The notes below the pieces were generated by a model. It made no database searches. It saw only the letters and a list, made by a program, of their open reading frames with translations, and had not been told where the DNA came from. From assembly GCF_016623465.1 (NCBI RefSeq), contig NZ_JAEDAJ010000001.1, forward strand, positions 627,963 to 691,962: DNA of 64,000 nucleotides, written 5' to 3'. Positions 1-64,000 of the stretch are shown piece by piece. Within the stretch, counting starts at the first letter, position 1. The number at the start of each line of letters is the position of its first letter. Both the position numbers and the translations under genes were made by a program. Source of the DNA: Brachybacterium halotolerans (GTDB lineage Bacteria > Actinomycetota > Actinomycetes > Actinomycetales > Dermabacteraceae).

Positions 1-31
1 CCCACAGCGGGATCAGATGCTCCAGATGCAT
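1..31 (-). CDS. 5' end of a further gene of the MoxR/VWA operon (partial)
   Basis: A start codon at 31 follows a GGAGG-type ribosome binding site at about 36-40, 15 nt downstream of the VWA gene's stop. Only ten codons (MHLEHLIPLW) are in the window. In MoxR/DUF58/VWA operons of this type the next gene is usually a second membrane-anchored VWA protein (BatB-like). That identity is inferred from context only. Confidence 0.45.
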   Translation of the reverse strand, partial: MHLEHLIPLW

Positions 32-46
32 GCTCTCCTCCGTCTC

Positions 47-1069
47 TCAGCGGTTGCGCCAGCCCACGATCAGCACCCCGGCGAGGGCGATGAGCGTGAG
101 CACGAAGGCGAACAGCGGATGATCGGTGCGGATGAGGGTGGGCTCGGCTCCCATCTTCTGGGCCTGGGTCTGCTGGATCTCCCGGATGATCGAGGGGATC
201 GCGTTCGGGTCCGAGGACTGGTAGAGCGTGCCGCCGTGGTCCTCGGTGACCTTCTGGAGCTCGTCGAAGCACTCCTCGGAGCACTCGTAGGCGCCCGGGT
301 AGAACGTGTACAGATCGATGTCGCGGTCCTCGATGGTCTTGGCGGCCTCGTCGAGGGAGTAGATCGGGTCGCCGTTCACCTCGTTGTCGGTCGCGAAGAT
401 GATCGAGCGGCTGCGGTCCGTCTCGGCATGGTCGAACAGCTGACCGCACGAGGCGAGGCCGTCGGGCACGATCGAGGCCTGGTCGTCGAGGCCGCGCGTG
501 CCCTCGACGAAGTCCGCGTACTTCTCGACCTTGTCCTGCGGGTAGTCGCGGCTGCCCAGGCGGTAGCCGAACTCGTCGAAGTCGATCGCCTCGGCTCCCT
601 CGCTGAGCTCGCGCTCGACGAGGTCGTAGTCGTCGGTGAGCGGGAAGACGGTGCGGGACGTCGAGTTGAAGATCGACAGGGCGATGCGCTCGCCGTGGAA
701 GTCGTCGACCATCGAGGCGAAGGTCTGCAGGATCTCCGTGTCGTACTCGTACATCGAGCCGGAGACGTCCAGGCACAGCACGATGTCGCGATCGGCGAAC
801 TCGGGGGTCTGCACGCGCTCGGTGGCGATCCGGCCGGAGAGCAGGGCGGCTGCGAGCAGGCCCAGCACGGCGACGCCCACCTGCACCACGCGCAGCACGC
901 GTGCGAGCCGCTGGCTGCGCACGAAGCTCGGGATCCGCTCGAGGAACGAGGAGTTCGCGACGAGCACGGGCGCGCGGTGCATCGAGCGGCGGTTCCAGAA
1001 GGTGATCGCCCAGACCACGATCCCGGCGACCAGGAGCAGGCAGGCCACCCACCACAGCGTCATGACCAT
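47..1069 (-). CDS. Membrane-anchored von Willebrand factor A (VWA) domain protein, BatA-like
   Basis: About 340 aa. An N-terminal membrane segment (residues about 3-22) is followed by a second hydrophobic stretch near residues 55-75. The VWA domain opens with a perfect MIDAS signature, DVSGSM, and a C-terminal transmembrane helix ends in WRNR. VWA domains bind Mg2+ and a protein ligand, and in MoxR operons they are thought to work with the AAA+ ATPase as chaperone or metal-insertase modules at the membrane. The start is ATG 1069 (or ATG 1063), overlapping the upstream gene's end by about 10 nt. The open frame extends further upstream only by reading through that gene. The actual client is unknown. 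Confidence 0.85.
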   Translation of the reverse strand: MVMTLWWVACLLLVAGIVVWAITFWNRRSMHRAPVLVANSSFLERIPSFVRSQRLARVLRVVQVGVAVLGLLAAALLSGRIATERVQTPEFADRDIVLCLDVSGSMYEYDTEILQTFASMVDDFHGERIALSIFNSTSRTVFPLTDDYDLVERELSEGAEAIDFDEFGYRLGSRDYPQDKVEKYADFVEGTRGLDDQASIVPDGLASCGQLFDHAETDRSRSIIFATDNEVNGDPIYSLDEAAKTIEDRDIDLYTFYPGAYECSEECFDELQKVTEDHGGTLYQSSDPNAIPSIIREIQQTQAQKMGAEPTLIRTDHPLFAFVLTLIALAGVLIVGWRNR

Positions 1070-1569
1070 CGGCGGATCACCTCCCGCGCGCGGTGCACGG
1101 AGCCCTCGAGGTCGACGTCGCTCGCCGGCGCGAAGTCCGGCTCGTAGAGGCGGGCGATGAGCTCGCCGACGTCCCGTGTCCGGGGATCGGCGATGAGCGT
1201 GGCGACGTCTTGGCTGGTGACGTCGTGCCCGGTGGTGCGGCGCACGAAGCGGCGCATCACGGCGGTGAGCTCGAGGTGGCCGGTGCGCTCGTCGATCGCG
1301 CCGTCCTCGTGTCGCGCCGCGATGTCGTTGACGGAGCGCAGGAACTCGGCCTTGAGCGATTCGGGCTCGTCGGGCCGCCGGCGGTAGGCGCGGCGGGAGA
1401 CGACGGCGCGGGAGATCCGCAGCACGCCCACGATGATCGCGACGATGACGATCACGCACAGAACGGCGAGGATCAGCCAGGCGATCGAGTACTGGGGCGG
1501 ATCGATGATCGTCGCGGGCGACGGGCTCGGCGTGGGATCGGCGAGCACCGTGAGGTCATGCGCGGGCAT
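1060..1569 (-). CDS. Small single-pass membrane protein of the MoxR/VWA operon (DUF4381-like)
   Basis: 169 aa. There is a short Pro/Ser-rich N-terminus, one strong transmembrane helix at about residues 28-50, then a basic cytoplasmic helical domain. Size, topology and position between the DUF58 and VWA genes match the DUF4381-type proteins found in many MoxR operons; no catalytic motif is visible. It overlaps both neighbours (14 nt with DUF58, 10 nt with VWA), which implies translational coupling. The family assignment is by context and topology. Confidence 0.7.
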   Translation of the reverse strand: MPAHDLTVLADPTPSPSPATIIDPPQYSIAWLILAVLCVIVIVAIIVGVLRISRAVVSRRAYRRRPDEPESLKAEFLRSVNDIAARHEDGAIDERTGHLELTAVMRRFVRRTTGHDVTSQDVATLIADPRTRDVGELIARLYEPDFAPASDVDLEGSVHRAREVIRRWS

Positions 1570-2452
1570 GGCGGTACTCCCTCTCCCGCAGCATGGCGAT
1601 CATGTCGTCCACGACGGTGCTGTCGCCGGCCGTGAGCAGGTGGGTGATGTGCAGGCTGTCGAGCATCTCGGTGGTCGCCTCGCGGCGGGCGCGGCGGTAG
1701 TTCTCGACGTCCCGGGCCACCTTCGTGGAGACGCGGGCGAGCTCGGAGATCTCCCGGGGCGATTCGACGTCGACGACCTCGTGGTCGAGGTCGCCCGCCT
1801 GCAGCGGGTCGGCGTCGCCGATGCGGATGACCATGACGTCGTGCCGGGTGGACAGGCGCCGCAGCAGGGAGTGGTCCTCGGGGCCGGGGTGCGCCTCGTC
1901 GGTGATGATCGTCATCAGGGTCGAGCGGCGGGTGACGCGGAAGGCCCGCTCGAGCAGCCAGGAGACGTCCGACGGGCGGGATCCGGCGGTCGTGGACTGC
2001 TGGACGGTGCGCAGGAGCAGTTCGAGGTGCCCGTCGCTCGAGCGGGAGGGCAGCTGCACCGGCCGGGACTCGGAGCCGCCGACGAGGCCCACGAGGTCGC
2101 CGTTGTTCTGGGCGAGGAAGCACACGAGGCCCGCGGCGGTGACCATGGCGTCGCGCTTGGAGGTGCCGTCGGCCGCGAGGGTCGCCATCGCCGAGGAGGT
2201 GTCGGCGACGATCGAGAGGTGCCGCACCCGCTCCTCGTTGAACTGGCGGATCAGCGGCTCGCCCGAGCGCGCCGTCGCCTTCCAGTCGATGTCGGAGATG
2301 CGGTCGCCCGGCTGGTAGTACTTCAGGTCGTCGAAGTCCTCGCCGCTGCCCTTGAACACCGAGCGGCCGCGCCCCTGGACGATGCCGCGGGCGCGGCGTC
2401 CGGTGTGCAGGTCCACGCGCGCCTTGACGCGGGTGAGCAGGGAGGTCGCCAT
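1556..2452 (-). CDS. DUF58 domain protein
   Basis: 298 aa. The DUF58 hallmark region is clear at about residues 45-75, with YYQPGDRISDIDWKATAR followed by EPLIRQFNEER. A VWA-like fold follows. DUF58 proteins are regular partners of MoxR ATPases and VWA proteins. The gene begins 13 nt after the MoxR stop and overlaps the next gene, so it is the second gene of this operon. The C-terminal part (MLDSLHITHLLTAGDSTVVDDM) is helical and not diagnostic. The molecular role is unknown beyond the association. Confidence 0.85.
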   Translation of the reverse strand: MATSLLTRVKARVDLHTGRRARGIVQGRGRSVFKGSGEDFDDLKYYQPGDRISDIDWKATARSGEPLIRQFNEERVRHLSIVADTSSAMATLAADGTSKRDAMVTAAGLVCFLAQNNGDLVGLVGGSESRPVQLPSRSSDGHLELLLRTVQQSTTAGSRPSDVSWLLERAFRVTRRSTLMTIITDEAHPGPEDHSLLRRLSTRHDVMVIRIGDADPLQAGDLDHEVVDVESPREISELARVSTKVARDVENYRRARREATTEMLDSLHITHLLTAGDSTVVDDMIAMLREREYRHARA

Positions 2453-2465
2453 CAGCGGATCCTGC

Positions 2466-3527
2466 TCAGGGCATCGGCACGGCGTGGAAGACCGCGTCGA
2501 TGATCTGCTCGGGGGTCACGCCGCCCGCGAGGGCGTCGAAGGTGAGCACGAGGCGGTGGCGCAGCACCGCGTAGCGCATGGCGCGCACGTCGTCCGGGGT
2601 GGCGTAGTCGCGCCCGTGGAGGAGGGCGTTCGCCTGGGCGACGCGCATCAGCGCGAGGGAGCCGCGGGGGCTCGCCCCCACCCGCACGCTCTGGGTGAGG
2701 TTCGCGACCGGGCGCGGGCCGGAGCCGCGGGTCGTGAAGACGAGGTCGATGATGTAGCGCTTGACGCTCTGGTCGACGTACACCTGGTCGACCATCTCTT
2801 GGAGGAACCGGATGTCCTCGAGGCCGACGGTCTGCGCCGCCTGGCGGGGCGCGGTGAGGGTGCCGCTCGTGGAGCGGTCGAGGATCTCGTGCTCCTCGGC
2901 GGGGCGCGGGTAGGTGAGGACCTCCTTCATGAGGAAGCGGTCCATCTGCGCCTCGGGGAGGACGTAGGTGCCCTCCTCCTCGATGGGGTTCTGGGTCGCG
3001 AGCACCATGAACGGCTCGGGCAGCGGGTAGACCTCGCCGCCGATGGAGGTCTGGCGCTCCTGCATCGCCTCGAGCATCGCCGACTGGGTCTTGGCGCTCG
3101 AGCGGTTGATCTCGTCCAGCAGGACCACGTTCGCGTGGACCGGGCCCAGCTGGGTGGTGAAGGTGCCCGATCCGTAGTTGAAGATCTGGGTGCCGATGAT
3201 GTCGTTGGGCATCAGGTCCGGCGTGCACTGGATGCGGGAGAAGGAGCCCGAGATGCCGGAGGCGAGCGCGGAGGCCGCGGTCGTCTTCGCGAGGCCCGGC
3301 ACGGACTCGAGCAGCACGTGGCCGCCCGCGGCGAGCGCCGCCAGCAGGGTGCGGCGCAGGTTCTCCTGGCCCACCACGCGGGACTGGAAGACCTGGGTGA
3401 TGCTGCGGACGATGCTCCCCGCACGCTCCATGCTCGCCGGAGGGATCGCGGGCTGCGCAGGGGCGAAGGCGGCGCCTGAGCGGCCGGGGGCGGGACGCCC
3501 GGGGGATTCCTGAGGCTGCTGGGTCAT
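2466..3527 (-). CDS. MoxR-family AAA+ ATPase
   Basis: 353 aa from ATG 3527. A Pro/Ala-rich, probably disordered N-terminus of about 35 residues precedes the AAA+ module. That module has a Walker A variant at ESVPGLAKTT, Walker B at VVLLDEINR, sensor 1 at LATQNPIEEEGTYVLPEAQMD (the MoxR signature; the quoted part is split for brevity at ATQNP and LPEAQMD), and a sensor 2/lid domain with the conserved GASPRG. MoxR proteins are chaperone-like ATPases that act on VWA partners, here encoded directly downstream. It is the first gene of the operon, divergent from glgX across a 237-bp GC-rich gap in which I recognise no clear promoter. The open frame extends far upstream, antisense to glgX, but only this segment is conserved. 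Confidence 0.93.
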   Translation of the reverse strand: MTQQPQESPGRPAPGRSGAAFAPAQPAIPPASMERAGSIVRSITQVFQSRVVGQENLRRTLLAALAAGGHVLLESVPGLAKTTAASALASGISGSFSRIQCTPDLMPNDIIGTQIFNYGSGTFTTQLGPVHANVVLLDEINRSSAKTQSAMLEAMQERQTSIGGEVYPLPEPFMVLATQNPIEEEGTYVLPEAQMDRFLMKEVLTYPRPAEEHEILDRSTSGTLTAPRQAAQTVGLEDIRFLQEMVDQVYVDQSVKRYIIDLVFTTRGSGPRPVANLTQSVRVGASPRGSLALMRVAQANALLHGRDYATPDDVRAMRYAVLRHRLVLTFDALAGGVTPEQIIDAVFHAVPMP

Positions 3528-3764
3528 CTGCGGGGGTGCTCCCGTCGCGTGGTGCTGCGTGCGGATCGTGCGGCAGCCGGCACGCCCGGTGCGGCCGACG
3601 CGCTGCTGGTGCTGCCTGGGGACGACGGGCCGTGCCCGGCGCCCCGACGATCCTAACCTCTCCGGGCCCCGCGCCCCGGTCCTGTTCGCGGGGCGCCCCG
3701 GACGGGTGCACAGGCCGCTCGTGTCGTGCTCGGGGCGGTGTGCCCGCGGTGGAAGAATGCGACG

Positions 3765-6167
<2,403 letters not shown>

Positions 6168-6240
6168 GTCCACCGGCGGCCCTGGGAGACCGTCGTCACC
6201 TCGCGAGACCCCGTGCACGACCGAGCGATCAGGAGCGTCC

Positions 6241-8286
6241 ATGGCTTCCCTCCCCCCGTCCTCCGCCGCCTCGCAGCCGACGGGCCTCGACGCGGGCATC
6301 GGCCGGATCCCGGTGATGGCCGCCGGGCCCGTGGTGGACGCGGGCCGCTTCCCCGCCTCGTGCGCCGAGGGCGAGAGCGTCCGCATCACCGCGAACGCCT
6401 TCCGCGAGGGGCACGACGCGATGGGCGTGCAGGTGGTCCTCCGCGACCCCGAGGGGAACGAGACCCGGCAGTCCCTCGCGAGCACGAACCCCGGGCTCGA
6501 CCTCTGGGAGACCCGGATCCGCCCCCGCGCGACCGGGCACTGGCAGTTCACGATCGAGGCCTTCGGCGACGTCTACGCGACGTGGGCGCACGTCGCCGAG
6601 GTGAAGATCCCCGCCGAGATCGACGTCGACCTCGTCATCGCCGAGGGCGCCGAGGTGCTGGGCCGCGTGCTCGCCGAGATCGAGGACGGCGAGCGCCCCG
6701 CCTCCGACGGGCCCGTCGTCCGCGCCGCGATCGACGCCCTGCGCAACCATTCCCTCTCCCCGTCGGCCCGGGTCGCCCCGGCGCTCGCCGCCGACCTGCG
6801 GGCGATCCTCGCCGCGCGGCCGCTGCGCGAGGGCGTCACGCCCGACGGGCCGCACGAGCTCGTCGTCCACCGGCGCCTCGCGCTGTTCGGCTCCTGGTAC
6901 GAGTTCTTCCCCCGCTCGATCGGCGCGCGCTTCAGCGCCGAGGAGGGCGGCTGGAGGAGCGGCACCCTGCGCAGCGCGGCCGGGGAGCTGGACCGGGTGG
7001 CCGCGATGGGCTTCGACGTCGCCTACCTGACCCCGATCCACCCGATCGGCGAGACCTTCCGCAAGGGCCGCAACAACACGCTCGAGACCCGGCCCGGCGA
7101 CCCCGGTTCGCCCTACGCGATCGGCGGGACCGAGGGCGGACACGACGCGATCCACCCCGAACTGGGCACCATGGAGGACTTCGAGGCGTTCGTGGGCCGT
7201 GCCCACGAGCTCGGTCTCGAGGTCGCCCTCGACGTGGCGCTGCAGTGCTCCCCCGACCACCCGTGGGTGCGGGAGCATCCCGAGTGGTTCGTGGTGCGGC
7301 CCGACGGCACCATCGCCTACGCGGAGAACCCGCCCAAGAAGTACCAGGACATCTACCCGCTGAGCTTCGACACCGACTACGAGGGGCTCTACGCGGCGAT
7401 CCGCGACGTCCTCGAGGGCTGGGTCGAGCGCGGAGTCACGCTGTTCCGCATCGACAACCCGCACACCAAGCCCGTGCGCTTCTGGCAGGAGCTGCTCGCC
7501 GAGTTCGACGAGAAGCATCCCGAGGTCATCTTCCTCGCCGAGGCATTCACCCGGCCCACGATGATGCGCACGCTCGGCAAGGTCGGATTCCACCAGTCCT
7601 ACACGTACTTCACGTGGCGCCACACCCCGGAGGAGCTCGAGGAGTACCTGCTCGAGCTCGTGGACTCGGCGCCATACATGACGCCGAGCTTCTGGCCGAC
7701 GACCCACGACATCCTCACGCCCTTCATGTCCCAGGGCGGCCGCCCCGCGTTCCGGCTGCGCGCGATCCTCGCCGCGACCCTCGTGCCCACCTGGGGCGTC
7801 TATTCGGGGTACGAGCTCGTCGAGGACGTGCCGCGCCCCGGCGCCGAGGAGCAGATCGACAACGAGAAGTACGAGTACCGGCCCCGCGACTTCGCGGGCG
7901 CGCTGCAGTGCGGCCAGAGCCTCGAGCCGCTGCTCACGCAGCTCAACCTCATCCGGCGCGAGCACCCCGCGCTGCAGACCCTCACCGAGATCGTCTTCCA
8001 CGAGGCCGACGACCCCCAGGTGGTCGTCTTCTCCAAGCACCTGCCGGGCTCGCAGACCGACTCCGGCCGCGCCGACACCGTCATCGTGGTGTCCCTGACC
8101 CGGTACGACCAGGGCACGGGCTCCACCATCCACCTGGACACCGGGGCCCTCGACGTCGAGGGGAGCTTCGAGGTCGAGGACCTGCTGACCGGCGAGCGCT
8201 TCACATGGGACGAGAGCCCCTTCGTGATCCTCTCGCCCACCGACCGCCCCGCGCACGTGCTGCGCGTGGTCCGCAGCGAGGAGTGA
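6241..8286 (+). CDS. glgE: Alpha-1,4-glucan:maltose-1-phosphate maltosyltransferase
   Basis: 681 aa. ATG 6241 sits behind an AGGAG site in the 73-bp gap after glgX. GlgE transfers maltose from alpha-maltose-1-phosphate onto growing alpha-1,4-glucan. Family hallmarks are the N-terminal beta domain with [13 protein letters not shown], the EFFPRS motif, [26 protein letters not shown], the nucleophile motif [11 protein letters not shown], the acid/base motif FLAEAFTRP, and PTTHDIL for the third carboxylate. It runs into glgB with a 5-nt gap. The maltose-1-phosphate supply genes (treS/pep2, or glgM) are not in this window, so they must lie elsewhere. Confidence 0.95.
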
Positions 8287-8291
8287 GCACC

Positions 8292-10502
<2,211 letters not shown>

Positions 10503-10510
10503 CCGGGCGC

Positions 10511-10564
10511 GACCTGCGCCGGGCGCGGCGCGGGGTGACCCGCCCGGCCCGGTCGGCGCAGGTC
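10511..10564. terminator. Candidate bidirectional terminator between glgB and the TPR protein
   Basis: The exact inverted repeat GACCTGCGCC / GGCGCAGGTC (10511-10520 and 10555-10564) encloses a second small GC hairpin. It lies between the stops of two convergent genes, the right arm overlapping the last codon of the minus-strand gene. No U-tract is visible. Confidence 0.45.
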
Positions 10565-11483
10565 AGAAGAGCAGGTTCGCCAGTCGCTTGCGGGCGGGGG
10601 CGACGCGCGGATCCTCGGGTCCGGCGACCTCGAAGAGGTCGAGCAGGCGCGCGCGGACGCGGTCCTTGGTGTCCTGGTCGGCGCCGCGCAGCAGGTCGAG
10701 CAGGCGGCTGAAGGCATCGTCGACGTGGCCGCCGAGCATGTCGAGGTCGGCGACGAGCAGCTGCGCGTCGAGGTCCTGCGGTGCGTCGGCCGCGGCCTTG
10801 CGGGCGGCGTCGAGCTGGGCGTCCCGGGTGCGGTCCATGAGATGCACGGTCGCCAGGCCGGCCTTGGCCTCGGCGTCGGCCGGGTTCTGGTTCAGGTGCT
10901 CCTCGAAGGCGGTCTGCGCGCCGGGGAGGTCGCCCGCCTCGATCGCGTCGTAGGCGGTCTGCAGGAGGGGCGGCAGCTCGGGCTGTGCGGGGGCCGCGCC
11001 GTCCGCGTCCTCCGCGCCGGAGCCGTCGGCCCCCTGCCCGTCGGCCGCACCGCTGACGTCGAGACCGGTCTGCTGGGCGACCTGCACGATCTGGTCGAGC
11101 AGCCCGGGGATCTGGTCGGCGGGGACCATGGACTCGGCGATCGGCTGGAGCTGCCCCTGCAGGAGCAGCATGAGGGTGGGCAGCTGCTGCACGCGCAGGG
11201 CGCCCGCCACGCGGGGCTGGGTGTCCGCGTCGACGACGGCGAGACGCAGCGCGCCGCCCTTCGCGTCGACGCCGGAGCGCAGCGCGCCCAGCAGCTCGTC
11301 GATGCCCGGGACGCGCGAGCTCGTGACGAGCAGGAGCGTCGCGACCCGCGCGGAGTCCTGGATCATCTGCTCGAGGTTCGCCTCGTCGACGGACACCTCG
11401 TGCTCGCCGACGGGCCCCGCGTTCTCGGAGCCCTCGGGCTTCTTGAGCGATGCGAGGTCGATGACGCCGTAGGGATCGGTCAT
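10563..11483 (-). CDS. Thioredoxin-fold / tetratricopeptide protein, CnoX (YbbN)-like
   Basis: 306 aa. Residues about 25-135 resemble a thioredoxin fold (LRLAVVDADTQPRVAGALRVQQLPTLMLL with the conserved cis-Pro), but the active-site CXXC is replaced by a stretch with no cysteine (TSSRVPGI). An Ala/Gly/Asp linker follows, then TPR-like helices at about residues 175-300 (AYDAIEAGDLPGAQTAFEEHL). This is the architecture of the CnoX/YbbN co-chaperones and of related actinobacterial proteins; the missing cysteines argue for a holdase or scaffold role rather than redox catalysis. It is convergent with glgB, and the start ATG 11483 has a GGAGC-like site. Confidence 0.75.
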   Translation of the reverse strand: MTDPYGVIDLASLKKPEGSENAGPVGEHEVSVDEANLEQMIQDSARVATLLLVTSSRVPGIDELLGALRSGVDAKGGALRLAVVDADTQPRVAGALRVQQLPTLMLLLQGQLQPIAESMVPADQIPGLLDQIVQVAQQTGLDVSGAADGQGADGSGAEDADGAAPAQPELPPLLQTAYDAIEAGDLPGAQTAFEEHLNQNPADAEAKAGLATVHLMDRTRDAQLDAARKAAADAPQDLDAQLLVADLDMLGGHVDDAFSRLLDLLRGADQDTKDRVRARLLDLFEVAGPEDPRVAPARKRLANLLF

Positions 11484-11557
11484 GGGATGCTCCTTCGCGT
11501 TGCGGGACTGCTGGGAATCTCAGGGGCGGGGTCGCCCGGGCCGGTCGGCCCGGCCGG

Positions 11558-12625
11558 TCACTCGCCGCTGGCGCCGATCACGGCCCGCGTCGCCCCGATG
11601 GGCTGGACCTTCGCGTCGGAGCCCTTCGGCGGGATGTAGAGGGCGACGGTCGTGCCGTACTCGCGCACGTACTCCTTGGTGAAGGTGCGGCTGCCGATGA
11701 TCGTGGTGAAGATGTTGTCCTCGCCGTAGCTGACCTTCGAGCCGTCGGTGACCTTCAGGGTGCGCTTCGAGGTCATGGTGCCCAGCACGATCGCGCCGCC
11801 GTCCTCCGTGCGCAGGCCGGCGATCTCGTCCTTCACGGGCGTGTAGATCTCGCGGATCGTGCCCACCTCGTCCTTCTCGACGCCCTTGTTGAGCTGCTTG
11901 CGCTCCTCCTGGATGTCCTTGTGGGTCCGGGTGGTGAAGGGATCGCTCGCGAGCTGCTTCTTGGAGTCCTTGCCGCCGCCCCAGGCGAGCACCTCGGAGT
12001 AGAGGGTCATGGCGTCGGCAGGGGTCATCAGCAGGTCGTCGGCCTTGCCGTCGACCGCCTCGCTGCCCACCTTCGCCGAGGGAACGGTCGGCATGTCCAC
12101 GCCCACGGCCTGCTGCGCCCAGCCCCAGGTCGCGTACGGGGAGTGCGCGTCCTTCTGCTGCAGGATCATGAAGTACGGGGCGGCGTCGTCGTCACCATCG
12201 GCCTCGACGAGCGCGATCGCGGTGCGCGGGAAGTCCGAGGTGGTCGAGGTGATCGGGACGACGGCCTTCTCGCCGGGCCTGTCGAGGGCGCTGGTGCGGA
12301 AGTCCTCGGCGTTCTTCGCGATCCAGTCCTTGTTCTTGGTGAGGATCGAGTAGGTGTCCTTGCGGAAGGAGGCGGCCGAACCGATCACGCGGGGCGCGAG
12401 GGCCTTCGCGTCGAGGTCGTCGTCCGCCTTCTCCACTGCGGAGTGGACCGCCTTGAGGTAGGCGGCCATCTGATCACTGGTCACCGCGGGGGTCGGCCCC
12501 TCGGCCTCGGGGCCCGTGGGCACCGCGGGCGGGGTCGAGTCATCGGATCCGCAGGCCGCCAGCAGACCGCCGACGGCGAGCACGCCGATGCTGCCCAGGA
12601 ACCCGCGCCTGTTCCACGCGCTCAT
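11558..12625 (-). CDS. Secreted lipoprotein of unknown function
   Basis: 355 aa. The N-terminus has a twin-Arg-like NRRGFLGSIGVLAVGG followed by the lipobox LAAC, so the mature protein is probably lipid-anchored at Cys25. The rest is soluble and contains no enzyme motif I can name; the layout resembles uncharacterised actinobacterial lipoproteins such as DUF8094. It overlaps the upstream membrane-protein gene by 4 nt (ATGA), so the two are probably translated together and may form an envelope complex. Confidence 0.75.
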   Translation of the reverse strand: MSAWNRRGFLGSIGVLAVGGLLAACGSDDSTPPAVPTGPEAEGPTPAVTSDQMAAYLKAVHSAVEKADDDLDAKALAPRVIGSAASFRKDTYSILTKNKDWIAKNAEDFRTSALDRPGEKAVVPITSTTSDFPRTAIALVEADGDDDAAPYFMILQQKDAHSPYATWGWAQQAVGVDMPTVPSAKVGSEAVDGKADDLLMTPADAMTLYSEVLAWGGGKDSKKQLASDPFTTRTHKDIQEERKQLNKGVEKDEVGTIREIYTPVKDEIAGLRTEDGGAIVLGTMTSKRTLKVTDGSKVSYGEDNIFTTIIGSRTFTKEYVREYGTTVALYIPPKGSDAKVQPIGATRAVIGASGE

Positions 12626-13992
12626 CGCTGCTCCTCCTCGGTGTCGGAGCCGTGCTCGGGCCCCGTGTGCTGTGCGCCGTCCTGGGATCCCTCGCCGTGC
12701 TCCGGCTCCGGGGTCGTGGCGCGGTGGCGGTGCGAGCGCCGCGGCAGCGCGGCCGACGCGTCCTCGCCCGGTCCCGCGATCGGCTCGTCGATCCGGTCGA
12801 TGACCTCCGTGGGCTCCTCGGATCCCTCGGCGTCGTCGTGGCCGGCGCCCGTTCCGTCGGCGCCGCCGACGGGGATCGGCGCGGTCACCGGGCGCCGCTC
12901 GCCCTGCGCGGACAGCTGCTCCGTCGCGGGCTCGTCGGTCGAGGGCTCGGCGGGTTCGAGCTCGGTGGTCGCGGGTGTTTCCGCGCCGACGGGCTCCTGC
13001 TCGGCCGGGTCCGCATCGGCGGCGCCGGGCTCCTCGTCGACCCGATCGAGCGCGTCCGTCGAAGGCTCGGCCGACGGCGCGGCCTGCGCCTGCTCCTCGC
13101 CGACCTGCCAGGCGTCGACGCTCTCGTGCTCGTGCGTCGGGGCCTTGTCGGCTGCGAGGGTCTCGTCGGCTGCGTGAGTCTCATCGGCTGCGTGGGGCCC
13201 GTCGTCCTCGCGGGTCTCGTCGGCGTCGCCGGCGAGATGCGCCGCGCCCGCAGAGGACGAAGCAAGTGCGGACGCGGATGCCGATGCGGGCTCGAGATCC
13301 GATGCGGGAGCGTCGTCCGCCCCGAGCTCCTCGGAGTCATCCCGGGCGCCCACCCGCTCGCGCTCGCGGCGCGAGGAGCCGAAGGAGACCACGAGCATCA
13401 CGAGGCCCACGATGATGAGGGTCGCGCCCGCCGCGTATGCGAAGGGGACCCACTCGTTCTTCTCGTCGACGGGCCAGGTGACCGAGATGCTGTCGGCGCC
13501 GGGCTTGCTGCCGTCGGTGACGAGCAGGATCGCGCGGTAAGGCTGCGGATCCGTCGAGGTCTCCTCGGCGTAGAAGTCGGCGATGTCGATCGTCGTCGGG
13601 CTCTTCGAGGTCTTGACGCTGCGCCAGAGGTCGGAGGACGTGGGATCGGAGATCGAGTCGTCGTCGCCGTCGACCGTCTCGGTCTTCAGCGTGCTCCAGT
13701 CGCTCAGGCCCGTGACCTGCGTGTGCTTCACGCCGTCGAGGTACGCGTCGATGTCGTCGTTGGAGGCGGTGATCACGGAGACGTCGGAGTCCGCGGTGAT
13801 CTTCACGTCCCCCTGGGTGCCGCCCACGTACAGCACGCCCGGGTCGATGACGACGGCCGGGCCGGGGTCGGACAGGTCCACGGTCGCGGTGCGCTCGGTC
13901 TCGGGAGCCCACGTGGTCTCCCCCAGGCGCCCGATGAGGAGCCCCACCAGTCCCAGCACCACCAGGACGGCTGCAATGATCTTGTAGATGAT
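12622..13992 (-). CDS. Two-pass membrane protein with long disordered cytoplasmic tail; start codon unclear
   Basis: About 456 aa. A first transmembrane helix lies at the N-terminus (IAAVLVVLGLVGLLIG), an extracytoplasmic domain follows (ERTATVDLSDPGPAVVIDPGVLYVGG and onward), then a second helix (AYAAGATLIIVGLVMLVVSF) and about 200 residues of acidic Ala/Asp/Glu/Pro-rich sequence with AADET repeats. The ectodomain type recurs in actinobacterial proteins of unknown function. Start choice is a problem: a good GAGGAG site at 13999-14004 is followed 7 nt later by ATC codons at 13992/13989, while the first canonical in-frame starts (GTG 13962/13959) lie inside the first helix. I give the ATC position as provisional. 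The gene is coupled to the downstream lipoprotein gene. Confidence 0.6.
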   Translation of the reverse strand: MIYKIIAAVLVVLGLVGLLIGRLGETTWAPETERTATVDLSDPGPAVVIDPGVLYVGGTQGDVKITADSDVSVITASNDDIDAYLDGVKHTQVTGLSDWSTLKTETVDGDDDSISDPTSSDLWRSVKTSKSPTTIDIADFYAEETSTDPQPYRAILLVTDGSKPGADSISVTWPVDEKNEWVPFAYAAGATLIIVGLVMLVVSFGSSRRERERVGARDDSEELGADDAPASDLEPASASASALASSSAGAAHLAGDADETREDDGPHAADETHAADETLAADKAPTHEHESVDAWQVGEEQAQAAPSAEPSTDALDRVDEEPGAADADPAEQEPVGAETPATTELEPAEPSTDEPATEQLSAQGERRPVTAPIPVGGADGTGAGHDDAEGSEEPTEVIDRIDEPIAGPGEDASAALPRRSHRHRATTPEPEHGEGSQDGAQHTGPEHGSDTEEEQR

Positions 13993-14162
13993 GACGATCT
14001 CCTCGTTCGCACCGAATCCCTGCCACGATACGAGAATCGAACGACGAGCACATCCCCTTCGCGCGCGAGCGTGAGAGGCCGCACGCGAGGCGCATGCCTC
14101 GCCTCGCCCGTGCGCAGGCGGGCACATGGCGGCGTGCGGCCCGGGGGTCGGCCGTCCTGCCG

Positions 14163-14168
14163 TACCCT
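14163..14168 (+). promoter_or_regulatory. Candidate -10 element for a leaderless nucS transcript
   Basis: TACCCT fits the actinobacterial TANNNT -10 pattern. It ends 6 nt before the nucS GTG, so transcription would start at about the initiation codon. There is no Shine-Dalgarno sequence in the intervening bases. No convincing -35 box. Confidence 0.4.
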
Positions 14169-14174
14169 GGCCGG

Positions 14175-14909
14175 GTGCGTCTCGTCGTTGCTCAGTGCTC
14201 GGTCGACTACACCGGTCGGCTCACCGCCCATCTGCCCCTGGCCACCCGTCTGCTCATCGTCAAGGCCGACGGCAGCGTGCTCGTCCATTCCGACGGCGGC
14301 AGCTACAAGCCGCTGAACTGGATGAGCCCGCCCTGCCAGCTGAAGGTCGTGGACCGGGCCGACGTCGAGGACACGGCCGACGACCCCACCGACGACCCCG
14401 CTCCCCTCCCCGAGGAGGACTGGGTGCAGCAGTGGGACGTGGTCCATGCGAAGACCGGTGACCGCCTGCGCGTGCGCCTGCACGAGATCCTCGAGGACAC
14501 GAGCGTCGAGCTCGGCATCGACCCGGGCCTGCAGAAGGACGGCGTCGAGGCGCATCTGCAGGCGCTGCTCGCCCAGAACATCGAGACCCTCGGGACGGAC
14601 TGGTCGCTCGTGCGCCGCGAGTACCCGACGGCCATCGGACCGGTCGACATCCTGGCCCGCGACGCCGACGGCGCCACCGTCGCCATCGAGATCAAGCGGC
14701 GCGGCGAGATCGACGGCGTCGAGCAGCTCACCCGCTATCTCGATCTGCTCAACCGCGACCCGCTGCTCGCGCCGGTGCGCGGCATGTTCGCCGCCCAGGC
14801 CATCAAGCCCCAGGCCAAGGTGCTCGCCCACGACCGCGGCATCGACTGCGTGACGCTGGACTACGACGCCCTGCGCGGCATCGACGACGCCGAGAGCCGC
14901 CTCTTCTGA
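14175..14909 (+). CDS. nucS: Mismatch-specific endonuclease NucS (EndoMS)
   Basis: 244 aa from GTG 14175. NucS/EndoMS cleaves both strands at mismatches in bacteria lacking MutS/MutL. Family features are the N-terminal [16 protein letters not shown], the RecB-like nuclease core with VDILARD and the E-x-K pair in VAIEIKRRG, the QLTRYLDLL motif, and the C-terminal ESRLF, which matches the sliding-clamp-binding tail of this family. Upstream open sequence (from 14094) is not conserved. It is followed after 46 bp by nagA. In mycobacteria nucS also lies just beyond the atp operon, supporting the assignment. Confidence 0.95.
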
Positions 14910-14955
14910 CTCCGTTCCCGCACGCACCCCGTCACCGCACGCACCAGGAGCATCG

Positions 14956-16209
14956 ATGCCCTCCACCGACGTCCCCGTCGATCCGCAGCACGCAGAGACC
15001 CTGCATGCCGATCTCGCCGTCCGCGGCACGGCCGTGCTCGATCGGGGCGTGCTCCCGAGTGCGCTGCTGCTCCTCGTGGGCGACCGCATCCTGTGGGCGG
15101 GGCCCGAGGAGCAGGCGCCGGCGCACCGGGCCGAGCGGACTCTCGAGCATCCGGGGCTGATCCTCCCCGGTCTCGTGGACCTGCACTGCCACGGCGGCGG
15201 CGGCGCCTCCTTCCCCGACTGCGCCGACGCCCAGGAGGCGATGGTCGCCGTGCGCGAGCACCGTCGCCACGGCACCACGTCCCTCGTCGCCTCGCTCGTG
15301 ACCGCCTCGGCCGACGAGCTCGGCCGGCGCGTGGGCATGCTCGCCGGGCTCGTCGAGGACGGCGAGGTCGAGGCGATCCATCTCGAGGGCCCCTTCATCT
15401 CCGAGGCGCGCAAGGGCGCCCAGAACCTCGCCCACATCACCGGCGGCGACGCCGCTCTCGTCGGCGAGCTGTGCGCGGCGGGCCGCGGCGCGGTCGCGAC
15501 GATGACCATGGCCCCGGAGACGGCGTCGGCCACCGCGGTCATCGACGCCCTCGCCGCCGGCGGTGCCGTCCCCTCGCTCGGCCACACCGACTGCGACAGC
15601 GCCCAGATGGACGCGGCGATCATCGCCTCCCGCGATGCCCTGCGCCGTCATCACGGCCGCTCCGCGCTGCCCACCGCGACGCACCTGTTCAACGGCATGC
15701 GGCCCATCCACCACCGCGATCCGGGCCCGGCACTCTCCGCGCTCGACGCGGCCGGCCGCGGGGACATCGTCGTCGAGGTCATCGCCGACGGGGTCCACCT
15801 CGCGGCGGAGACCGTCGCCCACGTCTTCTCCCTCGCGGCCGACGGCTGCGTCGTGCTCATCACCGATGCCATGGCCGCCGCGGGCATGGCGGATGGCAGC
15901 TACCGGCTCGGTGCGCTGGACGTGGACGTGCAGGACGGCGTCGCGACCCTCGCCGACGGCGGCTCGATCGCGGGAGGGACCGCGCATCTCATCGACGTCG
16001 TGCGCTTCGCCGTGCGCGAGGCCGGCGTGGATCTGGCCGTCGCCGTGCGCGCGGCCACCGCGGTCCCGGCGCGCGTGCTCGGACGCGAGGACGAGATCGG
16101 TGCGCTGCGCGAGGGACTCGCGGCCGACGTGCTGCTGGTCGACTCCGACCTGCGTCCCGTGCAGGTCATCCGTCGGGGCGAGCTCGTCGGCACCGCCCAG
16201 GCGGACTGA
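14956..16209 (+). CDS. nagA: N-acetylglucosamine-6-phosphate deacetylase
   Basis: 417 aa; ATG 14956 with an AGGAGC site 8 nt upstream. An amidohydrolase-fold enzyme that deacetylates GlcNAc-6-P in cell-wall sugar recycling and amino-sugar use. Visible motifs are GLVDLHCHGGGG (metal-binding HxH), HLEGPFIS (metal-binding Glu), SLGHTD, THLFNGMRP, and VLITDAMAAAG with the catalytic Asp. The C-terminal LREGLAADVLLVDSDLRP closes the composite beta domain. No nagB or PTS gene is adjacent, so it is probably constitutive. Confidence 0.95.
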   Translation: MPSTDVPVDPQHAETLHADLAVRGTAVLDRGVLPSALLLLVGDRILWAGPEEQAPAHRAERTLEHPGLILPGLVDLHCHGGGGASFPDCADAQEAMVAVREHRRHGTTSLVASLVTASADELGRRVGMLAGLVEDGEVEAIHLEGPFISEARKGAQNLAHITGGDAALVGELCAAGRGAVATMTMAPETASATAVIDALAAGGAVPSLGHTDCDSAQMDAAIIASRDALRRHHGRSALPTATHLFNGMRPIHHRDPGPALSALDAAGRGDIVVEVIADGVHLAAETVAHVFSLAADGCVVLITDAMAAAGMADGSYRLGALDVDVQDGVATLADGGSIAGGTAHLIDVVRFAVREAGVDLAVAVRAATAVPARVLGREDEIGALREGLAADVLLVDSDLRPVQVIRRGELVGTAQAD

Positions 16210-16243
16210 GCTCGCAGCACCCGGCGGGCACCTCGCGCACTGC

Positions 16244-16774
16244 TCAGTCGGCGTCCCCGCGCACCGCGCCCGTCGGCGCCGCCTCGTACCAGGCGATGAC
16301 GGCCGAGGAGGTCGTGAAGGGCAGCATGAGCCACAGCGGCTCGCCCTCCCGGCGGACGAACTCGATCTCGGTGTCCAGGACGATGCGCGTCCCTCCGGGG
16401 CCGCTCGTCCCGCCGGCGTCAGTCACCGCGCCGGCGTCACTCGCCCCGACGACGCCCTCCGCACCGTCGCCCGCTCCCCCACGACCGACGACGTTCTGCC
16501 GCTGGACGTCGAGGATCTCGCTGCGGCGCAGCAGCACCTCACCGCCGGGGAACAGAGCATCGGTGCGGTGCCAGAGCAGACCCTGGGAGGTGAAGCGCAG
16601 GCGCCCGCCGCGCCAGGCGCCGCGTCCTCCTCGGGCCCGGGGTCGCCACAGGAAGCAGTCGAGCGCGCCGCCGCGGCGCGCGATCACCACGGAGCGGACC
16701 AGCACAGCGAGCGCCAGCAGAACGACCAACGTCCCGATCACCACGAGGGTGATCGGGACGTTGACGTGCATCAT
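16244..16774 (-). CDS. DUF2550 family membrane protein
   Basis: 176 aa. An N-terminal transmembrane helix (VVIGTLVVLLALAVLV) is followed by a basic region and a beta-rich domain. DUF2550 genes sit immediately after atpC in many actinobacteria, and this one starts 15 nt past the atpC stop. A roughly 30-residue Gly/Ala/Asp-rich segment (about residues 98-130) interrupts the domain and is probably an unstructured insertion. The start is one of two consecutive ATGs (16774/16771). Function unknown. Confidence 0.8.
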   Translation of the reverse strand: MMHVNVPITLVVIGTLVVLLALAVLVRSVVIARRGGALDCFLWRPRARGGRGAWRGGRLRFTSQGLLWHRTDALFPGGEVLLRRSEILDVQRQNVVGRGGAGDGAEGVVGASDAGAVTDAGGTSGPGGTRIVLDTEIEFVRREGEPLWLMLPFTTSSAVIAWYEAAPTGAVRGDAD

Positions 16775-16789
16775 CGGTGCGCGTTCGCC

Positions 16790-18552
<1,763 letters not shown>

Positions 18553-18583
18553 TCAGGCCGGCGCGCGGAGCGCTCGCGGCGGC

Positions 18584-19498
18584 TCAGCGTTCGGTGCGAC
18601 CGGATCCCGAGAGGGCGTCGGCGCCGCCGACGATCTCCGAGATCTCCTGGGTGATCTCCGCCTGGCGCGCCGAGTTGGCCAGCCGGGTGAACTTGCGGAT
18701 CTGCTGTTCGGCGTTGTCCGTGGCCGTCTTCATCGCGCGCTGCGTCGCCGCGTGCTCGGAGGCCATCGACTGCATGAGCAGGTTGACGATGCGCGACTCG
18801 AGGTAGCGCGGGATCAGCTCGTCCATGACCGTCTCGGCGTCGGGCGCGAACTCGTACAGCGGGTACGAGGGCGCCTCGGCGCCCGCCTCGGCGTCGACGA
18901 CCTCGAGCGGGACCAGGCGGGTCGCCCGAGCCACCTGCCGGAACCTGCTGAGGAAGCGGGTGCCCACGAGGTACGCCTCGTCGAGATGCACCTCCGGGTC
19001 CTCGCTGAGCAGGTCGCCGGTGAGACGCTGCGCGATCTCGTGACCGAGCGCAGGGATCTCGCTCTCCTGGAACGGGGTCCAGGCCGTGACCGGCGGACGG
19101 TTGCGGAACGTGTAGTAGGTCTCGCCCTTGCGCCCGACGACGTACAGCACGGGCGTCTTGCCCTCGTCGATCAGGTGGTTGGCGAGCTCCTCCGCGGCGC
19201 GGATCGCGTTGTGCGAGTACGAGCCCGTCATCCCGCGGTCGGCCGTGATGAGCAGGATGCCGGCGCGGCCGGTCTCGCTGCGCTCCTGGTCGAGGAACGG
19301 ATGCTCGACGTCGGCCGAATGGGTCGCGACGGCGCCGATCGCCCGAGTGATCGCCTCGGCGTACGGCGTGGTCGCGAGCACCCGGGCGTGGGCCTTGGCG
19401 ATGCGCGAGGCCGCGACCATCTCCTTGGCCTTGAAGATCTTCTTCATGCCCTGAGCGGAGGTGATCCGCTTCTTGTACTCCCTCTGCTGTGCTCCCAT
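18584..19498 (-). CDS. atpG: ATP synthase gamma subunit
   Basis: 304 aa from ATG 19498 (GAGAG site upstream). Central rotor stalk of F1. The N-terminal coiled-coil helix MGAQQREYKKRITSAQGMKK and the C-terminal helix with ASEHAATQRAMKTATDNA are both conserved. The open frame extends about 30 codons upstream of this ATG, but that part is not conserved and lacks a ribosome binding site. Confidence 0.97.
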   Translation of the reverse strand: MGAQQREYKKRITSAQGMKKIFKAKEMVAASRIAKAHARVLATTPYAEAITRAIGAVATHSADVEHPFLDQERSETGRAGILLITADRGMTGSYSHNAIRAAEELANHLIDEGKTPVLYVVGRKGETYYTFRNRPPVTAWTPFQESEIPALGHEIAQRLTGDLLSEDPEVHLDEAYLVGTRFLSRFRQVARATRLVPLEVVDAEAGAEAPSYPLYEFAPDAETVMDELIPRYLESRIVNLLMQSMASEHAATQRAMKTATDNAEQQIRKFTRLANSARQAEITQEISEIVGGADALSGSGRTER

Positions 19499-19584
19499 GT
19501 CTCTCCTTCGCGGGATGCTCCGGCTGGTCCCGGCGCCGCCCTTCCCTGCAGGATCTCCCCTGCCCGGGCGGACGGCGCACCGGA

Positions 19585-21210
19585 TCATCCGCGGACGATG
19601 CGCTCCTGGTCGATGTCCTCGTCCTCCGCGCTCTCGTGCACGTCGGTGCGAGCCTCGCTCTGGCCCTTGCCGGCCAGGAAGTCGCGCTTGACCTGCTCGA
19701 GCAGCTCGGTGGCCTGCTGCTCGGTCTCCTCGGAGAACTTCTTCGAGGTGCGGATGTCCTCGAGCACGGTGCCGTTGTGGCGCAGGTGCTCGAGGAGCAG
19801 GGACTCGAACTCGCGGACGTCCTCGACCTCGATGTCGTCGAACTTGCCGGTGGTGCCGCCCCAGATCGAGATGACCTCCTCCTCGACCGGGAAGGGCGAG
19901 GACTGGGGCTGCTTGAGCAGCTCCATGAGGCGCGCGCCGCGGTTCAGCTGCTGCTTGGAGGCCGCGTCGAGGTCCGAGGCGAACATGGCGAAGGACTCGA
20001 GGTCGCGGTACTGCGCGAGCGAGATCTTCAGCGTGCCGGAGACGCCCTTCATCGCCTTGATCTGGGCGGAGCCGCCGACGCGGGAGACCGAGATGCCGAC
20101 GTCGACAGCGGGGCGCTGATCGGCGTTGAACAGGTCGGACTGCAGGAAGACCTGGCCGTCGGTGATCGAGATGACGTTGGTCGGGATGTACGCCGAGACG
20201 TCGTTGGCCTTGGTCTCGATGATCGGCAGGCCGGTCATCGAGCCGCCGCCCATCTCGTCGCTGAGCTTCGCACAGCGCTCGAGGAGGCGGGAGTGCAGGT
20301 AGAACACGTCACCGGGGTAGGCCTCGCGGCCCGGCGGGCGGCGCAGCAGCAGCGACACGGCGCGGTAGGCCTCGGCCTGCTTGGTGAGGTCGTCGAAGAC
20401 GATGAGGACGTGCTTGCCCTCGTACATCCAGTGCTGGCCGATGGCCGAGCCCGCGTAGGGGGCGATGTACTTGAAGCCCGCGGGATCGGAGGCGGGGGCC
20501 GCCACGATCGTCGTGTAGTCGAGGGCGCCGGCCTCCTCGAGGGTGGCGCGGACCGACGCGATGGTCGAGCCCTTCTGGCCGACGGCCACGTAGATGCAGC
20601 GCACCTGCTGGCTCGGGTCGCCGGACTCCCAGTTCGCCTTCTGGTTCAGGATCGTGTCCAGGGCGATGGTGGTCTTGCCGGTCTGGCGGTCGCCGATGAT
20701 CAGCTGGCGCTGGCCGCGGCCGATCGGGGTCATCGAGTCGATGGCCTTGATGCCGGTCTGCATCGGCTCCTTGACGCTCTTGCGCTGCATGACCGTGGGG
20801 GCCTGCAGCTCGAGGGCGCGGCGCTCGGTGCTGGCGATCTCGCCGAGACCGTCGATGGGGGCGCCGGTGGGGTCGACCACGCGGCCGAGGAAGTCGTCGC
20901 CGACGGGCACGGAGAGCACCTCGCCGGTGCGGCGCACCTCCTGGCCCTCCTCGATGCCGGAGAACTCGCCGAGGACGACGACGCCGACCTCGCGCAGCTC
21001 GAGGTTCAGGGCCAGACCGAGAGTGCCGTCCTCGAAGCGGACGAGCTCGTTGGCCATGACGCCGGGGAGCCCCTCGACGCGGGCGATGCCGTCGGCCGAC
21101 TCGGTGACGCGGCCGATCTCCTCGCGCTCGGGCGTGCCGGCCTGGTAGGTGGACACTGCGGTGTCCAGGGCGTTCCGGATGTCCTCCGGGCGGATCTTGA
21201 GCTCAGCCAT
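19585..21210 (-). CDS. atpA: ATP synthase alpha subunit
   Basis: 541 aa. Non-catalytic nucleotide-binding F1 subunit, with the P-loop [11 protein letters not shown], the SVRVGGSAQ-equivalent segment ([15 protein letters not shown]), and the N-terminal [18 protein letters not shown]-terminal acidic tail ([22 protein letters not shown]) extends beyond the core, as in other actinobacterial alpha subunits. The intergenic distance to atpH is about 110 nt. Confidence 0.98.
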
Positions 21211-21321
21211 CGCGGTGCTTCGCTTCCTTCTCTGCCCCGCGGGCGGGGCGGTGGTCGTACCAGCTGTGGTCGTCAGAGGGGAGGTCCCGGGGGATCTCCG
21301 GTGGATCTCGCCGCGCGGCCG

Positions 21322-22137
21322 TCAGGCCACCAGGCGGGAGCGCGCCTGGGCCAGGCGCGCGAGGACTGTCGCGTCGTAGAGGTCGTCCTCGACCTGGACG
21401 CGCAGGCCGCCGACGACGTCCTCGTCCAGCTCGAAGTTGGTCTGGACCTCGCGGCCGTAGATCCGGGCGAGGATCGAGGACAGGCGCGACTGCTGCTCGG
21501 GGGTGAGCTGTCGCGCGCTGCGCACGATCGCCAGCAGACGGCGGCGCCGCGCCGAGGCGAACTCGGCGAAGCCCAGGAGGCGGCGAGCGGGCTTGACGTC
21601 CGTGCGCCGACCCACCGCACGGCGGGCGAGCGCGAGGGTCAGCGGGTGCACGCGGCCCTCGAGCAGTCGCGAGACGATCCCCGCACGCTGCTCGGGCTGC
21701 TCGCGGGCGTCGTCCAGGGCGCCGGTGAGCTCGCCGCTCTCGTCGATCACGCGGGAGATCTGGAAGAGCTCCTCCTCGACCTGCTCGAGCACGCCCTCGC
21801 GGGCCGCCTGCTCGAGGAGGGCCTCGACGCCGAGCTGCTCGAGGGCGTCCAGGACGTCCTCCTGCTCGGACCAGCGGCGGCCGACGATCTCGAGAATCAC
21901 GGAGAGCGCTCCGGGGCTGACGCGCCCTTCGAAGAGCGAGCGCGCCACGGACTGCTTGACCTCGGCGGGTCGGCCTCCGTCGCTCAGCATCCGCACCAGC
22001 TGGTTGCTGGAGTCGATCGCGTCGGCGGCCCCGAAGAGGTCCTCGGCGACCTGCGCCAGCGACGTGTCGTCGCCGCGCAGGAGGTCCTGGGACCGCTGGG
22101 TCACCTCACGCAGGGAGGTGGAGGAGGTTCCTCGCAT
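21322..22137 (-). CDS. atpH: ATP synthase delta subunit
   Basis: 271 aa. Peripheral-stalk subunit linking b to F1. The C-terminal OSCP signature is clear (ARQLTPEQQSRLSSIL, YGREVQTNFELDEDVVGGLRVQVEDDLYDATV). At 271 residues it is longer than the roughly 180 aa of E. coli, as usual for actinobacterial delta. It follows atpF after 9 nt. Confidence 0.95.
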   Translation of the reverse strand: MRGTSSTSLREVTQRSQDLLRGDDTSLAQVAEDLFGAADAIDSSNQLVRMLSDGGRPAEVKQSVARSLFEGRVSPGALSVILEIVGRRWSEQEDVLDALEQLGVEALLEQAAREGVLEQVEEELFQISRVIDESGELTGALDDAREQPEQRAGIVSRLLEGRVHPLTLALARRAVGRRTDVKPARRLLGFAEFASARRRRLLAIVRSARQLTPEQQSRLSSILARIYGREVQTNFELDEDVVGGLRVQVEDDLYDATVLARLAQARSRLVA

Positions 22138-22146
22138 CTGGTGTCC

Positions 22147-22695
22147 TTATCGGGTCGCGGTCTGGGACGACTCGAGGTCGTCCAGGAACCGGTCGATCAC
22201 GCGGCGGGAGCGCTCGTCGTCGGTGAGGGACTCCCCGACGATCTTGGAGGCGAGGTCGCTCGCGAGCGTGCCGACCTCTCCCTTGAGCTGGGCCGCGGCG
22301 GTGGTGCGCTCGGCCGAGAGCTGCTGACGGCCGGCGGTGAGGATGCGCTCGTTCTCGGCCTCGGCGCGCGCCTTGGCCTCCTCGACGATCGCGGCGCCGT
22401 CCGCACGGGCCTTCTCGCGGATGGAGGCGGCCTCCTGGCGCGCCGCCGCGAGCTCCTGCTCCTGCTCGTCCTTCAGCTGGTCCGCCTGCTGCTGTACCTC
22501 CTCGGCCTTCTTCAGACCGCCTTCGATCTTCTCGCTGCGCTCATCGAGCACGGCGTTCAGCCGCGGCAGGATGAACTTGATGAAGACGACGGCGAAGATG
22601 ACCAGGAAGATCAGCGACCAGACGATCTCCTGGGGCTCGGGCACCAGGATCTTCCAGCCCTCGACCTCTTCCGAGGTGCCTTCGGCAAGAATCAT
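22147..22695 (-). CDS. atpF: ATP synthase subunit b
   Basis: 182 aa. One N-terminal transmembrane helix (IVWSLIFLVIFAVVFIKFILPRLNAVL) is followed by a long charged helix, heptad-like and rich in Ala/Glu/Arg, that forms the peripheral stalk. It starts at ATG 22695, 11 nt after the atpE stop. A short N-terminal extension (MILAEGTSEEVEGW) precedes the helix, as in other actinobacterial b subunits. Confidence 0.95.
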   Translation of the reverse strand: MILAEGTSEEVEGWKILVPEPQEIVWSLIFLVIFAVVFIKFILPRLNAVLDERSEKIEGGLKKAEEVQQQADQLKDEQEQELAAARQEAASIREKARADGAAIVEEAKARAEAENERILTAGRQQLSAERTTAAAQLKGEVGTLASDLASKIVGESLTDDERSRRVIDRFLDDLESSQTATR

Positions 22696-22706
22696 GGTGG
22701 GGGTCC

Positions 22707-24071
<1,365 letters not shown>

Positions 24072-24122
24072 TCACGGGGGCCGTTCCAGGCCACGCGAAG
24101 ACTCCCCGAGCATATCAGAGCG

Positions 24123-24602
24123 TCACTGCTCCCGAGGGGGTTCCGCGACCTCCAGACGTGCACGTGAGCGCACCATCCCGACCGCCTCGGTGACAGCCGC
24201 CACGACCGCCCCCGCGAGCAGGGCGACGCCGAGCCAGGGCCGCGAGAGCCAGCTCGCGTCGCCGAGCAGCAGGAGCGCGATGACCAGCACGAACATCTTC
24301 ACGAGCCAGCTTCCCATGAGCACCATGGCGTACGAGGTGCCGGGCAGCGGACGGGCGATCCGGGCGCTCACCACTGTGGGCAGGGTCACCACGAGAGCGA
24401 GGCCACTCCCGACCAGCGCGCCGGGCACCGCGCCCGCGCCGCCGAGCAGCGCGGCGAGGAGGATGACGACCGCGTCGACGACGATCCCCGCGAGGATCGC
24501 GAGCAGCAGGGCCCGCATCAGCAGACGGTCGTTGTGGCGGCGGGCGCGCGCGATCCCCTCGTCGCTCGCAGCGGCGGGATCGGGTCGGTCGGCGGCGGGC
24601 AT
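24123..24602 (-). CDS. AtpI-like membrane protein
   Basis: 159 aa with four predicted transmembrane helices (about residues 30-50, 55-75, 90-112 and 118-140) and a charged N-terminus. It sits directly upstream of atpB, where AtpI (the small protein linked to c-ring assembly and Mg2+ uptake) is encoded in most bacteria; mycobacterial Rv1303 occupies the same slot. Sequence is poorly conserved in this family, so the name rests mainly on position and topology. Confidence 0.7.
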   Translation of the reverse strand: MPAADRPDPAAASDEGIARARRHNDRLLMRALLLAILAGIVVDAVVILLAALLGGAGAVPGALVGSGLALVVTLPTVVSARIARPLPGTSYAMVLMGSWLVKMFVLVIALLLLGDASWLSRPWLGVALLAGAVVAAVTEAVGMVRSRARLEVAEPPREQ

Positions 24603-24630
24603 CGGCGTCTCGGATTCCTCGGGGGTCTCG

Positions 24631-24680
24631 GGTCGGGTCGGGTCGAGTCAGGTCTGGGCTGGGCTGGTCTGGTCTGGGGC
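24631..24680. repeat. Degenerate pentanucleotide tandem repeat
   Basis: Ten successive 5-bp units read GGTCG x3, AGTCA, GGTCT, GGGCT x2, GGTCT x2, GGGGC. They occupy half of the 92-bp gap between the wecA-like gene and atpI, ending 14 bp from the wecA stop. Slippage here would change the spacing between the genes, not a reading frame. Confidence 0.85.
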
Positions 24681-24694
24681 CGCGGCCGACGGGG

Positions 24695-25828
24695 TCAGCC
24701 GGCCTCGCGCTCGTGGGCGGGGCGGCGCCGGGCGGAGCGGCGGCGCAGTCGGGCGACCGGATCGATCGTCACCACGAAGGCGACGAGCAGCCCGATCCCC
24801 CAGAAGATCACGACGGTGCGCATGTCCACGAGGGCCGGAAGCAGCATCCCCACCGAGATCACGATCGCCCACATGTACATGATCAGGACCGCGCCGAGCT
24901 GCGAGTGGCCGATCGCGAGGAGGCGATGGTGCAGGTGGAGCTTGTCGGCGTGGAAGGGCGAGTGGCCCGAGCCGATGCGGCGGACGACGGCGAGCACGAA
25001 GTCGAGGAACGGGATGAACATGACGCCGATGGGCAGCAGGATCGGCAGGAACTGACCGATCACCTTCGCGTCGGACAGCTGCGCGGTGTCGATCTGGCCG
25101 GTCACCGTGATGGTGCTCGCGGCGAGGAGCAGGCCCAGGAGCATCGAGCCCGAATCGCCCATGAAGATCTTCGCGCGCGGCAGGTTGTGCGGCAGGAACC
25201 CCAGACAGGCGCCCACCATCGCGGCCGTGATCAGGGCCGCGAGCGAGGAGTAGTCCGTGGTCGAGGCGCTGCGGGTGAGCATGTAGGCGTAGGCGAAGAA
25301 CGCCGTGCCGCCGATAGCCATGACTCCTGCGGCCAGGCCGTCCAGACCGTCCACGAAGTTCACGGCGTTCATCGAGACCACCACGACGAGCACCGTGAGG
25401 ATGATGGCGCTGCGCGAGGACAGCAGGGTGACGCCGCCGATGGGCAGGGACACCAGGCGCACGCCCTCGGCGGCCAGCAGGACGGCGGCGAGCACCTGGC
25501 CCGCGAGCTTGGTGACCCAGTCGAGGTCCCATTTGTCGTCGGCGGCGCCCAGGAGGGCGACGATCCCGGCGGCGGCGAGGATCGCCCAGGGCTGGCTGCT
25601 CTCGTGGAACAGGCCGTGGAGGAACGGGATGCGGCTGGCGATGAGCATCGCCGCGGCGACCCCCACCAGGATCCCCAGTCCCCCGAGACGCGGGGTCACG
25701 ACCGTGTGGACGTCGCGCGAGCGGACCGCCGTCATCGCCCCGATCCTGCGCGCCATGAGGCGCACCGCGGGTGTGACCAGGAAGGTCACCGCCGCCGCGA
25801 GGAGCAGGACGAACAGGTAGATCCTCAC
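24695..25828 (-). CDS. wecA: WecA/TagO-type undecaprenyl-phosphate N-acetylhexosamine-1-phosphate transferase
   Basis: 377 aa with about 10-11 transmembrane helices. Polyprenyl-phosphate transferase motifs are present: GAADDKWDLDW (Mg-binding Asp pair), NAVNFVDGLDGLA, the FMGDSG loop, and the HADKLHLHHRLL motif typical of the WecA rather than the MraY branch. It would attach GlcNAc-1-P (or a similar sugar phosphate) to the lipid carrier to begin a cell-wall glycopolymer. Position between sua5 and atpI matches Rv1302. It overlaps the sua5 stop by 4 nt. The exact sugar substrate cannot be read from sequence. Confidence 0.88.
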   Translation of the reverse strand: MRIYLFVLLLAAAVTFLVTPAVRLMARRIGAMTAVRSRDVHTVVTPRLGGLGILVGVAAAMLIASRIPFLHGLFHESSQPWAILAAAGIVALLGAADDKWDLDWVTKLAGQVLAAVLLAAEGVRLVSLPIGGVTLLSSRSAIILTVLVVVVSMNAVNFVDGLDGLAAGVMAIGGTAFFAYAYMLTRSASTTDYSSLAALITAAMVGACLGFLPHNLPRAKIFMGDSGSMLLGLLLAASTITVTGQIDTAQLSDAKVIGQFLPILLPIGVMFIPFLDFVLAVVRRIGSGHSPFHADKLHLHHRLLAIGHSQLGAVLIMYMWAIVISVGMLLPALVDMRTVVIFWGIGLLVAFVVTIDPVARLRRRSARRRPAHEREAG

Positions 25829-26865
25829 GCGGGGCGGCTCCCGGTCTCCCCGGGTCCGTCGGCGGAGGCATCGGGCTCTGCGGAGGAGTCGGGATCGGCG
25901 GCGGAAGCGTCCACGACGTCGACGTCGACGTCCGCGGCGGCCGTCCCGGACTCGCCGGGCGCGACCAGCGGGGTGGAGCCGGCGGCGGCGAAGGCGTCGG
26001 CGCCGATGTCCTCGACGTTCTCCTCGCCCGCCGTCGCGGCGGACTCGTCGGCCGCGGTCTCCGCGTCCGTCGCCCCCTCGGCCGGCACATCCTCCGCCGT
26101 CGCCTCGTCGGCGTCGGTCGCGGTCCCGTCGGCGTCGGTCGTGGTCCCGTCGGCGTCGGAGTCGACCTCGCCGCCATCGGCCTCCGTCCCGGCTGCGGAT
26201 CCGCCCTCGGGCTCCTCGGGCTCGGGCGCGGTGAAGATGTCGCCGACGGCCTCGACGATCTGCTCGCGGGTGAGCGCGCCCTCGCGGACGATCTCCGCGG
26301 GCTCGACCGTGGTGTCGATGATCGTGGAGGCGGTGCCCAGGCGCGCGGGGCCACCGTCGAGGTAGACGTCGACGCGGTCGCCGAGCTGGGTGGCGGCATC
26401 CATGATGCTGAGCGCCGCGGGCTTGCCGTGGCGATTCGCGCTCGAGACGGCGAGCGGGCCGGTGCGGCGCAGCAGCTCGAGGGTGACCTCGTCGTCGGGC
26501 ATGCGCAGGGCGACGGTGCCCCGGGTCTCCCCCAGGTCCCAGTTCAGAGAGGGCTGCGCGGTGAGGATCAGGGTGAGCGCGCCGGGCCAGAAGGCCTCGG
26601 TGAGGCGCTCGGCGTACTCGGGGACGTCGACCGCGAGTCCCAGCAGCACGGCGGGGTCACCGACGAGCACCGGCGGCGGGGCGTCGCGCCCGCGGTCCTT
26701 GGCGTCCAGGAGCGCCTGCACGGCGTCCGGGGTGAAGGCGTCCGCGCCGATGCCGTAGACGGTGTCGGTGGGGAGCACGATCAGGCCGCCGTCGGAGAGG
26801 GCGTCCTGGGCGGCCTGGAGGCCCTCGTCGCGGGTGGCTTCGTTCGTGGTGTCGTACACGCTCAC
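25825..26865 (-). CDS. tsaC: L-threonylcarbamoyladenylate synthase (Sua5/TsaC) with long acidic tail
   Basis: 346 aa from GTG 26865 (GTG 26859 also possible). The YrdC/Sua5 domain covers residues about 10-215: LIVLPTDTVYGIGADAF, FWPGALTLIL, VALRMPDD, and GPLAVSSANRHGKPAA with the SANxSG-like loop. It makes threonylcarbamoyl-AMP for the t6A37 tRNA modification; its partner TsaD is encoded at 53.6-54.6 kb. Residues about 215-346 are an Asp/Glu/Ala/Thr-rich low-complexity tail with TDADGT repeats, not part of the family. prmC ends 13 nt upstream and wecA overlaps its stop. Confidence 0.92.
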   Translation of the reverse strand: MSVYDTTNEATRDEGLQAAQDALSDGGLIVLPTDTVYGIGADAFTPDAVQALLDAKDRGRDAPPPVLVGDPAVLLGLAVDVPEYAERLTEAFWPGALTLILTAQPSLNWDLGETRGTVALRMPDDEVTLELLRRTGPLAVSSANRHGKPAALSIMDAATQLGDRVDVYLDGGPARLGTASTIIDTTVEPAEIVREGALTREQIVEAVGDIFTAPEPEEPEGGSAAGTEADGGEVDSDADGTTTDADGTATDADEATAEDVPAEGATDAETAADESAATAGEENVEDIGADAFAAAGSTPLVAPGESGTAAADVDVDVVDASAADPDSSAEPDASADGPGETGSRPA

Positions 26866-26878
26866 GGCGCTCAGTCTC

Positions 26879-27790
26879 TCATCTCGTGCTGGGGGTGGAC
26901 GGGTCGGCGCGGAGGGCGACCAGGAAGCGGTCGCGGTCGGTGAGGTCGCGGACCGTGCGGATGTCGGTGAACGAGCCCGTGCCATGGGCGAGGGCTCGCG
27001 TCGAGGAGCCCTGCACGTCGGCGTGCTCCATCACGAGCAGACCGCCGGGGCGCAGCAGGCGCGCGGCGAGCGCGACCACGGAGCGGGGCACGTCGAGTCC
27101 GTCCTCTCCCCCGCCGAACAGCGCGCGGGCCGGATCGTGCTCGCGCACCTCCTGATCACGGGGGATCGCATCGGCGGGGATGTAGGGCGGGTTCGCGAGC
27201 ACCGCGTCGACGCCGCCGGCGAGGGCGCCGAGGCCGGCCTCGGGGTCCGCGAGCAGACGCGCGTCCTCCACGTCGCCCGCGCGGACTGCTCCCCGCTCCG
27301 GGTCCACGGCCGCGAGGTTCTGCTCGGCCAGGTCCCGGGCGGCGGGGTCGATCTCGACGGCGAGGACGCGAGCTGCGGGCATCTCGTCGAGGACGGCGGC
27401 GGCGAGGGCGCCGCTCCCGGTGCAGAGGTCCACGACCGTGCGCACGTCGTGCGACCGCGCGTGCTCGAGGAGCAGATCGATCGCGAGCTCGGTCTCCGGG
27501 CGCGGGATGAACACGCCGGGAGCGGTGGCGAGCTGGAGGCGGCGGAACGGGGCGCGGCCGAGGATCAGCTGCAGGGGCTCTCTGCGCTCGCGGCGGGCCA
27601 CGAGCTCCTCGAGGCGCGCGTCGAAGTCCTCCGGGAGCGCATCGAGCATGACCAGCGGCCCGTCGGCGCGCGCTGCGGCCTCGATGAGCGTGCGGGACTC
27701 GGCGCTCGAGGACACGATGCCGGCCTCGCCCAGACGGGCGGTCGTGCGCGACAGCGCGCTGCGCAGGCGCATCCGCACGTCGTCGCTCAC
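26879..27790 (-). CDS. prmC: Release factor glutamine methyltransferase
   Basis: 303 aa, GTG start overlapping the prfA stop by 4 nt (GTGA). It methylates the Gln of the GGQ motif in RF1/RF2. The SAM-binding region [16 protein letters not shown], the catalytic NPPYIP, and the N-terminal helical substrate-recognition domain ([31 protein letters not shown]) are all visible. Its substrate RF1 is encoded immediately upstream. Confidence 0.96.
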
Positions 27791-28968
27791 AGCTCCCCCT
27801 CGGCGGCGTCGCGCAGGCGCTGCTCGGCCTCGGCGCGGCGGGAGGAGTCGATGAGGGCGTCGAGGTCGCCCGCGAGGACGGCCTCGAGGTTGCCGGCCTT
27901 GAAGCCGGTGCGGTGGTCGGTCACCCGCGACTCGGGGAAGTTGTACGTGCGGATCCGCTCGGAGCGGTCGACGGTGCGCACCTGGGAGCGGCGGCTCGCG
28001 GAGGCCTCGGCATCCTGCGCGGCGCGGCGCGCCTCGAGCAGGCGCGAGCGCAGGATCCGCATCGCCTGCTCGCGGTTCTGCAGCTGGCTCTTCTCGTTCT
28101 GGCAGGAGACGACGATGCCGGTGGGCAGGTGGGTGATGCGCACGGCGGAGTCCGTCGTGTTCACGCTCTGCCCGCCCGGCCCGGAGGAGCGGAAGACGTC
28201 GATGCGCAGGTTCGCCGAGGCCATCTGCTCGGCGAGCAGCTCCGCCTCGTCGGTCTCGTCGGCCTCGGGCATCACCAGGACGCCGACGGCGGAGGTGTGG
28301 ATGCGACCGGCGGACTCGGTGACCGGCACGCGCTGGACCCGGTGGACGCCGCCCTCGTGCTTGAGGTGCGCCCAGACGCCGACGGCCGCTCCCCCGCCGG
28401 CACCGCCTGTCGCGCCACCGGTCCCGACCCCGCCGCCGACGGCGGACGAGCCCGCCCGGATCGAGAGGGTCGCGTCCTTGATGCCGCCCAGGTCGGAGTC
28501 GGTGGAGTCGATGACCTCGAGCGTCCAGCCCCGGGAGAGCGCGTACTGCCGGTACATGCGCAGCATCTCCGCGGCGAACAGGGCGGATTCCTCGCCGCCG
28601 GCGCCCGCTTTGATCTCCATGAGCACGTCCCGGGAGTCGTCCTCGTCGCGCGGGGCGAGAAGCTCTCGCAGGTGCTCGCGGAGGGTCGCGACGCGCTCGG
28701 CGTCCCGCTCGGCCTCGGCCGCGAACTCGGGGTCCTCTGCGGCGAGCTCGCGCGCGGCGTCGCGGTCCTCGGCCGCGCCGCGCAGGTCGCGCAGCGCAGT
28801 GACGATCTGGTCGACCTCGGCGTAGCGGCGCCCCACGCGGCGGGCGCGGGAGGCGTCGGCATGCAGGGCGGGGTCCGCCATGCGCCGCTGCAGCTCGGCG
28901 TGCTCGGCCTCGAGGGCGCTCAGCCGCTCGAGCGGGAGGCCGTCGAGGTCATCAGCGGGATGCGCCAC
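27787..28968 (-). CDS. prfA: Peptide chain release factor 1, with a Gly-rich insertion
   Basis: 393 aa. RF1 ends translation at UAA/UAG. The GGQ loop ([18 protein letters not shown]) is intact, and a PVT tripeptide occurs in [11 protein letters not shown]. The usual beta strand before [14 protein letters not shown] is split by about 20-25 residues of Gly/Ala/Thr (genomic 28380-28455). This is in an otherwise invariant part of domain 2, and the family is normally about 355-360 aa. It follows rpmE and precedes prmC. Confidence 0.96.
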
Positions 28969-29034
28969 GGCCTCTCCTCGGATCAGAACACCGGCAGGAT
29001 CTTGTCATCGCCGGGCCGGGAGGCCGGATGACAC

Positions 29035-29070
29035 GACACCGGCGGCTCCCCAGGGGAAACCGCCGGTGTC
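29035..29070 (-). terminator. Hairpin terminator downstream of rpmE
   Basis: A perfect 11-bp stem GACACCGGCGG / CCGCCGGTGTC with a 14-nt loop begins just after the rpmE stop. The T-run is weak. It may only attenuate read-through into prfA, whose start is about 65 nt further. Confidence 0.65.
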
Positions 29071-29080
29071 GGAAGCGCTG

Positions 29081-29293
29081 TTACTTGGACTTCTTGCCGT
29101 AGCGGGCCTCGAAGCGGGCCACGCGACCGCCGGTGTCCAGGATCTTCTGCTTGCCCGTGTAGAACGGGTGGCATGCGGAGCAGACCTCGGCGCGGATCTC
29201 GCCGTCGCCCTTGGTGCTGCGGGTGGTGAACGTGTTGCCGCAGGTGCAGGTCACCTGGGTCACGTGATAATCCGGGTGGATGTTCGCCTTCAT
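29081..29293 (-). CDS. rpmE: 50S ribosomal protein L31 (zinc-binding form)
   Basis: 70 aa from ATG 29293, preceded by [24 protein letters not shown] begins the family. Cysteines at CTCGN and CSACHPF form the zinc ribbon, so this is the C+ type L31. The longer open frame to 29389 is not conserved. In M. tuberculosis rho lies directly upstream of rpmE; here a 7-kb sugar locus separates them. Confidence 0.97.
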
Positions 29294-29444
29294 GATCTCT
29301 CCTTCGTGAGGTCGCTGGGTCGGTGCCCGACGGGCGCCGTGAACCAGAACCGACGCCCGATTGTGCCACGTGCGCGCGAGCGGGCACACCCCTCGGCGCG
29401 CGGGGGTGACGAACTCCCCACGGGGCGCCCGGCCCGTCCCGCTC

Positions 29445-30452
29445 TCAGGCGGACTCGCGGACCACGAGCCGGTAGGGCACGGTGCGCGCGGCCCCGCCGT
29501 CTGCCGCGCTCAGCCGTCCGGTGAACAGCCCGTCCACGAGGTCGACCGCTTCGCGGGCCACGGCCTCGAGGTCGACGCCGATGGTCGTGAGCTCGGGAGA
29601 GACCAGCTCCCCCAGCGTGAGCCCGTCGACGCCCGTGACGCGCACGTCCTCGGGCACGTTCAGGCCTCGGGTGCGCAGTGCCTTGAGCACCTGCAGGGCG
29701 TGCACGTCGTTCCAGGCCATGAGGGTGTCCGCGCCGGCATCGAGAGCGGCCTCGACCTGCGCCGGGATGCCGTCCGCCGACGCCGGGACGAGGTCCACCG
29801 CATCGATCTGCCGGCCGACGGCCTCCCGCATCTGGTGCGCGCGGCGGCTCTCCCCGTCCTGGGCGCTGTCGAGCACGGCGACGCGCGCGGCGCCGGACCT
29901 CCTCAGGTGTGCGGCGAGCTCGGACATCGCGTCCTCCTCCGCGAAGCGCACGCCCGCACCGTCGGCCTCCTGGAGGTCTAGGCGCACGAGCGGCATGCGC
30001 GCGGGGACGATCTCGTCGGCGTCGGCCGGGAGGCTGTAGCCCAGCAGGGCGTCGGCCCGGCGCACGAGCTCGGTCGCAATCGCCTCGGCCTCCGCTCCGT
30101 TCTCGGTCTCGGCGACGACGACGTTCCAGCCGCGCCGTGCGCTCTCGCGGATCACGGCGGCGGCGATCTCCGGGAAGAACGTGTTGGTGAGCTCGTTGAC
30201 CAGCAGGCCCAGCGTGGGCGGCCCCTGGGAGACGAGACCGCGCCCGAAGCGCGAGGGCCGGTAGTTCAGCTCCTCGGCCGCTGCGAGCACGCGCTCGCGG
30301 GTGTCGGGGCTGATGCCGGGCATGTCGTTCATGGCCCGGGTGACCGTCTGCCGCGAGACGCCGGCGAGCGTGGCGACGTCGACGATGGTGGCGCGCCGGG
30401 CGCCCGTCGTCCGGTCCGTCCGCGCACCGGCGCTCTCACGGCTTCTGCTCAC
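29445..30452 (-). CDS. LacI-family transcriptional regulator
   Basis: 335 aa from GTG 30452, overlapping the stop of the oxidoreductase fusion by 4 nt. The LacI helix-turn-helix is at residues about 21-45 ([22 protein letters not shown]), followed by the hinge helix region and a periplasmic-binding-type effector domain ending [12 protein letters not shown]-like. It almost certainly binds the two CG-centred palindromes at 32638 and 32856 and represses both the divergent transporter and its own operon. The effector is an unknown sugar. Confidence 0.92.
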
Positions 30453-32533
30453 GCAACGTCCTCCCGAAGATCCAGCCACGCGACCTGCTCGGGGGTCAGC
30501 TGCACCGAGAGGCCTTCCATAGAGGATCGCATCTCCGCGATGGAGCGGGGGCCGAACAGCGGGAACGTGGGGAACGGCTGGGCGAGCACGTAAGCGAGCG
30601 CGATCGCGGTGGGCGGCACGCCGAACTCGCGGGCGAGGGTGCGGGCGCGCTCGAGGCGCTCGAAGTTGCCGTCGGAGTAGTAGCAGCGCACGAGCTCGGC
30701 GTCCGAGCGGTCCTCGGGCGCGGCGCGGCCGGTGAAGAAGCCCCGCGCCTGCGAGGACCAGGGGAAGAGCGGGATCTTCCGCTCCTCGAGCCAGGCCTTC
30801 GAGTCCGGGTCGGTCGCGTGCACGCAGCCGGCCCAGGGGACGTCGAGCGCCTCGGCGAGGCCGAAGTGGTTGCTCAGCACGCTGAAGCCCTGCCTGCCGT
30901 GGGCCGCGGCGTACGCGTTCGCCTCGTCGACGCGCGCGGGCGTCCAGTTCGACCCGCCGAACGCACGGATCCGACCTGCCTCGAGGTGCTCGTTGAGCAC
31001 GTCGACGAACTCGCCGACGGGGATGTCGAGGTTGTCCCTGTGCATCATGTAGAGATCCGCGTAGTCGGTCTGCTGGCGCTCGAGCGACTCCAGCAGCTGG
31101 CGGCTCAGGGACGCGGGGTCGCAGTGCGGGGTGTGCGCACCCTTGGTGATCACCACGACGTCCTCGCGGATGCCGCGATTCGTGATCCACTGGCCGAGCT
31201 GCACCTCGTGGTGACCGCCGCCGTAGATGTATGCGGAGTCGAAGGTGGTGCCGCCGGCCTCGACGAAGGCGTCGAACAGGGCGGAGGCATGGGCGAGGTT
31301 CGGCTGGTTGTCGCAGCCCATGACCAGGCGGGAGATCCTCTTGCCGACCCCCGGGATCTCGCCGTAGGGCATGACGGGGTGCTCGCCGTCCTCCCGCACG
31401 CGCAGCGGGGCGCCGGAGACGGTGGGGATCGCGGAGTCCTCACGCTCGAACGGATAGCGCAGGCCGATCTGCTCGCGCCAGTCGTCGAGCGCGCGGGCCT
31501 GGCCGAGGCTCACCTCGAGGTCGAGCTCGGGCACCTCGGACCGTCCCGCGGAGACGGCGCGGGCGAGAGCATCCGCTTCCAGTGCGTAGGGGTGGGCGTG
31601 CTCCACACGGATCTCGCGCGGCTCCTCCCCCACCACGTCGAGGTGGATCACGGTGTCCTCCCCGAGCGTCCACGGATCCTCGAGACGGATCACGCCCCGG
31701 CTGCCGGTGATGGTCGCGGACTGCGGGTCCGCCAGGCGCACACCGGTGCGCAGGCTCGCGGTGGCGCCGCCAGGGAAGGTGAGCTCCGCGCTCGCCCACT
31801 CGTCGACGCCCGTCGGGCCGACGGTGCCTGCGGCGGAGAGCGAGGCGGGCTCGACGGCGGTGCGCCCGGCGGCGGCCCCGGCGACCAGGCGCGCGAAGGA
31901 CAGCGGGTAGCAGCCGACGTCGAGGATCCCGCCGCCGGCGATCTGCGGATCGAACAGACGGCCCTCGCGCGCCCCGGTGTCGAAGGAGAACGAGGCGTCG
32001 ACGTGCGCGAGCTCGCCGATCGCGCCCTCGCGCACGAGGTCGAGCACCTGGAGGGTCTGCGGATGGAAGCGGTACATGAAGGCCTCGAGCAGCACGCGCC
32101 CGGTGCGGCGGGCGACGTCCGCGACGGCCATCGCGGTGCCGTGGTTCGCCGCCAGAGGCTTCTCGCACAGCACGTGCTTGCCGGCCTCGAGTGCGGCGAT
32201 GCTCAGGCGCGCGTGCTCGGTGTGCACCGTGGAGACGTACACGGCGTCGACCGCGTCGGAGGCCAGCACCTCCTCGTAGGTGCCGATCACGGCGCCCGGG
32301 TCCTCCGCGATGCCGAACTCGCGCGCGAACTCGTGGGCCCGCTCCGGGTCGCGACTGCCCGCGCCCACGAGCACGCCGAGCTCGCTGTGCGGCAGCTGGC
32401 CCGCGAAGCGACGGGCGATCGAGCCGGGGCCGAGCACGGCCCAGCGCAGGCGGGCGGTGTCATTAGGCGCGGCAGATGCCGGGCGCTCCGTGCTGCTGTC
32501 GTCGTGGATGGGGGCGCTGCTGTCGGTGCTCAT
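30449..32533 (-). CDS. Fusion of Gfo/Idh/MocA oxidoreductase and aldo/keto reductase
   Basis: 694 aa. Residues about 25-350 are a Gfo/Idh/MocA enzyme: Rossmann WAVLGPGSIARRFAG, the NAD-binding CEKPLA motif, and the EAFMYRFHPQ and GGGILDVGCYPLSFAR segments. Residues about 375-694 are an aldo/keto reductase: TFDSAYIYGGG with the catalytic Asp/Tyr pair, VVITKGAH with Lys, LYMMHRD with His, and a C-terminal cofactor region. Both halves look catalytically complete, which suggests consecutive redox steps on one sugar or polyol. ATG 32533 was chosen over a longer frame because the operator region lies upstream. lacI is coupled to its stop, and the transporter is divergent. Confidence 0.88.
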   Translation of the reverse strand: MSTDSSAPIHDDSSTERPASAAPNDTARLRWAVLGPGSIARRFAGQLPHSELGVLVGAGSRDPERAHEFAREFGIAEDPGAVIGTYEEVLASDAVDAVYVSTVHTEHARLSIAALEAGKHVLCEKPLAANHGTAMAVADVARRTGRVLLEAFMYRFHPQTLQVLDLVREGAIGELAHVDASFSFDTGAREGRLFDPQIAGGGILDVGCYPLSFARLVAGAAAGRTAVEPASLSAAGTVGPTGVDEWASAELTFPGGATASLRTGVRLADPQSATITGSRGVIRLEDPWTLGEDTVIHLDVVGEEPREIRVEHAHPYALEADALARAVSAGRSEVPELDLEVSLGQARALDDWREQIGLRYPFEREDSAIPTVSGAPLRVREDGEHPVMPYGEIPGVGKRISRLVMGCDNQPNLAHASALFDAFVEAGGTTFDSAYIYGGGHHEVQLGQWITNRGIREDVVVITKGAHTPHCDPASLSRQLLESLERQQTDYADLYMMHRDNLDIPVGEFVDVLNEHLEAGRIRAFGGSNWTPARVDEANAYAAAHGRQGFSVLSNHFGLAEALDVPWAGCVHATDPDSKAWLEERKIPLFPWSSQARGFFTGRAAPEDRSDAELVRCYYSDGNFERLERARTLAREFGVPPTAIALAYVLAQPFPTFPLFGPRSIAEMRSSMEGLSVQLTPEQVAWLDLREDVA

Positions 32534-32637
32534 GGATGCGACCTCGCTGTCGAAGGGTGGGGAGCTGCGGAAGGCGGGTGCTGCGGGCGGATGCCGGACG
32601 AGGGCCGCACCGGGACCGCCGCGACCCGTCGGTGATG

Positions 32638-32651
32638 CGTGAACGTTCACG
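32638..32651. promoter_or_regulatory. LacI-type operator upstream of the oxidoreductase-lacI operon
   Basis: CGTGAACGTTCACG is a perfect 14-bp palindrome with a central CG, the usual LacI/GalR operator form. It lies 105 bp upstream of the minus-strand fusion gene. The same core recurs 218 bp away near the divergent transporter promoter. Confidence 0.85.
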
Positions 32652-32815
32652 ACAGGGATCACGCTACACGTCCACCGGCCGCGGCGCCATGCCTCGCGGA
32701 TCTCCACCCGGGTGCGAAGACCCCCTGGGGGACCCCGGACCGGCCGCGCAGCGATGCACAGAAGAGCCGCCCTGTGTCCGGTCGGCGCCGCGAGGTCCAC
32801 GGACGGCTGTGACCC

Positions 32816-32844
32816 TTGACACTCTCGGGGGCGGATGCCATAGT
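32816..32844 (+). promoter_or_regulatory. Promoter of the sugar ABC transporter operon
   Basis: A -35 box TTGACA (32816-32821), a 17-bp spacer and a -10 box CATAGT (32839-32844) form the best sigma-70-type promoter I can see in the window. The predicted start point is near 32851, a few bases before the second operator, so a bound repressor would block initiation. Confidence 0.75.
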
Positions 32845-32855
32845 CCAGGCCAGCT

Positions 32856-32867
32856 GTGAACGTTCAC
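32856..32867. promoter_or_regulatory. LacI-type operator overlapping the transporter start region
   Basis: GTGAACGTTCAC repeats the palindrome core found at 32638-32651. It begins about 12 bp downstream of the -10 box and 36 bp upstream of the binding-protein start. Two equal sites 218 bp apart could allow looping. Confidence 0.85.
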
Positions 32868-32902
32868 GGCCCTGATCGCCTGCTCGATGACGAGGAGAGC
32901 CC

Positions 32903-34195
32903 ATGCACCCACCCACACGACGACACGTCCTGCGAGGCCTCGGCCTGGCGGGGCTGGCAGCGGGAGGACTGGCCGCCTGCGGCTCCTCCCCCACGATCTC
33001 CGACGACCCCGACGAGCTGGTCATGTGGTACTGGAACCGGTCCGCCAGCCCGAAACTCCTCGAGCAGGCCGCGAAGAACGTCCCCGGCACCGATCGGCAC
33101 GTGCGCGCCGACGTCATCGGCACCACCTTCGACACCAAGCTGCGCACGAGCCTCGCGGGCGGCGCCTACATCCCGGACATCACGTACATCAACTCGAACA
33201 ACGCCCTCTACTTCCGCAACGAGCACCAGTTCCTGGACATGAACGACCTGGGGGCCGCCCAGCACGCGGACGACTACTACGAGTGGAAGTGGAAGCTCGG
33301 GATCACCCCCGAGGAGCGCTTCTGCTTCTTCCCTCTCGACATCGGCCCCACCGGCTTCTACTACCGCCAGGACGTGTTCGAGAAGGCGGGCCTGCCGACG
33401 GAACCGGACGAGGTCTCCGCAGCGGTCTCGACGTGGAAGGAGTGGATCGCACTCGGCGCCGAGCTCCGGAAGGCGACCGGCTCCGCGCTCGTCAACACCG
33501 CGCAGTCCATCTACGAGCAGTTCCTCAACGCGAGTCCCGAGCGCTACCTCGACGCCGAGGACACGCCCCTGTACACGGCCGAGGGCTCGGCGGTGCGCGA
33601 GGCCTGGGACACGGCCGTCGCCGCGATCGACGCGCACATCACGGCGGGGATCCCGGACGCCCGCGGCACGGACCAGAACGCCGCGTGGTCCAGCGGGAAG
33701 ACCGCCGGCCACGTGAACGCCTCGTGGTGGTCCCAGATCATCCAGGAGTCCGCGCCCGACTCCGCGGGCCTCTGGCGCCTGGCCGACCAGCCCGTGCGCC
33801 CGGGGAACTCAGGAGGCTCCTTCGCCGCCATCCCCCACACCTGCAATGACCCGGAAGCCGCCTTCGCCTTCATCCGCTGGATCAACACCCCGGACCACCA
33901 GGCCGAGGCCTACAACGACGTCCAGCTCTTCCCCTCAGCACCAGCCTCCTACGAGAGCGGCACCATGAAGTACGCCGGCGACTTCTTCGGGGACCAGGAT
34001 CCGCTCGCCTTCTTCTCGCACGCCGCCGAGCAGGTGCCGGAATCGTTCATCAGCACGTGGGAGAGCGTCGTCTCCGGCAGCTTCACCCTCGAGATCACCA
34101 ACGTCGAGACCGCCGGCAAGGACCCGGACCGCGCATGGGCCGATGCGATCGCCGCCGCCGAGAAGGCACTGCGCAAACGAGGAGTCCAGCGATGA
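32903..34195 (+). CDS. Sugar ABC transporter substrate-binding lipoprotein
   Basis: 430 aa. The N-terminus has twin Arg (RRHVLRGLGLAGLAAGG) and the lipobox LAAC, so it is exported and lipid-anchored. The remainder is a family-1 extracellular solute-binding protein (VMWYWNRSASPKLLEQAAK, IPDITYINSNNALYFR, FPLDIGPTGFYYRQDVFEKAGLP). Repeated Trp/Tyr residues suit sugar stacking. It heads an operon with two permeases, overlapping the first by 4 nt. The ligand is unknown. No ATPase gene is present, so a shared MsmK-type ATPase elsewhere probably energises it. Confidence 0.92.
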   Translation: MHPPTRRHVLRGLGLAGLAAGGLAACGSSPTISDDPDELVMWYWNRSASPKLLEQAAKNVPGTDRHVRADVIGTTFDTKLRTSLAGGAYIPDITYINSNNALYFRNEHQFLDMNDLGAAQHADDYYEWKWKLGITPEERFCFFPLDIGPTGFYYRQDVFEKAGLPTEPDEVSAAVSTWKEWIALGAELRKATGSALVNTAQSIYEQFLNASPERYLDAEDTPLYTAEGSAVREAWDTAVAAIDAHITAGIPDARGTDQNAAWSSGKTAGHVNASWWSQIIQESAPDSAGLWRLADQPVRPGNSGGSFAAIPHTCNDPEAAFAFIRWINTPDHQAEAYNDVQLFPSAPASYESGTMKYAGDFFGDQDPLAFFSHAAEQVPESFISTWESVVSGSFTLEITNVETAGKDPDRAWADAIAAAEKALRKRGVQR

Positions 34196-35178
34196 GCGTC
34201 ATGACCACTCCCCCGCCCGTCGACGCGGCCAGGCCCTCCACCGCGGCCGTCCCGCGCACCCGGGCCCTCGGCTGGAGAGGAGTGCTCTCCCACTGGCCGC
34301 AGTACGTCGCGATCGCCCCGTTCTACGTGCTCTTCCTCGTGTTCGGGCTGTTCCCCATCGTGTTCTCGATCGTGCTCTCCTTCACCGACTGGGACGGCAT
34401 GGGCGAGATCCGCTTCGCCGGGCTCTCCCAGTACATCTACCTCGTCCAGGACTCCCGGTTCTGGAACGCGGTCGCGAACACGTTCATCATCTGGTTCCTC
34501 TCCACGGTCCCGATGCTGTTCCTGGCGCTCGTCATCGCGTTCCTGCTGCACCAGAACATCCGCTTCCGCGGGTTCTACCGGGTGGCCTTCTTCCTGCCGA
34601 ACGTCACCAGCATGGTCGCGATGGCGATCGTCTTCGGGTCGGTGTTCTCCGACTCCTTCGGACTCGTCAATTCGGCGCTGACCGCCCTGCACGTCGACTC
34701 CGTGCCCTGGCTCTCGAGCAGCCTGGGCATCAAGGTCACCATCGCCGTCATGGTGATCTGGCGGTTCACCGGCTACAACGCGATCATCTACCTCGCCGGG
34801 CTCCAGTCGATCCCGACGGACCTGTACGACGCAGCGAAGACCGACGGCGCCTCGACCTGGCAGATCTTCACCCGCGTGACGATCCCGATGCTGCGGCCGA
34901 TCATCCTGTTCACCGTCATCACCTCGACCGTCGGCGGGCTGAGCCTGTTCACCGAGCCGCAGGTGCTCCTCGGCGACGCCGGCGGCAACGGCGAGGCCGG
35001 CATGACCATCGTGCTCTACCAGTACAACCAGGCGTTCACGCAGTTCGACTTCGGCTACGGCTCGGCCATCGCCTGGGCCCTCTTCGTCCTCGCCTCCGTG
35101 TTCGCGATCATCAACTGGCGCCTGCTCAGCGAGCGCAGGGACGCGCCCCGTCGGACCGGCAGGAAGGCACGCTCATGA
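34192..35178 (+). CDS. Sugar ABC transporter permease (MalF/UgpA type)
   Basis: 328 aa, ATG 34192 overlapping the binding-protein stop (ATGA). There are six main transmembrane helices, with a first after a 35-residue cytoplasmic N-terminus. The EAA loop is ipTDLYDAAKTDGASTWQIF followed by RVTIPMLRP, the docking site for the ATPase. Partner of the following permease. Confidence 0.94.
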   Translation: MSVMTTPPPVDAARPSTAAVPRTRALGWRGVLSHWPQYVAIAPFYVLFLVFGLFPIVFSIVLSFTDWDGMGEIRFAGLSQYIYLVQDSRFWNAVANTFIIWFLSTVPMLFLALVIAFLLHQNIRFRGFYRVAFFLPNVTSMVAMAIVFGSVFSDSFGLVNSALTALHVDSVPWLSSSLGIKVTIAVMVIWRFTGYNAIIYLAGLQSIPTDLYDAAKTDGASTWQIFTRVTIPMLRPIILFTVITSTVGGLSLFTEPQVLLGDAGGNGEAGMTIVLYQYNQAFTQFDFGYGSAIAWALFVLASVFAIINWRLLSERRDAPRRTGRKARS

Positions 35179-36113
35179 CCACCGCTGATTCCACCCGCAC
35201 CTCCGGACCCGAGGCACCGGGAGGCCCGGCGGAGCCGCGCTCGAACGACCGGCCGGGACTGCGGACCTCGGGCGACCGGGCCGCGATCGCGCGCGCCCGC
35301 CTCGAGAAGGTGATCACGCATCTGCTGATCCTCGTCGGCGTCGTGCTGTCGGTGTTCCCGTTCTACTGGCTCGCGGTGATGTCGACGTCGACGACCGCGC
35401 AGATCTTCGGGTACCCGCCGCGTCTCACCTTCGGCACGAGCTTCGCGGAGAACCTGAGGAACCTGTTCTCGAGCGTGGACATCCTCTCCGCGCTCGTGAA
35501 CACGATCATCGTGTCCGCGCTGTGCGCCGTGCTGGTGATGTTCTTCGACTCCCTCGCCGCCTTCGCCTTCGCGAAGTACGACTTCCCTGGGAAGAACGCC
35601 CTGTTCGTGCTGATGATCGCGACCTTCCTGATCCCCGGCAGCCTGTCGCTGGTGCCGAGCTTCATCCTCATGTCGAAGATCGGCTGGGTGGGGACGCTGC
35701 AGGCGCTCATCGTCCCGGGCGCCGCGAACGCCTTCGGGATCTTCCTGCTGCGGCAGATGGCGAGCTCGTCCATCCCCGACGAGCTCGTGGAGTCCGCGCG
35801 GATCGACGGCGCCGGCTTCTTCACCATCTACCGCCGGATCGGCGTGCCGATGATGCGCGGCGGCCTCGCGTTCCTGGGCATCTTCACGTTCATCACCGCA
35901 TGGAACGACTACGTGTGGCCGTTGATCGTGCTGGTCGACCCGAATCGCCAGACCCTGCAGACCGCCCTGCAGAACCTCAACTCGCTGTACCTCACGGACT
36001 ACGGGATGGTCATGGCGGGCGCGCTGGTCAGCGTGCTGCCGCTCATCGGGGTCTTCATCATCGGCTCGCGCCACTTCATCGCGAACATCGCGGCGGGCGC
36101 GATCAAGGGATGA
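35175..36113 (+). CDS. Sugar ABC transporter permease (MalG/UgpE type)
   Basis: 312 aa from ATG 35175, overlapping the first permease by 4 nt. It has six transmembrane helices and the EAA motif ELVESARIDGAGFFTIYRRI followed by GVPMMRGG. A charged, Pro/Gly-rich N-terminus of about 45 residues precedes helix 1. Its 3' end is followed by tandem copies of its own stop-codon region and then by the G/C-only tract. Confidence 0.94.
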   Translation: MTTADSTRTSGPEAPGGPAEPRSNDRPGLRTSGDRAAIARARLEKVITHLLILVGVVLSVFPFYWLAVMSTSTTAQIFGYPPRLTFGTSFAENLRNLFSSVDILSALVNTIIVSALCAVLVMFFDSLAAFAFAKYDFPGKNALFVLMIATFLIPGSLSLVPSFILMSKIGWVGTLQALIVPGAANAFGIFLLRQMASSSIPDELVESARIDGAGFFTIYRRIGVPMMRGGLAFLGIFTFITAWNDYVWPLIVLVDPNRQTLQTALQNLNSLYLTDYGMVMAGALVSVLPLIGVFIIGSRHFIANIAAGAIKG

Positions 36114-36145
36114 CGGAGCCGGGATGACGGATCCGGAATGACGAA

Positions 36146-36151
<6 letters not shown>
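36111..36151 (+). repeat. Tandem 14-bp repeats starting at the permease stop codon
   Basis: Units TGACGGAGCCGGGA, TGACGGATCCGGAA and TGACGAAGCGGGG follow each other; the first TGA is the stop codon of the second permease. The repeats lead directly into the G/C-only tract. Confidence 0.8.
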
Positions 36152-36313
<162 letters not shown>

Positions 36314-36320
36314 TCGTCGA

Positions 36321-36334
36321 CCCGGATATCCGGG
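36321..36334. terminator. Palindrome downstream of rho
   Basis: CCCGGATATCCGGG is a perfect 14-bp palindrome 26-39 bp past the rho stop. A further GGGC/GCCC pair lies closer to the gene. It may form part of a rho/permease bidirectional terminator. No T-run. Confidence 0.35.
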
Positions 36335-36359
36335 CCAAGGAGCCCGCTCCCCGGGGAGG

Positions 36360-38414
36360 TCAGTCGCCGGAGCGGCCGCCCACGCTGGGGGTGTTCTTGG
36401 AGACCGTCATCAGGAACTCGGTGTTCGACTGGGTCTTCTTCACGCGCTCCAGGAGCAGCTCGAGCGCCTGCTGCTGGTCGAGTGCGCCGAGCACGCGGCG
36501 GAGCTTCCACATGATGGCCAGCTCCTCCTTGCCCATGAGCTCCTCCTCGCGGCGGGTGCTCGAGGCGTTGACGTCCACCGCCGGGAAGATGCGCTTGTCC
36601 GCGAGGTTCCGCGAGAGGCGCAGCTCCATGTTGCCGGTGCCCTTGAACTCCTCGAAGATGACCTCGTCCATCTTGGAGCCGGTCTCCACCAGGGCCGAGG
36701 CGAGGATGGTCAGCGAGCCGCCGTTCTCGATGTTGCGAGCGGCGCCGAAGAACCGCTTGGGCGGGTACAGCGCCGAGGCGTCGACACCGCCGGAGAGGAT
36801 GCGGCCCGAGGCCGGGGCGGCCAGGTTGTAGGCGCGCGAGAGGCGGGTGAGCGAGTCCAGCAGCACCACCACGTCCTTGCCCATCTCCACGAGGCGCTTG
36901 GCGCGCTCGATCGCGAGCTCGGCCACGATCGTGTGGTCCGAGGCGGGCCGGTCGAAGGTCGAGGCGATGACCTCGCCCTTCACCGTGCGCTGCATGTCGG
37001 TGACCTCCTCGGGGCGCTCGTCGACGAGCACGACCATGAGGTGGGCCTCGGGGTTGTTCGTGGTGATCGCGTTCGCGATCTGCTGCATGATGATCGTCTT
37101 GCCGGCCTTCGGGGGCGCGACGATGAGGCCGCGCTGGCCCTTGCCGATCGGCGAGACGAGGTCGATGATGCGCGGCGCGACCGCGTTGGGGGCGGTCTCC
37201 AGGCGCAGGCGCTCGTCCGGGTAGAGCGGGGTGAGCTTGCCGAAGTCCACGCGCTGACGGGCGCGATCGGGGGTGAGCCCGTTGACGGTGTCGACCTGCA
37301 GCAGCGGGGCGTACTTGCCCTGCTGGTTGCCGCCGCGGTTGCGGCGGTTGCGCCCGCCGCCCTGCTGCGGCTGCTCCTGGCGCTGCTCCTCGCCGTCCTT
37401 GGGCGCCCGCACGAGGCCCGTGATCGCGTCGCCCTTGCGCAGTCCGCTCTTGCGGACCATGTTCATGGAGACGTAGACGTCGCTCGCGCCGGGCAGGTAG
37501 CCGGTGGTGCGCACGTAGGCGTTGTTGTCGCGCACGTCGAGGATGCCGGCGACGCTCACGAGCTCCTCGCCCTCGCGGACCTGCTGCTCGTCCTCGCTGC
37601 CGCCGCCGTCCTGCTGCGGGTTGTCGCCGCCGTTGCGGCCGCGGCGCTTGCGATCGCGCGAGCGGTTGCGGGAGCGGCGGTTGCGACCGTCCTCGGAGTC
37701 TCCGCGGCCGCCCCGGCCGCCCTGGTCGTTGCGGCTCATGTCGGAGTCCTCACCCGTGCGATCAGGCAGCTCGATGTCCTCGAGACGGGGACGCGACCCG
37801 CGTCCGCCCTGATCGCCGTGGTCGTTGCGGTCGTTGCTGTCCTTGCGGTTGTCCCGGTCCTTGCGGTTCTCGCGGCCCGCACGGTCGCCGCGGTCCTGAC
37901 GGTCGCCGCGATCCTGTCGGTCGCCGCGCTGGCGGCCCTCGCCCTGGTCGCCGCGCTCCTGGCGCTCGGAGCGATCGCTCCGCTCCGCGCGCTCGTTGCG
38001 CTCGTTGCGCTCGTTGCGACCCTGACGGTCCTCGCGGCCGCGGCGCTCCTGGCGCCCGCCCGTGCCGCGCTCGTCCTGCGTGGGCAGATCCAGGCCCAGG
38101 TCCAGGACATCGGCCGACGACGCCGAGCCCTCGGAGGCTCCGCTCGTCGGCGCCGCCTTCTGCGGGGCGGTGTCGCCCGCTGCCGCGGACGTCGACGCGG
38201 TGGCCTCCGGCGCGGTCTTCGTCGGAGCGGTGCGCTTCGGGGCCGTGGTCTTCGGGGCGGAGGAGCCGCCCCCGTTGATCGCGTCGATGAGCTCGCCCTT
38301 GCGGAGGCGACGCGCCCCCTTGATGCCGAGCCCGGCAGCGATCTGCTGCAGCTCGGGAAGCTTCTTCGCCGCGAGCGACGTGCTGTCGCCCTGCGGTGCG
38401 GTGGTGTCGTTCAC
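36360..38414 (-). CDS. rho: Transcription termination factor Rho, actinobacterial long form
   Basis: 684 aa from GTG 38414 with a GGAAGG site. An N-terminal Rho_N/SAP-like helix domain ([28 protein letters not shown]) comes first. A roughly 250-residue disordered insertion follows, with tandem Arg-Asp/Asn-Glu-Arg repeats ([18 protein letters not shown]). Then come the cold-shock RNA-binding domain ([20 protein letters not shown]) and the ATPase with P-loop [11 protein letters not shown], the Q-loop region and [16 protein letters not shown] second short basic insertion ([16 protein letters not shown]) interrupts the RNA-binding domain. Long inserts of this kind are known in high-GC actinobacterial Rho. 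The 269-nt leader upstream may serve autoregulation. Confidence 0.96.
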
Positions 38415-38683
38415 CCAGGTTCCTTCCTGTGGATCGCGCGGCGCGCGTCCGTGATGAGTGCATGAGCTGCGCGGCGACCGGGCCGGTGGACGGCGGGGTT
38501 CGCGGCAGTCCTCTCCCCGAGGGCGGCCGTGGCGCACAGCGCACGGAAGCACGCGAATGCGGCGTCGCCGGGGATTCTCTGGGGTACGTCCTCACCCGGG
38601 ACCTCTCTGCACCCACTGTGCGGAAGTCTCCGGGCCGTGGTCGCCGGCACTGGGCCGGGCCGATCACGTCGTCGGACGCGGCT
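38415..38683 (-). promoter_or_regulatory. Long leader/intergenic region upstream of rho
   Basis: 269 bp between thrB and rho without a supported gene. rho is often autoregulated through such leaders. I see no defined terminator or known riboswitch fold. Confidence 0.3.
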
Positions 38684-39661
38684 TCAAGGTACCACAGGCT
38701 CCGCACCGGTCGATGAGAGTCCGACACGGGCGATGCGCCATGCGCGGGGGTCGTCGACCACGCGTCGCACGAGCGGCGCGAGGTCGGGTCCTGCGCCGTC
38801 GATGACCAGCACGGACGGGCCTGCGCCGGAGATCACGGCGGGGTATCCCTCGCTGCGCAGCACGCGCACGAGCTCGACGCTCTGCGGCATGCCCGGGGCG
38901 CGGTACTCCTGGTGCAGGCGGTCCTCGGTCGCTGGCAGCAGCAGCGAGGGGTCACTCGTGAGCGCGTGCACGAGCAGAGCGGCCCGTGCCGCGTTGAACG
39001 CTGCGTCGGCGTGGGGCACCGTCTCGGGCAGCAGCGAGCGGGCCGTGCTCGTGGCGAGCCGGGCCGTCGGCAGCAGCACGACGGGGCGGATCGCGGGCTC
39101 CTGCGCGGTCCCGCTCCCGCTCTGTCCGGCCCCGTTCCCGCGCTGCGCCCGGTCGCCGGGCGTCGCGAGATCGAGGCGCTCCGCGCGGGCGCCGGCGCGG
39201 TCCGTCCAGGAGAGGACGACGCCGCCCAGCAGAGCCGGGGCGGCGTTGTCCGGGTGGCCCTCCATCTCGGTCGCCAGGTCCAGGAGCACCTGGTCGTCCA
39301 GGGCCTCCGGCTCGGAGACCAGGAGGCGCGCGAGCATGAGGCCGGCGACGGTCGCCGCCGCGCTCGAGCCCAGGCCGCGACCGTGCGGGATCCGGTTGCG
39401 GCAGTGCAGGCGCACCCCGGCCTGGGGGGCGCCCGCGTGGTCGAGGCCCCGTCGCAGGGCACGCACCACGAGGTGGTCCTCCCCCGCCGGGACGTCGCCC
39501 GCGCCCTCCCCCTCGACGGTGACCTCGACCCGGCCGGTGGTGGCCTCGAGCTCGAGGTCGTCGACGAGGTGCAGGGCGAGGCCCAGCGCGTCGAAGCCCG
39601 GCCCCAGGTTCGCGCTGGTGGCGGGCACGCGCACGCCGACGCGCTCGGTGGTGATCCTCAT
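38684..39661 (-). CDS. thrB: Homoserine kinase
   Basis: 325 aa. A GHMP-family kinase: VRVPATSANLGPGFDALGLAL at the N-terminus, the ATP-binding loop PHGRGLGSSAAATVAGL, and the C-terminal YPAVISGAGPSVLVI. A low-complexity Gly/Ser/Ala stretch of about 25 residues lies between two strands (genomic about 39085-39165). It phosphorylates homoserine for ThrC, whose gene ends 10 nt upstream. Confidence 0.95.
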   Translation of the reverse strand: MRITTERVGVRVPATSANLGPGFDALGLALHLVDDLELEATTGRVEVTVEGEGAGDVPAGEDHLVVRALRRGLDHAGAPQAGVRLHCRNRIPHGRGLGSSAAATVAGLMLARLLVSEPEALDDQVLLDLATEMEGHPDNAAPALLGGVVLSWTDRAGARAERLDLATPGDRAQRGNGAGQSGSGTAQEPAIRPVVLLPTARLATSTARSLLPETVPHADAAFNAARAALLVHALTSDPSLLLPATEDRLHQEYRAPGMPQSVELVRVLRSEGYPAVISGAGPSVLVIDGAGPDLAPLVRRVVDDPRAWRIARVGLSSTGAEPVVP

Positions 39662-39671
39662 GCCGGGCGGC

Positions 39672-40730
39672 TCACAGCCCCATCGCGTCGGCCGCGGCCT
39701 CGACGTCGACCGGGATGACAGTCGGGGTCAGGTCCTGGCGGGTCAGCGCGGTGTCGATGTCCTTGAGCCCGTTGCCGGTGACGGTGATCGCGATGGTCGC
39801 ACCGCGGGGCACGAGCCCCTTCTCGGCCTGCTGGAGGAGCCCGGCGACGCCCGCGGCCGAGGCGGGCTCGACGAAGATGCCGACCTCGCCCGCGAGCAGC
39901 GCCTGCGCATCGAGGATCTGGTCGTCGGAGACGGCGTCGATGAGCCCGCCCGAGTCGTCGCGCGCCGCGACGGCGAGGCTCCAGGAGGCGGGGGCGCCGA
40001 TGCGGATCGCGGTGGCGACCGTCTCGGGATCGGTGATCGGGCGGCCGGCCTTGAAGGGCGCGGCGCCCTCTGCCTGGAAGCCCCACATGGCGGGGGCGGA
40101 CCCGGTGATGCCCTTGTCGCGGTACTCGGTGTACCCCATCCAGTAGGCGGAGATGTTCCCCGCGTTGCCCACGGGAAGGATGTGGATGTCCGGCGCCTTG
40201 CCGAGCGCGTCGCAGACCTCGAAGGCGCCGGTCTTCTGGCCCTGGAGCCGGAAGGGGTTCACGGAGTTCACGAGCTCCACGGGGTGAGCGGCGTCGAGCT
40301 TGCGGGCGATCTCGAGGCAGTCGTCGAAGTTGCCCTCGACCTGGATGAGCTTCGCCCCGTGGACGACGGCCTGGGCGAGCTTGCCGGCGGCGATCTTGCC
40401 CTGCGGCAGCAGCACGGCGCAGGTGATCCCGGCGCGCGTCGCGTAGGCGGCGGCCGAGGCGCTGGTGTTGCCCGTCGAGGCGCAGACCACGGACTTCGCC
40501 CCGTCGGACACGGCGCGGGACATCGCGGAGACCATGCCGCGGTCCTTGAAGGAGCCCGTGGGGTTCATGCCCTCCACCTTGACGTGGACGTCGGCCCCGA
40601 CCGTGCGCGAGAGGGACGGCGAGTGGACGAGGGGCGTACCGCCCTCGCCGAGGGTCAGCAGGGTGTCCTCGTCGGAGAACGGGAGGTGCTCGCGGTACTC
40701 GGCGAGCACGCCGCGCCACTGGTGTGCCAT
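39672..40730 (-). CDS. thrC: Threonine synthase
   Basis: 352 aa. PLP fold-type II enzyme converting O-phosphohomoserine to threonine. The PLP lysine is in [11 protein letters not shown], with [12 protein letters not shown] and the glycine-rich phosphate loop [13 protein letters not shown]. It lies 4 nt after hom and 10 nt before thrB, so the three form one operon. Confidence 0.97.
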
Positions 40731-40734
40731 CGGG

Positions 40735-42060
40735 TCATTCTCCTTCGAGGCGGATCACGGAATCGATCGTGAGGACGGCGCCGGAGCTGTCCAGGTCGTC
40801 CAGGGCGGAGTCCATCGCGGACTCGAGCGCCCGGTAGGTGGCGATGCCGATGCGCGCGCGCTCGGGCTCGCCCTCCTCGGCCGGCTCCGTCTCCTGATGG
40901 ATCGTCGAGATCGAGATGCCGTGGGAGGACAGGGTGCCGGCGACCTCGGCGAGCACGCCGGGCTTGTCCTGCACGGTGAGGGAGACGTAGAAGGCGTTGC
41001 GCAGCGCGTCGACCGGGATGATCCCGAGGTCCGCATAGCGCGACTCGCGCGGGCCGACGCCGCCGTGCACGCGCTGGCGGGCGACGGTCACGAGGTCGCC
41101 CAGGACCGCGGACGCCGTGGGCGCGCCGCCCGCGCCCTGCCCGTAGAACATGAGCGAGCCGGCGGCCTCGGCCTCGACGAACACCGCGTTGTACGCCTCG
41201 GACACCGAGGCGAGCGGGTGGCTGTCGGGGAGCATCGCCGGGTAGACCCGCGCGGAGACGCGCTCCTCGCCCTCCTCCTCGACCCGCTCGACGATCGAGA
41301 GCAGCTTGATCGTGCGCCCCATGCGGGAGGCGGCGGCGATGTCCGCGGCGGTCACCGACGTGATGCCCTCGCAGTGTACGTCCTGCATGCCCACGCGGGT
41401 GTGGAAGGCGAGGGAGGCGAGGATCGAGGCCTTCGCGGCGGCGTCGTGGCCCTCGACGTCGGCCGTCGGGTCCGCCTCGGCGTAGCCGAGCTCCTGGGCG
41501 CTGGCCAGGGCGTCGTCGAAGGAGGCGCCGGTGCGGGCCATCGCGTCGAGGACGTAGTTCGTGGTGCCGTTGACGATGCCGAGCACCTTCTCGATCCGGT
41601 CGCCCGCGAGCGATTCGCGGATCGGCCGCACCAGCGGGATCGCGCCGGCGACGGCCGCCTCGAAGTGCAGGTCCACGCCGTTCGCGTCGGCCGCCTCGTA
41701 GAGGGCGACGCCGTCCTGCGCGAGCAGGGCCTTGTTCGCGGTCACGACGCTCGCGCCGTGCGACATGGCCTCGAGCAGCAGGGTGCGGGCGGGCTCGATG
41801 CCCCCCATCACCTCGACGACGATGTCCGCGCCGGCGATCGCGGAGGCCGGATCATCGGTGAGCAGCGCACGGTCCACGTGCTCCCCGCGGTCCTTGCCGA
41901 GGTCCGTCACGGCGATTCCCGTGACCTCGAGCGGCGCGCCGATGCGGTGCGCGAGCTCGTCTCCGCTGGTGCCGATGACGCGCAGCACGTCGGCTCCGAC
42001 GGTGCCGGCGCCGAGCACGGCGACCCGCAGCGGGGCGTGGTCGGGCAGGGGATCAGTCAT
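40735..42060 (-). CDS. hom: Homoserine dehydrogenase
   Basis: 441 aa from ATG 42060. NAD(P)-binding [16 protein letters not shown], the catalytic region with [14 protein letters not shown] and [20 protein letters not shown], and a C-terminal ACT domain ([20 protein letters not shown]), which points to allosteric feedback by threonine. It lies 165 bp downstream of lysA, and thrC follows after 4 nt. Confidence 0.96.
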
Positions 42061-42225
42061 CAGTGGTCCTTCCGCAGAATCCGGGCGACGACGGGCGATT
42101 CCAGCGTGGCCAGCGGCCTTGAGGGCCCGCGGGCTCAGGAAACTGTATCCAACTCCGAGTCGCGAACGCGTCGCCATGTGTCCGTATGCGTCGAGCGCGG
42201 GGCGGCCGTGGTGGCGCCGCCTCCC

Positions 42226-43638
42226 TCAGCCGACGTCGAGGGCGAGCAGGTCCTCCTCGCTCTCGCGTCGCACGAGAGTGCGCCATCGGCCATCCTTGAC
42301 CGCGACCACCGGGGGCCGCGGCACGTGGTTGTAGTTCGAGGCCAGCGAGTAGCAGTAGGCGCCGGTCACGGGCACCGAGACGAGGTCCCCGCGCTGCACG
42401 TCGGCGGGCAGGTACTCGTCCTTGACCACGATGTCGCCGCTCTCGCAGTGCTTGCCGACCACGCGCACCACCTCGGGCTGGGCGTCGGAGACGCGTCCGG
42501 CGAGCAGGCACGAGTAGTCGGCGTCGTACAGGGCCGTGCGCACGTTGTCGCTCATCCCGCCGTCGACTGAGACGTACACGCGGTGGTGCGGGCCGCCCAG
42601 GCGCACGTCCTTCACCGTGCCCACCGTGTACAGGGTCTGGGTCGAGGGTCCGGCGATCGCGCGTCCGGGCTCGAACGCCACGTGCGGGACCTCGAGCTCG
42701 AGCTCGTGGCACTCCTTCTCGATGATCCCGGCGATGCCGCTCGCGAGCGCCTCGGGGGTCGAGGGGGTGTGCTGGGTGTTGTACATGACGCCGAAGCCGC
42801 CGCCGAGGTCGAGGTGCTCGATGGTGTGCCCGAGCTCCTCGCGGACCTGGGCGACGAGGTCGAGGACGCGGCGGGCGGCGACCTCGAAGCCGCCGACGTC
42901 GAAGATCTGGGAGCCGATGTGGGAGTGCAGGCCCACGAGATCCAGCTCGGGGCTCGCGAGCACCTCCCGCACGGCCGTCATGGCGTCGCCGGAGGTGATC
43001 GAGAGGCCGAACTTCTGGTCCTCGTGGGCGGTCGCGATGAACTCGTGGGTGTGCGCCTCGACGCCGGTGGTCACGCGCAGCATGACGTGCGCGCTCACGC
43101 CCAGCTCGGACGCCACGCGCGCGGCCTGCCGGACCTCGGCGAGGGAGTCGATGACGATGCGGCCCACGCCCGCTTCGAGCGCCCGGGCGATCTCGCGATC
43201 GGACTTGTTGTTGCCGTGCAGGGCCATGCGCTCGGTCGGGAATCCGGCGCGCAGCGCGACGGCCAGCTCCCCGCCGGTGCACACGTCCAGTCCCAGGCCG
43301 TCCTCGTCGACCCAGCGGGCGACGGCCCCGCACAGGAACGCCTTGCCGGCGTAGTAGACGTCGGCCCCGGCGTGGGGGGCGAAGGCCGAGGTGAAGGCGT
43401 CGCGGAAGGCGCGGGCCCGCTCGCGGAAGTCGTCCTCGTCCAGCACGAAGGCGGGTGTGCCCACCTCCTCGGCGAGCGTCGTGACGCTCACGCCGCCGAC
43501 CTCGAGGGCTCCGTCCGCGTCGCGCCCGCAGGTGCTCGACCAGAGGCCCGGGATCAGCGTGTTGACATCGGTGGGATAGGGCAGCCAGGTGGGCGCGGCG
43601 TCGTTGCCGTGCAGGGCTCCTGCTTCATGGGCTCGCAT
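42226..43638 (-). CDS. lysA: Diaminopimelate decarboxylase
   Basis: 470 aa from ATG 43638. PLP lysine in YYAGKAFLC, then HGNNKSD, GLHSHIGSQI, LDLGGGFGVMY, the EPGRAI motif, and the active-site Cys in GKHCESGDIV from the partner subunit's perspective. It makes L-lysine from meso-DAP. First gene of lysA-hom-thrC-thrB, the same order as in mycobacteria. The open frame upstream of 43638 is unconserved. Confidence 0.96.
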   Translation of the reverse strand: MRAHEAGALHGNDAAPTWLPYPTDVNTLIPGLWSSTCGRDADGALEVGGVSVTTLAEEVGTPAFVLDEDDFRERARAFRDAFTSAFAPHAGADVYYAGKAFLCGAVARWVDEDGLGLDVCTGGELAVALRAGFPTERMALHGNNKSDREIARALEAGVGRIVIDSLAEVRQAARVASELGVSAHVMLRVTTGVEAHTHEFIATAHEDQKFGLSITSGDAMTAVREVLASPELDLVGLHSHIGSQIFDVGGFEVAARRVLDLVAQVREELGHTIEHLDLGGGFGVMYNTQHTPSTPEALASGIAGIIEKECHELELEVPHVAFEPGRAIAGPSTQTLYTVGTVKDVRLGGPHHRVYVSVDGGMSDNVRTALYDADYSCLLAGRVSDAQPEVVRVVGKHCESGDIVVKDEYLPADVQRGDLVSVPVTGAYCYSLASNYNHVPRPPVVAVKDGRWRTLVRRESEEDLLALDVG

Positions 43639-44030
43639 CGCGCGTGGCCTCCTGGGTCGGGCGTCGGGCTCGGTCTTCGGGAACGGACGTGCCGGGCGGC
43701 CGGATGCATGCGACGATCCGCCGCATGCGGCGATCGGCGGCTCCGGCCGGGCTCCCGGGGCCGCGCGTCCGCGCGGAGCGGACGCGGTCCCGAGGACGAA
43801 CACTATGCGGCGCGGACGGACGCTCGCTGGCCGTGTCCACGCAGTGAGGAGGCGCGCGCCCGTGCCCGCGCCGTCTCCGGCATCTCCCCTGGTGGCGAGC
43901 GAGGCGGCGACGACCCGGCGCACTCACGACCAGGGCCCTCGGCGAGGCTTCGGACGCGAGGTCGCGCGGTCTTCGTGACCCCTCTCACTTGATAGCCTGG
44001 CGGTGTCGTCCCACACGTCAGGAGGCCCCT
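43639..44030. other. Divergent intergenic region between lysA and otsA-otsB
   Basis: 392 bp with no supported gene. It must hold both promoters. On the plus strand a possible -10 TAGCCT is at 43993-43998 and a strong AGGAGG site is at 44020-44025, just before the otsA GTG. No argS remnant or tRNA is visible. Confidence 0.5.
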
Positions 44031-46292
44031 GTGGCATCGCAAGAACTGCACGATCTGGTGGTCGTCGCCAACCGTCTCCCGGTCGACGCGAAGACCCTTC
44101 CCGACGGCGCCACGGAGTGGGTGACGAGCCCCGGCGGTCTGGTGACCGCGATGGAGAGCGTGATGCGGAACGTCGACTCGGCGGCCTGGGTGGGCTGGGC
44201 CGGCTCCCCGGGCGAGGCGCCCGAGCCGTTCCGGGCCGACGGCATGGACCTGTACCCGGTGAGCCTGGATGCGACGGACATCGAGAAGTACTACGAGGGC
44301 TTCTCCAACGGGACGCTCTGGCCGCTCTACCACGACGTGATCGTCGACCCCGCCTACCACCGCACCTGGTGGGACACCTATGTGAGCGCGAACCGCCGCT
44401 TCGCGAAGGCCGCGGCCGCCGTCACCGCGCCCGGCGGCACGATCTGGGTGCACGACTACCAGCTCCAGCTCGTGCCCGAGATGATCCGCTCCGAGCGGCC
44501 CGACGTCCGCATCGGCTTCTTCAACCACATCCCCTTCCCGCCCGTCGAGCTCTTCAGCCAGCTGCCCAAGCGCAACCAGGTGCTGCGCGGACTGCTGGGC
44601 GCGGACCTCGTGGGCTTCCAGCGCGAGAGCGACACCCTGAACTTCCTCGCCTCGGTGCGCCACCTGCTGGGGTACCAGGTCGACCAGCGCACCGTCACCG
44701 TGCCCGGGATCGGCGCGGTCGAGCCGCGCGACGTGATCGCCGGGACCTTCCCGATCTCTCTCGACACCCAGGCCGTCACCGCGCTGACCGACGACCCCGA
44801 GATCCAGGAGCGCGCCCGCCAGCTGCGCCACGACCTCGGGGACCCCGAGAAGGTCGTGCTGGGCGTGGACCGTCTCGACTACACCAAGGGCATCCGCCAT
44901 CGCCTCAAGGCCTGGGGAGAGCTGCTGAACGACGGCTCGATCGACCCGCGCGAGACCGTCCTCGTGCAGGTCGCGACGCCCTCGCGCGAGAGGGTCGACG
45001 CCTACCGTCAGCTGCGCGACGAGGTCGAGCTGACCGTCGGCCGCATCAACGGCGACCACGCCCCCATTGGCCGCCCGGCCATCTCCTACCTGCACCGCTC
45101 CTTCAACCGCCGGGACATGACGGCGCTGTACATGGCGGCCGACGTGGTGCTGGTGACCGCCCTGCGCGACGGCATGAACCTCGTCGCCAAGGAGTACGTG
45201 GCCTCGCGCCCGGACCTGCGCGGCGTGCTGGTGCTCTCCGAGTTCGCCGGCGCGGCCGACGAGCTGCGCGCCGCCCTGCTGGTGAACCCGCACGACATCG
45301 ACGAGCTGAAGTCCGCGGCGCTGCGTGCGCTCAGCATGCCGGAGGAGGAGCAGGAGGAGATGATGACCTCGCTGCGCCGGCAGGTGCTCGACCACGACGT
45401 GCAGTCCTGGGCGAAGCACTTCCTCGACGAGCTCGAGGCCGTCGGCGAGCCCGCTCCCCCGTCGGCCCCGATCATCCGGCTGTCCGGGACCGAGTCCCCG
45501 GATGCCGCGCAGCTCGACGCGGCGCTCGAGGCCTTCGCCGACACCCCGCGCATCCTCGTCGCCTCGGACTTCGACGGCGTGCTCGCACCGATCGTCACCG
45601 ACCGCGACGCGGTGCAGGCGAACCCGCGCTCGATCGGCGCGCTTCGCGGGCTCACCGAGCTGTCCGGGGTGAACGTCGCGCTCGTCTCCGGGCGGGCGCT
45701 CGAGGACCTCCAGCACCACGCGGGCATGCCCAGCTCCGTCGCGCTCGTCGGCTCGCACGGCGCCGAGGTCGGGGCCCTGCCCTCGGACCTCCACGCTGAC
45801 GTCATGGACGCGGGAACGATGACCATGGACGAGACCCGGCAGAACCTGCGCGACTCCATCGCGCGCCGCCTCCAACACATCGCCGACCAGCATCCGGGGG
45901 CGGAGGTCGAGGTCAAGCCCGCCTCCGCTGTGCTGCACACGCGCAATGCGAAGGGCCGCGGCGCGGGCAACGCCACCGAGGCCGCGCTCGAGTTCGCACG
46001 CGGCCTCCCCGACGTCACCGTCACGCCGGGCAAGGAGGTCGTCGAGTTCTCCGTGGTCGACTCCCACAAGGGCACCGCGGTGCGCGCGCTCGGCCGGGCC
46101 GCCGCGGCCGACGCGATCCTCTACCTCGGAGACGACGTGACCGACGAGAACGTCTTCGCGATCCTCGAGGACGGCGATCTGGGCGTGAAGGTGGGCGACG
46201 GCGACACGGCCGCCGCCTTCCGGATCGAGGGCACCGACGCGGTCGCCGAGCTCCTCGAACGCCTGCTGGAGCTGCGCGCCGGCGAGGCGTGA
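44031..46292 (+). CDS. Bifunctional trehalose-6-phosphate synthase/phosphatase (OtsA-OtsB fusion)
   Basis: 753 aa from GTG 44031 with AGGAGG upstream. Residues about 1-470 form the GT20 synthase (VVVANRLPV, WVHDYQLQLVP, RIGFFNHIPFPP, VDRLDYTKGI, LVTALRDGMNLVAKEYVA). Residues about 505-753 form the HAD phosphatase (ILVASDFDGVLAPI with the nucleophile Asp, ALVSGR, KGTAVRAL, YLGDDVTDENVF). One polypeptide could thus make trehalose from UDP-Glc and Glc-6-P. Trehalose may feed the GlgE pathway encoded at 6-8 kb. It is the last core gene before the low-GC island. Confidence 0.95.
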   Translation: MASQELHDLVVVANRLPVDAKTLPDGATEWVTSPGGLVTAMESVMRNVDSAAWVGWAGSPGEAPEPFRADGMDLYPVSLDATDIEKYYEGFSNGTLWPLYHDVIVDPAYHRTWWDTYVSANRRFAKAAAAVTAPGGTIWVHDYQLQLVPEMIRSERPDVRIGFFNHIPFPPVELFSQLPKRNQVLRGLLGADLVGFQRESDTLNFLASVRHLLGYQVDQRTVTVPGIGAVEPRDVIAGTFPISLDTQAVTALTDDPEIQERARQLRHDLGDPEKVVLGVDRLDYTKGIRHRLKAWGELLNDGSIDPRETVLVQVATPSRERVDAYRQLRDEVELTVGRINGDHAPIGRPAISYLHRSFNRRDMTALYMAADVVLVTALRDGMNLVAKEYVASRPDLRGVLVLSEFAGAADELRAALLVNPHDIDELKSAALRALSMPEEEQEEMMTSLRRQVLDHDVQSWAKHFLDELEAVGEPAPPSAPIIRLSGTESPDAAQLDAALEAFADTPRILVASDFDGVLAPIVTDRDAVQANPRSIGALRGLTELSGVNVALVSGRALEDLQHHAGMPSSVALVGSHGAEVGALPSDLHADVMDAGTMTMDETRQNLRDSIARRLQHIADQHPGAEVEVKPASAVLHTRNAKGRGAGNATEAALEFARGLPDVTVTPGKEVVEFSVVDSHKGTAVRALGRAAAADAILYLGDDVTDENVFAILEDGDLGVKVGDGDTAAAFRIEGTDAVAELLERLLELRAGEA

Positions 46293-46320
46293 GCCCGGGG
46301 CCGCGACGCCCCGCATGCAG

Positions 46321-46364
46321 GAATCCCCGGCCGGTGACTTCGAGAGGTCTCCGTCCGGGGATTC
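46321..46364 (+). terminator. Terminator hairpin after the otsA-otsB fusion
   Basis: GAATCCCCGG (46321-46330) pairs exactly with CCGGGGATTC (46355-46364). It begins 29 nt past the stop. The T-run is short, but the stem is strong and the position apt. Confidence 0.65.
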
Positions 46365-46444
46365 CGTCGGTGCTCCCCGCTGGACTCAAACCGAACGTGC
46401 AGCAGCGGTTTGAACGGCTAGAAACGGTGTGGAACCAGGCGAGG

Positions 46445-46654
46445 ATGGGCATCCGCGATAGCGGAGCGTCCCAGCGGGAGGATGACTTTGCGGTCGTCAC
46501 AGAGCCAAGCAGACCGACTAGAACGCCTCCCACGCCAGAGGAAGTGGACGCTATTAGAACGGCGAAGGCCAGCGGCGAGAGCGTCCGCTCCATCGCCGAG
46601 CGCTTCAACAAGCATCGGAGCACGGTTTGGCGGCACACGAAGGACATCCGGTGA
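46445..46654 (+). CDS. Small helix-turn-helix protein
   Basis: 69 aa if it starts at ATG 46445; an open frame exists upstream but overlaps the otsA-otsB terminator. The C-terminal half, PTPEEVDAIRTAKASGESVR followed by SIAERFNKHRSTVWRHTKD, matches the HTH of resolvase/invertase-type DNA-binding domains. It lacks a catalytic domain, so it is either a stand-alone small regulator or the DNA-binding remnant of a recombinase. It is convergent with the helicase gene. Confidence 0.5.
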   Translation: MGIRDSGASQREDDFAVVTEPSRPTRTPPTPEEVDAIRTAKASGESVRSIAERFNKHRSTVWRHTKDIR

Positions 46655-46765
46655 CTCTCGGGCTCCGACGCTGGCAGCTCGAAGTCGCGTACCCATAAGG
46701 CACGGAGCGCTAGCAAGTTGTGCGTTCGCGTTGCTCTTGTTCAGGAACTGTGCGGCGCCTATCAG

Positions 46766-48679
46766 TTAGAAGGTTCCAACCACTTCGAACCCGAGTTGCC
46801 TGAGTTTTTCGGACGTGGCGTGCACGTCAGCCACTTCCTTCTGGGGGATCACGATGTCGAGTTCTGACCTTGCCCGAGAACACCCGACATAGAAGAGCCG
46901 GTAGGCAGCTAGCAAACCCTCGATCGCCGACAGTTTGAAGAGCTTTTTTGCGTGCGTCACCCCAGGCCTCTCGAGATACGCGCCATATGACTCCCCGTAG
47001 AGTTCGACAATTAAATCAGAATCGTTCAACTCATCCGCGACAATCCGAGCCTGCGCGGTGATCACTTCTGCGAACGCCGGAAAAGTCTCCTTATTCAGCT
47101 TTGAGATGTCCACGCCGATCACGTCTTTTGCTGAACGGAACAACTCGGACAGCTTTCCGTAAAGCCCTTCCAGGGAGTCGAGGTTCAGGTCGTATCTTGG
47201 CCAGAGGTCGAATAGGGACCTCATGCGCACCACCGGTGACGTACTCGTCTCCGCAATGAACACCACTTTCTCGTGGCTCTCGCCCTTGACTCCGTGCTGA
47301 GTCGAGCGAGTAGGTGATGAGCGAAAGTCGAAAACGTTGCGCACCTGCTGGAACGGGACCAGCATGATCGCGTCGTAGTCTGCATTGCCCAAGTAGTCGC
47401 TGACATCCGCAGCCCGGGTGACCGAAAGATTTGAGAGCGTTTCGAGCACATCTTTGATACTCGAAGTGCCGTTACGCATCACTTCAAAAAGCACGCCAAG
47501 TTGATTCGCAAGTCGTTCCTTGTCCTCATGAACACGGAGTGTGAAATCACCGAAATCTTTTGAATGTGCACGCAGCGTGGTGATCACAGTTCCGACGTGA
47601 CCACGTGTATGTTCAGATTCGAGATCAAGCAGGCCATATAGGAGCCGAATTAGAGGGTTGGGAACCTTCTCCCAATCTGACTCAGTCAGCGCGGACGCTG
47701 CCGGGTATCGGGAGTTGTAGCCGTGATCAGGCATATCTTTTAGAGCGTTAAAGAGTTCGAGGCTGCCGATAGCTCCAAAGATCGACGAATTGTGAACGCT
47801 CAAAATCAAAGTATCTGGATCTGCAATCCGAGCTACGGTGTCGTCGGGCGTTGCGCAAAAGTGCACCCTTGGAACGCTGCCGCCAGCCTTGGAATCGGCA
47901 ACCTGCCGCAGGGTCTCATCGTTGTAGATGTTGTTGAGCACTGAGACGATGGCCTCAGTTGAGCGGTAGTTGACAACCTCGCGGCGTGGTACATCGAAGG
48001 CACAGATCAGAGCCTGAAAGCGTTCTGGGTCTGATTTGTAGATCTGCTGCATGCGATCCCCGTACAGATGAAGACCGGTGTCTGAACCGCGCAGGGCCTC
48101 GAAAAAGAACTCGAGTACATTAACGTCTGTGTCTTGATACTCGTCGATGATCACCCGGCGATACTTTGCACTCACTCGCCGGTAAATATTCGGATATCGC
48201 TTTGCGCAGGATGCGACGAAGGACAGCAGGTCGTCGTGCGACAGCCCCCCGCGATAGAGGGTGTTAAACGGTCGTTCGTTGTAGTAGAGCGATTCAACTG
48301 ACTCTCTAACGAGTTCGAAGGTCAGAGGATCACCCAACTCCTCGCGGTATCTCGCATTGCTTTCCTCTGTTGTGACGCTTTCCTCGGCATTTTCAATCCG
48401 AGCCTTGATCGCGTCGCCATAGATCTCAAAATAGTAAGCAACGATCTCGCGCGCTGAGAACAAGGATTGGCTGAACCTGCTCAAGAACGAGTGGATCGTG
48501 GAAACCTCGATATACGGAGAAGAGATGTCTGCCTTGAGTTCATCGGCAGCTCGATTCGTGTAGGTTACGCACAGCAACCGGTCGAGAGGACGTTCTGCCG
48601 ACCACTCGCGAACGAGGCGCTTAATCTCCGTGCTCTTACCGCTACCTGCGGGCGCGTTGACAAGCTGCAACTGGCTCAT
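46766..48679 (-). CDS. UvrD/PcrA-like superfamily-1 helicase, GajB-like
   Basis: 637 aa from ATG 48679, overlapping the stop of the nuclease gene (ATGA). All SF1A motifs are visible: I APAGSGKST (residues 9-17), Ia TYTNRAADEL (39-48), II IIDEYQDTD (177-185), III GDRMQQIY (207-214), IV NYRS (237-240), V TQHGVKGESHEKVVFI, and VI FYVGCSRAR (about 596-604). The Gabija helicase GajB is the same type but about 490 aa, so this one is longer. The pairing and gene order (nuclease first, helicase second) fit Gabija, and class 2 OLD nucleases are in general found beside such helicases. Low GC relative to the flanks. Predicted role: antiphage defence as a complex with the nuclease. Confidence 0.85.
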   Translation of the reverse strand: MSQLQLVNAPAGSGKSTEIKRLVREWSAERPLDRLLCVTYTNRAADELKADISSPYIEVSTIHSFLSRFSQSLFSAREIVAYYFEIYGDAIKARIENAEESVTTEESNARYREELGDPLTFELVRESVESLYYNERPFNTLYRGGLSHDDLLSFVASCAKRYPNIYRRVSAKYRRVIIDEYQDTDVNVLEFFFEALRGSDTGLHLYGDRMQQIYKSDPERFQALICAFDVPRREVVNYRSTEAIVSVLNNIYNDETLRQVADSKAGGSVPRVHFCATPDDTVARIADPDTLILSVHNSSIFGAIGSLELFNALKDMPDHGYNSRYPAASALTESDWEKVPNPLIRLLYGLLDLESEHTRGHVGTVITTLRAHSKDFGDFTLRVHEDKERLANQLGVLFEVMRNGTSSIKDVLETLSNLSVTRAADVSDYLGNADYDAIMLVPFQQVRNVFDFRSSPTRSTQHGVKGESHEKVVFIAETSTSPVVRMRSLFDLWPRYDLNLDSLEGLYGKLSELFRSAKDVIGVDISKLNKETFPAFAEVITAQARIVADELNDSDLIVELYGESYGAYLERPGVTHAKKLFKLSAIEGLLAAYRLFYVGCSRARSELDIVIPQKEVADVHATSEKLRQLGFEVVGTF

Positions 48680-50781
48680 GATTCTAGCCACTGGAGTGCA
48701 GAGGAGATATACGGTGGAACTGTCTTCATCAGTTCCGGTTTGAGGAGCAGAGAATACATGAAGTCGGTCTTCTGGTTCGATGTTGACAAGACGATCTCTC
48801 GGATTGTCGGAGACTCCGGTTCTCGGGGTATCGAGAATTTCAACCCAGAATCCTCGCGGTACTGTTTCCAATCTTCTTGGGTCCGAGGCGACCAGACATC
48901 CGCATTCAGCAAGACAGCAAGGATCGCCTCTTCGAAAGTGCGTGCGTAGCCTTCACGTCCTGACTGGAAAGCGACGGCTGCTGACTGCGCGTCAGGCATC
49001 GGTGCTACTCCTGTGTCTGGTGAAACTTTCCCAAGCAGGTTTTCGATCGTTAGCGTCTTCACGCCCTCGGGTTCAGTAGCCGCGCTTTCTTCGCCGAAAA
49101 GGGCGTTCAATGTTGCATTGGTCGAGCGGAGCGGTTTTAGTTCATCGAAGCTTGAAGTCACGCTCGACTTATCGTAATCAGTATCGGTAATTACCACTGT
49201 TTTTAGGCGAAGCGCGTCGACAACGAGCGGTTTGTACACATGAGCGTAAGCGCCGCCAACCTGAACATATGAGATGTACTGGGCTCGGAGGCTCGAGAGT
49301 TCTGGAAGTTCTCGGATTAGGGCCTGAATGTACATTCGCTCAGTGTCGCCTTCATACATGATGACTTTGTCAGCGAAGAGCAGGTCGGAAAAATTGATCG
49401 CATACAGGAAGCTAAATAGTCGTTGCGTTTCTGATGACTTTCCTGCAATCTCGGCGGTGTGAAAGTCCCGCAGATCGACTATGCGGCATCCATGGTCTTC
49501 AGATTTGAGGACGCGGAGCTGCTCAATTCCGCTTGCCCTCACGATCTCGCTCGAGTGCGATGTGACGGCCGCTTGAAGTCCTCCAACCTTCTCAACCCTC
49601 GACAGAAGATGTTTGATGAAGGCGCTTTGCATCTGCGGGTGCATGTGCGACTCTGGTTCCTCAAGAACCAACAGGTTTACTAGATATCCATTCTCGTCAC
49701 TAGCGGCCGATCGAATGAATGACTCGGCTTCAAGATGCAAGTAGATGAGGTTGCTGTAGCCCAAACCTTGGGAGGCCTCGCCCAATGGAACGCCCGCCCC
49801 GAGGTAGCGAGTCTGCATTGCTCGCGCAATCATTTGGACAGCATGGTCCTCGGTCACATGGAAATCCAGGAAGAGGTCATTCTGTTTCGATCCGTTCGTG
49901 TTCGAGATTGACTCGATGACCGCGTTTAGGCTCTTAAGCGCTTCGTCGGCCATTACTTCACGAATCTTTAAGCCCTGAATCGCTGATAGCACCTGGTCGG
50001 GCAGCTTAGAGAGAATCTCTAGCCAGTTCTCATCCTCTTTCGCAACCTCGATTAGGCGCTGGTTCAGTCCGCCTGACTTATCTTCGTTGATGTCATCGAG
50101 GGCTCGCGACGCCTTTACTGCTCGGAAGTTGATCAGTCGCTTGAGATTCTTGTGCGTTCCCATGGGGAGGATGTTGGTGTAGCTCTCATCTGCGAAGAAC
50201 ACTTCCGACCTGGAGCAGTCAACGAGCGAAGCATCGACCTTTGCCTGGAGTACAAGGAACTCTGATGAGCCTGGCTTGGCGTCGTTCGCAGATGTCCAGC
50301 CGCAACTATCTATGGTCTTCTTGATGTCGGGATAGAGTTCGACGTAGGCGGCGATCAGGCCATCTCGCCTCGCGGAGAAGCGAAACTGGAAGTAAAATGA
50401 ACTCTTTGTTGATTCCAAGTCCATCAAGTAGTCTGCGAATTCGCGAATGTCGTCAGAGGCTCTGTCATACTTCACTTCGAGGCGAACATCAACCGCTGGA
50501 ACCTGTTCAAGAAGGTCTTCTTGCTCTAGGAAACCTCGATACGCATCCTCACCTTTAACCGCTGCATCGACGAGGGCTTTGAACCACTCATGACGAGCTG
50601 ATGCGCTGAGATCCTCGGCCCGGAGGCTCCCTTCCCCTCCAAGCACGACGCGCAGAAGATCGATGAGAGAGGTCTTGCCCGAGTTGTTGGCACCAGCGAG
50701 AATGGTTGTTCCATCCTCAAACTTGATGTTCTGTGCTTTGAATCGACGGTAACCATCGATGTAGATCGAGCTGACCTTCAT
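48676..50781 (-). CDS. OLD-family ATP-dependent endonuclease (ABC ATPase + TOPRIM), GajA-like
   Basis: 701 aa from ATG 50781, preceded by AGGAG. The N-terminal ABC-type ATPase has Walker A GANNSGKTS (30-38), a signature-like SQGLGYSN (337-344), Walker B with LVLEEPESHMHP (371-382) and an H-loop SHS (408-410). The C-terminal TOPRIM nuclease has the metal-binding Glu in YEGDTE (476-481) and the DTD pair (533-535). A further 160 residues follow. GajA from Bacillus is about 580 aa, so this is an extended class 2 OLD protein. The coupled helicase makes a Gabija-type system the best reading; another OLD-helicase defence family is possible. Codon use and GC differ clearly from the flanking genes. 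Confidence 0.87.
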   Translation of the reverse strand: MKVSSIYIDGYRRFKAQNIKFEDGTTILAGANNSGKTSLIDLLRVVLGGEGSLRAEDLSASARHEWFKALVDAAVKGEDAYRGFLEQEDLLEQVPAVDVRLEVKYDRASDDIREFADYLMDLESTKSSFYFQFRFSARRDGLIAAYVELYPDIKKTIDSCGWTSANDAKPGSSEFLVLQAKVDASLVDCSRSEVFFADESYTNILPMGTHKNLKRLINFRAVKASRALDDINEDKSGGLNQRLIEVAKEDENWLEILSKLPDQVLSAIQGLKIREVMADEALKSLNAVIESISNTNGSKQNDLFLDFHVTEDHAVQMIARAMQTRYLGAGVPLGEASQGLGYSNLIYLHLEAESFIRSAASDENGYLVNLLVLEEPESHMHPQMQSAFIKHLLSRVEKVGGLQAAVTSHSSEIVRASGIEQLRVLKSEDHGCRIVDLRDFHTAEIAGKSSETQRLFSFLYAINFSDLLFADKVIMYEGDTERMYIQALIRELPELSSLRAQYISYVQVGGAYAHVYKPLVVDALRLKTVVITDTDYDKSSVTSSFDELKPLRSTNATLNALFGEESAATEPEGVKTLTIENLLGKVSPDTGVAPMPDAQSAAVAFQSGREGYARTFEEAILAVLLNADVWSPRTQEDWKQYREDSGLKFSIPREPESPTIREIVLSTSNQKTDFMYSLLLKPELMKTVPPYISSALQWLES

Positions 50782-50981
50782 TGTTTGCTCCTGCCGAAGT
50801 CTCCACACTTGTCCTGAAACCGGCCAGCTCTATCATCAAGGTCCTCGGCAGAACCTTGGTCGGCCTCGACCGGGGTTAGCGCGTGGTACTTGCTCTGAAG
50901 CTCTCCATGTTCATCTCCGTCTGATTATGACAGGAACCCTGCTCTGCGGTGTAGCTTTCGGGCTTCCCCTTCGGCTCGTCG

Positions 50982-51336
50982 CTAGAGCTGCTGAGCTCTG
51001 TCGATCTTGCGCTGATGCTGCCGCTCCGGCCGTGATGCCGACTGCTGCGCGACGCGTCTGGCGCGTGCGAGCGCTGCCAGTGCTGCTCGGTGCTCGGATG
51101 CCTGGTCTGCGGTCGTGACGGCCTTGGCTTCACCCAGCGGTGCTGGGCCAGTGATCTCGTGGCGGTAGCGGTATAGCGCGACCGTGGCGGCGTGTGCCTC
51201 CCACCGCTCTCGCGCTTCGGGTCGTGTACTCGGCTGCCCGAGCCGCGTCACCCATGCGGCTCCTGCTTCCTGGGCGTCGTGCAGGAGTCCGCGCGCGGCA
51301 GTCTCGATGAGCATCTGCCGTTCGGTGAGCGCGGTC
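50982..51336 (-). pseudogene. C-terminal fragment of a conjugative relaxase (TraA/MobF type)
   Basis: About 118 codons survive, reading ALTERQMLIETAARGLLHDA, WVTRLGQP, ERWEAHAATVALYRYRHEIT and GPAPLG. This is the typical C-terminal end of long actinobacterial mobilisation relaxases. The frame continues without a stop up to the IS inverted repeat at 51337, where homology is cut. The catalytic tyrosine and helicase domains are missing. An ATG at 51314 lies within the fragment but is not the native start. The 200 bp between it and the nuclease gene (50782-50981) shows no gene. Confidence 0.65.
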
Positions 51337-51361
51337 GGGACTGATGCACGGATAGGTGTCA
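51337..51361. repeat. IS left terminal inverted repeat
   Basis: Begins GGGACTGATGCACGGATAGG and continues GTGTCA. It matches the reverse complement of 52579-52603 without mismatch. It starts 7 bp past the restored orfB stop at 51369. Confidence 0.92.
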
Positions 51362-51394
51362 GTCGGGGTTAGGCCGCCAGGCTGACGGTCTGGT

Positions 51395-52228
51395 TCATGA
51401 TGGTCTCGTACTCGATGGGGTCAACCGGCCCAGCCGGCTCTGCCTGCGACGACGGTGGTAGGTCCTTTCGATCCAGGTCACGATCGCGATCCTCAGCTCG
51501 TCTCGTGTCCGCCACCGCCGACGGTTCAGGACGTTCTTCTGCAGCAACGCGAAGAACGACTCCATCGCGGCGTTGTCGCCGGCAGCACCGACCTTGCCCA
51601 TCGAGCCCACGAGTCGATGATGGTTCAGGGCATGCACGAAACTCTGGGCCCGAAACTGGGATCCTCGGTCCGAGTGCACGACGCAACCGGCGACGTCACC
51701 ACGCTTGGCCACGGCGCTGACCAGGGCGTTCACCGCGAGGCGGGCTTTCATCCGGTCGCTGATGGAGTAGCCCACGATCCGACCAGAGAACACGTCCTTG
51801 ATCGCGCAGAGGTAGAGCTTGCCCTGGTCGGTCCAGTGCTCAGTGATGTCGGTCAGCCAGCGCTCGTCGACGTGATCGGCGGTGAAGTTCCGCTTGACCA
51901 GGTCGTCGTGCACGGGCGGGCCGGGGCGTTTCCCGTTCTTGCCCCGCTTCTTCCCGAACACCGACCACCAGTGATTGTCCCGGCAGATCCGCCAGGCGGT
52001 CCGCTCACACATGCGTTGACCAGCGGTCTCCGTTTCGCCGGCGAGGAATCGGTAGCCGAACTCGGGATCGTCCCGGTGGGCGTCGAACAAAGCGTTGGCC
52101 CGGTGGGCTTCGATCAGCTCAGACGGGGTGACGTGCTGTTGCCGCCAGCGGTAGTAGGGCTGGCGGGAGAGCTTCAGGACCCGCAGGGACACCGCGACGC
52201 GGATCCCGTCGGCGGCGAGCTCGCTCAC
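51395..52228 (-). CDS. IS3-family transposase orfB (DDE), C-terminal frameshift
   Basis: 277 aa. An rve/DDE integrase core with HTH_21 N-terminus: Asp in WLTDITEHWT, Asp in VVHSDRGSQF, Glu in DNAAMESFFALLQ, and the trailing NRRRW. At the extreme end RLGRLTP is followed by SSTRPS and a stop. One added base in the G run at 51417-51420 would instead give LTPIEYETIMNQTVSLAA and a stop at 51369, which is the expected family ending. So orfB carries a -1 frameshift (real or sequencing), costing about the last 15 residues. Confidence 0.9.
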   Translation of the reverse strand: MSELAADGIRVAVSLRVLKLSRQPYYRWRQQHVTPSELIEAHRANALFDAHRDDPEFGYRFLAGETETAGQRMCERTAWRICRDNHWWSVFGKKRGKNGKRPGPPVHDDLVKRNFTADHVDERWLTDITEHWTDQGKLYLCAIKDVFSGRIVGYSISDRMKARLAVNALVSAVAKRGDVAGCVVHSDRGSQFRAQSFVHALNHHRLVGSMGKVGAAGDNAAMESFFALLQKNVLNRRRWRTRDELRIAIVTWIERTYHRRRRQSRLGRLTPSSTRPS

Positions 52229-52533
52229 GAGCGGGTAGAACCTTTTCCCGGCAGGTTCGCCTGGGAAAGGTATGCCGCTGCGCGGCGCAGGACCTCGTTC
52301 TCCTGCTCGAGGAGGCGGTTTCGTCGCCGAAGGTCGCGGAGCTCGGTCGAGTCTTCACGGGTCTTCCCGGGCCGGTTGCCGTCCTCGACGTCGGCCTGGC
52401 GCATCCAGTTCGTCAGGCAGGATTCCGAGATCCCGAAGTCCTTCGCGATCGTCGAGAGCTTCTGGCCAGGTTCACGGTTCCTCGCGACGCGGACCACGTC
52501 ATCACGGAACTCCTGGGGATAGGGAGCGGGCAT
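52225..52533 (-). CDS. IS3-family transposase orfA (HTH)
   Basis: 102 aa from ATG 52533 (ATG 52542 also possible), with a GGAAGG site. A helix-turn-helix (YPQEFRDDVVRVARNREPGQ, IAKDFGISESCLTNWMRQAD) is followed by a leucine-zipper-like LRDLRRRNRLLEQENEVLRR. It overlaps orfB by 4 nt. Typical IS3 OrfA; the fused transposase would arise by frameshifting or coupling. Confidence 0.93.
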   Translation of the reverse strand: MPAPYPQEFRDDVVRVARNREPGQKLSTIAKDFGISESCLTNWMRQADVEDGNRPGKTREDSTELRDLRRRNRLLEQENEVLRRAAAYLSQANLPGKGSTRS

Positions 52534-52578
52534 GGTGCACATCCTTCCCTGCGGCGCTCCACAACGCCACAGATCATG

Positions 52579-52603
52579 TGACACCTATCCGTGCATCAGT
52601 CCC
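52579..52603. repeat. IS right terminal inverted repeat, followed by a run of C
   Basis: Exact inverted copy of the left repeat. The last bases merge into a run of 11 C (52601-52611), so the outermost repeat base and any target duplication are hard to place. Confidence 0.9.
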
Positions 52604-53451
52604 CCCCCCCCGGCGCACATGAACCGTTGCTCGATGTCGACGTATGGGAACGAGTGCAACGCATTCTGGACGCTCGGGGGCTTGCCTCCGAACGACGCCG
52701 CACCCATGACCACTACCTCAAGGGGTCACTGTTCTGCGGTTCGTTCGGGTCACGGATGCAGCTCGACTTCCCGACCAACAGTCAGGGCATCCGATATGCA
52801 TACTTCGTCTGCTCTGGGCGAGCGTCAAAACGGAAGCGCTGCACCCGGCGGGCGGTGCCCGTGGGGACCGTGGAGAAGCTGGTCGCCGACTGCTACCGGG
52901 ACATCTCCATCACCGAGGCGCAGTACACCGCGCTGGCTGCGCAAGTCGAGGCGGCGTTCGATGAGCGGCTGGCCTCGAAGTCCTCCGAGATCGCGGAACT
53001 CATGTCTACCCGTAAGCGCCTCCAAGACGAGAGCGAGAAGCTGCTCGCCGCGCACTTCGCCGACGCCATCGACCTGGACACCCTCAAACGACACCAAGAC
53101 CGCATCCGCACGGGGCTGGCCGACATCGACCGACGTCTCACCCAGGAGCACGAGGGCAGCGAAGGAACACGGCAGCATCTCACCGCTGCGCTGCGCCTGC
53201 TGATCGACTGCGCCACTATGTACGCGCGCACCGATGACCACGGCAGGCGTCTCGCGAACCAAGCACTGACCAGCGGCATCGACATCGGGGAGGACGGCGA
53301 GGCCACGATCCGCCTCGCCGAACCCCTCGCGTCGATCACCGAACCTGAGACATCTTCCGATGTCTCAGGTTCTAGTACGTCGCACAGAGTGCCCGCGACA
53401 GGATTCGAACCTACGACCTTCTGCTCCGGAGGCAGACGCTCTATCCACTGA
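52604..53451 (+). pseudogene. Large serine recombinase, C-terminal fragment
   Basis: Starting with GAHEPLLDVDVWERVQRILD and RRTHDHYLKGSLFCGSFGS, this is the end of the recombinase domain plus the zinc-ribbon region, although the usual second Cys of CGxC is Ser. A coiled-coil stretch (LMSTRKRLQDESEKLLAAHF and onward) follows. The catalytic resolvase domain is absent, cut by the IS right end. At the 3' end the frame runs through a hairpin and antisense through tRNA-Arg, so the last 30 or so codons are not native protein. Its place next to a tRNA suits the integrase of the island. Confidence 0.8.
53341..53372. terminator. Perfect 14-bp hairpin between recombinase fragment and tRNA-Arg
   Basis: GAACCTGAGACATC, a 4-nt loop TTCC, then GATGTCTCAGGTTC. 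It ends 18 bp from the tRNA 3' end. It could terminate tRNA transcription (minus strand) or recombinase transcription (plus strand), or be part of an attachment site. No T-run on either side. Confidence 0.55.
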
Positions 53452-53462
53452 GCTACGCGGGC
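53390..53462 (-). tRNA. tRNA-Arg (anticodon CCG)
   Basis: 73 nt with acceptor stem GCCCGCG/CGCGGGC, D arm TAGCTCAGTGGATAGAGC, anticodon stem TCTGC/GCAGA with loop CTCCGGA (anticodon CCG, reading CGG), and T arm GGTTCGAATCC. The 3' CCA is not encoded (the discriminator A is followed by CTC). The gene is intact and marks the right edge of the accessory island, whose sequence lies on its 3' side. Confidence 0.95.
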
Positions 53463-53567
53463 GGACCGTGACAGTCTAGCGCGAGGACCCCGTCGTCCGC
53501 GCCCCGAGCCGGGGCGCGCGGCGCGAGTGAGGCACAGGTCTCAGCGCCGCCGGAGGGCGCCGGCCGC

Positions 53568-54632
53568 TCAGACGGCGAAGCCCGCGGGCAGCGGCAGCTG
53601 CGCGCCGTGGAGCACGGCCGAGGGATCGGCGGCGATCTGCAGGCCGCTGGGCGAGGCGCCGCCGCGCACCAGCAGGTCGCCGACCGCGGCGATCATCGCG
53701 CCGTTGTCGGTGCACAGCCGGATCGGCGGGATGCGCAGCTCGACGCCCGCGGCGTCGCAGCGCTCCTGGGCGACGGCGCGCAGCCGCTGGTTCGCGGCGA
53801 CTCCCCCGACGATGACCAGGGTGTCGAGTCCCTTCTCCTCGATGGCGCGCAGCGCCTTCGTGACCAGGACGTCCACGACGGCCTGCTCGAAGGAGGCGGC
53901 GATGTCCGCGACGGGCACTTCCTCGCCCGCACGCTCGAGGGACTCGACAGTGCGCGCCACGGCCGTCTTCAGCCCCGAGAAGGAGAAGACGTACGGCTGA
54001 TCGCCCGGGCGCAGCATGGCACGGGGGAAGGAGAAGGCCTCCGGGTCCCCGCCGACGGCCGCCTTCGAGATCGCGGGGCCGCCCGGGTAGCCGAGGCCGA
54101 GCAGGCGCGAGACCTTGTCGAAGGCCTCGCCGGCGGCGTCGTCGAGGGTGTCGCCGAGGTGCTCGATGGGGTCGGCGACCAGGTCCTTCACGTGGAGGAT
54201 CGAGGTGTGCCCGCCGGAGACGATGAGGATGATCGACTGCGCGGGCAGCGGGCCGTGCTCGAGGGTGTCGGCCGCGGCATGTCCGGCGAGGTGGTGCACC
54301 CCGTACAGCGGGACCCCGAGGGACCAGGCGACGGACTTCGCGGCGGCCAGTCCCACGTGCACCGCGGTCGCGAGACCGGGACCGGAGGTCGCGGCGACGT
54401 GCGTGATGTCGCGCAGCTCGACGCCCGCGTCGTGCAGGGCGATGCGCAGGGTGGGGACGGCCGCCTCGAGATGGGCGCGGGCCGCGATCTCGGGGACCAC
54501 TCCCCCGAACTCGGCGTGCTGGGAGGCGCTCGACGCGAGGCCCTGGCCGAGCAGGACGCCGTCGCTGACGATCCCGAAGCCGGTCTCGTCGCACGAGGAC
54601 TCGACGCCCAGGACGACGGGGACGGTGCTCAT
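53568..54632 (-). CDS. tsaD: tRNA N6-adenosine threonylcarbamoyltransferase
   Basis: 354 aa. Kae1/Qri7/TsaD ASKHA-fold enzyme: [11 protein letters not shown] at the N-terminus, the metal-binding HLAGH in [37 protein letters not shown] and [12 protein letters not shown]. It transfers the threonylcarbamoyl group made by the Sua5 protein (25.8-26.9 kb) to A37 of ANN-decoding tRNAs. The usual neighbours tsaB/tsaE/rimI would lie upstream but are absent here; an M23 peptidase precedes it. Confidence 0.96.
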
Positions 54633-54678
54633 AGGACCCTCCCGTCGGAGGTCGCGGGGACGGCCGCGCGCATCGAGG

Positions 54679-55461
54679 TCACTTGAACAGCGACATCGGG
54701 TTCGAGTAGGTGCCGGACTCGTCCATCTTCGCGAAGTGCAGGTGGCAGCCGGTGGAGCGGCCGGTCGAGCCGACCTCCCCGATGACGTCGCCCTGCTCGA
54801 CCTTCGCGCCCACGCTCGTCTTGAACGAGGAGAGGTGGTAGTAGCCGGTGATGACGCCGTCGCCGTGGTCGATCTTCACGCGGTTGCCGGAGGCCGAGTT
54901 GTGCTCGACGGCGACCACGGTGCCGGCGGCCGCTGCGTGCACGTCGGTGCCGCAGGCCGCGCCGAAGTCAACGCCGTCGTGCATGATCCGCGTGTGCAGC
55001 ACCGGGTGGACGCGCTCGCCGTACGGGGAGGTGATCCGGGCGTTGACCGGGTGGATGAAGCCCTCGTCGGACTCGCCGCCGAGGGCCTCGATGGCCTCCG
55101 CGTTGGGCGAGGTCTCCACGGAGAGGTCACCGGTGGTCTCCTGGGAGGACGACGCGTTCGACGCGGCGTCGGCGCCCTTCGCGTCGGAGCCCGCGGTGGC
55201 CGTGGCGATGGAGACCGGGGCGAGCTGGGTGCTCGCGGACTTCGCCTGCGCGGCGGACTGGCCGCCGTTGATGGTGGGCAGCGGAGCGGACTGGCCGCCC
55301 GCGCTCGCGGACGCGAGGGGGAAGGCGATGGTGGCGGTCGCGAGCGCGCCGAGCACGCCGACCTTCAGCACACCGGCCTGCACTGCCGAGTCACGATGGG
55401 AGGCGCTGCCTGTGCGCAGCGTCCGGACGTGTGCCCGGCCGAGGGCGCGATGATTCGCCAC
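54679..55461 (-). CDS. M23-family (LytM) murein endopeptidase, secreted
   Basis: 260 aa. A basic N-terminus and hydrophobic segment ([26 protein letters not shown]) form a signal peptide. An Ala/Ser/Thr linker follows, then a LytM domain at about residues 140-260: [23 protein letters not shown] (zinc-binding HxxxD), YYHLSSF, and the second zinc motif HLHF. All zinc ligands appear present, so it should cleave peptidoglycan cross-links. It is flanked by a 288-bp leader that does not match the c-di-AMP riboswitch often seen before actinobacterial wall hydrolases. Confidence 0.9.
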
Positions 55462-55633
55462 GATGGAGCTCCTGGAGGGGGGTCGGAGACGCAGAGTCCT
55501 GGTGAGTGCCCGGGGTGCGACGCCGGACGGGGAAGGACGCGTCGCCGAACAACGCGCTCCAAGGTACCCAGGTCAGCGAGGTCCGACGTCGCGAGAAGCG
55601 ACCTCATTACCGAACCTTTGCCCCGCACCACGG

Positions 55634-55660
55634 GCGGGTAAAGACCCTTGACCCGCCTCG
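55634..55660. promoter_or_regulatory. Hairpin in the region between the CNNM/CBS operon and the M23 gene
   Basis: GGCGGGT and ACCCGCC form a 7-bp stem around an 11-nt loop. It lies between the CBS gene stop (55750) and the peptidase start (55461), both on the minus strand, so it could be a terminator or part of the peptidase leader. The rest of 55462-55749 has no gene. Confidence 0.35.
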
Positions 55661-55711
55661 CAGGCCGCGTGTCGTGTCGGTCACCTCGGCGCACGGGCGC
55701 CGGACCGGGCG

Positions 55712-55760
55712 TCAGGACGGGCGGTCAGGCCGGACGATCAGGCCGGACGTCAGGCCCGGC
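55712..55760. repeat. Tandem 12-13-bp repeats at the end of the CBS gene
   Basis: Units TCAGGACGGGCGG, TCAGGCCGGACGA, TCAGGCCGGACG and TCAGGCCCGGC are adjacent. The last TCA (55750-55752) is the complement of the gene's TGA stop, so the repeats copy the stop-codon region downstream. Confidence 0.8.
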
Positions 55761-56802
55761 TGCGCTGCATGACGTCCTTGACCTCTCCCACGAGCTCCTC
55801 CAGGACGTCCTCGAGGAACACGGCGCCCACGCTGCGCGAGGTCGGGGCGTCGACGCGGGCCAGGTGCGCGCCGTTGTACTGCATGGCGCGCAGGGCCTCC
55901 TCGATCTCGTCGTCGTCGGCCACGGAGACCACGGCGCGCACGATCCCGGGGTGGATCGGCCGGTCGTAGTCCTCCTCGGGGGCGTCCGCCGGCAGCAGCA
56001 CGTCCTTGAGGTGGACGTAGCCCACCAGATCGCCCGCGTCGTTGCGCACCCCGATGCGGCTGAAGCCCGTGGCCGCGACGATCTGCTCGATCTGGCCCGG
56101 CGTGACGTCGTAGGTGACGGTGACGACGTCGGCCATGGGGACCATGACGTCCCCGGCGGTGCGGTCGGAGAACTGGATGGCGCCCTGCAGGAGTCCCTGC
56201 TCGTCCTCGAGGAGGCCCTCGCGGCGCGACTCGTCCACGATCGCGGAGATCTCCTCGGCGGTGAAGCGCGACTCGACCTCGTCCTTGGGCTGGACGCCCA
56301 GGAGGCGCAGGATCATGTTCGCGGTGTGGTTGAGCACCCAGATCACCGGAGTGAACACGCGCGCCACGAGCGCGAGCGGGGTGGCGAGCACCAGCACCGC
56401 GCCCACGGGCACGGCGATCGAGATGTTCTTGGGGACCATCTCGCCGAAGACCACGTGCAGGTACGAGGCGATGAGCAGGGCCACCACGAAGGCGATCGGG
56501 TGGGTGAGCACGGCGGGCACCGAGAGGTGCTCGAGCAGCGGCTCGAGGAAGTGCGCGATAGCTGGCTCGGCGACGGCGCCCAGGGTGACCGAGCAGACGG
56601 TCACGCCGAACTGCGCCGCGGCGAGCATCACGGAGACGTGCTCGACGGCCCAGAGCGCGGTCTTCGCGCCCGGGCGACCGGCCTCGACGAGGGGCTCGAG
56701 CTGGCTGCGACGGGCGCTCATCACGGCGAACTCGGCGCCCACGAAGAAGGCGTTGCCGAGCAGCATGGCCAGGCCCAGGGCCAGGGCGGCGGTGTCGCTC
56801 AT
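55750..56802 (-). CDS. CNNM/CorC (HlyC/CorC) family membrane protein with CBS pair, second of two
   Basis: 350 aa. The N-terminal DUF21/CNNM membrane domain has about four helices (LALGLAMLLGNAFFVGAEFAVMSARRSQLE, LGAVAEPAIAHFLEP, VVFGEMVPKNISIA). A CBS pair follows at about residues 205-325 (DVMVPMADVVTVTYDVT, GYVHLKDVLL). It lacks the C-terminal CorC_HlyC domain that the upstream paralogue has. Proposed role is divalent cation (Mg2+) transport or efflux. ATG overlaps the upstream gene's stop (ATGA). Confidence 0.88.
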   Translation of the reverse strand: MSDTAALALGLAMLLGNAFFVGAEFAVMSARRSQLEPLVEAGRPGAKTALWAVEHVSVMLAAAQFGVTVCSVTLGAVAEPAIAHFLEPLLEHLSVPAVLTHPIAFVVALLIASYLHVVFGEMVPKNISIAVPVGAVLVLATPLALVARVFTPVIWVLNHTANMILRLLGVQPKDEVESRFTAEEISAIVDESRREGLLEDEQGLLQGAIQFSDRTAGDVMVPMADVVTVTYDVTPGQIEQIVAATGFSRIGVRNDAGDLVGYVHLKDVLLPADAPEEDYDRPIHPGIVRAVVSVADDDEIEEALRAMQYNGAHLARVDAPTSRSVGAVFLEDVLEELVGEVKDVMQRSRA

Positions 56803-58166
56803 CGGTGGTCCGCCTTCCGCTCGTCGGCGCTCTCGTCCTCGTTCTCCTCCTCGCGGCGCACGAGCGCCGCGGGGTCGGTGGCGCGCAGCCGCACCTGGTC
56901 GACGCGCCGTCCGTCCATCTCGAGGACCTCGAGGCGCAGGCCGGCGACGTCGACGACGTCTCCCGCCGCGGGGACCCGGTGGAGGTTGTCCATGACGAGG
57001 CCGCCCAGGGTGTCGTAGTCGGCGGACTCGGGCACGCGCACGCCGAGCTCACGGCGGATCTCGTCGGGCCGCATGAGGCCGCTGACGCTCCAGCCGTCCT
57101 CGCCGTCGGGCAGGAACCGCTCGGGCTCGTCGTCGTCATGCTCGTCGCTCACCTCGCCGACGATCTCTTCGATGACGTCCTCGAGGGTGACGATGCCGGA
57201 GGTGCCTCCGTACTCGTCGACGACGACGGCGAGCTGCGCGCCCACGTCCCTCAGGTCGATCAGCAGGTCGTCCAGCGGCACCGTCTCCGGCACGCGCGGG
57301 ATCTCGGCCATGAGCTCGCTCGCGGGGGTGCGCGAGCGCTCGGGTCGCGGGACCGCGACGGCCTGGCGCACCTGGACGACGCCCACGATGTCGTCCTCGC
57401 CGCCGTCGGTGACGGGGAAGCGGGAGTGGCCCGTGGTGCGGGAGAGCTCGAGCACCTCCTGGGCGCTCGTGTCCGCGGCGACACTCACCATGGCGCCGCG
57501 GTGGGTGAGCACGTCGCCCGCCTCGCGGTCGCCGAGCTGGAGGGTGCGGGAGAGCAGCACCGCGGTGCCCTCGTCGAGGGTGCCGGCGCGCGCCGAGTGG
57601 CGCACGAGGGACTCGAGCTCCGCGGGAGAGCGGGCGGCCGAGAGCTCCTCCTGGGGCTCGATGTTCACCAGGCGCAGCACGGCGTTCGCGGTCGCGTTGA
57701 ACACGGCGATCAGCGGCTTGAAGATCATCGTGAAGCCGTGCTGGATCGGGGCGACGATGCGCGCAGTGCCCATCGGAGTGGCGATCGCGAGGTTCTTGGG
57801 CACGAGCTCCCCGAAGATCATCGAGAAGGCGTAGGCGATGACCATCGCGACGACCACGGAGACGGGGACCGCGACGTCCTCGCCGAGGCCAGCGGCCCGG
57901 GCGAGGGGGGTGAGCAGTCCGGCCAGCGGGTCCTGGACGGCGAAGCCGAACAGCAGGGTGGTGATGGTGATGCCCAGCTGGGCGCCGGAGAGGTTCGTGG
58001 AGAGGTGCGTGAGGGCGTGGAGCACGCCGCCGGCGCGCTTGTCCCCGCCGTCGCGGGCCTTCTCGACCGTGTGGCGATCGAGGGCCACGAGCGAGAACTC
58101 GGAGGCGACGAACACCGCCGTGCCCAGCGTGAGGACGATCCCTGCTGCGAGCAGGATCCAGGTCAT
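56799..58166 (-). CDS. CNNM/CorC family membrane protein with CBS pair and CorC_HlyC domain
   Basis: 455 aa from ATG 58166. Domain order is the CNNM membrane domain (VLTLGTAVFVASEFSLVALDRHTVE, MIFGELVPKNLAIA), a CBS pair (DVLTHRGAMVSVAADTS; VVQVRQAV), then the CorC_HlyC domain (LAVVVDEYGGTSGIVTLEDVIEEIVGE, DYDTLGGLVMDNLHRVPAAG). It precedes a second, shorter paralogue. Such pairs are common in actinobacteria and are annotated as hemolysin-like, but metal transport is the better-supported role. Confidence 0.9.
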   Translation of the reverse strand: MTWILLAAGIVLTLGTAVFVASEFSLVALDRHTVEKARDGGDKRAGGVLHALTHLSTNLSGAQLGITITTLLFGFAVQDPLAGLLTPLARAAGLGEDVAVPVSVVVAMVIAYAFSMIFGELVPKNLAIATPMGTARIVAPIQHGFTMIFKPLIAVFNATANAVLRLVNIEPQEELSAARSPAELESLVRHSARAGTLDEGTAVLLSRTLQLGDREAGDVLTHRGAMVSVAADTSAQEVLELSRTTGHSRFPVTDGGEDDIVGVVQVRQAVAVPRPERSRTPASELMAEIPRVPETVPLDDLLIDLRDVGAQLAVVVDEYGGTSGIVTLEDVIEEIVGEVSDEHDDDEPERFLPDGEDGWSVSGLMRPDEIRRELGVRVPESADYDTLGGLVMDNLHRVPAAGDVVDVAGLRLEVLEMDGRRVDQVRLRATDPAALVRREEENEDESADERKADHR

Positions 58167-58346
58167 CGGGTGATCTCCCCACGGGCGGGGAGGGCGCGCA
58201 TCCGCGGCACAGAGTCCGTCCGGGTGCGCGCGCCGGTACTCGGCACGGGCGAATCGCTCATAGTGGCACCGAGTGTATAGGAGCGCGTGCGCGCGGGCGC
58301 AGGGAGCGTCCAGGGTCCGACGGGGTCTTGTGCAGGGCCGTGCGGT

Positions 58347-58352
58347 TACAGT
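58347..58352 (+). promoter_or_regulatory. Candidate -10 element for a leaderless response-regulator transcript
   Basis: TACAGT ends 6 nt before ATG 58359, so the transcript would begin at the start codon. No Shine-Dalgarno sequence is present between them. No clear -35. Confidence 0.4.
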
Positions 58353-58358
58353 GACGCC

Positions 58359-59153
58359 ATGTCGAAGCCTGCCGAGACCGAGAGCGCGAGCCGCCCGACC
58401 CGCGTGGTCGTCGTCGAGGACGAGCCCACCATCACCCGCGCGATCGCCGACCGCCTGACCGCCGAGGGCTGGGAGGTCTCGACCGCGCTCGACGGCCCCT
58501 CGGGCGTCGCCGCCGTGCGCGAGGCCGCGCCCGACGTCGTGGTCCTGGACGTGATGCTCCCGGGCTTCGACGGCCTCGAGGTGTGCCGTCGGATCCAGGC
58601 GGAGGACCCGGTCCCGGTGCTCATGCTCACCGCGCGCGACGACGAGACCGACATGCTCGTGGGCCTCGGCGTCGGGGCCGACGACTACATGACCAAGCCG
58701 TTCTCGATGCGCGAGCTCGTGGCGCGCCTGAAGGCGCTGCTGCGACGGGTGCGCCGTGCCACGTCGGCCCCCGAGGTCGGGAGCGGCGGCGTCGGCGAGG
58801 CGCCCGCCGTGCTGCAGCTGGGCGACCTGGTCATCGACCGCGCCGCGCACCGCGTCACCCGCGCCGGCGCGCCCGCACACCTCACCCCCACCGAGTTCGA
58901 CCTGCTGCTGTGCCTGGCGAACGCGCCCGGCACCGTGCTCACCCGCGAGCAGCTGCTCGCGGACGTCTGGGACTGGGTGGACGCGACGGGCACCCGCACG
59001 GTCGACTCCCATGTCAAGGCGCTGCGCCGCAAGCTCGGCGCGGACCTCGTGCGCACCGTCCACGGCGTCGGCTACGCGCTCGAGCTGCCCGATGACGAGG
59101 ACGAGCCGAGGTCCGAGGGACTCGGGTCCGACGGGTCGGGGCGGTCCTCCTGA
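58359..59153 (+). CDS. OmpR/PhoB-family response regulator
   Basis: 264 aa from ATG 58359. Receiver domain at residues about 14-128: VVVVEDEP acidic pair, VVVLDVMLPG with the phosphoacceptor Asp, LTARDD, and TKPFSMREL with the conserved Lys. Winged-helix DNA-binding domain at about residues 150-248 (LTPTEFDLLLCLANAPGTVL, TVDSHVKALRRKLG). A short acidic tail follows. The histidine kinase gene starts 47 nt downstream. The stimulus is unknown. Confidence 0.94.
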   Translation: MSKPAETESASRPTRVVVVEDEPTITRAIADRLTAEGWEVSTALDGPSGVAAVREAAPDVVVLDVMLPGFDGLEVCRRIQAEDPVPVLMLTARDDETDMLVGLGVGADDYMTKPFSMRELVARLKALLRRVRRATSAPEVGSGGVGEAPAVLQLGDLVIDRAAHRVTRAGAPAHLTPTEFDLLLCLANAPGTVLTREQLLADVWDWVDATGTRTVDSHVKALRRKLGADLVRTVHGVGYALELPDDEDEPRSEGLGSDGSGRSS

Positions 59154-59200
59154 GGCGCCCGAGCCGCGCGGCGGTCCAGGAGTCGCTCGAGAACCTCGAG

Positions 59201-60229
59201 GTGCGGCCGCTGGACCAGCTGCGCTCGTTCAAGGTCAAGCTCGGCGTGCTGGTCGCCGTGAGCGTCACCGTGGCGGTGGTGCTCACCTGGCTGAGCCTCG
59301 CCGCGAACCTGCATCCCCTGCTCACCCTGCCGCTCGTGGTGCTCGCGGCGCTCGCGGTCACCCAGGTCCTCGCGCGCGGCATGACCTCGCCGCTGCGCCA
59401 GATGACCCGCGCCGCGCGCGCCATGGCCCGCGGGGACTACTCCCAGCGCATCGAGGCCTCGAGCCGCGACGAGGTGGGCCAGCTCGCCGAGGCCTTCACC
59501 CGCATGGCCACCGAGCTGCAGGTCACCGACAAGGTGCGGCGCGACCTCGTGGCGAACGTCTCGCACGAGCTGCGCACTCCCGTGGCGGGGCTGCGCGCCC
59601 AGCTCGAGAACATCGTGGACGGCGTCACCGACCCCGATCCGGCCGCGCTCGAGGTGGCGCTCGGGGAGACAGAGCGCCTCTCCGACCTCGTCGACGACCT
59701 CCTGGACCTCTCGCGGATCGATGCCGGCGTGATCGACATCGACGTCGAGCAGGTCGCCCTCACCCCGTTCCTCCACGAGGCGGTCGACGCCGCGGACCTG
59801 GGCGCCCGGGCTCGCGGTCGCGAGCTGCGCTGGGTCGTGGAGGTCGACCCCGCCGACCTCACCGCCGCGGCCGACGCCGCCCGCATCCGCCAGGTCATCG
59901 CGAACCTCCTGGACAACGCCTCCCGCCACTCCCCGCCCGACGGCAGGGTGCGCGTGCGCGCCGAGCGCACCGCGGCCGACGACGGCGTGCTCATCGAGGT
60001 GCGCGACGAGGGCCCGGGCATCGCCCGCGCCGACCGCGAGCGCGTCTTCGAGCGCTTCCAGCACGGCGGGGGCACCGACGACGGATCCGGCGGCACCGGC
60101 CTGGGCCTCGCGATCGCCCGCTGGGCGGTCGAGCTGCACGGCGGGCGGATCCAGGTGATCGACGACCCGCGCCCGCACACGGACCCGGACCGCTCCTCGG
60201 CGATCCGCCTGACGCTTCCCGACCGCTGA
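59201..60229 (+). CDS. Two-component sensor histidine kinase
   Basis: 342 aa from GTG 59201. Two closely spaced transmembrane helices (residues about 12-34 and 40-60) leave almost no extracellular sensor. HAMP (LARGMTSPLRQMTRAARAMA), the HisKA box NVSHELRTP with the phospho-His, and HATPase with NLLDNASRHS (N box), DEGPGI (G1) and GTGLGLAI (G2) follow. The in-frame sequence between the regulator stop and 59201 looks protein-like (RRPSRAAVQESLENLE) but has only a CTG at 59150, so the true start is uncertain. Likely an intramembrane-sensing kinase. Confidence 0.9.
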   Translation: MRPLDQLRSFKVKLGVLVAVSVTVAVVLTWLSLAANLHPLLTLPLVVLAALAVTQVLARGMTSPLRQMTRAARAMARGDYSQRIEASSRDEVGQLAEAFTRMATELQVTDKVRRDLVANVSHELRTPVAGLRAQLENIVDGVTDPDPAALEVALGETERLSDLVDDLLDLSRIDAGVIDIDVEQVALTPFLHEAVDAADLGARARGRELRWVVEVDPADLTAAADAARIRQVIANLLDNASRHSPPDGRVRVRAERTAADDGVLIEVRDEGPGIARADRERVFERFQHGGGTDDGSGGTGLGLAIARWAVELHGGRIQVIDDPRPHTDPDRSSAIRLTLPDR

Positions 60230-60365
60230 TCCCCGCCTCCGCGGACGCGGTCGCCGGGCCCTCCGGGCGGTGTCGGCTCTGGCCGCCCGCGCCGGAGGTG
60301 ATCTACCCCTCCGTCATGGGTGCGCGGATGCCCACTTCATGGGCGCGGGGACCCCTCCCCTCGGT

Positions 60366-60371
60366 TAGGGT
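60366..60371 (+). promoter_or_regulatory. Candidate -10 element upstream of kgd
   Basis: TAGGGT fits the TANNNT pattern, 27-48 nt upstream of the two possible kgd starts. No -35 match. Confidence 0.3.
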
Positions 60372-60418
60372 GGACGAGTCCGCTCCATTCGATTTTCATG
60401 AAGGTTGGCGATCGCAGA

Positions 60419-63400
60419 GTGTCACAGAAGACACCCCTCTCCGATTCCGTTGACGAGGAGCCCGAGTTCGGGCCCAACCAGTGGCTGGTGGACGAGCTCC
60501 ACGAGCAGTGGAAGGCCGACCCCTCGAGCGTCGATCCGAGCTGGGCAGAGTTCTTCCGCTCACGCGCGCAGCAGACCCCGAGCGCCCCGGCATCCGCGTC
60601 CGGTTCCTCGTCGTCCTCCGCCGAGGACTCACCCGCTTCCTCGGAGCATCCTGCTCCGTCCGAGCAGCCCGCTCCCTCCGAGCAGCCCCCCGCGGCAGCG
60701 CAGGCGACGAAGCCCGCGCCCGATCCCGCGCCGGCCGCCTCGGCTGCTGCTCCCGCCGAGGAGCCCGCCCCCGCGGCGCCGGCCACGAAGCCCGCGTCGG
60801 CCCCGACGCCCGAGCCGACCCCGTCGTCCGCGTCCGCCGGTGCCACCCGCTCCGCATCCGCCGACGCCTCCCCGACCGCACCCTCTTCTGCGAAGGACTC
60901 CCCTGCCGTGAACGACGCTCCCGCCGCGAAGGTCTCCGACACCTCCGACCGGCCGATGCGGTCCACCACCCCGAGCTCGACCATCCCCGAGCGCGAGTTC
61001 ACCGAGCCCGTCCCGACCAAGCTGCGCGGCCCCGCCGCCGCCGTGGTGCGGAACATGGACGAGTCGCTCACGGTGCCCACGGCGACGTCCGTGCGCGACG
61101 TCCCGGTCAAGCTGCTGTTCGACAACCGCATCGTGATCAACAACCACCTCAAGCGGAACCGCCGCGGCAAGGTCTCCTTCACCCACCTCATCGGCTGGGC
61201 GATGGTCGAGGCCATCACCGAGATGCCCGACATGAACAACGGCTTCGACGTCGACGAGAAGGGCAAGCCGCTCCTGCTCCAGCGCGAGGACGTGAACTTC
61301 GGCCTCGCGATCGACATGCCCCGGCCCGACGGCTCGCGCTCCCTCGTGGTCCCGTCGATCAAGGCCGCTCAGCAGCTGGACTTCTTCAGCTTCTGGGCGA
61401 GCTACGAGGAGGTCGTCAAGCGCGCCCGCGCCGGCAAGCTCACGATGGACGACTTCACCGGCACCACCGTGACCCTGACGAACCCCGGCGGCATCGGCAC
61501 CGTCCACTCGATCCCGCGGCTGATGTCCGGTCAGGGCACGATCGTCGGCGTCGGCGCGATGGACTACCCCGCGCAGTTCCAGGGCGCGAGCCAGGCCACC
61601 CTCGCCGAGCTCGCGGTCTCGAAGGTCATGACGCTGACCTCGACCTACGACCACCGGATCATCCAGGGCGCCGCCTCCGGCGAGTTCCTCAAGAAGATGG
61701 CCGACAAGCTCCTGGGCAAGGACGGCTTCTACGACCGCGTCTTCGCCTCGCTGCGGATCCCCTACGAGCCCGTGCGCTGGATCGCCGACAACCCGCTGCA
61801 CGACACCGAGGCTGAGAAGCTCGCGCACGTCATGGATCTCATCCATGCCTTCCGCGTGCGCGGCCATCTGATGGCAGACACGGACCCGCTGCAGTACCGC
61901 GTGCGCACCCACCCCGACCTCGACGTGCAGACCTACGGCCTCACCCTGTGGGACCTGGACCGCACCTTCCCGACCCGCGGGCTGGGAGGCCGCAAGGAGG
62001 CCACGCTCCGCGACATCCTCGGGATCCTGCGCGACGCCTACTGCCGCACCGTGGGCGTGGAGTACATGCACATCGCCGATCCGGAGGAGCGCCTCTGGAT
62101 CCAGGAGCAGTTCGAGTCGCCCAAGAAGCAGTACGACAAGGACCAGGTCACCCACATCATGGACCGCCTCAACGCCGCCGAGGCGTTCGAGACGTTCCTG
62201 CAGACCAAGTTCGTGGGCCAGAAGCGCTTCAGCCTCGAGGGCGGCGAGTCCGTGATCCCGCTGCTGGACTCGATCCTCTCCGACGCCGCCCACGGCGACA
62301 TCGCGGAGGTCTGCATCGGCATGGCCCACCGCGGCCGGCTCAACGTCCTCTCGAACCTGGCCGGCAAGAGCTTCGGCCAGATCTTCCAGGAGTTCGACGG
62401 CTCCTCGGGCGGCCTGGGCTCGGGAGACGTCAAGTACCACCTGGGCACAGAGGGCACGTACACCGCCGAGGACGGCACCACCACCAAGGTGTACCTCGCG
62501 GCGAACCCCTCGCACCTCGAGGCCGCGAACCCCGTGCTCGAGGGCATCGTGCGCGCCAAGCAGGACCAGCTCGAGCGGGTCACCGACTTCCCGGTGCTGC
62601 CCATCCTGATCCACGGCGACGCGGCCTTCGCCGGCCAGGGCGTGGTCACCGAGACCCTGAACCTCTCGGAGCTGCGCGGCTACCGCACCGGCGGCACCGT
62701 CCACGTGATCATCAACAACCAGATCGGCTTCACCACGCTGCCGGACTCCTCGCGCTCCTCGTTCTACTCGAGCGACGCCGCGAAGACCACGCAGCTGCCG
62801 GTCTTCCACGTCAACGGCGACGACCCCGAGGCCTGCGTGCGGGTCGCCGAGATCGCCTTCGCCTACCGCGAGAAGTTCCACCGCGACGTGGTCATCGACA
62901 TGATCTGCTACCGCCGCCGCGGCCACAACGAGGGCGACGACCCGGCCATGACGCAGCCGCTCATGTACAACCTCATCAAGGACCGCCCCTCCGTCCGCAA
63001 GCTCTACACGGACTCCCTCATCGAGCGCGGCGACCTCACCGAGGACGAGACCGGCGCCCTGGTGAAGAACTTCCAGCAGCACCTGGACCAGGCCTTCGCC
63101 GACGCCCGCAACGCCAGCAGCGAAGCCGACCCGAAGAACTCGGTGCAGGGCCTGGACCTGCCCAGCTCGCAGCACACCGGCGAGATCGTGGTGCCCTCGG
63201 CGACCGCCGTCTCCGCCTCGGTGCTCGAGCGCATCGGCGACGCCCACATGGCCGCCCCCGAGGGCTTCACCGTCTACCCGAAGCTCACGGGCCTGCTCGA
63301 GAAGCGCCAGGAGATGTCCCGCAGCGGCAGCATCGACTGGGCCTACGGCGAGCTGCTGGCCTTCGGCTCCCTGCTCATGGAGGGCACGCGCGTGCGCCTG

Positions 63401-64000
63401 GCGGGCCAGGACTCGCGCCGCGGCACCTTCGTGCAGCGCCACAGCGTGCTCATCGACTCCCTGAACCAGGACACGTTCACCCCGCTGCTGCACCTGAGCG
63501 AGGACCAGGCGCGCTTCAACGTCTACGACTCCTCGCTCTCCGAGTTCGCGGCGCTCGGCTTCGAGTACGGCTACTCCGTGGAGAGCCCGAACGCCCTGGT
63601 GCTGTGGGAGGCGCAGTTCGGCGACTTCGTCGACGGGGCGCAGACCATCATCGACGAGTTCGTCTCCTCCTCCGAGCAGAAGTGGGGACAGCAGTCCTCC
63701 GTGGTGATGCTCCTCCCCCACGGCTACGACGGCCAGGGCCCGGATCACTCCTCCGCCCGCATCGAGCGCTTCCTCGTGCTGTGCGCCGAGGAGAACATGC
63801 GCGTGGCGATGCCCTCGACGCCGGCGAGCTACTTCCACCTGCTGCGCCGCCAGGCCCGCACCGAGCCGCGCAAGCCGCTGATCGTCTTCACCCCGAAGTC
63901 GATGCTGCGCAACAAGGCCGCCGTGAGCTCCGTCGAGGACTTCACCTCGGGCACCTTCGAGCCCGTGCTCCCGGATCAGACCGTGGACCCCTCGAAGGTC
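60419..64000 (+). CDS. kgd: Multifunctional 2-oxoglutarate decarboxylase/dehydrogenase E1-E2 (Kgd/OdhA), 3' truncated by window
   Basis: 1194 codons are present and the frame is open at the right edge; the family is about 1220-1280 aa, so most of the protein is here. Layout: N-terminal segment FGPNQWLVDELHEQWKADPS (E1-specific), an Ala/Pro/Ser/Glu-rich linker with PSEQP repeats (about residues 45-185), a lipoyl-less E2 succinyltransferase domain with the active-site TSTYDHRIIQGAASGEFL, then the ThDP-dependent E1 part (HRGRLNVLSN, GDAAFAGQGVV, YRRRGHNEGDDPAMTQP). It is a TCA-cycle enzyme that binds E2p/E3 partners. Start is GTG 60419 (VSQKTPLSD) or ATG 60398 (7 codons longer); neither has a strong ribosome binding site. 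Confidence 0.95.
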   Translation, partial: MSQKTPLSDSVDEEPEFGPNQWLVDELHEQWKADPSSVDPSWAEFFRSRAQQTPSAPASASGSSSSSAEDSPASSEHPAPSEQPAPSEQPPAAAQATKPAPDPAPAASAAAPAEEPAPAAPATKPASAPTPEPTPSSASAGATRSASADASPTAPSSAKDSPAVNDAPAAKVSDTSDRPMRSTTPSSTIPEREFTEPVPTKLRGPAAAVVRNMDESLTVPTATSVRDVPVKLLFDNRIVINNHLKRNRRGKVSFTHLIGWAMVEAITEMPDMNNGFDVDEKGKPLLLQREDVNFGLAIDMPRPDGSRSLVVPSIKAAQQLDFFSFWASYEEVVKRARAGKLTMDDFTGTTVTLTNPGGIGTVHSIPRLMSGQGTIVGVGAMDYPAQFQGASQATLAELAVSKVMTLTSTYDHRIIQGAASGEFLKKMADKLLGKDGFYDRVFASLRIPYEPVRWIADNPLHDTEAEKLAHVMDLIHAFRVRGHLMADTDPLQYRVRTHPDLDVQTYGLTLWDLDRTFPTRGLGGRKEATLRDILGILRDAYCRTVGVEYMHIADPEERLWIQEQFESPKKQYDKDQVTHIMDRLNAAEAFETFLQTKFVGQKRFSLEGGESVIPLLDSILSDAAHGDIAEVCIGMAHRGRLNVLSNLAGKSFGQIFQEFDGSSGGLGSGDVKYHLGTEGTYTAEDGTTTKVYLAANPSHLEAANPVLEGIVRAKQDQLERVTDFPVLPILIHGDAAFAGQGVVTETLNLSELRGYRTGGTVHVIINNQIGFTTLPDSSRSSFYSSDAAKTTQLPVFHVNGDDPEACVRVAEIAFAYREKFHRDVVIDMICYRRRGHNEGDDPAMTQPLMYNLIKDRPSVRKLYTDSLIERGDLTEDETGALVKNFQQHLDQAFADARNASSEADPKNSVQGLDLPSSQHTGEIVVPSATAVSASVLERIGDAHMAAPEGFTVYPKLTGLLEKRQEMSRSGSIDWAYGELLAFGSLLMEGTRVRLAGQDSRRGTFVQRHSVLIDSLNQDTFTPLLHLSEDQARFNVYDSSLSEFAALGFEYGYSVESPNALVLWEAQFGDFVDGAQTIIDEFVSSSEQKWGQQSSVVMLLPHGYDGQGPDHSSARIERFLVLCAEENMRVAMPSTPASYFHLLRRQARTEPRKPLIVFTPKSMLRNKAAVSSVEDFTSGTFEPVLPDQTVDPSKV

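Follow-up and report, generated by a model that had tools for sequence, protein, structure and literature searches.

Gabija ranks among the commonest antiphage systems, with more than 15% of sequenced genomes reported to carry it (PMC10781630). In a 64,000-nucleotide stretch of the Brachybacterium halotolerans genome (here called the window), an earlier note recognized two adjacent genes as a Gabija-type operon and considered their size a possible mark of a divergent actinobacterial subtype. The locus therefore raises the question of whether the pair is a complete Gabija system and what its size signifies. Our analysis favors the reading, to which we assign a probability of roughly 0.86, that the pair is a Gabija antiphage system which is complete, seems to have been acquired recently and belongs to a clade of enlarged members found mainly in Bacillota. 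Taken singly, it is a routine defence operon acquired horizontally; its wider value is that of an intact, mobile and larger Gabija with additions clearly located in both proteins.

Family membership of the gene pair

Both genes lie on the minus strand. The gajA gene (48676..50781), coding for a 701-residue OLD-family ABC-ATPase/TOPRIM nuclease, starts with the ATG at position 50781 and its stop codon ends at 48676, while gajB (46766..48679), coding for a 637-residue SF1A UvrD-like helicase, starts with the ATG at 48679 and its stop ends at 46766. The gajA stop and the gajB start are read from the sequence as an ATGA overlap (48676..48679). Coordinates, lengths and overlap agree with the earlier note, and both frames are intact. 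A ribosome-site-like AGGAG is found at 50788-50792, 7 to 11 nt before the gajA ATG, and Met1 of GajA is the common alignment start with its relatives in a 42-row alignment.

An HMM search for a better match to another OLD/helicase system returned the Gabija profiles as the best PADLOC matches for both proteins, by a wide margin. The GajA model PDLC00082 matched residues 1-700 of GajA with 834 bits (E value of 1.8e-251), and the GajB model PDLC00109 matched residues 2-634 of GajB with 760 bits (E value of 5.7e-229). These models, of 694 and 647 positions, respectively, agree with the window proteins in length and cover them end to end. Lower scores, compared with 1120 bits to the GajA model for a copy on an Enterococcus plasmid, mark the window pair as more distant within the same models.

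Pfam assigned AAA_15 (residues 1-414) and OLD-like_TOPRIM (468-535) to GajA, corresponding to an N-terminal ABC ATPase and a C-terminal TOPRIM domain. Among the 42 aligned rows, the Walker A motif G30-T37 (50671..50694, minus strand), the EEPE motif E374-E377, E477, G509/G510, D533/D535 and K671 are invariant or nearly so, with the exception of position 31. The TOPRIM active-site residues E477 (49351..49353, minus strand), G509 and the D533 and D535 of the DxD motif (49177..49185, minus strand) align with E379, G409, D432 and D434 of the Bacillus cereus protein, of which E379, D432 and D434 are named in PMC10781630. GajB matched the Pfam UvrD-helicase family, and its predicted structure (pLDDT of 90) has UvrD, Rep and RecB as the nearest solved folds; the structure-match list (50 rows, re-ranked Foldseek) holds SF1 helicases, and the absence of B. 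cereus GajB from it is uninformative given the re-ranking. The helicase motifs I, Ia, II, III, IV, V and VI are all there, including DEYQD (179-183) as motif II, NYRS (237-240) as motif IV, STQHGVKGES (459-468) as motif V and YVGCSRA (597-603) as motif VI. Sequence and alignment thereby bore out the key residues and motifs I-VI that had been recognized by eye. Collectively, the two profile scores and the coupling to a UvrD-like helicase support the classification of gajAB as a Gabija-type operon of a class 2 OLD nuclease and a helicase, as previously suggested from the gene pairing. In PMC10568477, reviewers equate class 2 OLD nucleases, whose members include those of B. pseudomallei and X. 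campestris, with GajA and describe non-specific cutting with a negligible nucleotide effect for the B. pseudomallei enzyme. A pair of this class would further be expected to have a helical insert in TOPRIM, the mark of class 2, to form a 4:4 GajA-GajB complex and to require both genes for defence against phages.

The best-studied relative, the Gabija of B. cereus VD045 (GajA of 578 residues, GajB chain of 494 residues; PDB 8SM3, 8J4T and others), consists of the same gene pair and shares the ABC ATPase, the TOPRIM E, G and DxD residues and the SF1A motifs I-VI. Similarity to it is, however, weak and local only: phmmer aligned GajA at an E value of 7e-7 over residues 370-559 only, and a three-sequence profile of the clade found no B. 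cereus GajA chain at 1e-5. By analogy with B. cereus and P. aeruginosa Gabija, the window proteins would form a complex, cleave DNA under the control of nucleotides and defend against phages. The ABC ATPase of GajA would be expected to sense nucleotides and keep the TOPRIM nuclease in check, whereas GajB, as an SF1A motor, would bind to infecting DNA at its exposed ends or single-stranded parts and would release GajA cleavage by way of the GajAB complex. We know of no experimentally tested member of the enlarged clade, and these functions are therefore assigned by reference to distantly related systems. Protection by a Gabija can also be modest: PMC11514479 reports only 0.5-1 log against two phages for S. 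thermophilus Gabija4145.

The island and the condition of the operon

The operon lies within a genomic island of about 7.0 kb (46393..53388) that has no counterpart at the same site in relatives. The island abuts its integration site, a tRNA-Arg(CCG) gene (53389..53462, minus strand; ARAGORN) found in all eight relatives fetched, six of which carry no sizeable insert in the interval from the trehalose gene to the tRNA. In one relative with flanks 94% identical, window position 46392 joins 53389 with a 23-nt overlap. The left end (46370..46392) resembles a tRNA 3' end, being identical to 53389-53411 at 16 of 23 positions, and may be an att remnant. Next to it lies a helix-turn-helix ORF left over from the element (46393..46654, plus strand; Pfam HTH_38, 31.6 bits, ORF 46289-46654). 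At the other end, an IS3-type insertion sequence with 25-bp terminal inverted repeats (51335..52603, minus strand; type named from its two ORFs) cuts a large serine recombinase, of which the 3' part (52604..53388, plus strand) codes only for the zinc ribbon (Pfam Zn_ribbon_recom) and the C-terminal region. At an E value of 1e-10, 15 of the 38 genomes of the genus (the window's own included) contain a relative of this recombinase, the best other one being 72% identical. The island is a degraded mobile-element remnant beside tRNA-Arg that carries gajAB. A conjugative plasmid origin was considered and rejected, the ORFs 50982-51311 and 46388-46651 giving no plasmid match.

The low GC content pointed out in the earlier note calls for a qualification. 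The GC content of gajAB is 0.52-0.54 over 47-51 kb (about 53%) and that of the remaining window mostly 0.66-0.77, but the island outside gajAB has about 65-66%. The gajAB copies of two relatives are also low in GC (46-52%), and the low value thus belongs to the two genes themselves.

These surroundings bear on the strongest competing reading, namely that gajAB is a decaying passenger whose sequence is intact but which is not expressed or does not work in this host, a possibility that we regard as unlikely but worth keeping in view. The integrase is broken, the insertion sequence lies about 550 bp upstream of gajA, and the GC content is far from that of the host. A promoter/terminator scan yielded two and three sites, respectively, none exceeding the level of shuffled sequence, and, with the integrase broken as well, expression of gajAB is therefore only putative. 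On the other hand, both frames are intact, and comparison with the Arthrobacter copy gave a dN/dS of 0.07-0.13 for gajA and gajB, which shows purifying selection, possibly mostly reflecting time spent in other hosts. Together with the PADLOC E values, this ratio argues that the pair is not due to chance.

Distribution, inheritance and alternative roles

We compared the window pair with 46 further loci labelled enlarged from GajA similarity rank and length. A tree of 43 GajA rows, 33 of them from the 47 enlarged ones (quick search, SH-aLRT support only, with a long-branch warning), placed these 33 in one clade (SH-aLRT of 99) comprising 26 Bacillota, two Actinomycetota plus the window, one Heimdallarchaeota and three unlabelled rows. 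The window, Arthrobacter and Corynebacterium GajA proteins form one twig within a 10-row group (SH-aLRT of 94), itself within a 23-row group (96). The GajA of Arthrobacter psychrochitiniphilus GP3 is 78% identical and that of Corynebacterium sp. J010B-136 57-58% identical to the window protein. Both pairs have the same architecture and coupling but genomic surroundings that differ from the window's, and DNA similarity to the Arthrobacter locus stops at the gajAB ends. Among 38 genomes of the genus and 396 sampled in the order, the window GajA was found once, each time in the window's own genome. The suggestion of a divergent actinobacterial subtype does not hold against this distribution, with the actinobacterial members forming one small twig of a mostly Bacillota clade. 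Nor is size a sign of novelty: the best 25 of 133 PADLOC rows include 23 GajA models, nine of which have at least 670 positions. With existing Gabija profiles of equal size that fit over the full length, the larger size marks a Gabija branch already catalogued and mostly from Bacillota, not a new actinobacterial system.

The gajB gene accompanies gajA in 45 of the 46 enlarged loci (two of these show only its start, at a contig end, and in L039 it shares a single frame with gajA), and in the 46th the contig ends inside gajA. GajA and GajB distances correlated with an r of 0.95 over 37 pairs, a value reached in none of 2000 permutations, which shows, for the sequences compared, that the two genes are inherited as a unit. 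The single 1366-aa frame of L039 (Lachnospiraceae MD329) was rejected as a natural GajA-GajB fusion. It is likelier an indel or assembly error, because a run of seven G lies at the junction and the conserved C-terminal motif of GajA, kept in the sister locus L085, is lost in the read-through frame. No third gene family occurred in more than 5 of the 46 loci within flanks of up to 6 kb, where many contigs end early and rarer partners may be missed. The families found in at least three loci, named by our own reading of the sequences, were serine recombinases (5), cytosine methyltransferases (4), IS3-type transposases (4), MT-A70 methyltransferases (3) and Vsr-like proteins (3).

SF1A helicases are typically repair enzymes. 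This, along with archaeal Cran1, an OLD-family ATPase that acts outside defence according to the accessible part of PMC12796447, would favor a role of the enlarged Gabija in DNA repair or plasmid control rather than against phages. We consider such a role improbable, since the patchy presence and the recombinases and methyltransferases beside gajAB in some relatives fit defence better. A link of GajB to reverse-transcriptase systems, suggested by 173.5 bits to the PADLOC profile RTasHel, was rejected; that profile matches 376 of 396 phylum genomes and 11 of 14 control genomes and is therefore a general UvrD-type profile. Least credible of all is the idea that another OLD-type defence (PARIS AriA, Septu PtuA, a retron effector or a stand-alone class 1 OLD) merely resembles GajA. 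The protein does match AriA (127 bits) and Old (96 bits) in PADLOC as well as retron PtuA in NCBIfam (46 bits, cut-off of 500), but GajA reaches 834 bits over the full length, the gene coupled to it codes for a UvrD-like helicase and not AriB, class 1 OLD genes stand alone, and the 10 neighbouring ORFs scanned contained no match to the reverse transcriptase domain that a retron with a class 3 OLD effector would call for, nor an HNH or AriB-like Pfam match.

Location of the additional residues

Both window proteins are indeed longer than their B. cereus counterparts (701 versus 578 and 637 versus 494 residues), as the earlier note had pointed out, but the extra length does not lie in the C-terminal region that it had emphasized. 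Of the 123 additional GajA residues, 98 precede the TOPRIM Glu, 3 separate it from the DxD motif and 22 follow the latter, and this count rules out an extra C-terminal domain. The roughly 160 residues noted after the DTD are literally 166, yet hardly an extension, as 144 follow D434 in B. cereus. About 75 of the extra residues fall in segment 95-257 (50011..50499, minus strand), which according to profile alignment and residue map spans 163 residues where B. cereus GajA has 88 (90-177). The B. cereus segment includes K94 and R97, which contact GajB, and D135 and R139, which belong to the tetramer lock (PMC10781630).

In GajB, about 106 of the 143 additional residues were placed between motifs V and VI by a weak-scoring but motif-anchored alignment. 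According to motif spacing and the structure model, the stretch of residues 480-596 (46892..47242, minus strand) holds a clade-specific insert of about 85-105 residues in the second RecA domain, confidently modelled as helices and present in the window protein and in every other member that could be measured. The V-VI spacing was 128-138 aa in all 40 measurable enlarged loci (of 45 with gajB, leaving out the truncated or frame-broken L019, L032, L033, L034 and L058) versus 42-49 aa in all 36 other loci with a GajB match (of 41), which are not 36 independent lineages, as most belong to one group with a GajA of 655-670 aa. Pfam searches with the two enlarged segments alone gave only DUF4062, at an E value of 0.16 and below its cut-off. 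None of the literature titles and abstract openings covered concerns the GajB V-VI insert, this clade or a fused or enlarged GajA, most subscription papers being out of reach; the complex structures in the accessible literature are of the B. cereus form, and in the available text of PMC10681800, which describes B. cereus GajB, the word "insertion" is absent.

The larger N-terminal half of GajA and the GajB insert may alter how the two proteins assemble or how the motor is coupled to the nuclease. We put forward only tentatively, and with more doubt than belief, that the enlarged clade represents a Gabija subtype with an architecture of its own, in which both additions may have evolved jointly to provide a new docking or motor-coupling interface; if so, its assembly, its recognition of DNA or its inhibition by phage proteins would differ from those of B. 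cereus Gabija. Because the additions are clearly located in both proteins, it can be tested directly whether, with a different GajA-GajB interface, nucleotides are sensed or DNA ends recognized in another way, or phage inhibitors such as Gad1 act more or less strongly. The distance from Walker A to Walker B in GajA was 321-380 residues in enlarged and 292-328 in other loci (one enlarged and six other rows being unmeasurable, and the C-terminal ranges including truncated frames and the L039 read-through). As these ranges overlap, the enlargement of GajA is a matter of degree with respect to other Gabija groups and is clear only with respect to B. cereus.

The gajAB pair and its family assignment

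Two intact genes lie on the minus strand, gajA (48676-50781, 701 aa) and gajB (46766-48679, 637 aa). An ATGA overlap couples them. The two-gene operon described in the earlier note stands, as does its low-GC island, with 52-54% GC over 47-51 kb against mostly 66-77% in the rest of the window. Pfam domains AAA_15 and OLD-like_TOPRIM were found in GajA and UvrD-helicase in GajB. The PADLOC profiles PDLC00082 (GajA, 834 bits, residues 1-700 on model positions 1-693 of 694) and PDLC00109 (GajB, 760 bits, residues 2-634 on positions 6-645 of 647) both scored far above all other families; NCBIfam gave no match at or above cut-off for the pair. Judged by sequence, the pair has every Gabija feature tested for and is already covered by existing Gabija models, which makes it a member of an already known kind.

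By analogy, the whole working scheme is likely that of tested Gabija systems: GajA would be a nuclease held back by nucleotides, in one complex with GajB as a motor that DNA activates, and infection would expose DNA ends or lower nucleotides, leading to GajA cleavage. Pseudomonas aeruginosa Gabija is proposed to stop circularisation of phage genomes with RecBCD-shielded ends (PMC12407980), and B. cereus GajB is reported without several UvrD elements required for unwinding (PMC10681800).

Protein size and the enlarged clade

Large size had also been taken as a sign of divergence. This did not hold up: of the 133 PADLOC rows that GajA gave, the top 25 include 23 GajA models, nine of them with at least 670 positions, and a large GajA is therefore ordinary in the catalogue. 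Compared with other Gabija groups, the GajA enlargement is a matter of degree only. The TOPRIM residues E379, D432 and D434 of B. cereus VD045 GajA (578 residues), as given in excerpts of PMC10781630, correspond to E477, D533 and D535 in the window, which places 98 additional residues before the Glu, 3 between the Glu and DxD, and 22 after. A 17-row GajA profile aligned B. cereus residues 1-89 and 178-508 with window residues 1-94 and 258 onward, leaving unaligned a stretch of 163 residues in the window versus 88 in B. cereus. According to the same paper (PMC10781630), GajB is contacted in B. cereus through K94 and R97 of this stretch, and D135 and R139 within it lock the tetramer; contact substitutions disrupted the complex and markedly lowered defence.

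The expanded GajA assembly segment and an insert between GajB motifs V and VI mark a clade, and they are the part that deserves experiment. No description of such a clade was found among the matches listed in searches of the open-access literature.

Relatives and cohesion of the pair

Genome contigs were scanned with a 3-row alignment, and 80 of the 100 relatives obtained were kept. The closest of these GajA proteins came from Arthrobacter psychrochitiniphilus (78% identity) and Corynebacterium sp. J010B-136 (57%); the remainder, at most 38% identical, were mostly Bacillota, judged by titles. Another full-length pair (36 and 37% identical) sits on a mobilizable plasmid of Enterococcus faecalis. 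In a 43-row GajA tree, built by a quick method with long-branch warnings, the window grouped with Arthrobacter (SH-aLRT 99) and Corynebacterium (100), nested in an enlarged clade (99) with 26 Bacillota among its 33 rows. This GajA turned up in the window's own genome and no other when 38 genus genomes were searched at E 1e-20, a 396-genome sample of the order at E 1e-40, and a sample of the phylum, again of 396 genomes, at E 1e-80 with the PADLOC profile.

The two genes behave as a unit: of 46 enlarged-clade loci, 45 have a gajB beside gajA, and GajA and GajB distances correlate (r 0.95, 37 pairs). Compared with the Arthrobacter pair, dN/dS is 0.09-0.13 for gajA and 0.07-0.11 for gajB. In a Lachnospiraceae isolate (L039, 6001-10101), GajA and GajB are apparently fused in one frame, but the junction lies at a G homopolymer and probably reflects an indel or assembly error. 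Separately, a full enlarged gajAB occupies a 4.4 kb contig tentatively binned as Heimdallarchaeota (L025, 197-4203), and the record of filamentous Pseudomonas phage PfAC02b includes an annotated gajAB pair (L010, 6001-9923). Read by eye, a viral contig (L003, 10101-13970) has two further ORFs after an enlarged gajAB, one of 323 aa with cysteine pairs and one of 907 aa with a P-loop that resembles a helicase.

The island and its integration site

The 7.0 kb island comprises an HTH remnant, gajB, gajA, an unassigned ORF and an IS3-type element (about 1.27 kb, 25-bp inverted repeats), followed up to the tRNA-Arg gene by only the 3' part of a large serine recombinase gene. Recombinase relatives occur in 15 of 38 genus genomes, the window's own counted. 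The 110-aa ORF between gajA and the IS (50982-51314, minus strand) had no Pfam and no plasmid matches.

In G012, a relative with 94% identical flanks, the trehalose synthase/phosphatase gene, which ends at 46292 in the window, directly precedes the tRNA-Arg(CCG) gene, and window position 46392 joins 53389 with a 23-nt overlap. In six of eight fetched relatives (L103-L106, L108, L110) the gap separating the trehalose and tRNA genes is under about 450 bp. In L107 it is filled by other DNA of about 5.7 kb, and L109 showed no trehalose gene inside the 9.5 kb fetched. The overlapping island-end copies are 16/23 identical, the tRNA-side copy equalling that of G012. The left end (46370-46392) looks like the 3' end of some other tRNA, as though the element had carried in an attachment sequence from a different host.

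The tRNA-Arg(CCG) gene (53389-53462) looks like a reused landing site, since in L109 (1126-3526), of the same genus, it is flanked by a putative tyrosine integrase C-terminal fragment and by the island's IS in a copy with 82% identity. DNA similarity to the Arthrobacter locus is confined to gajAB (76% over 4.0 kb), which suggests that the pair moves separately from the element now carrying it.
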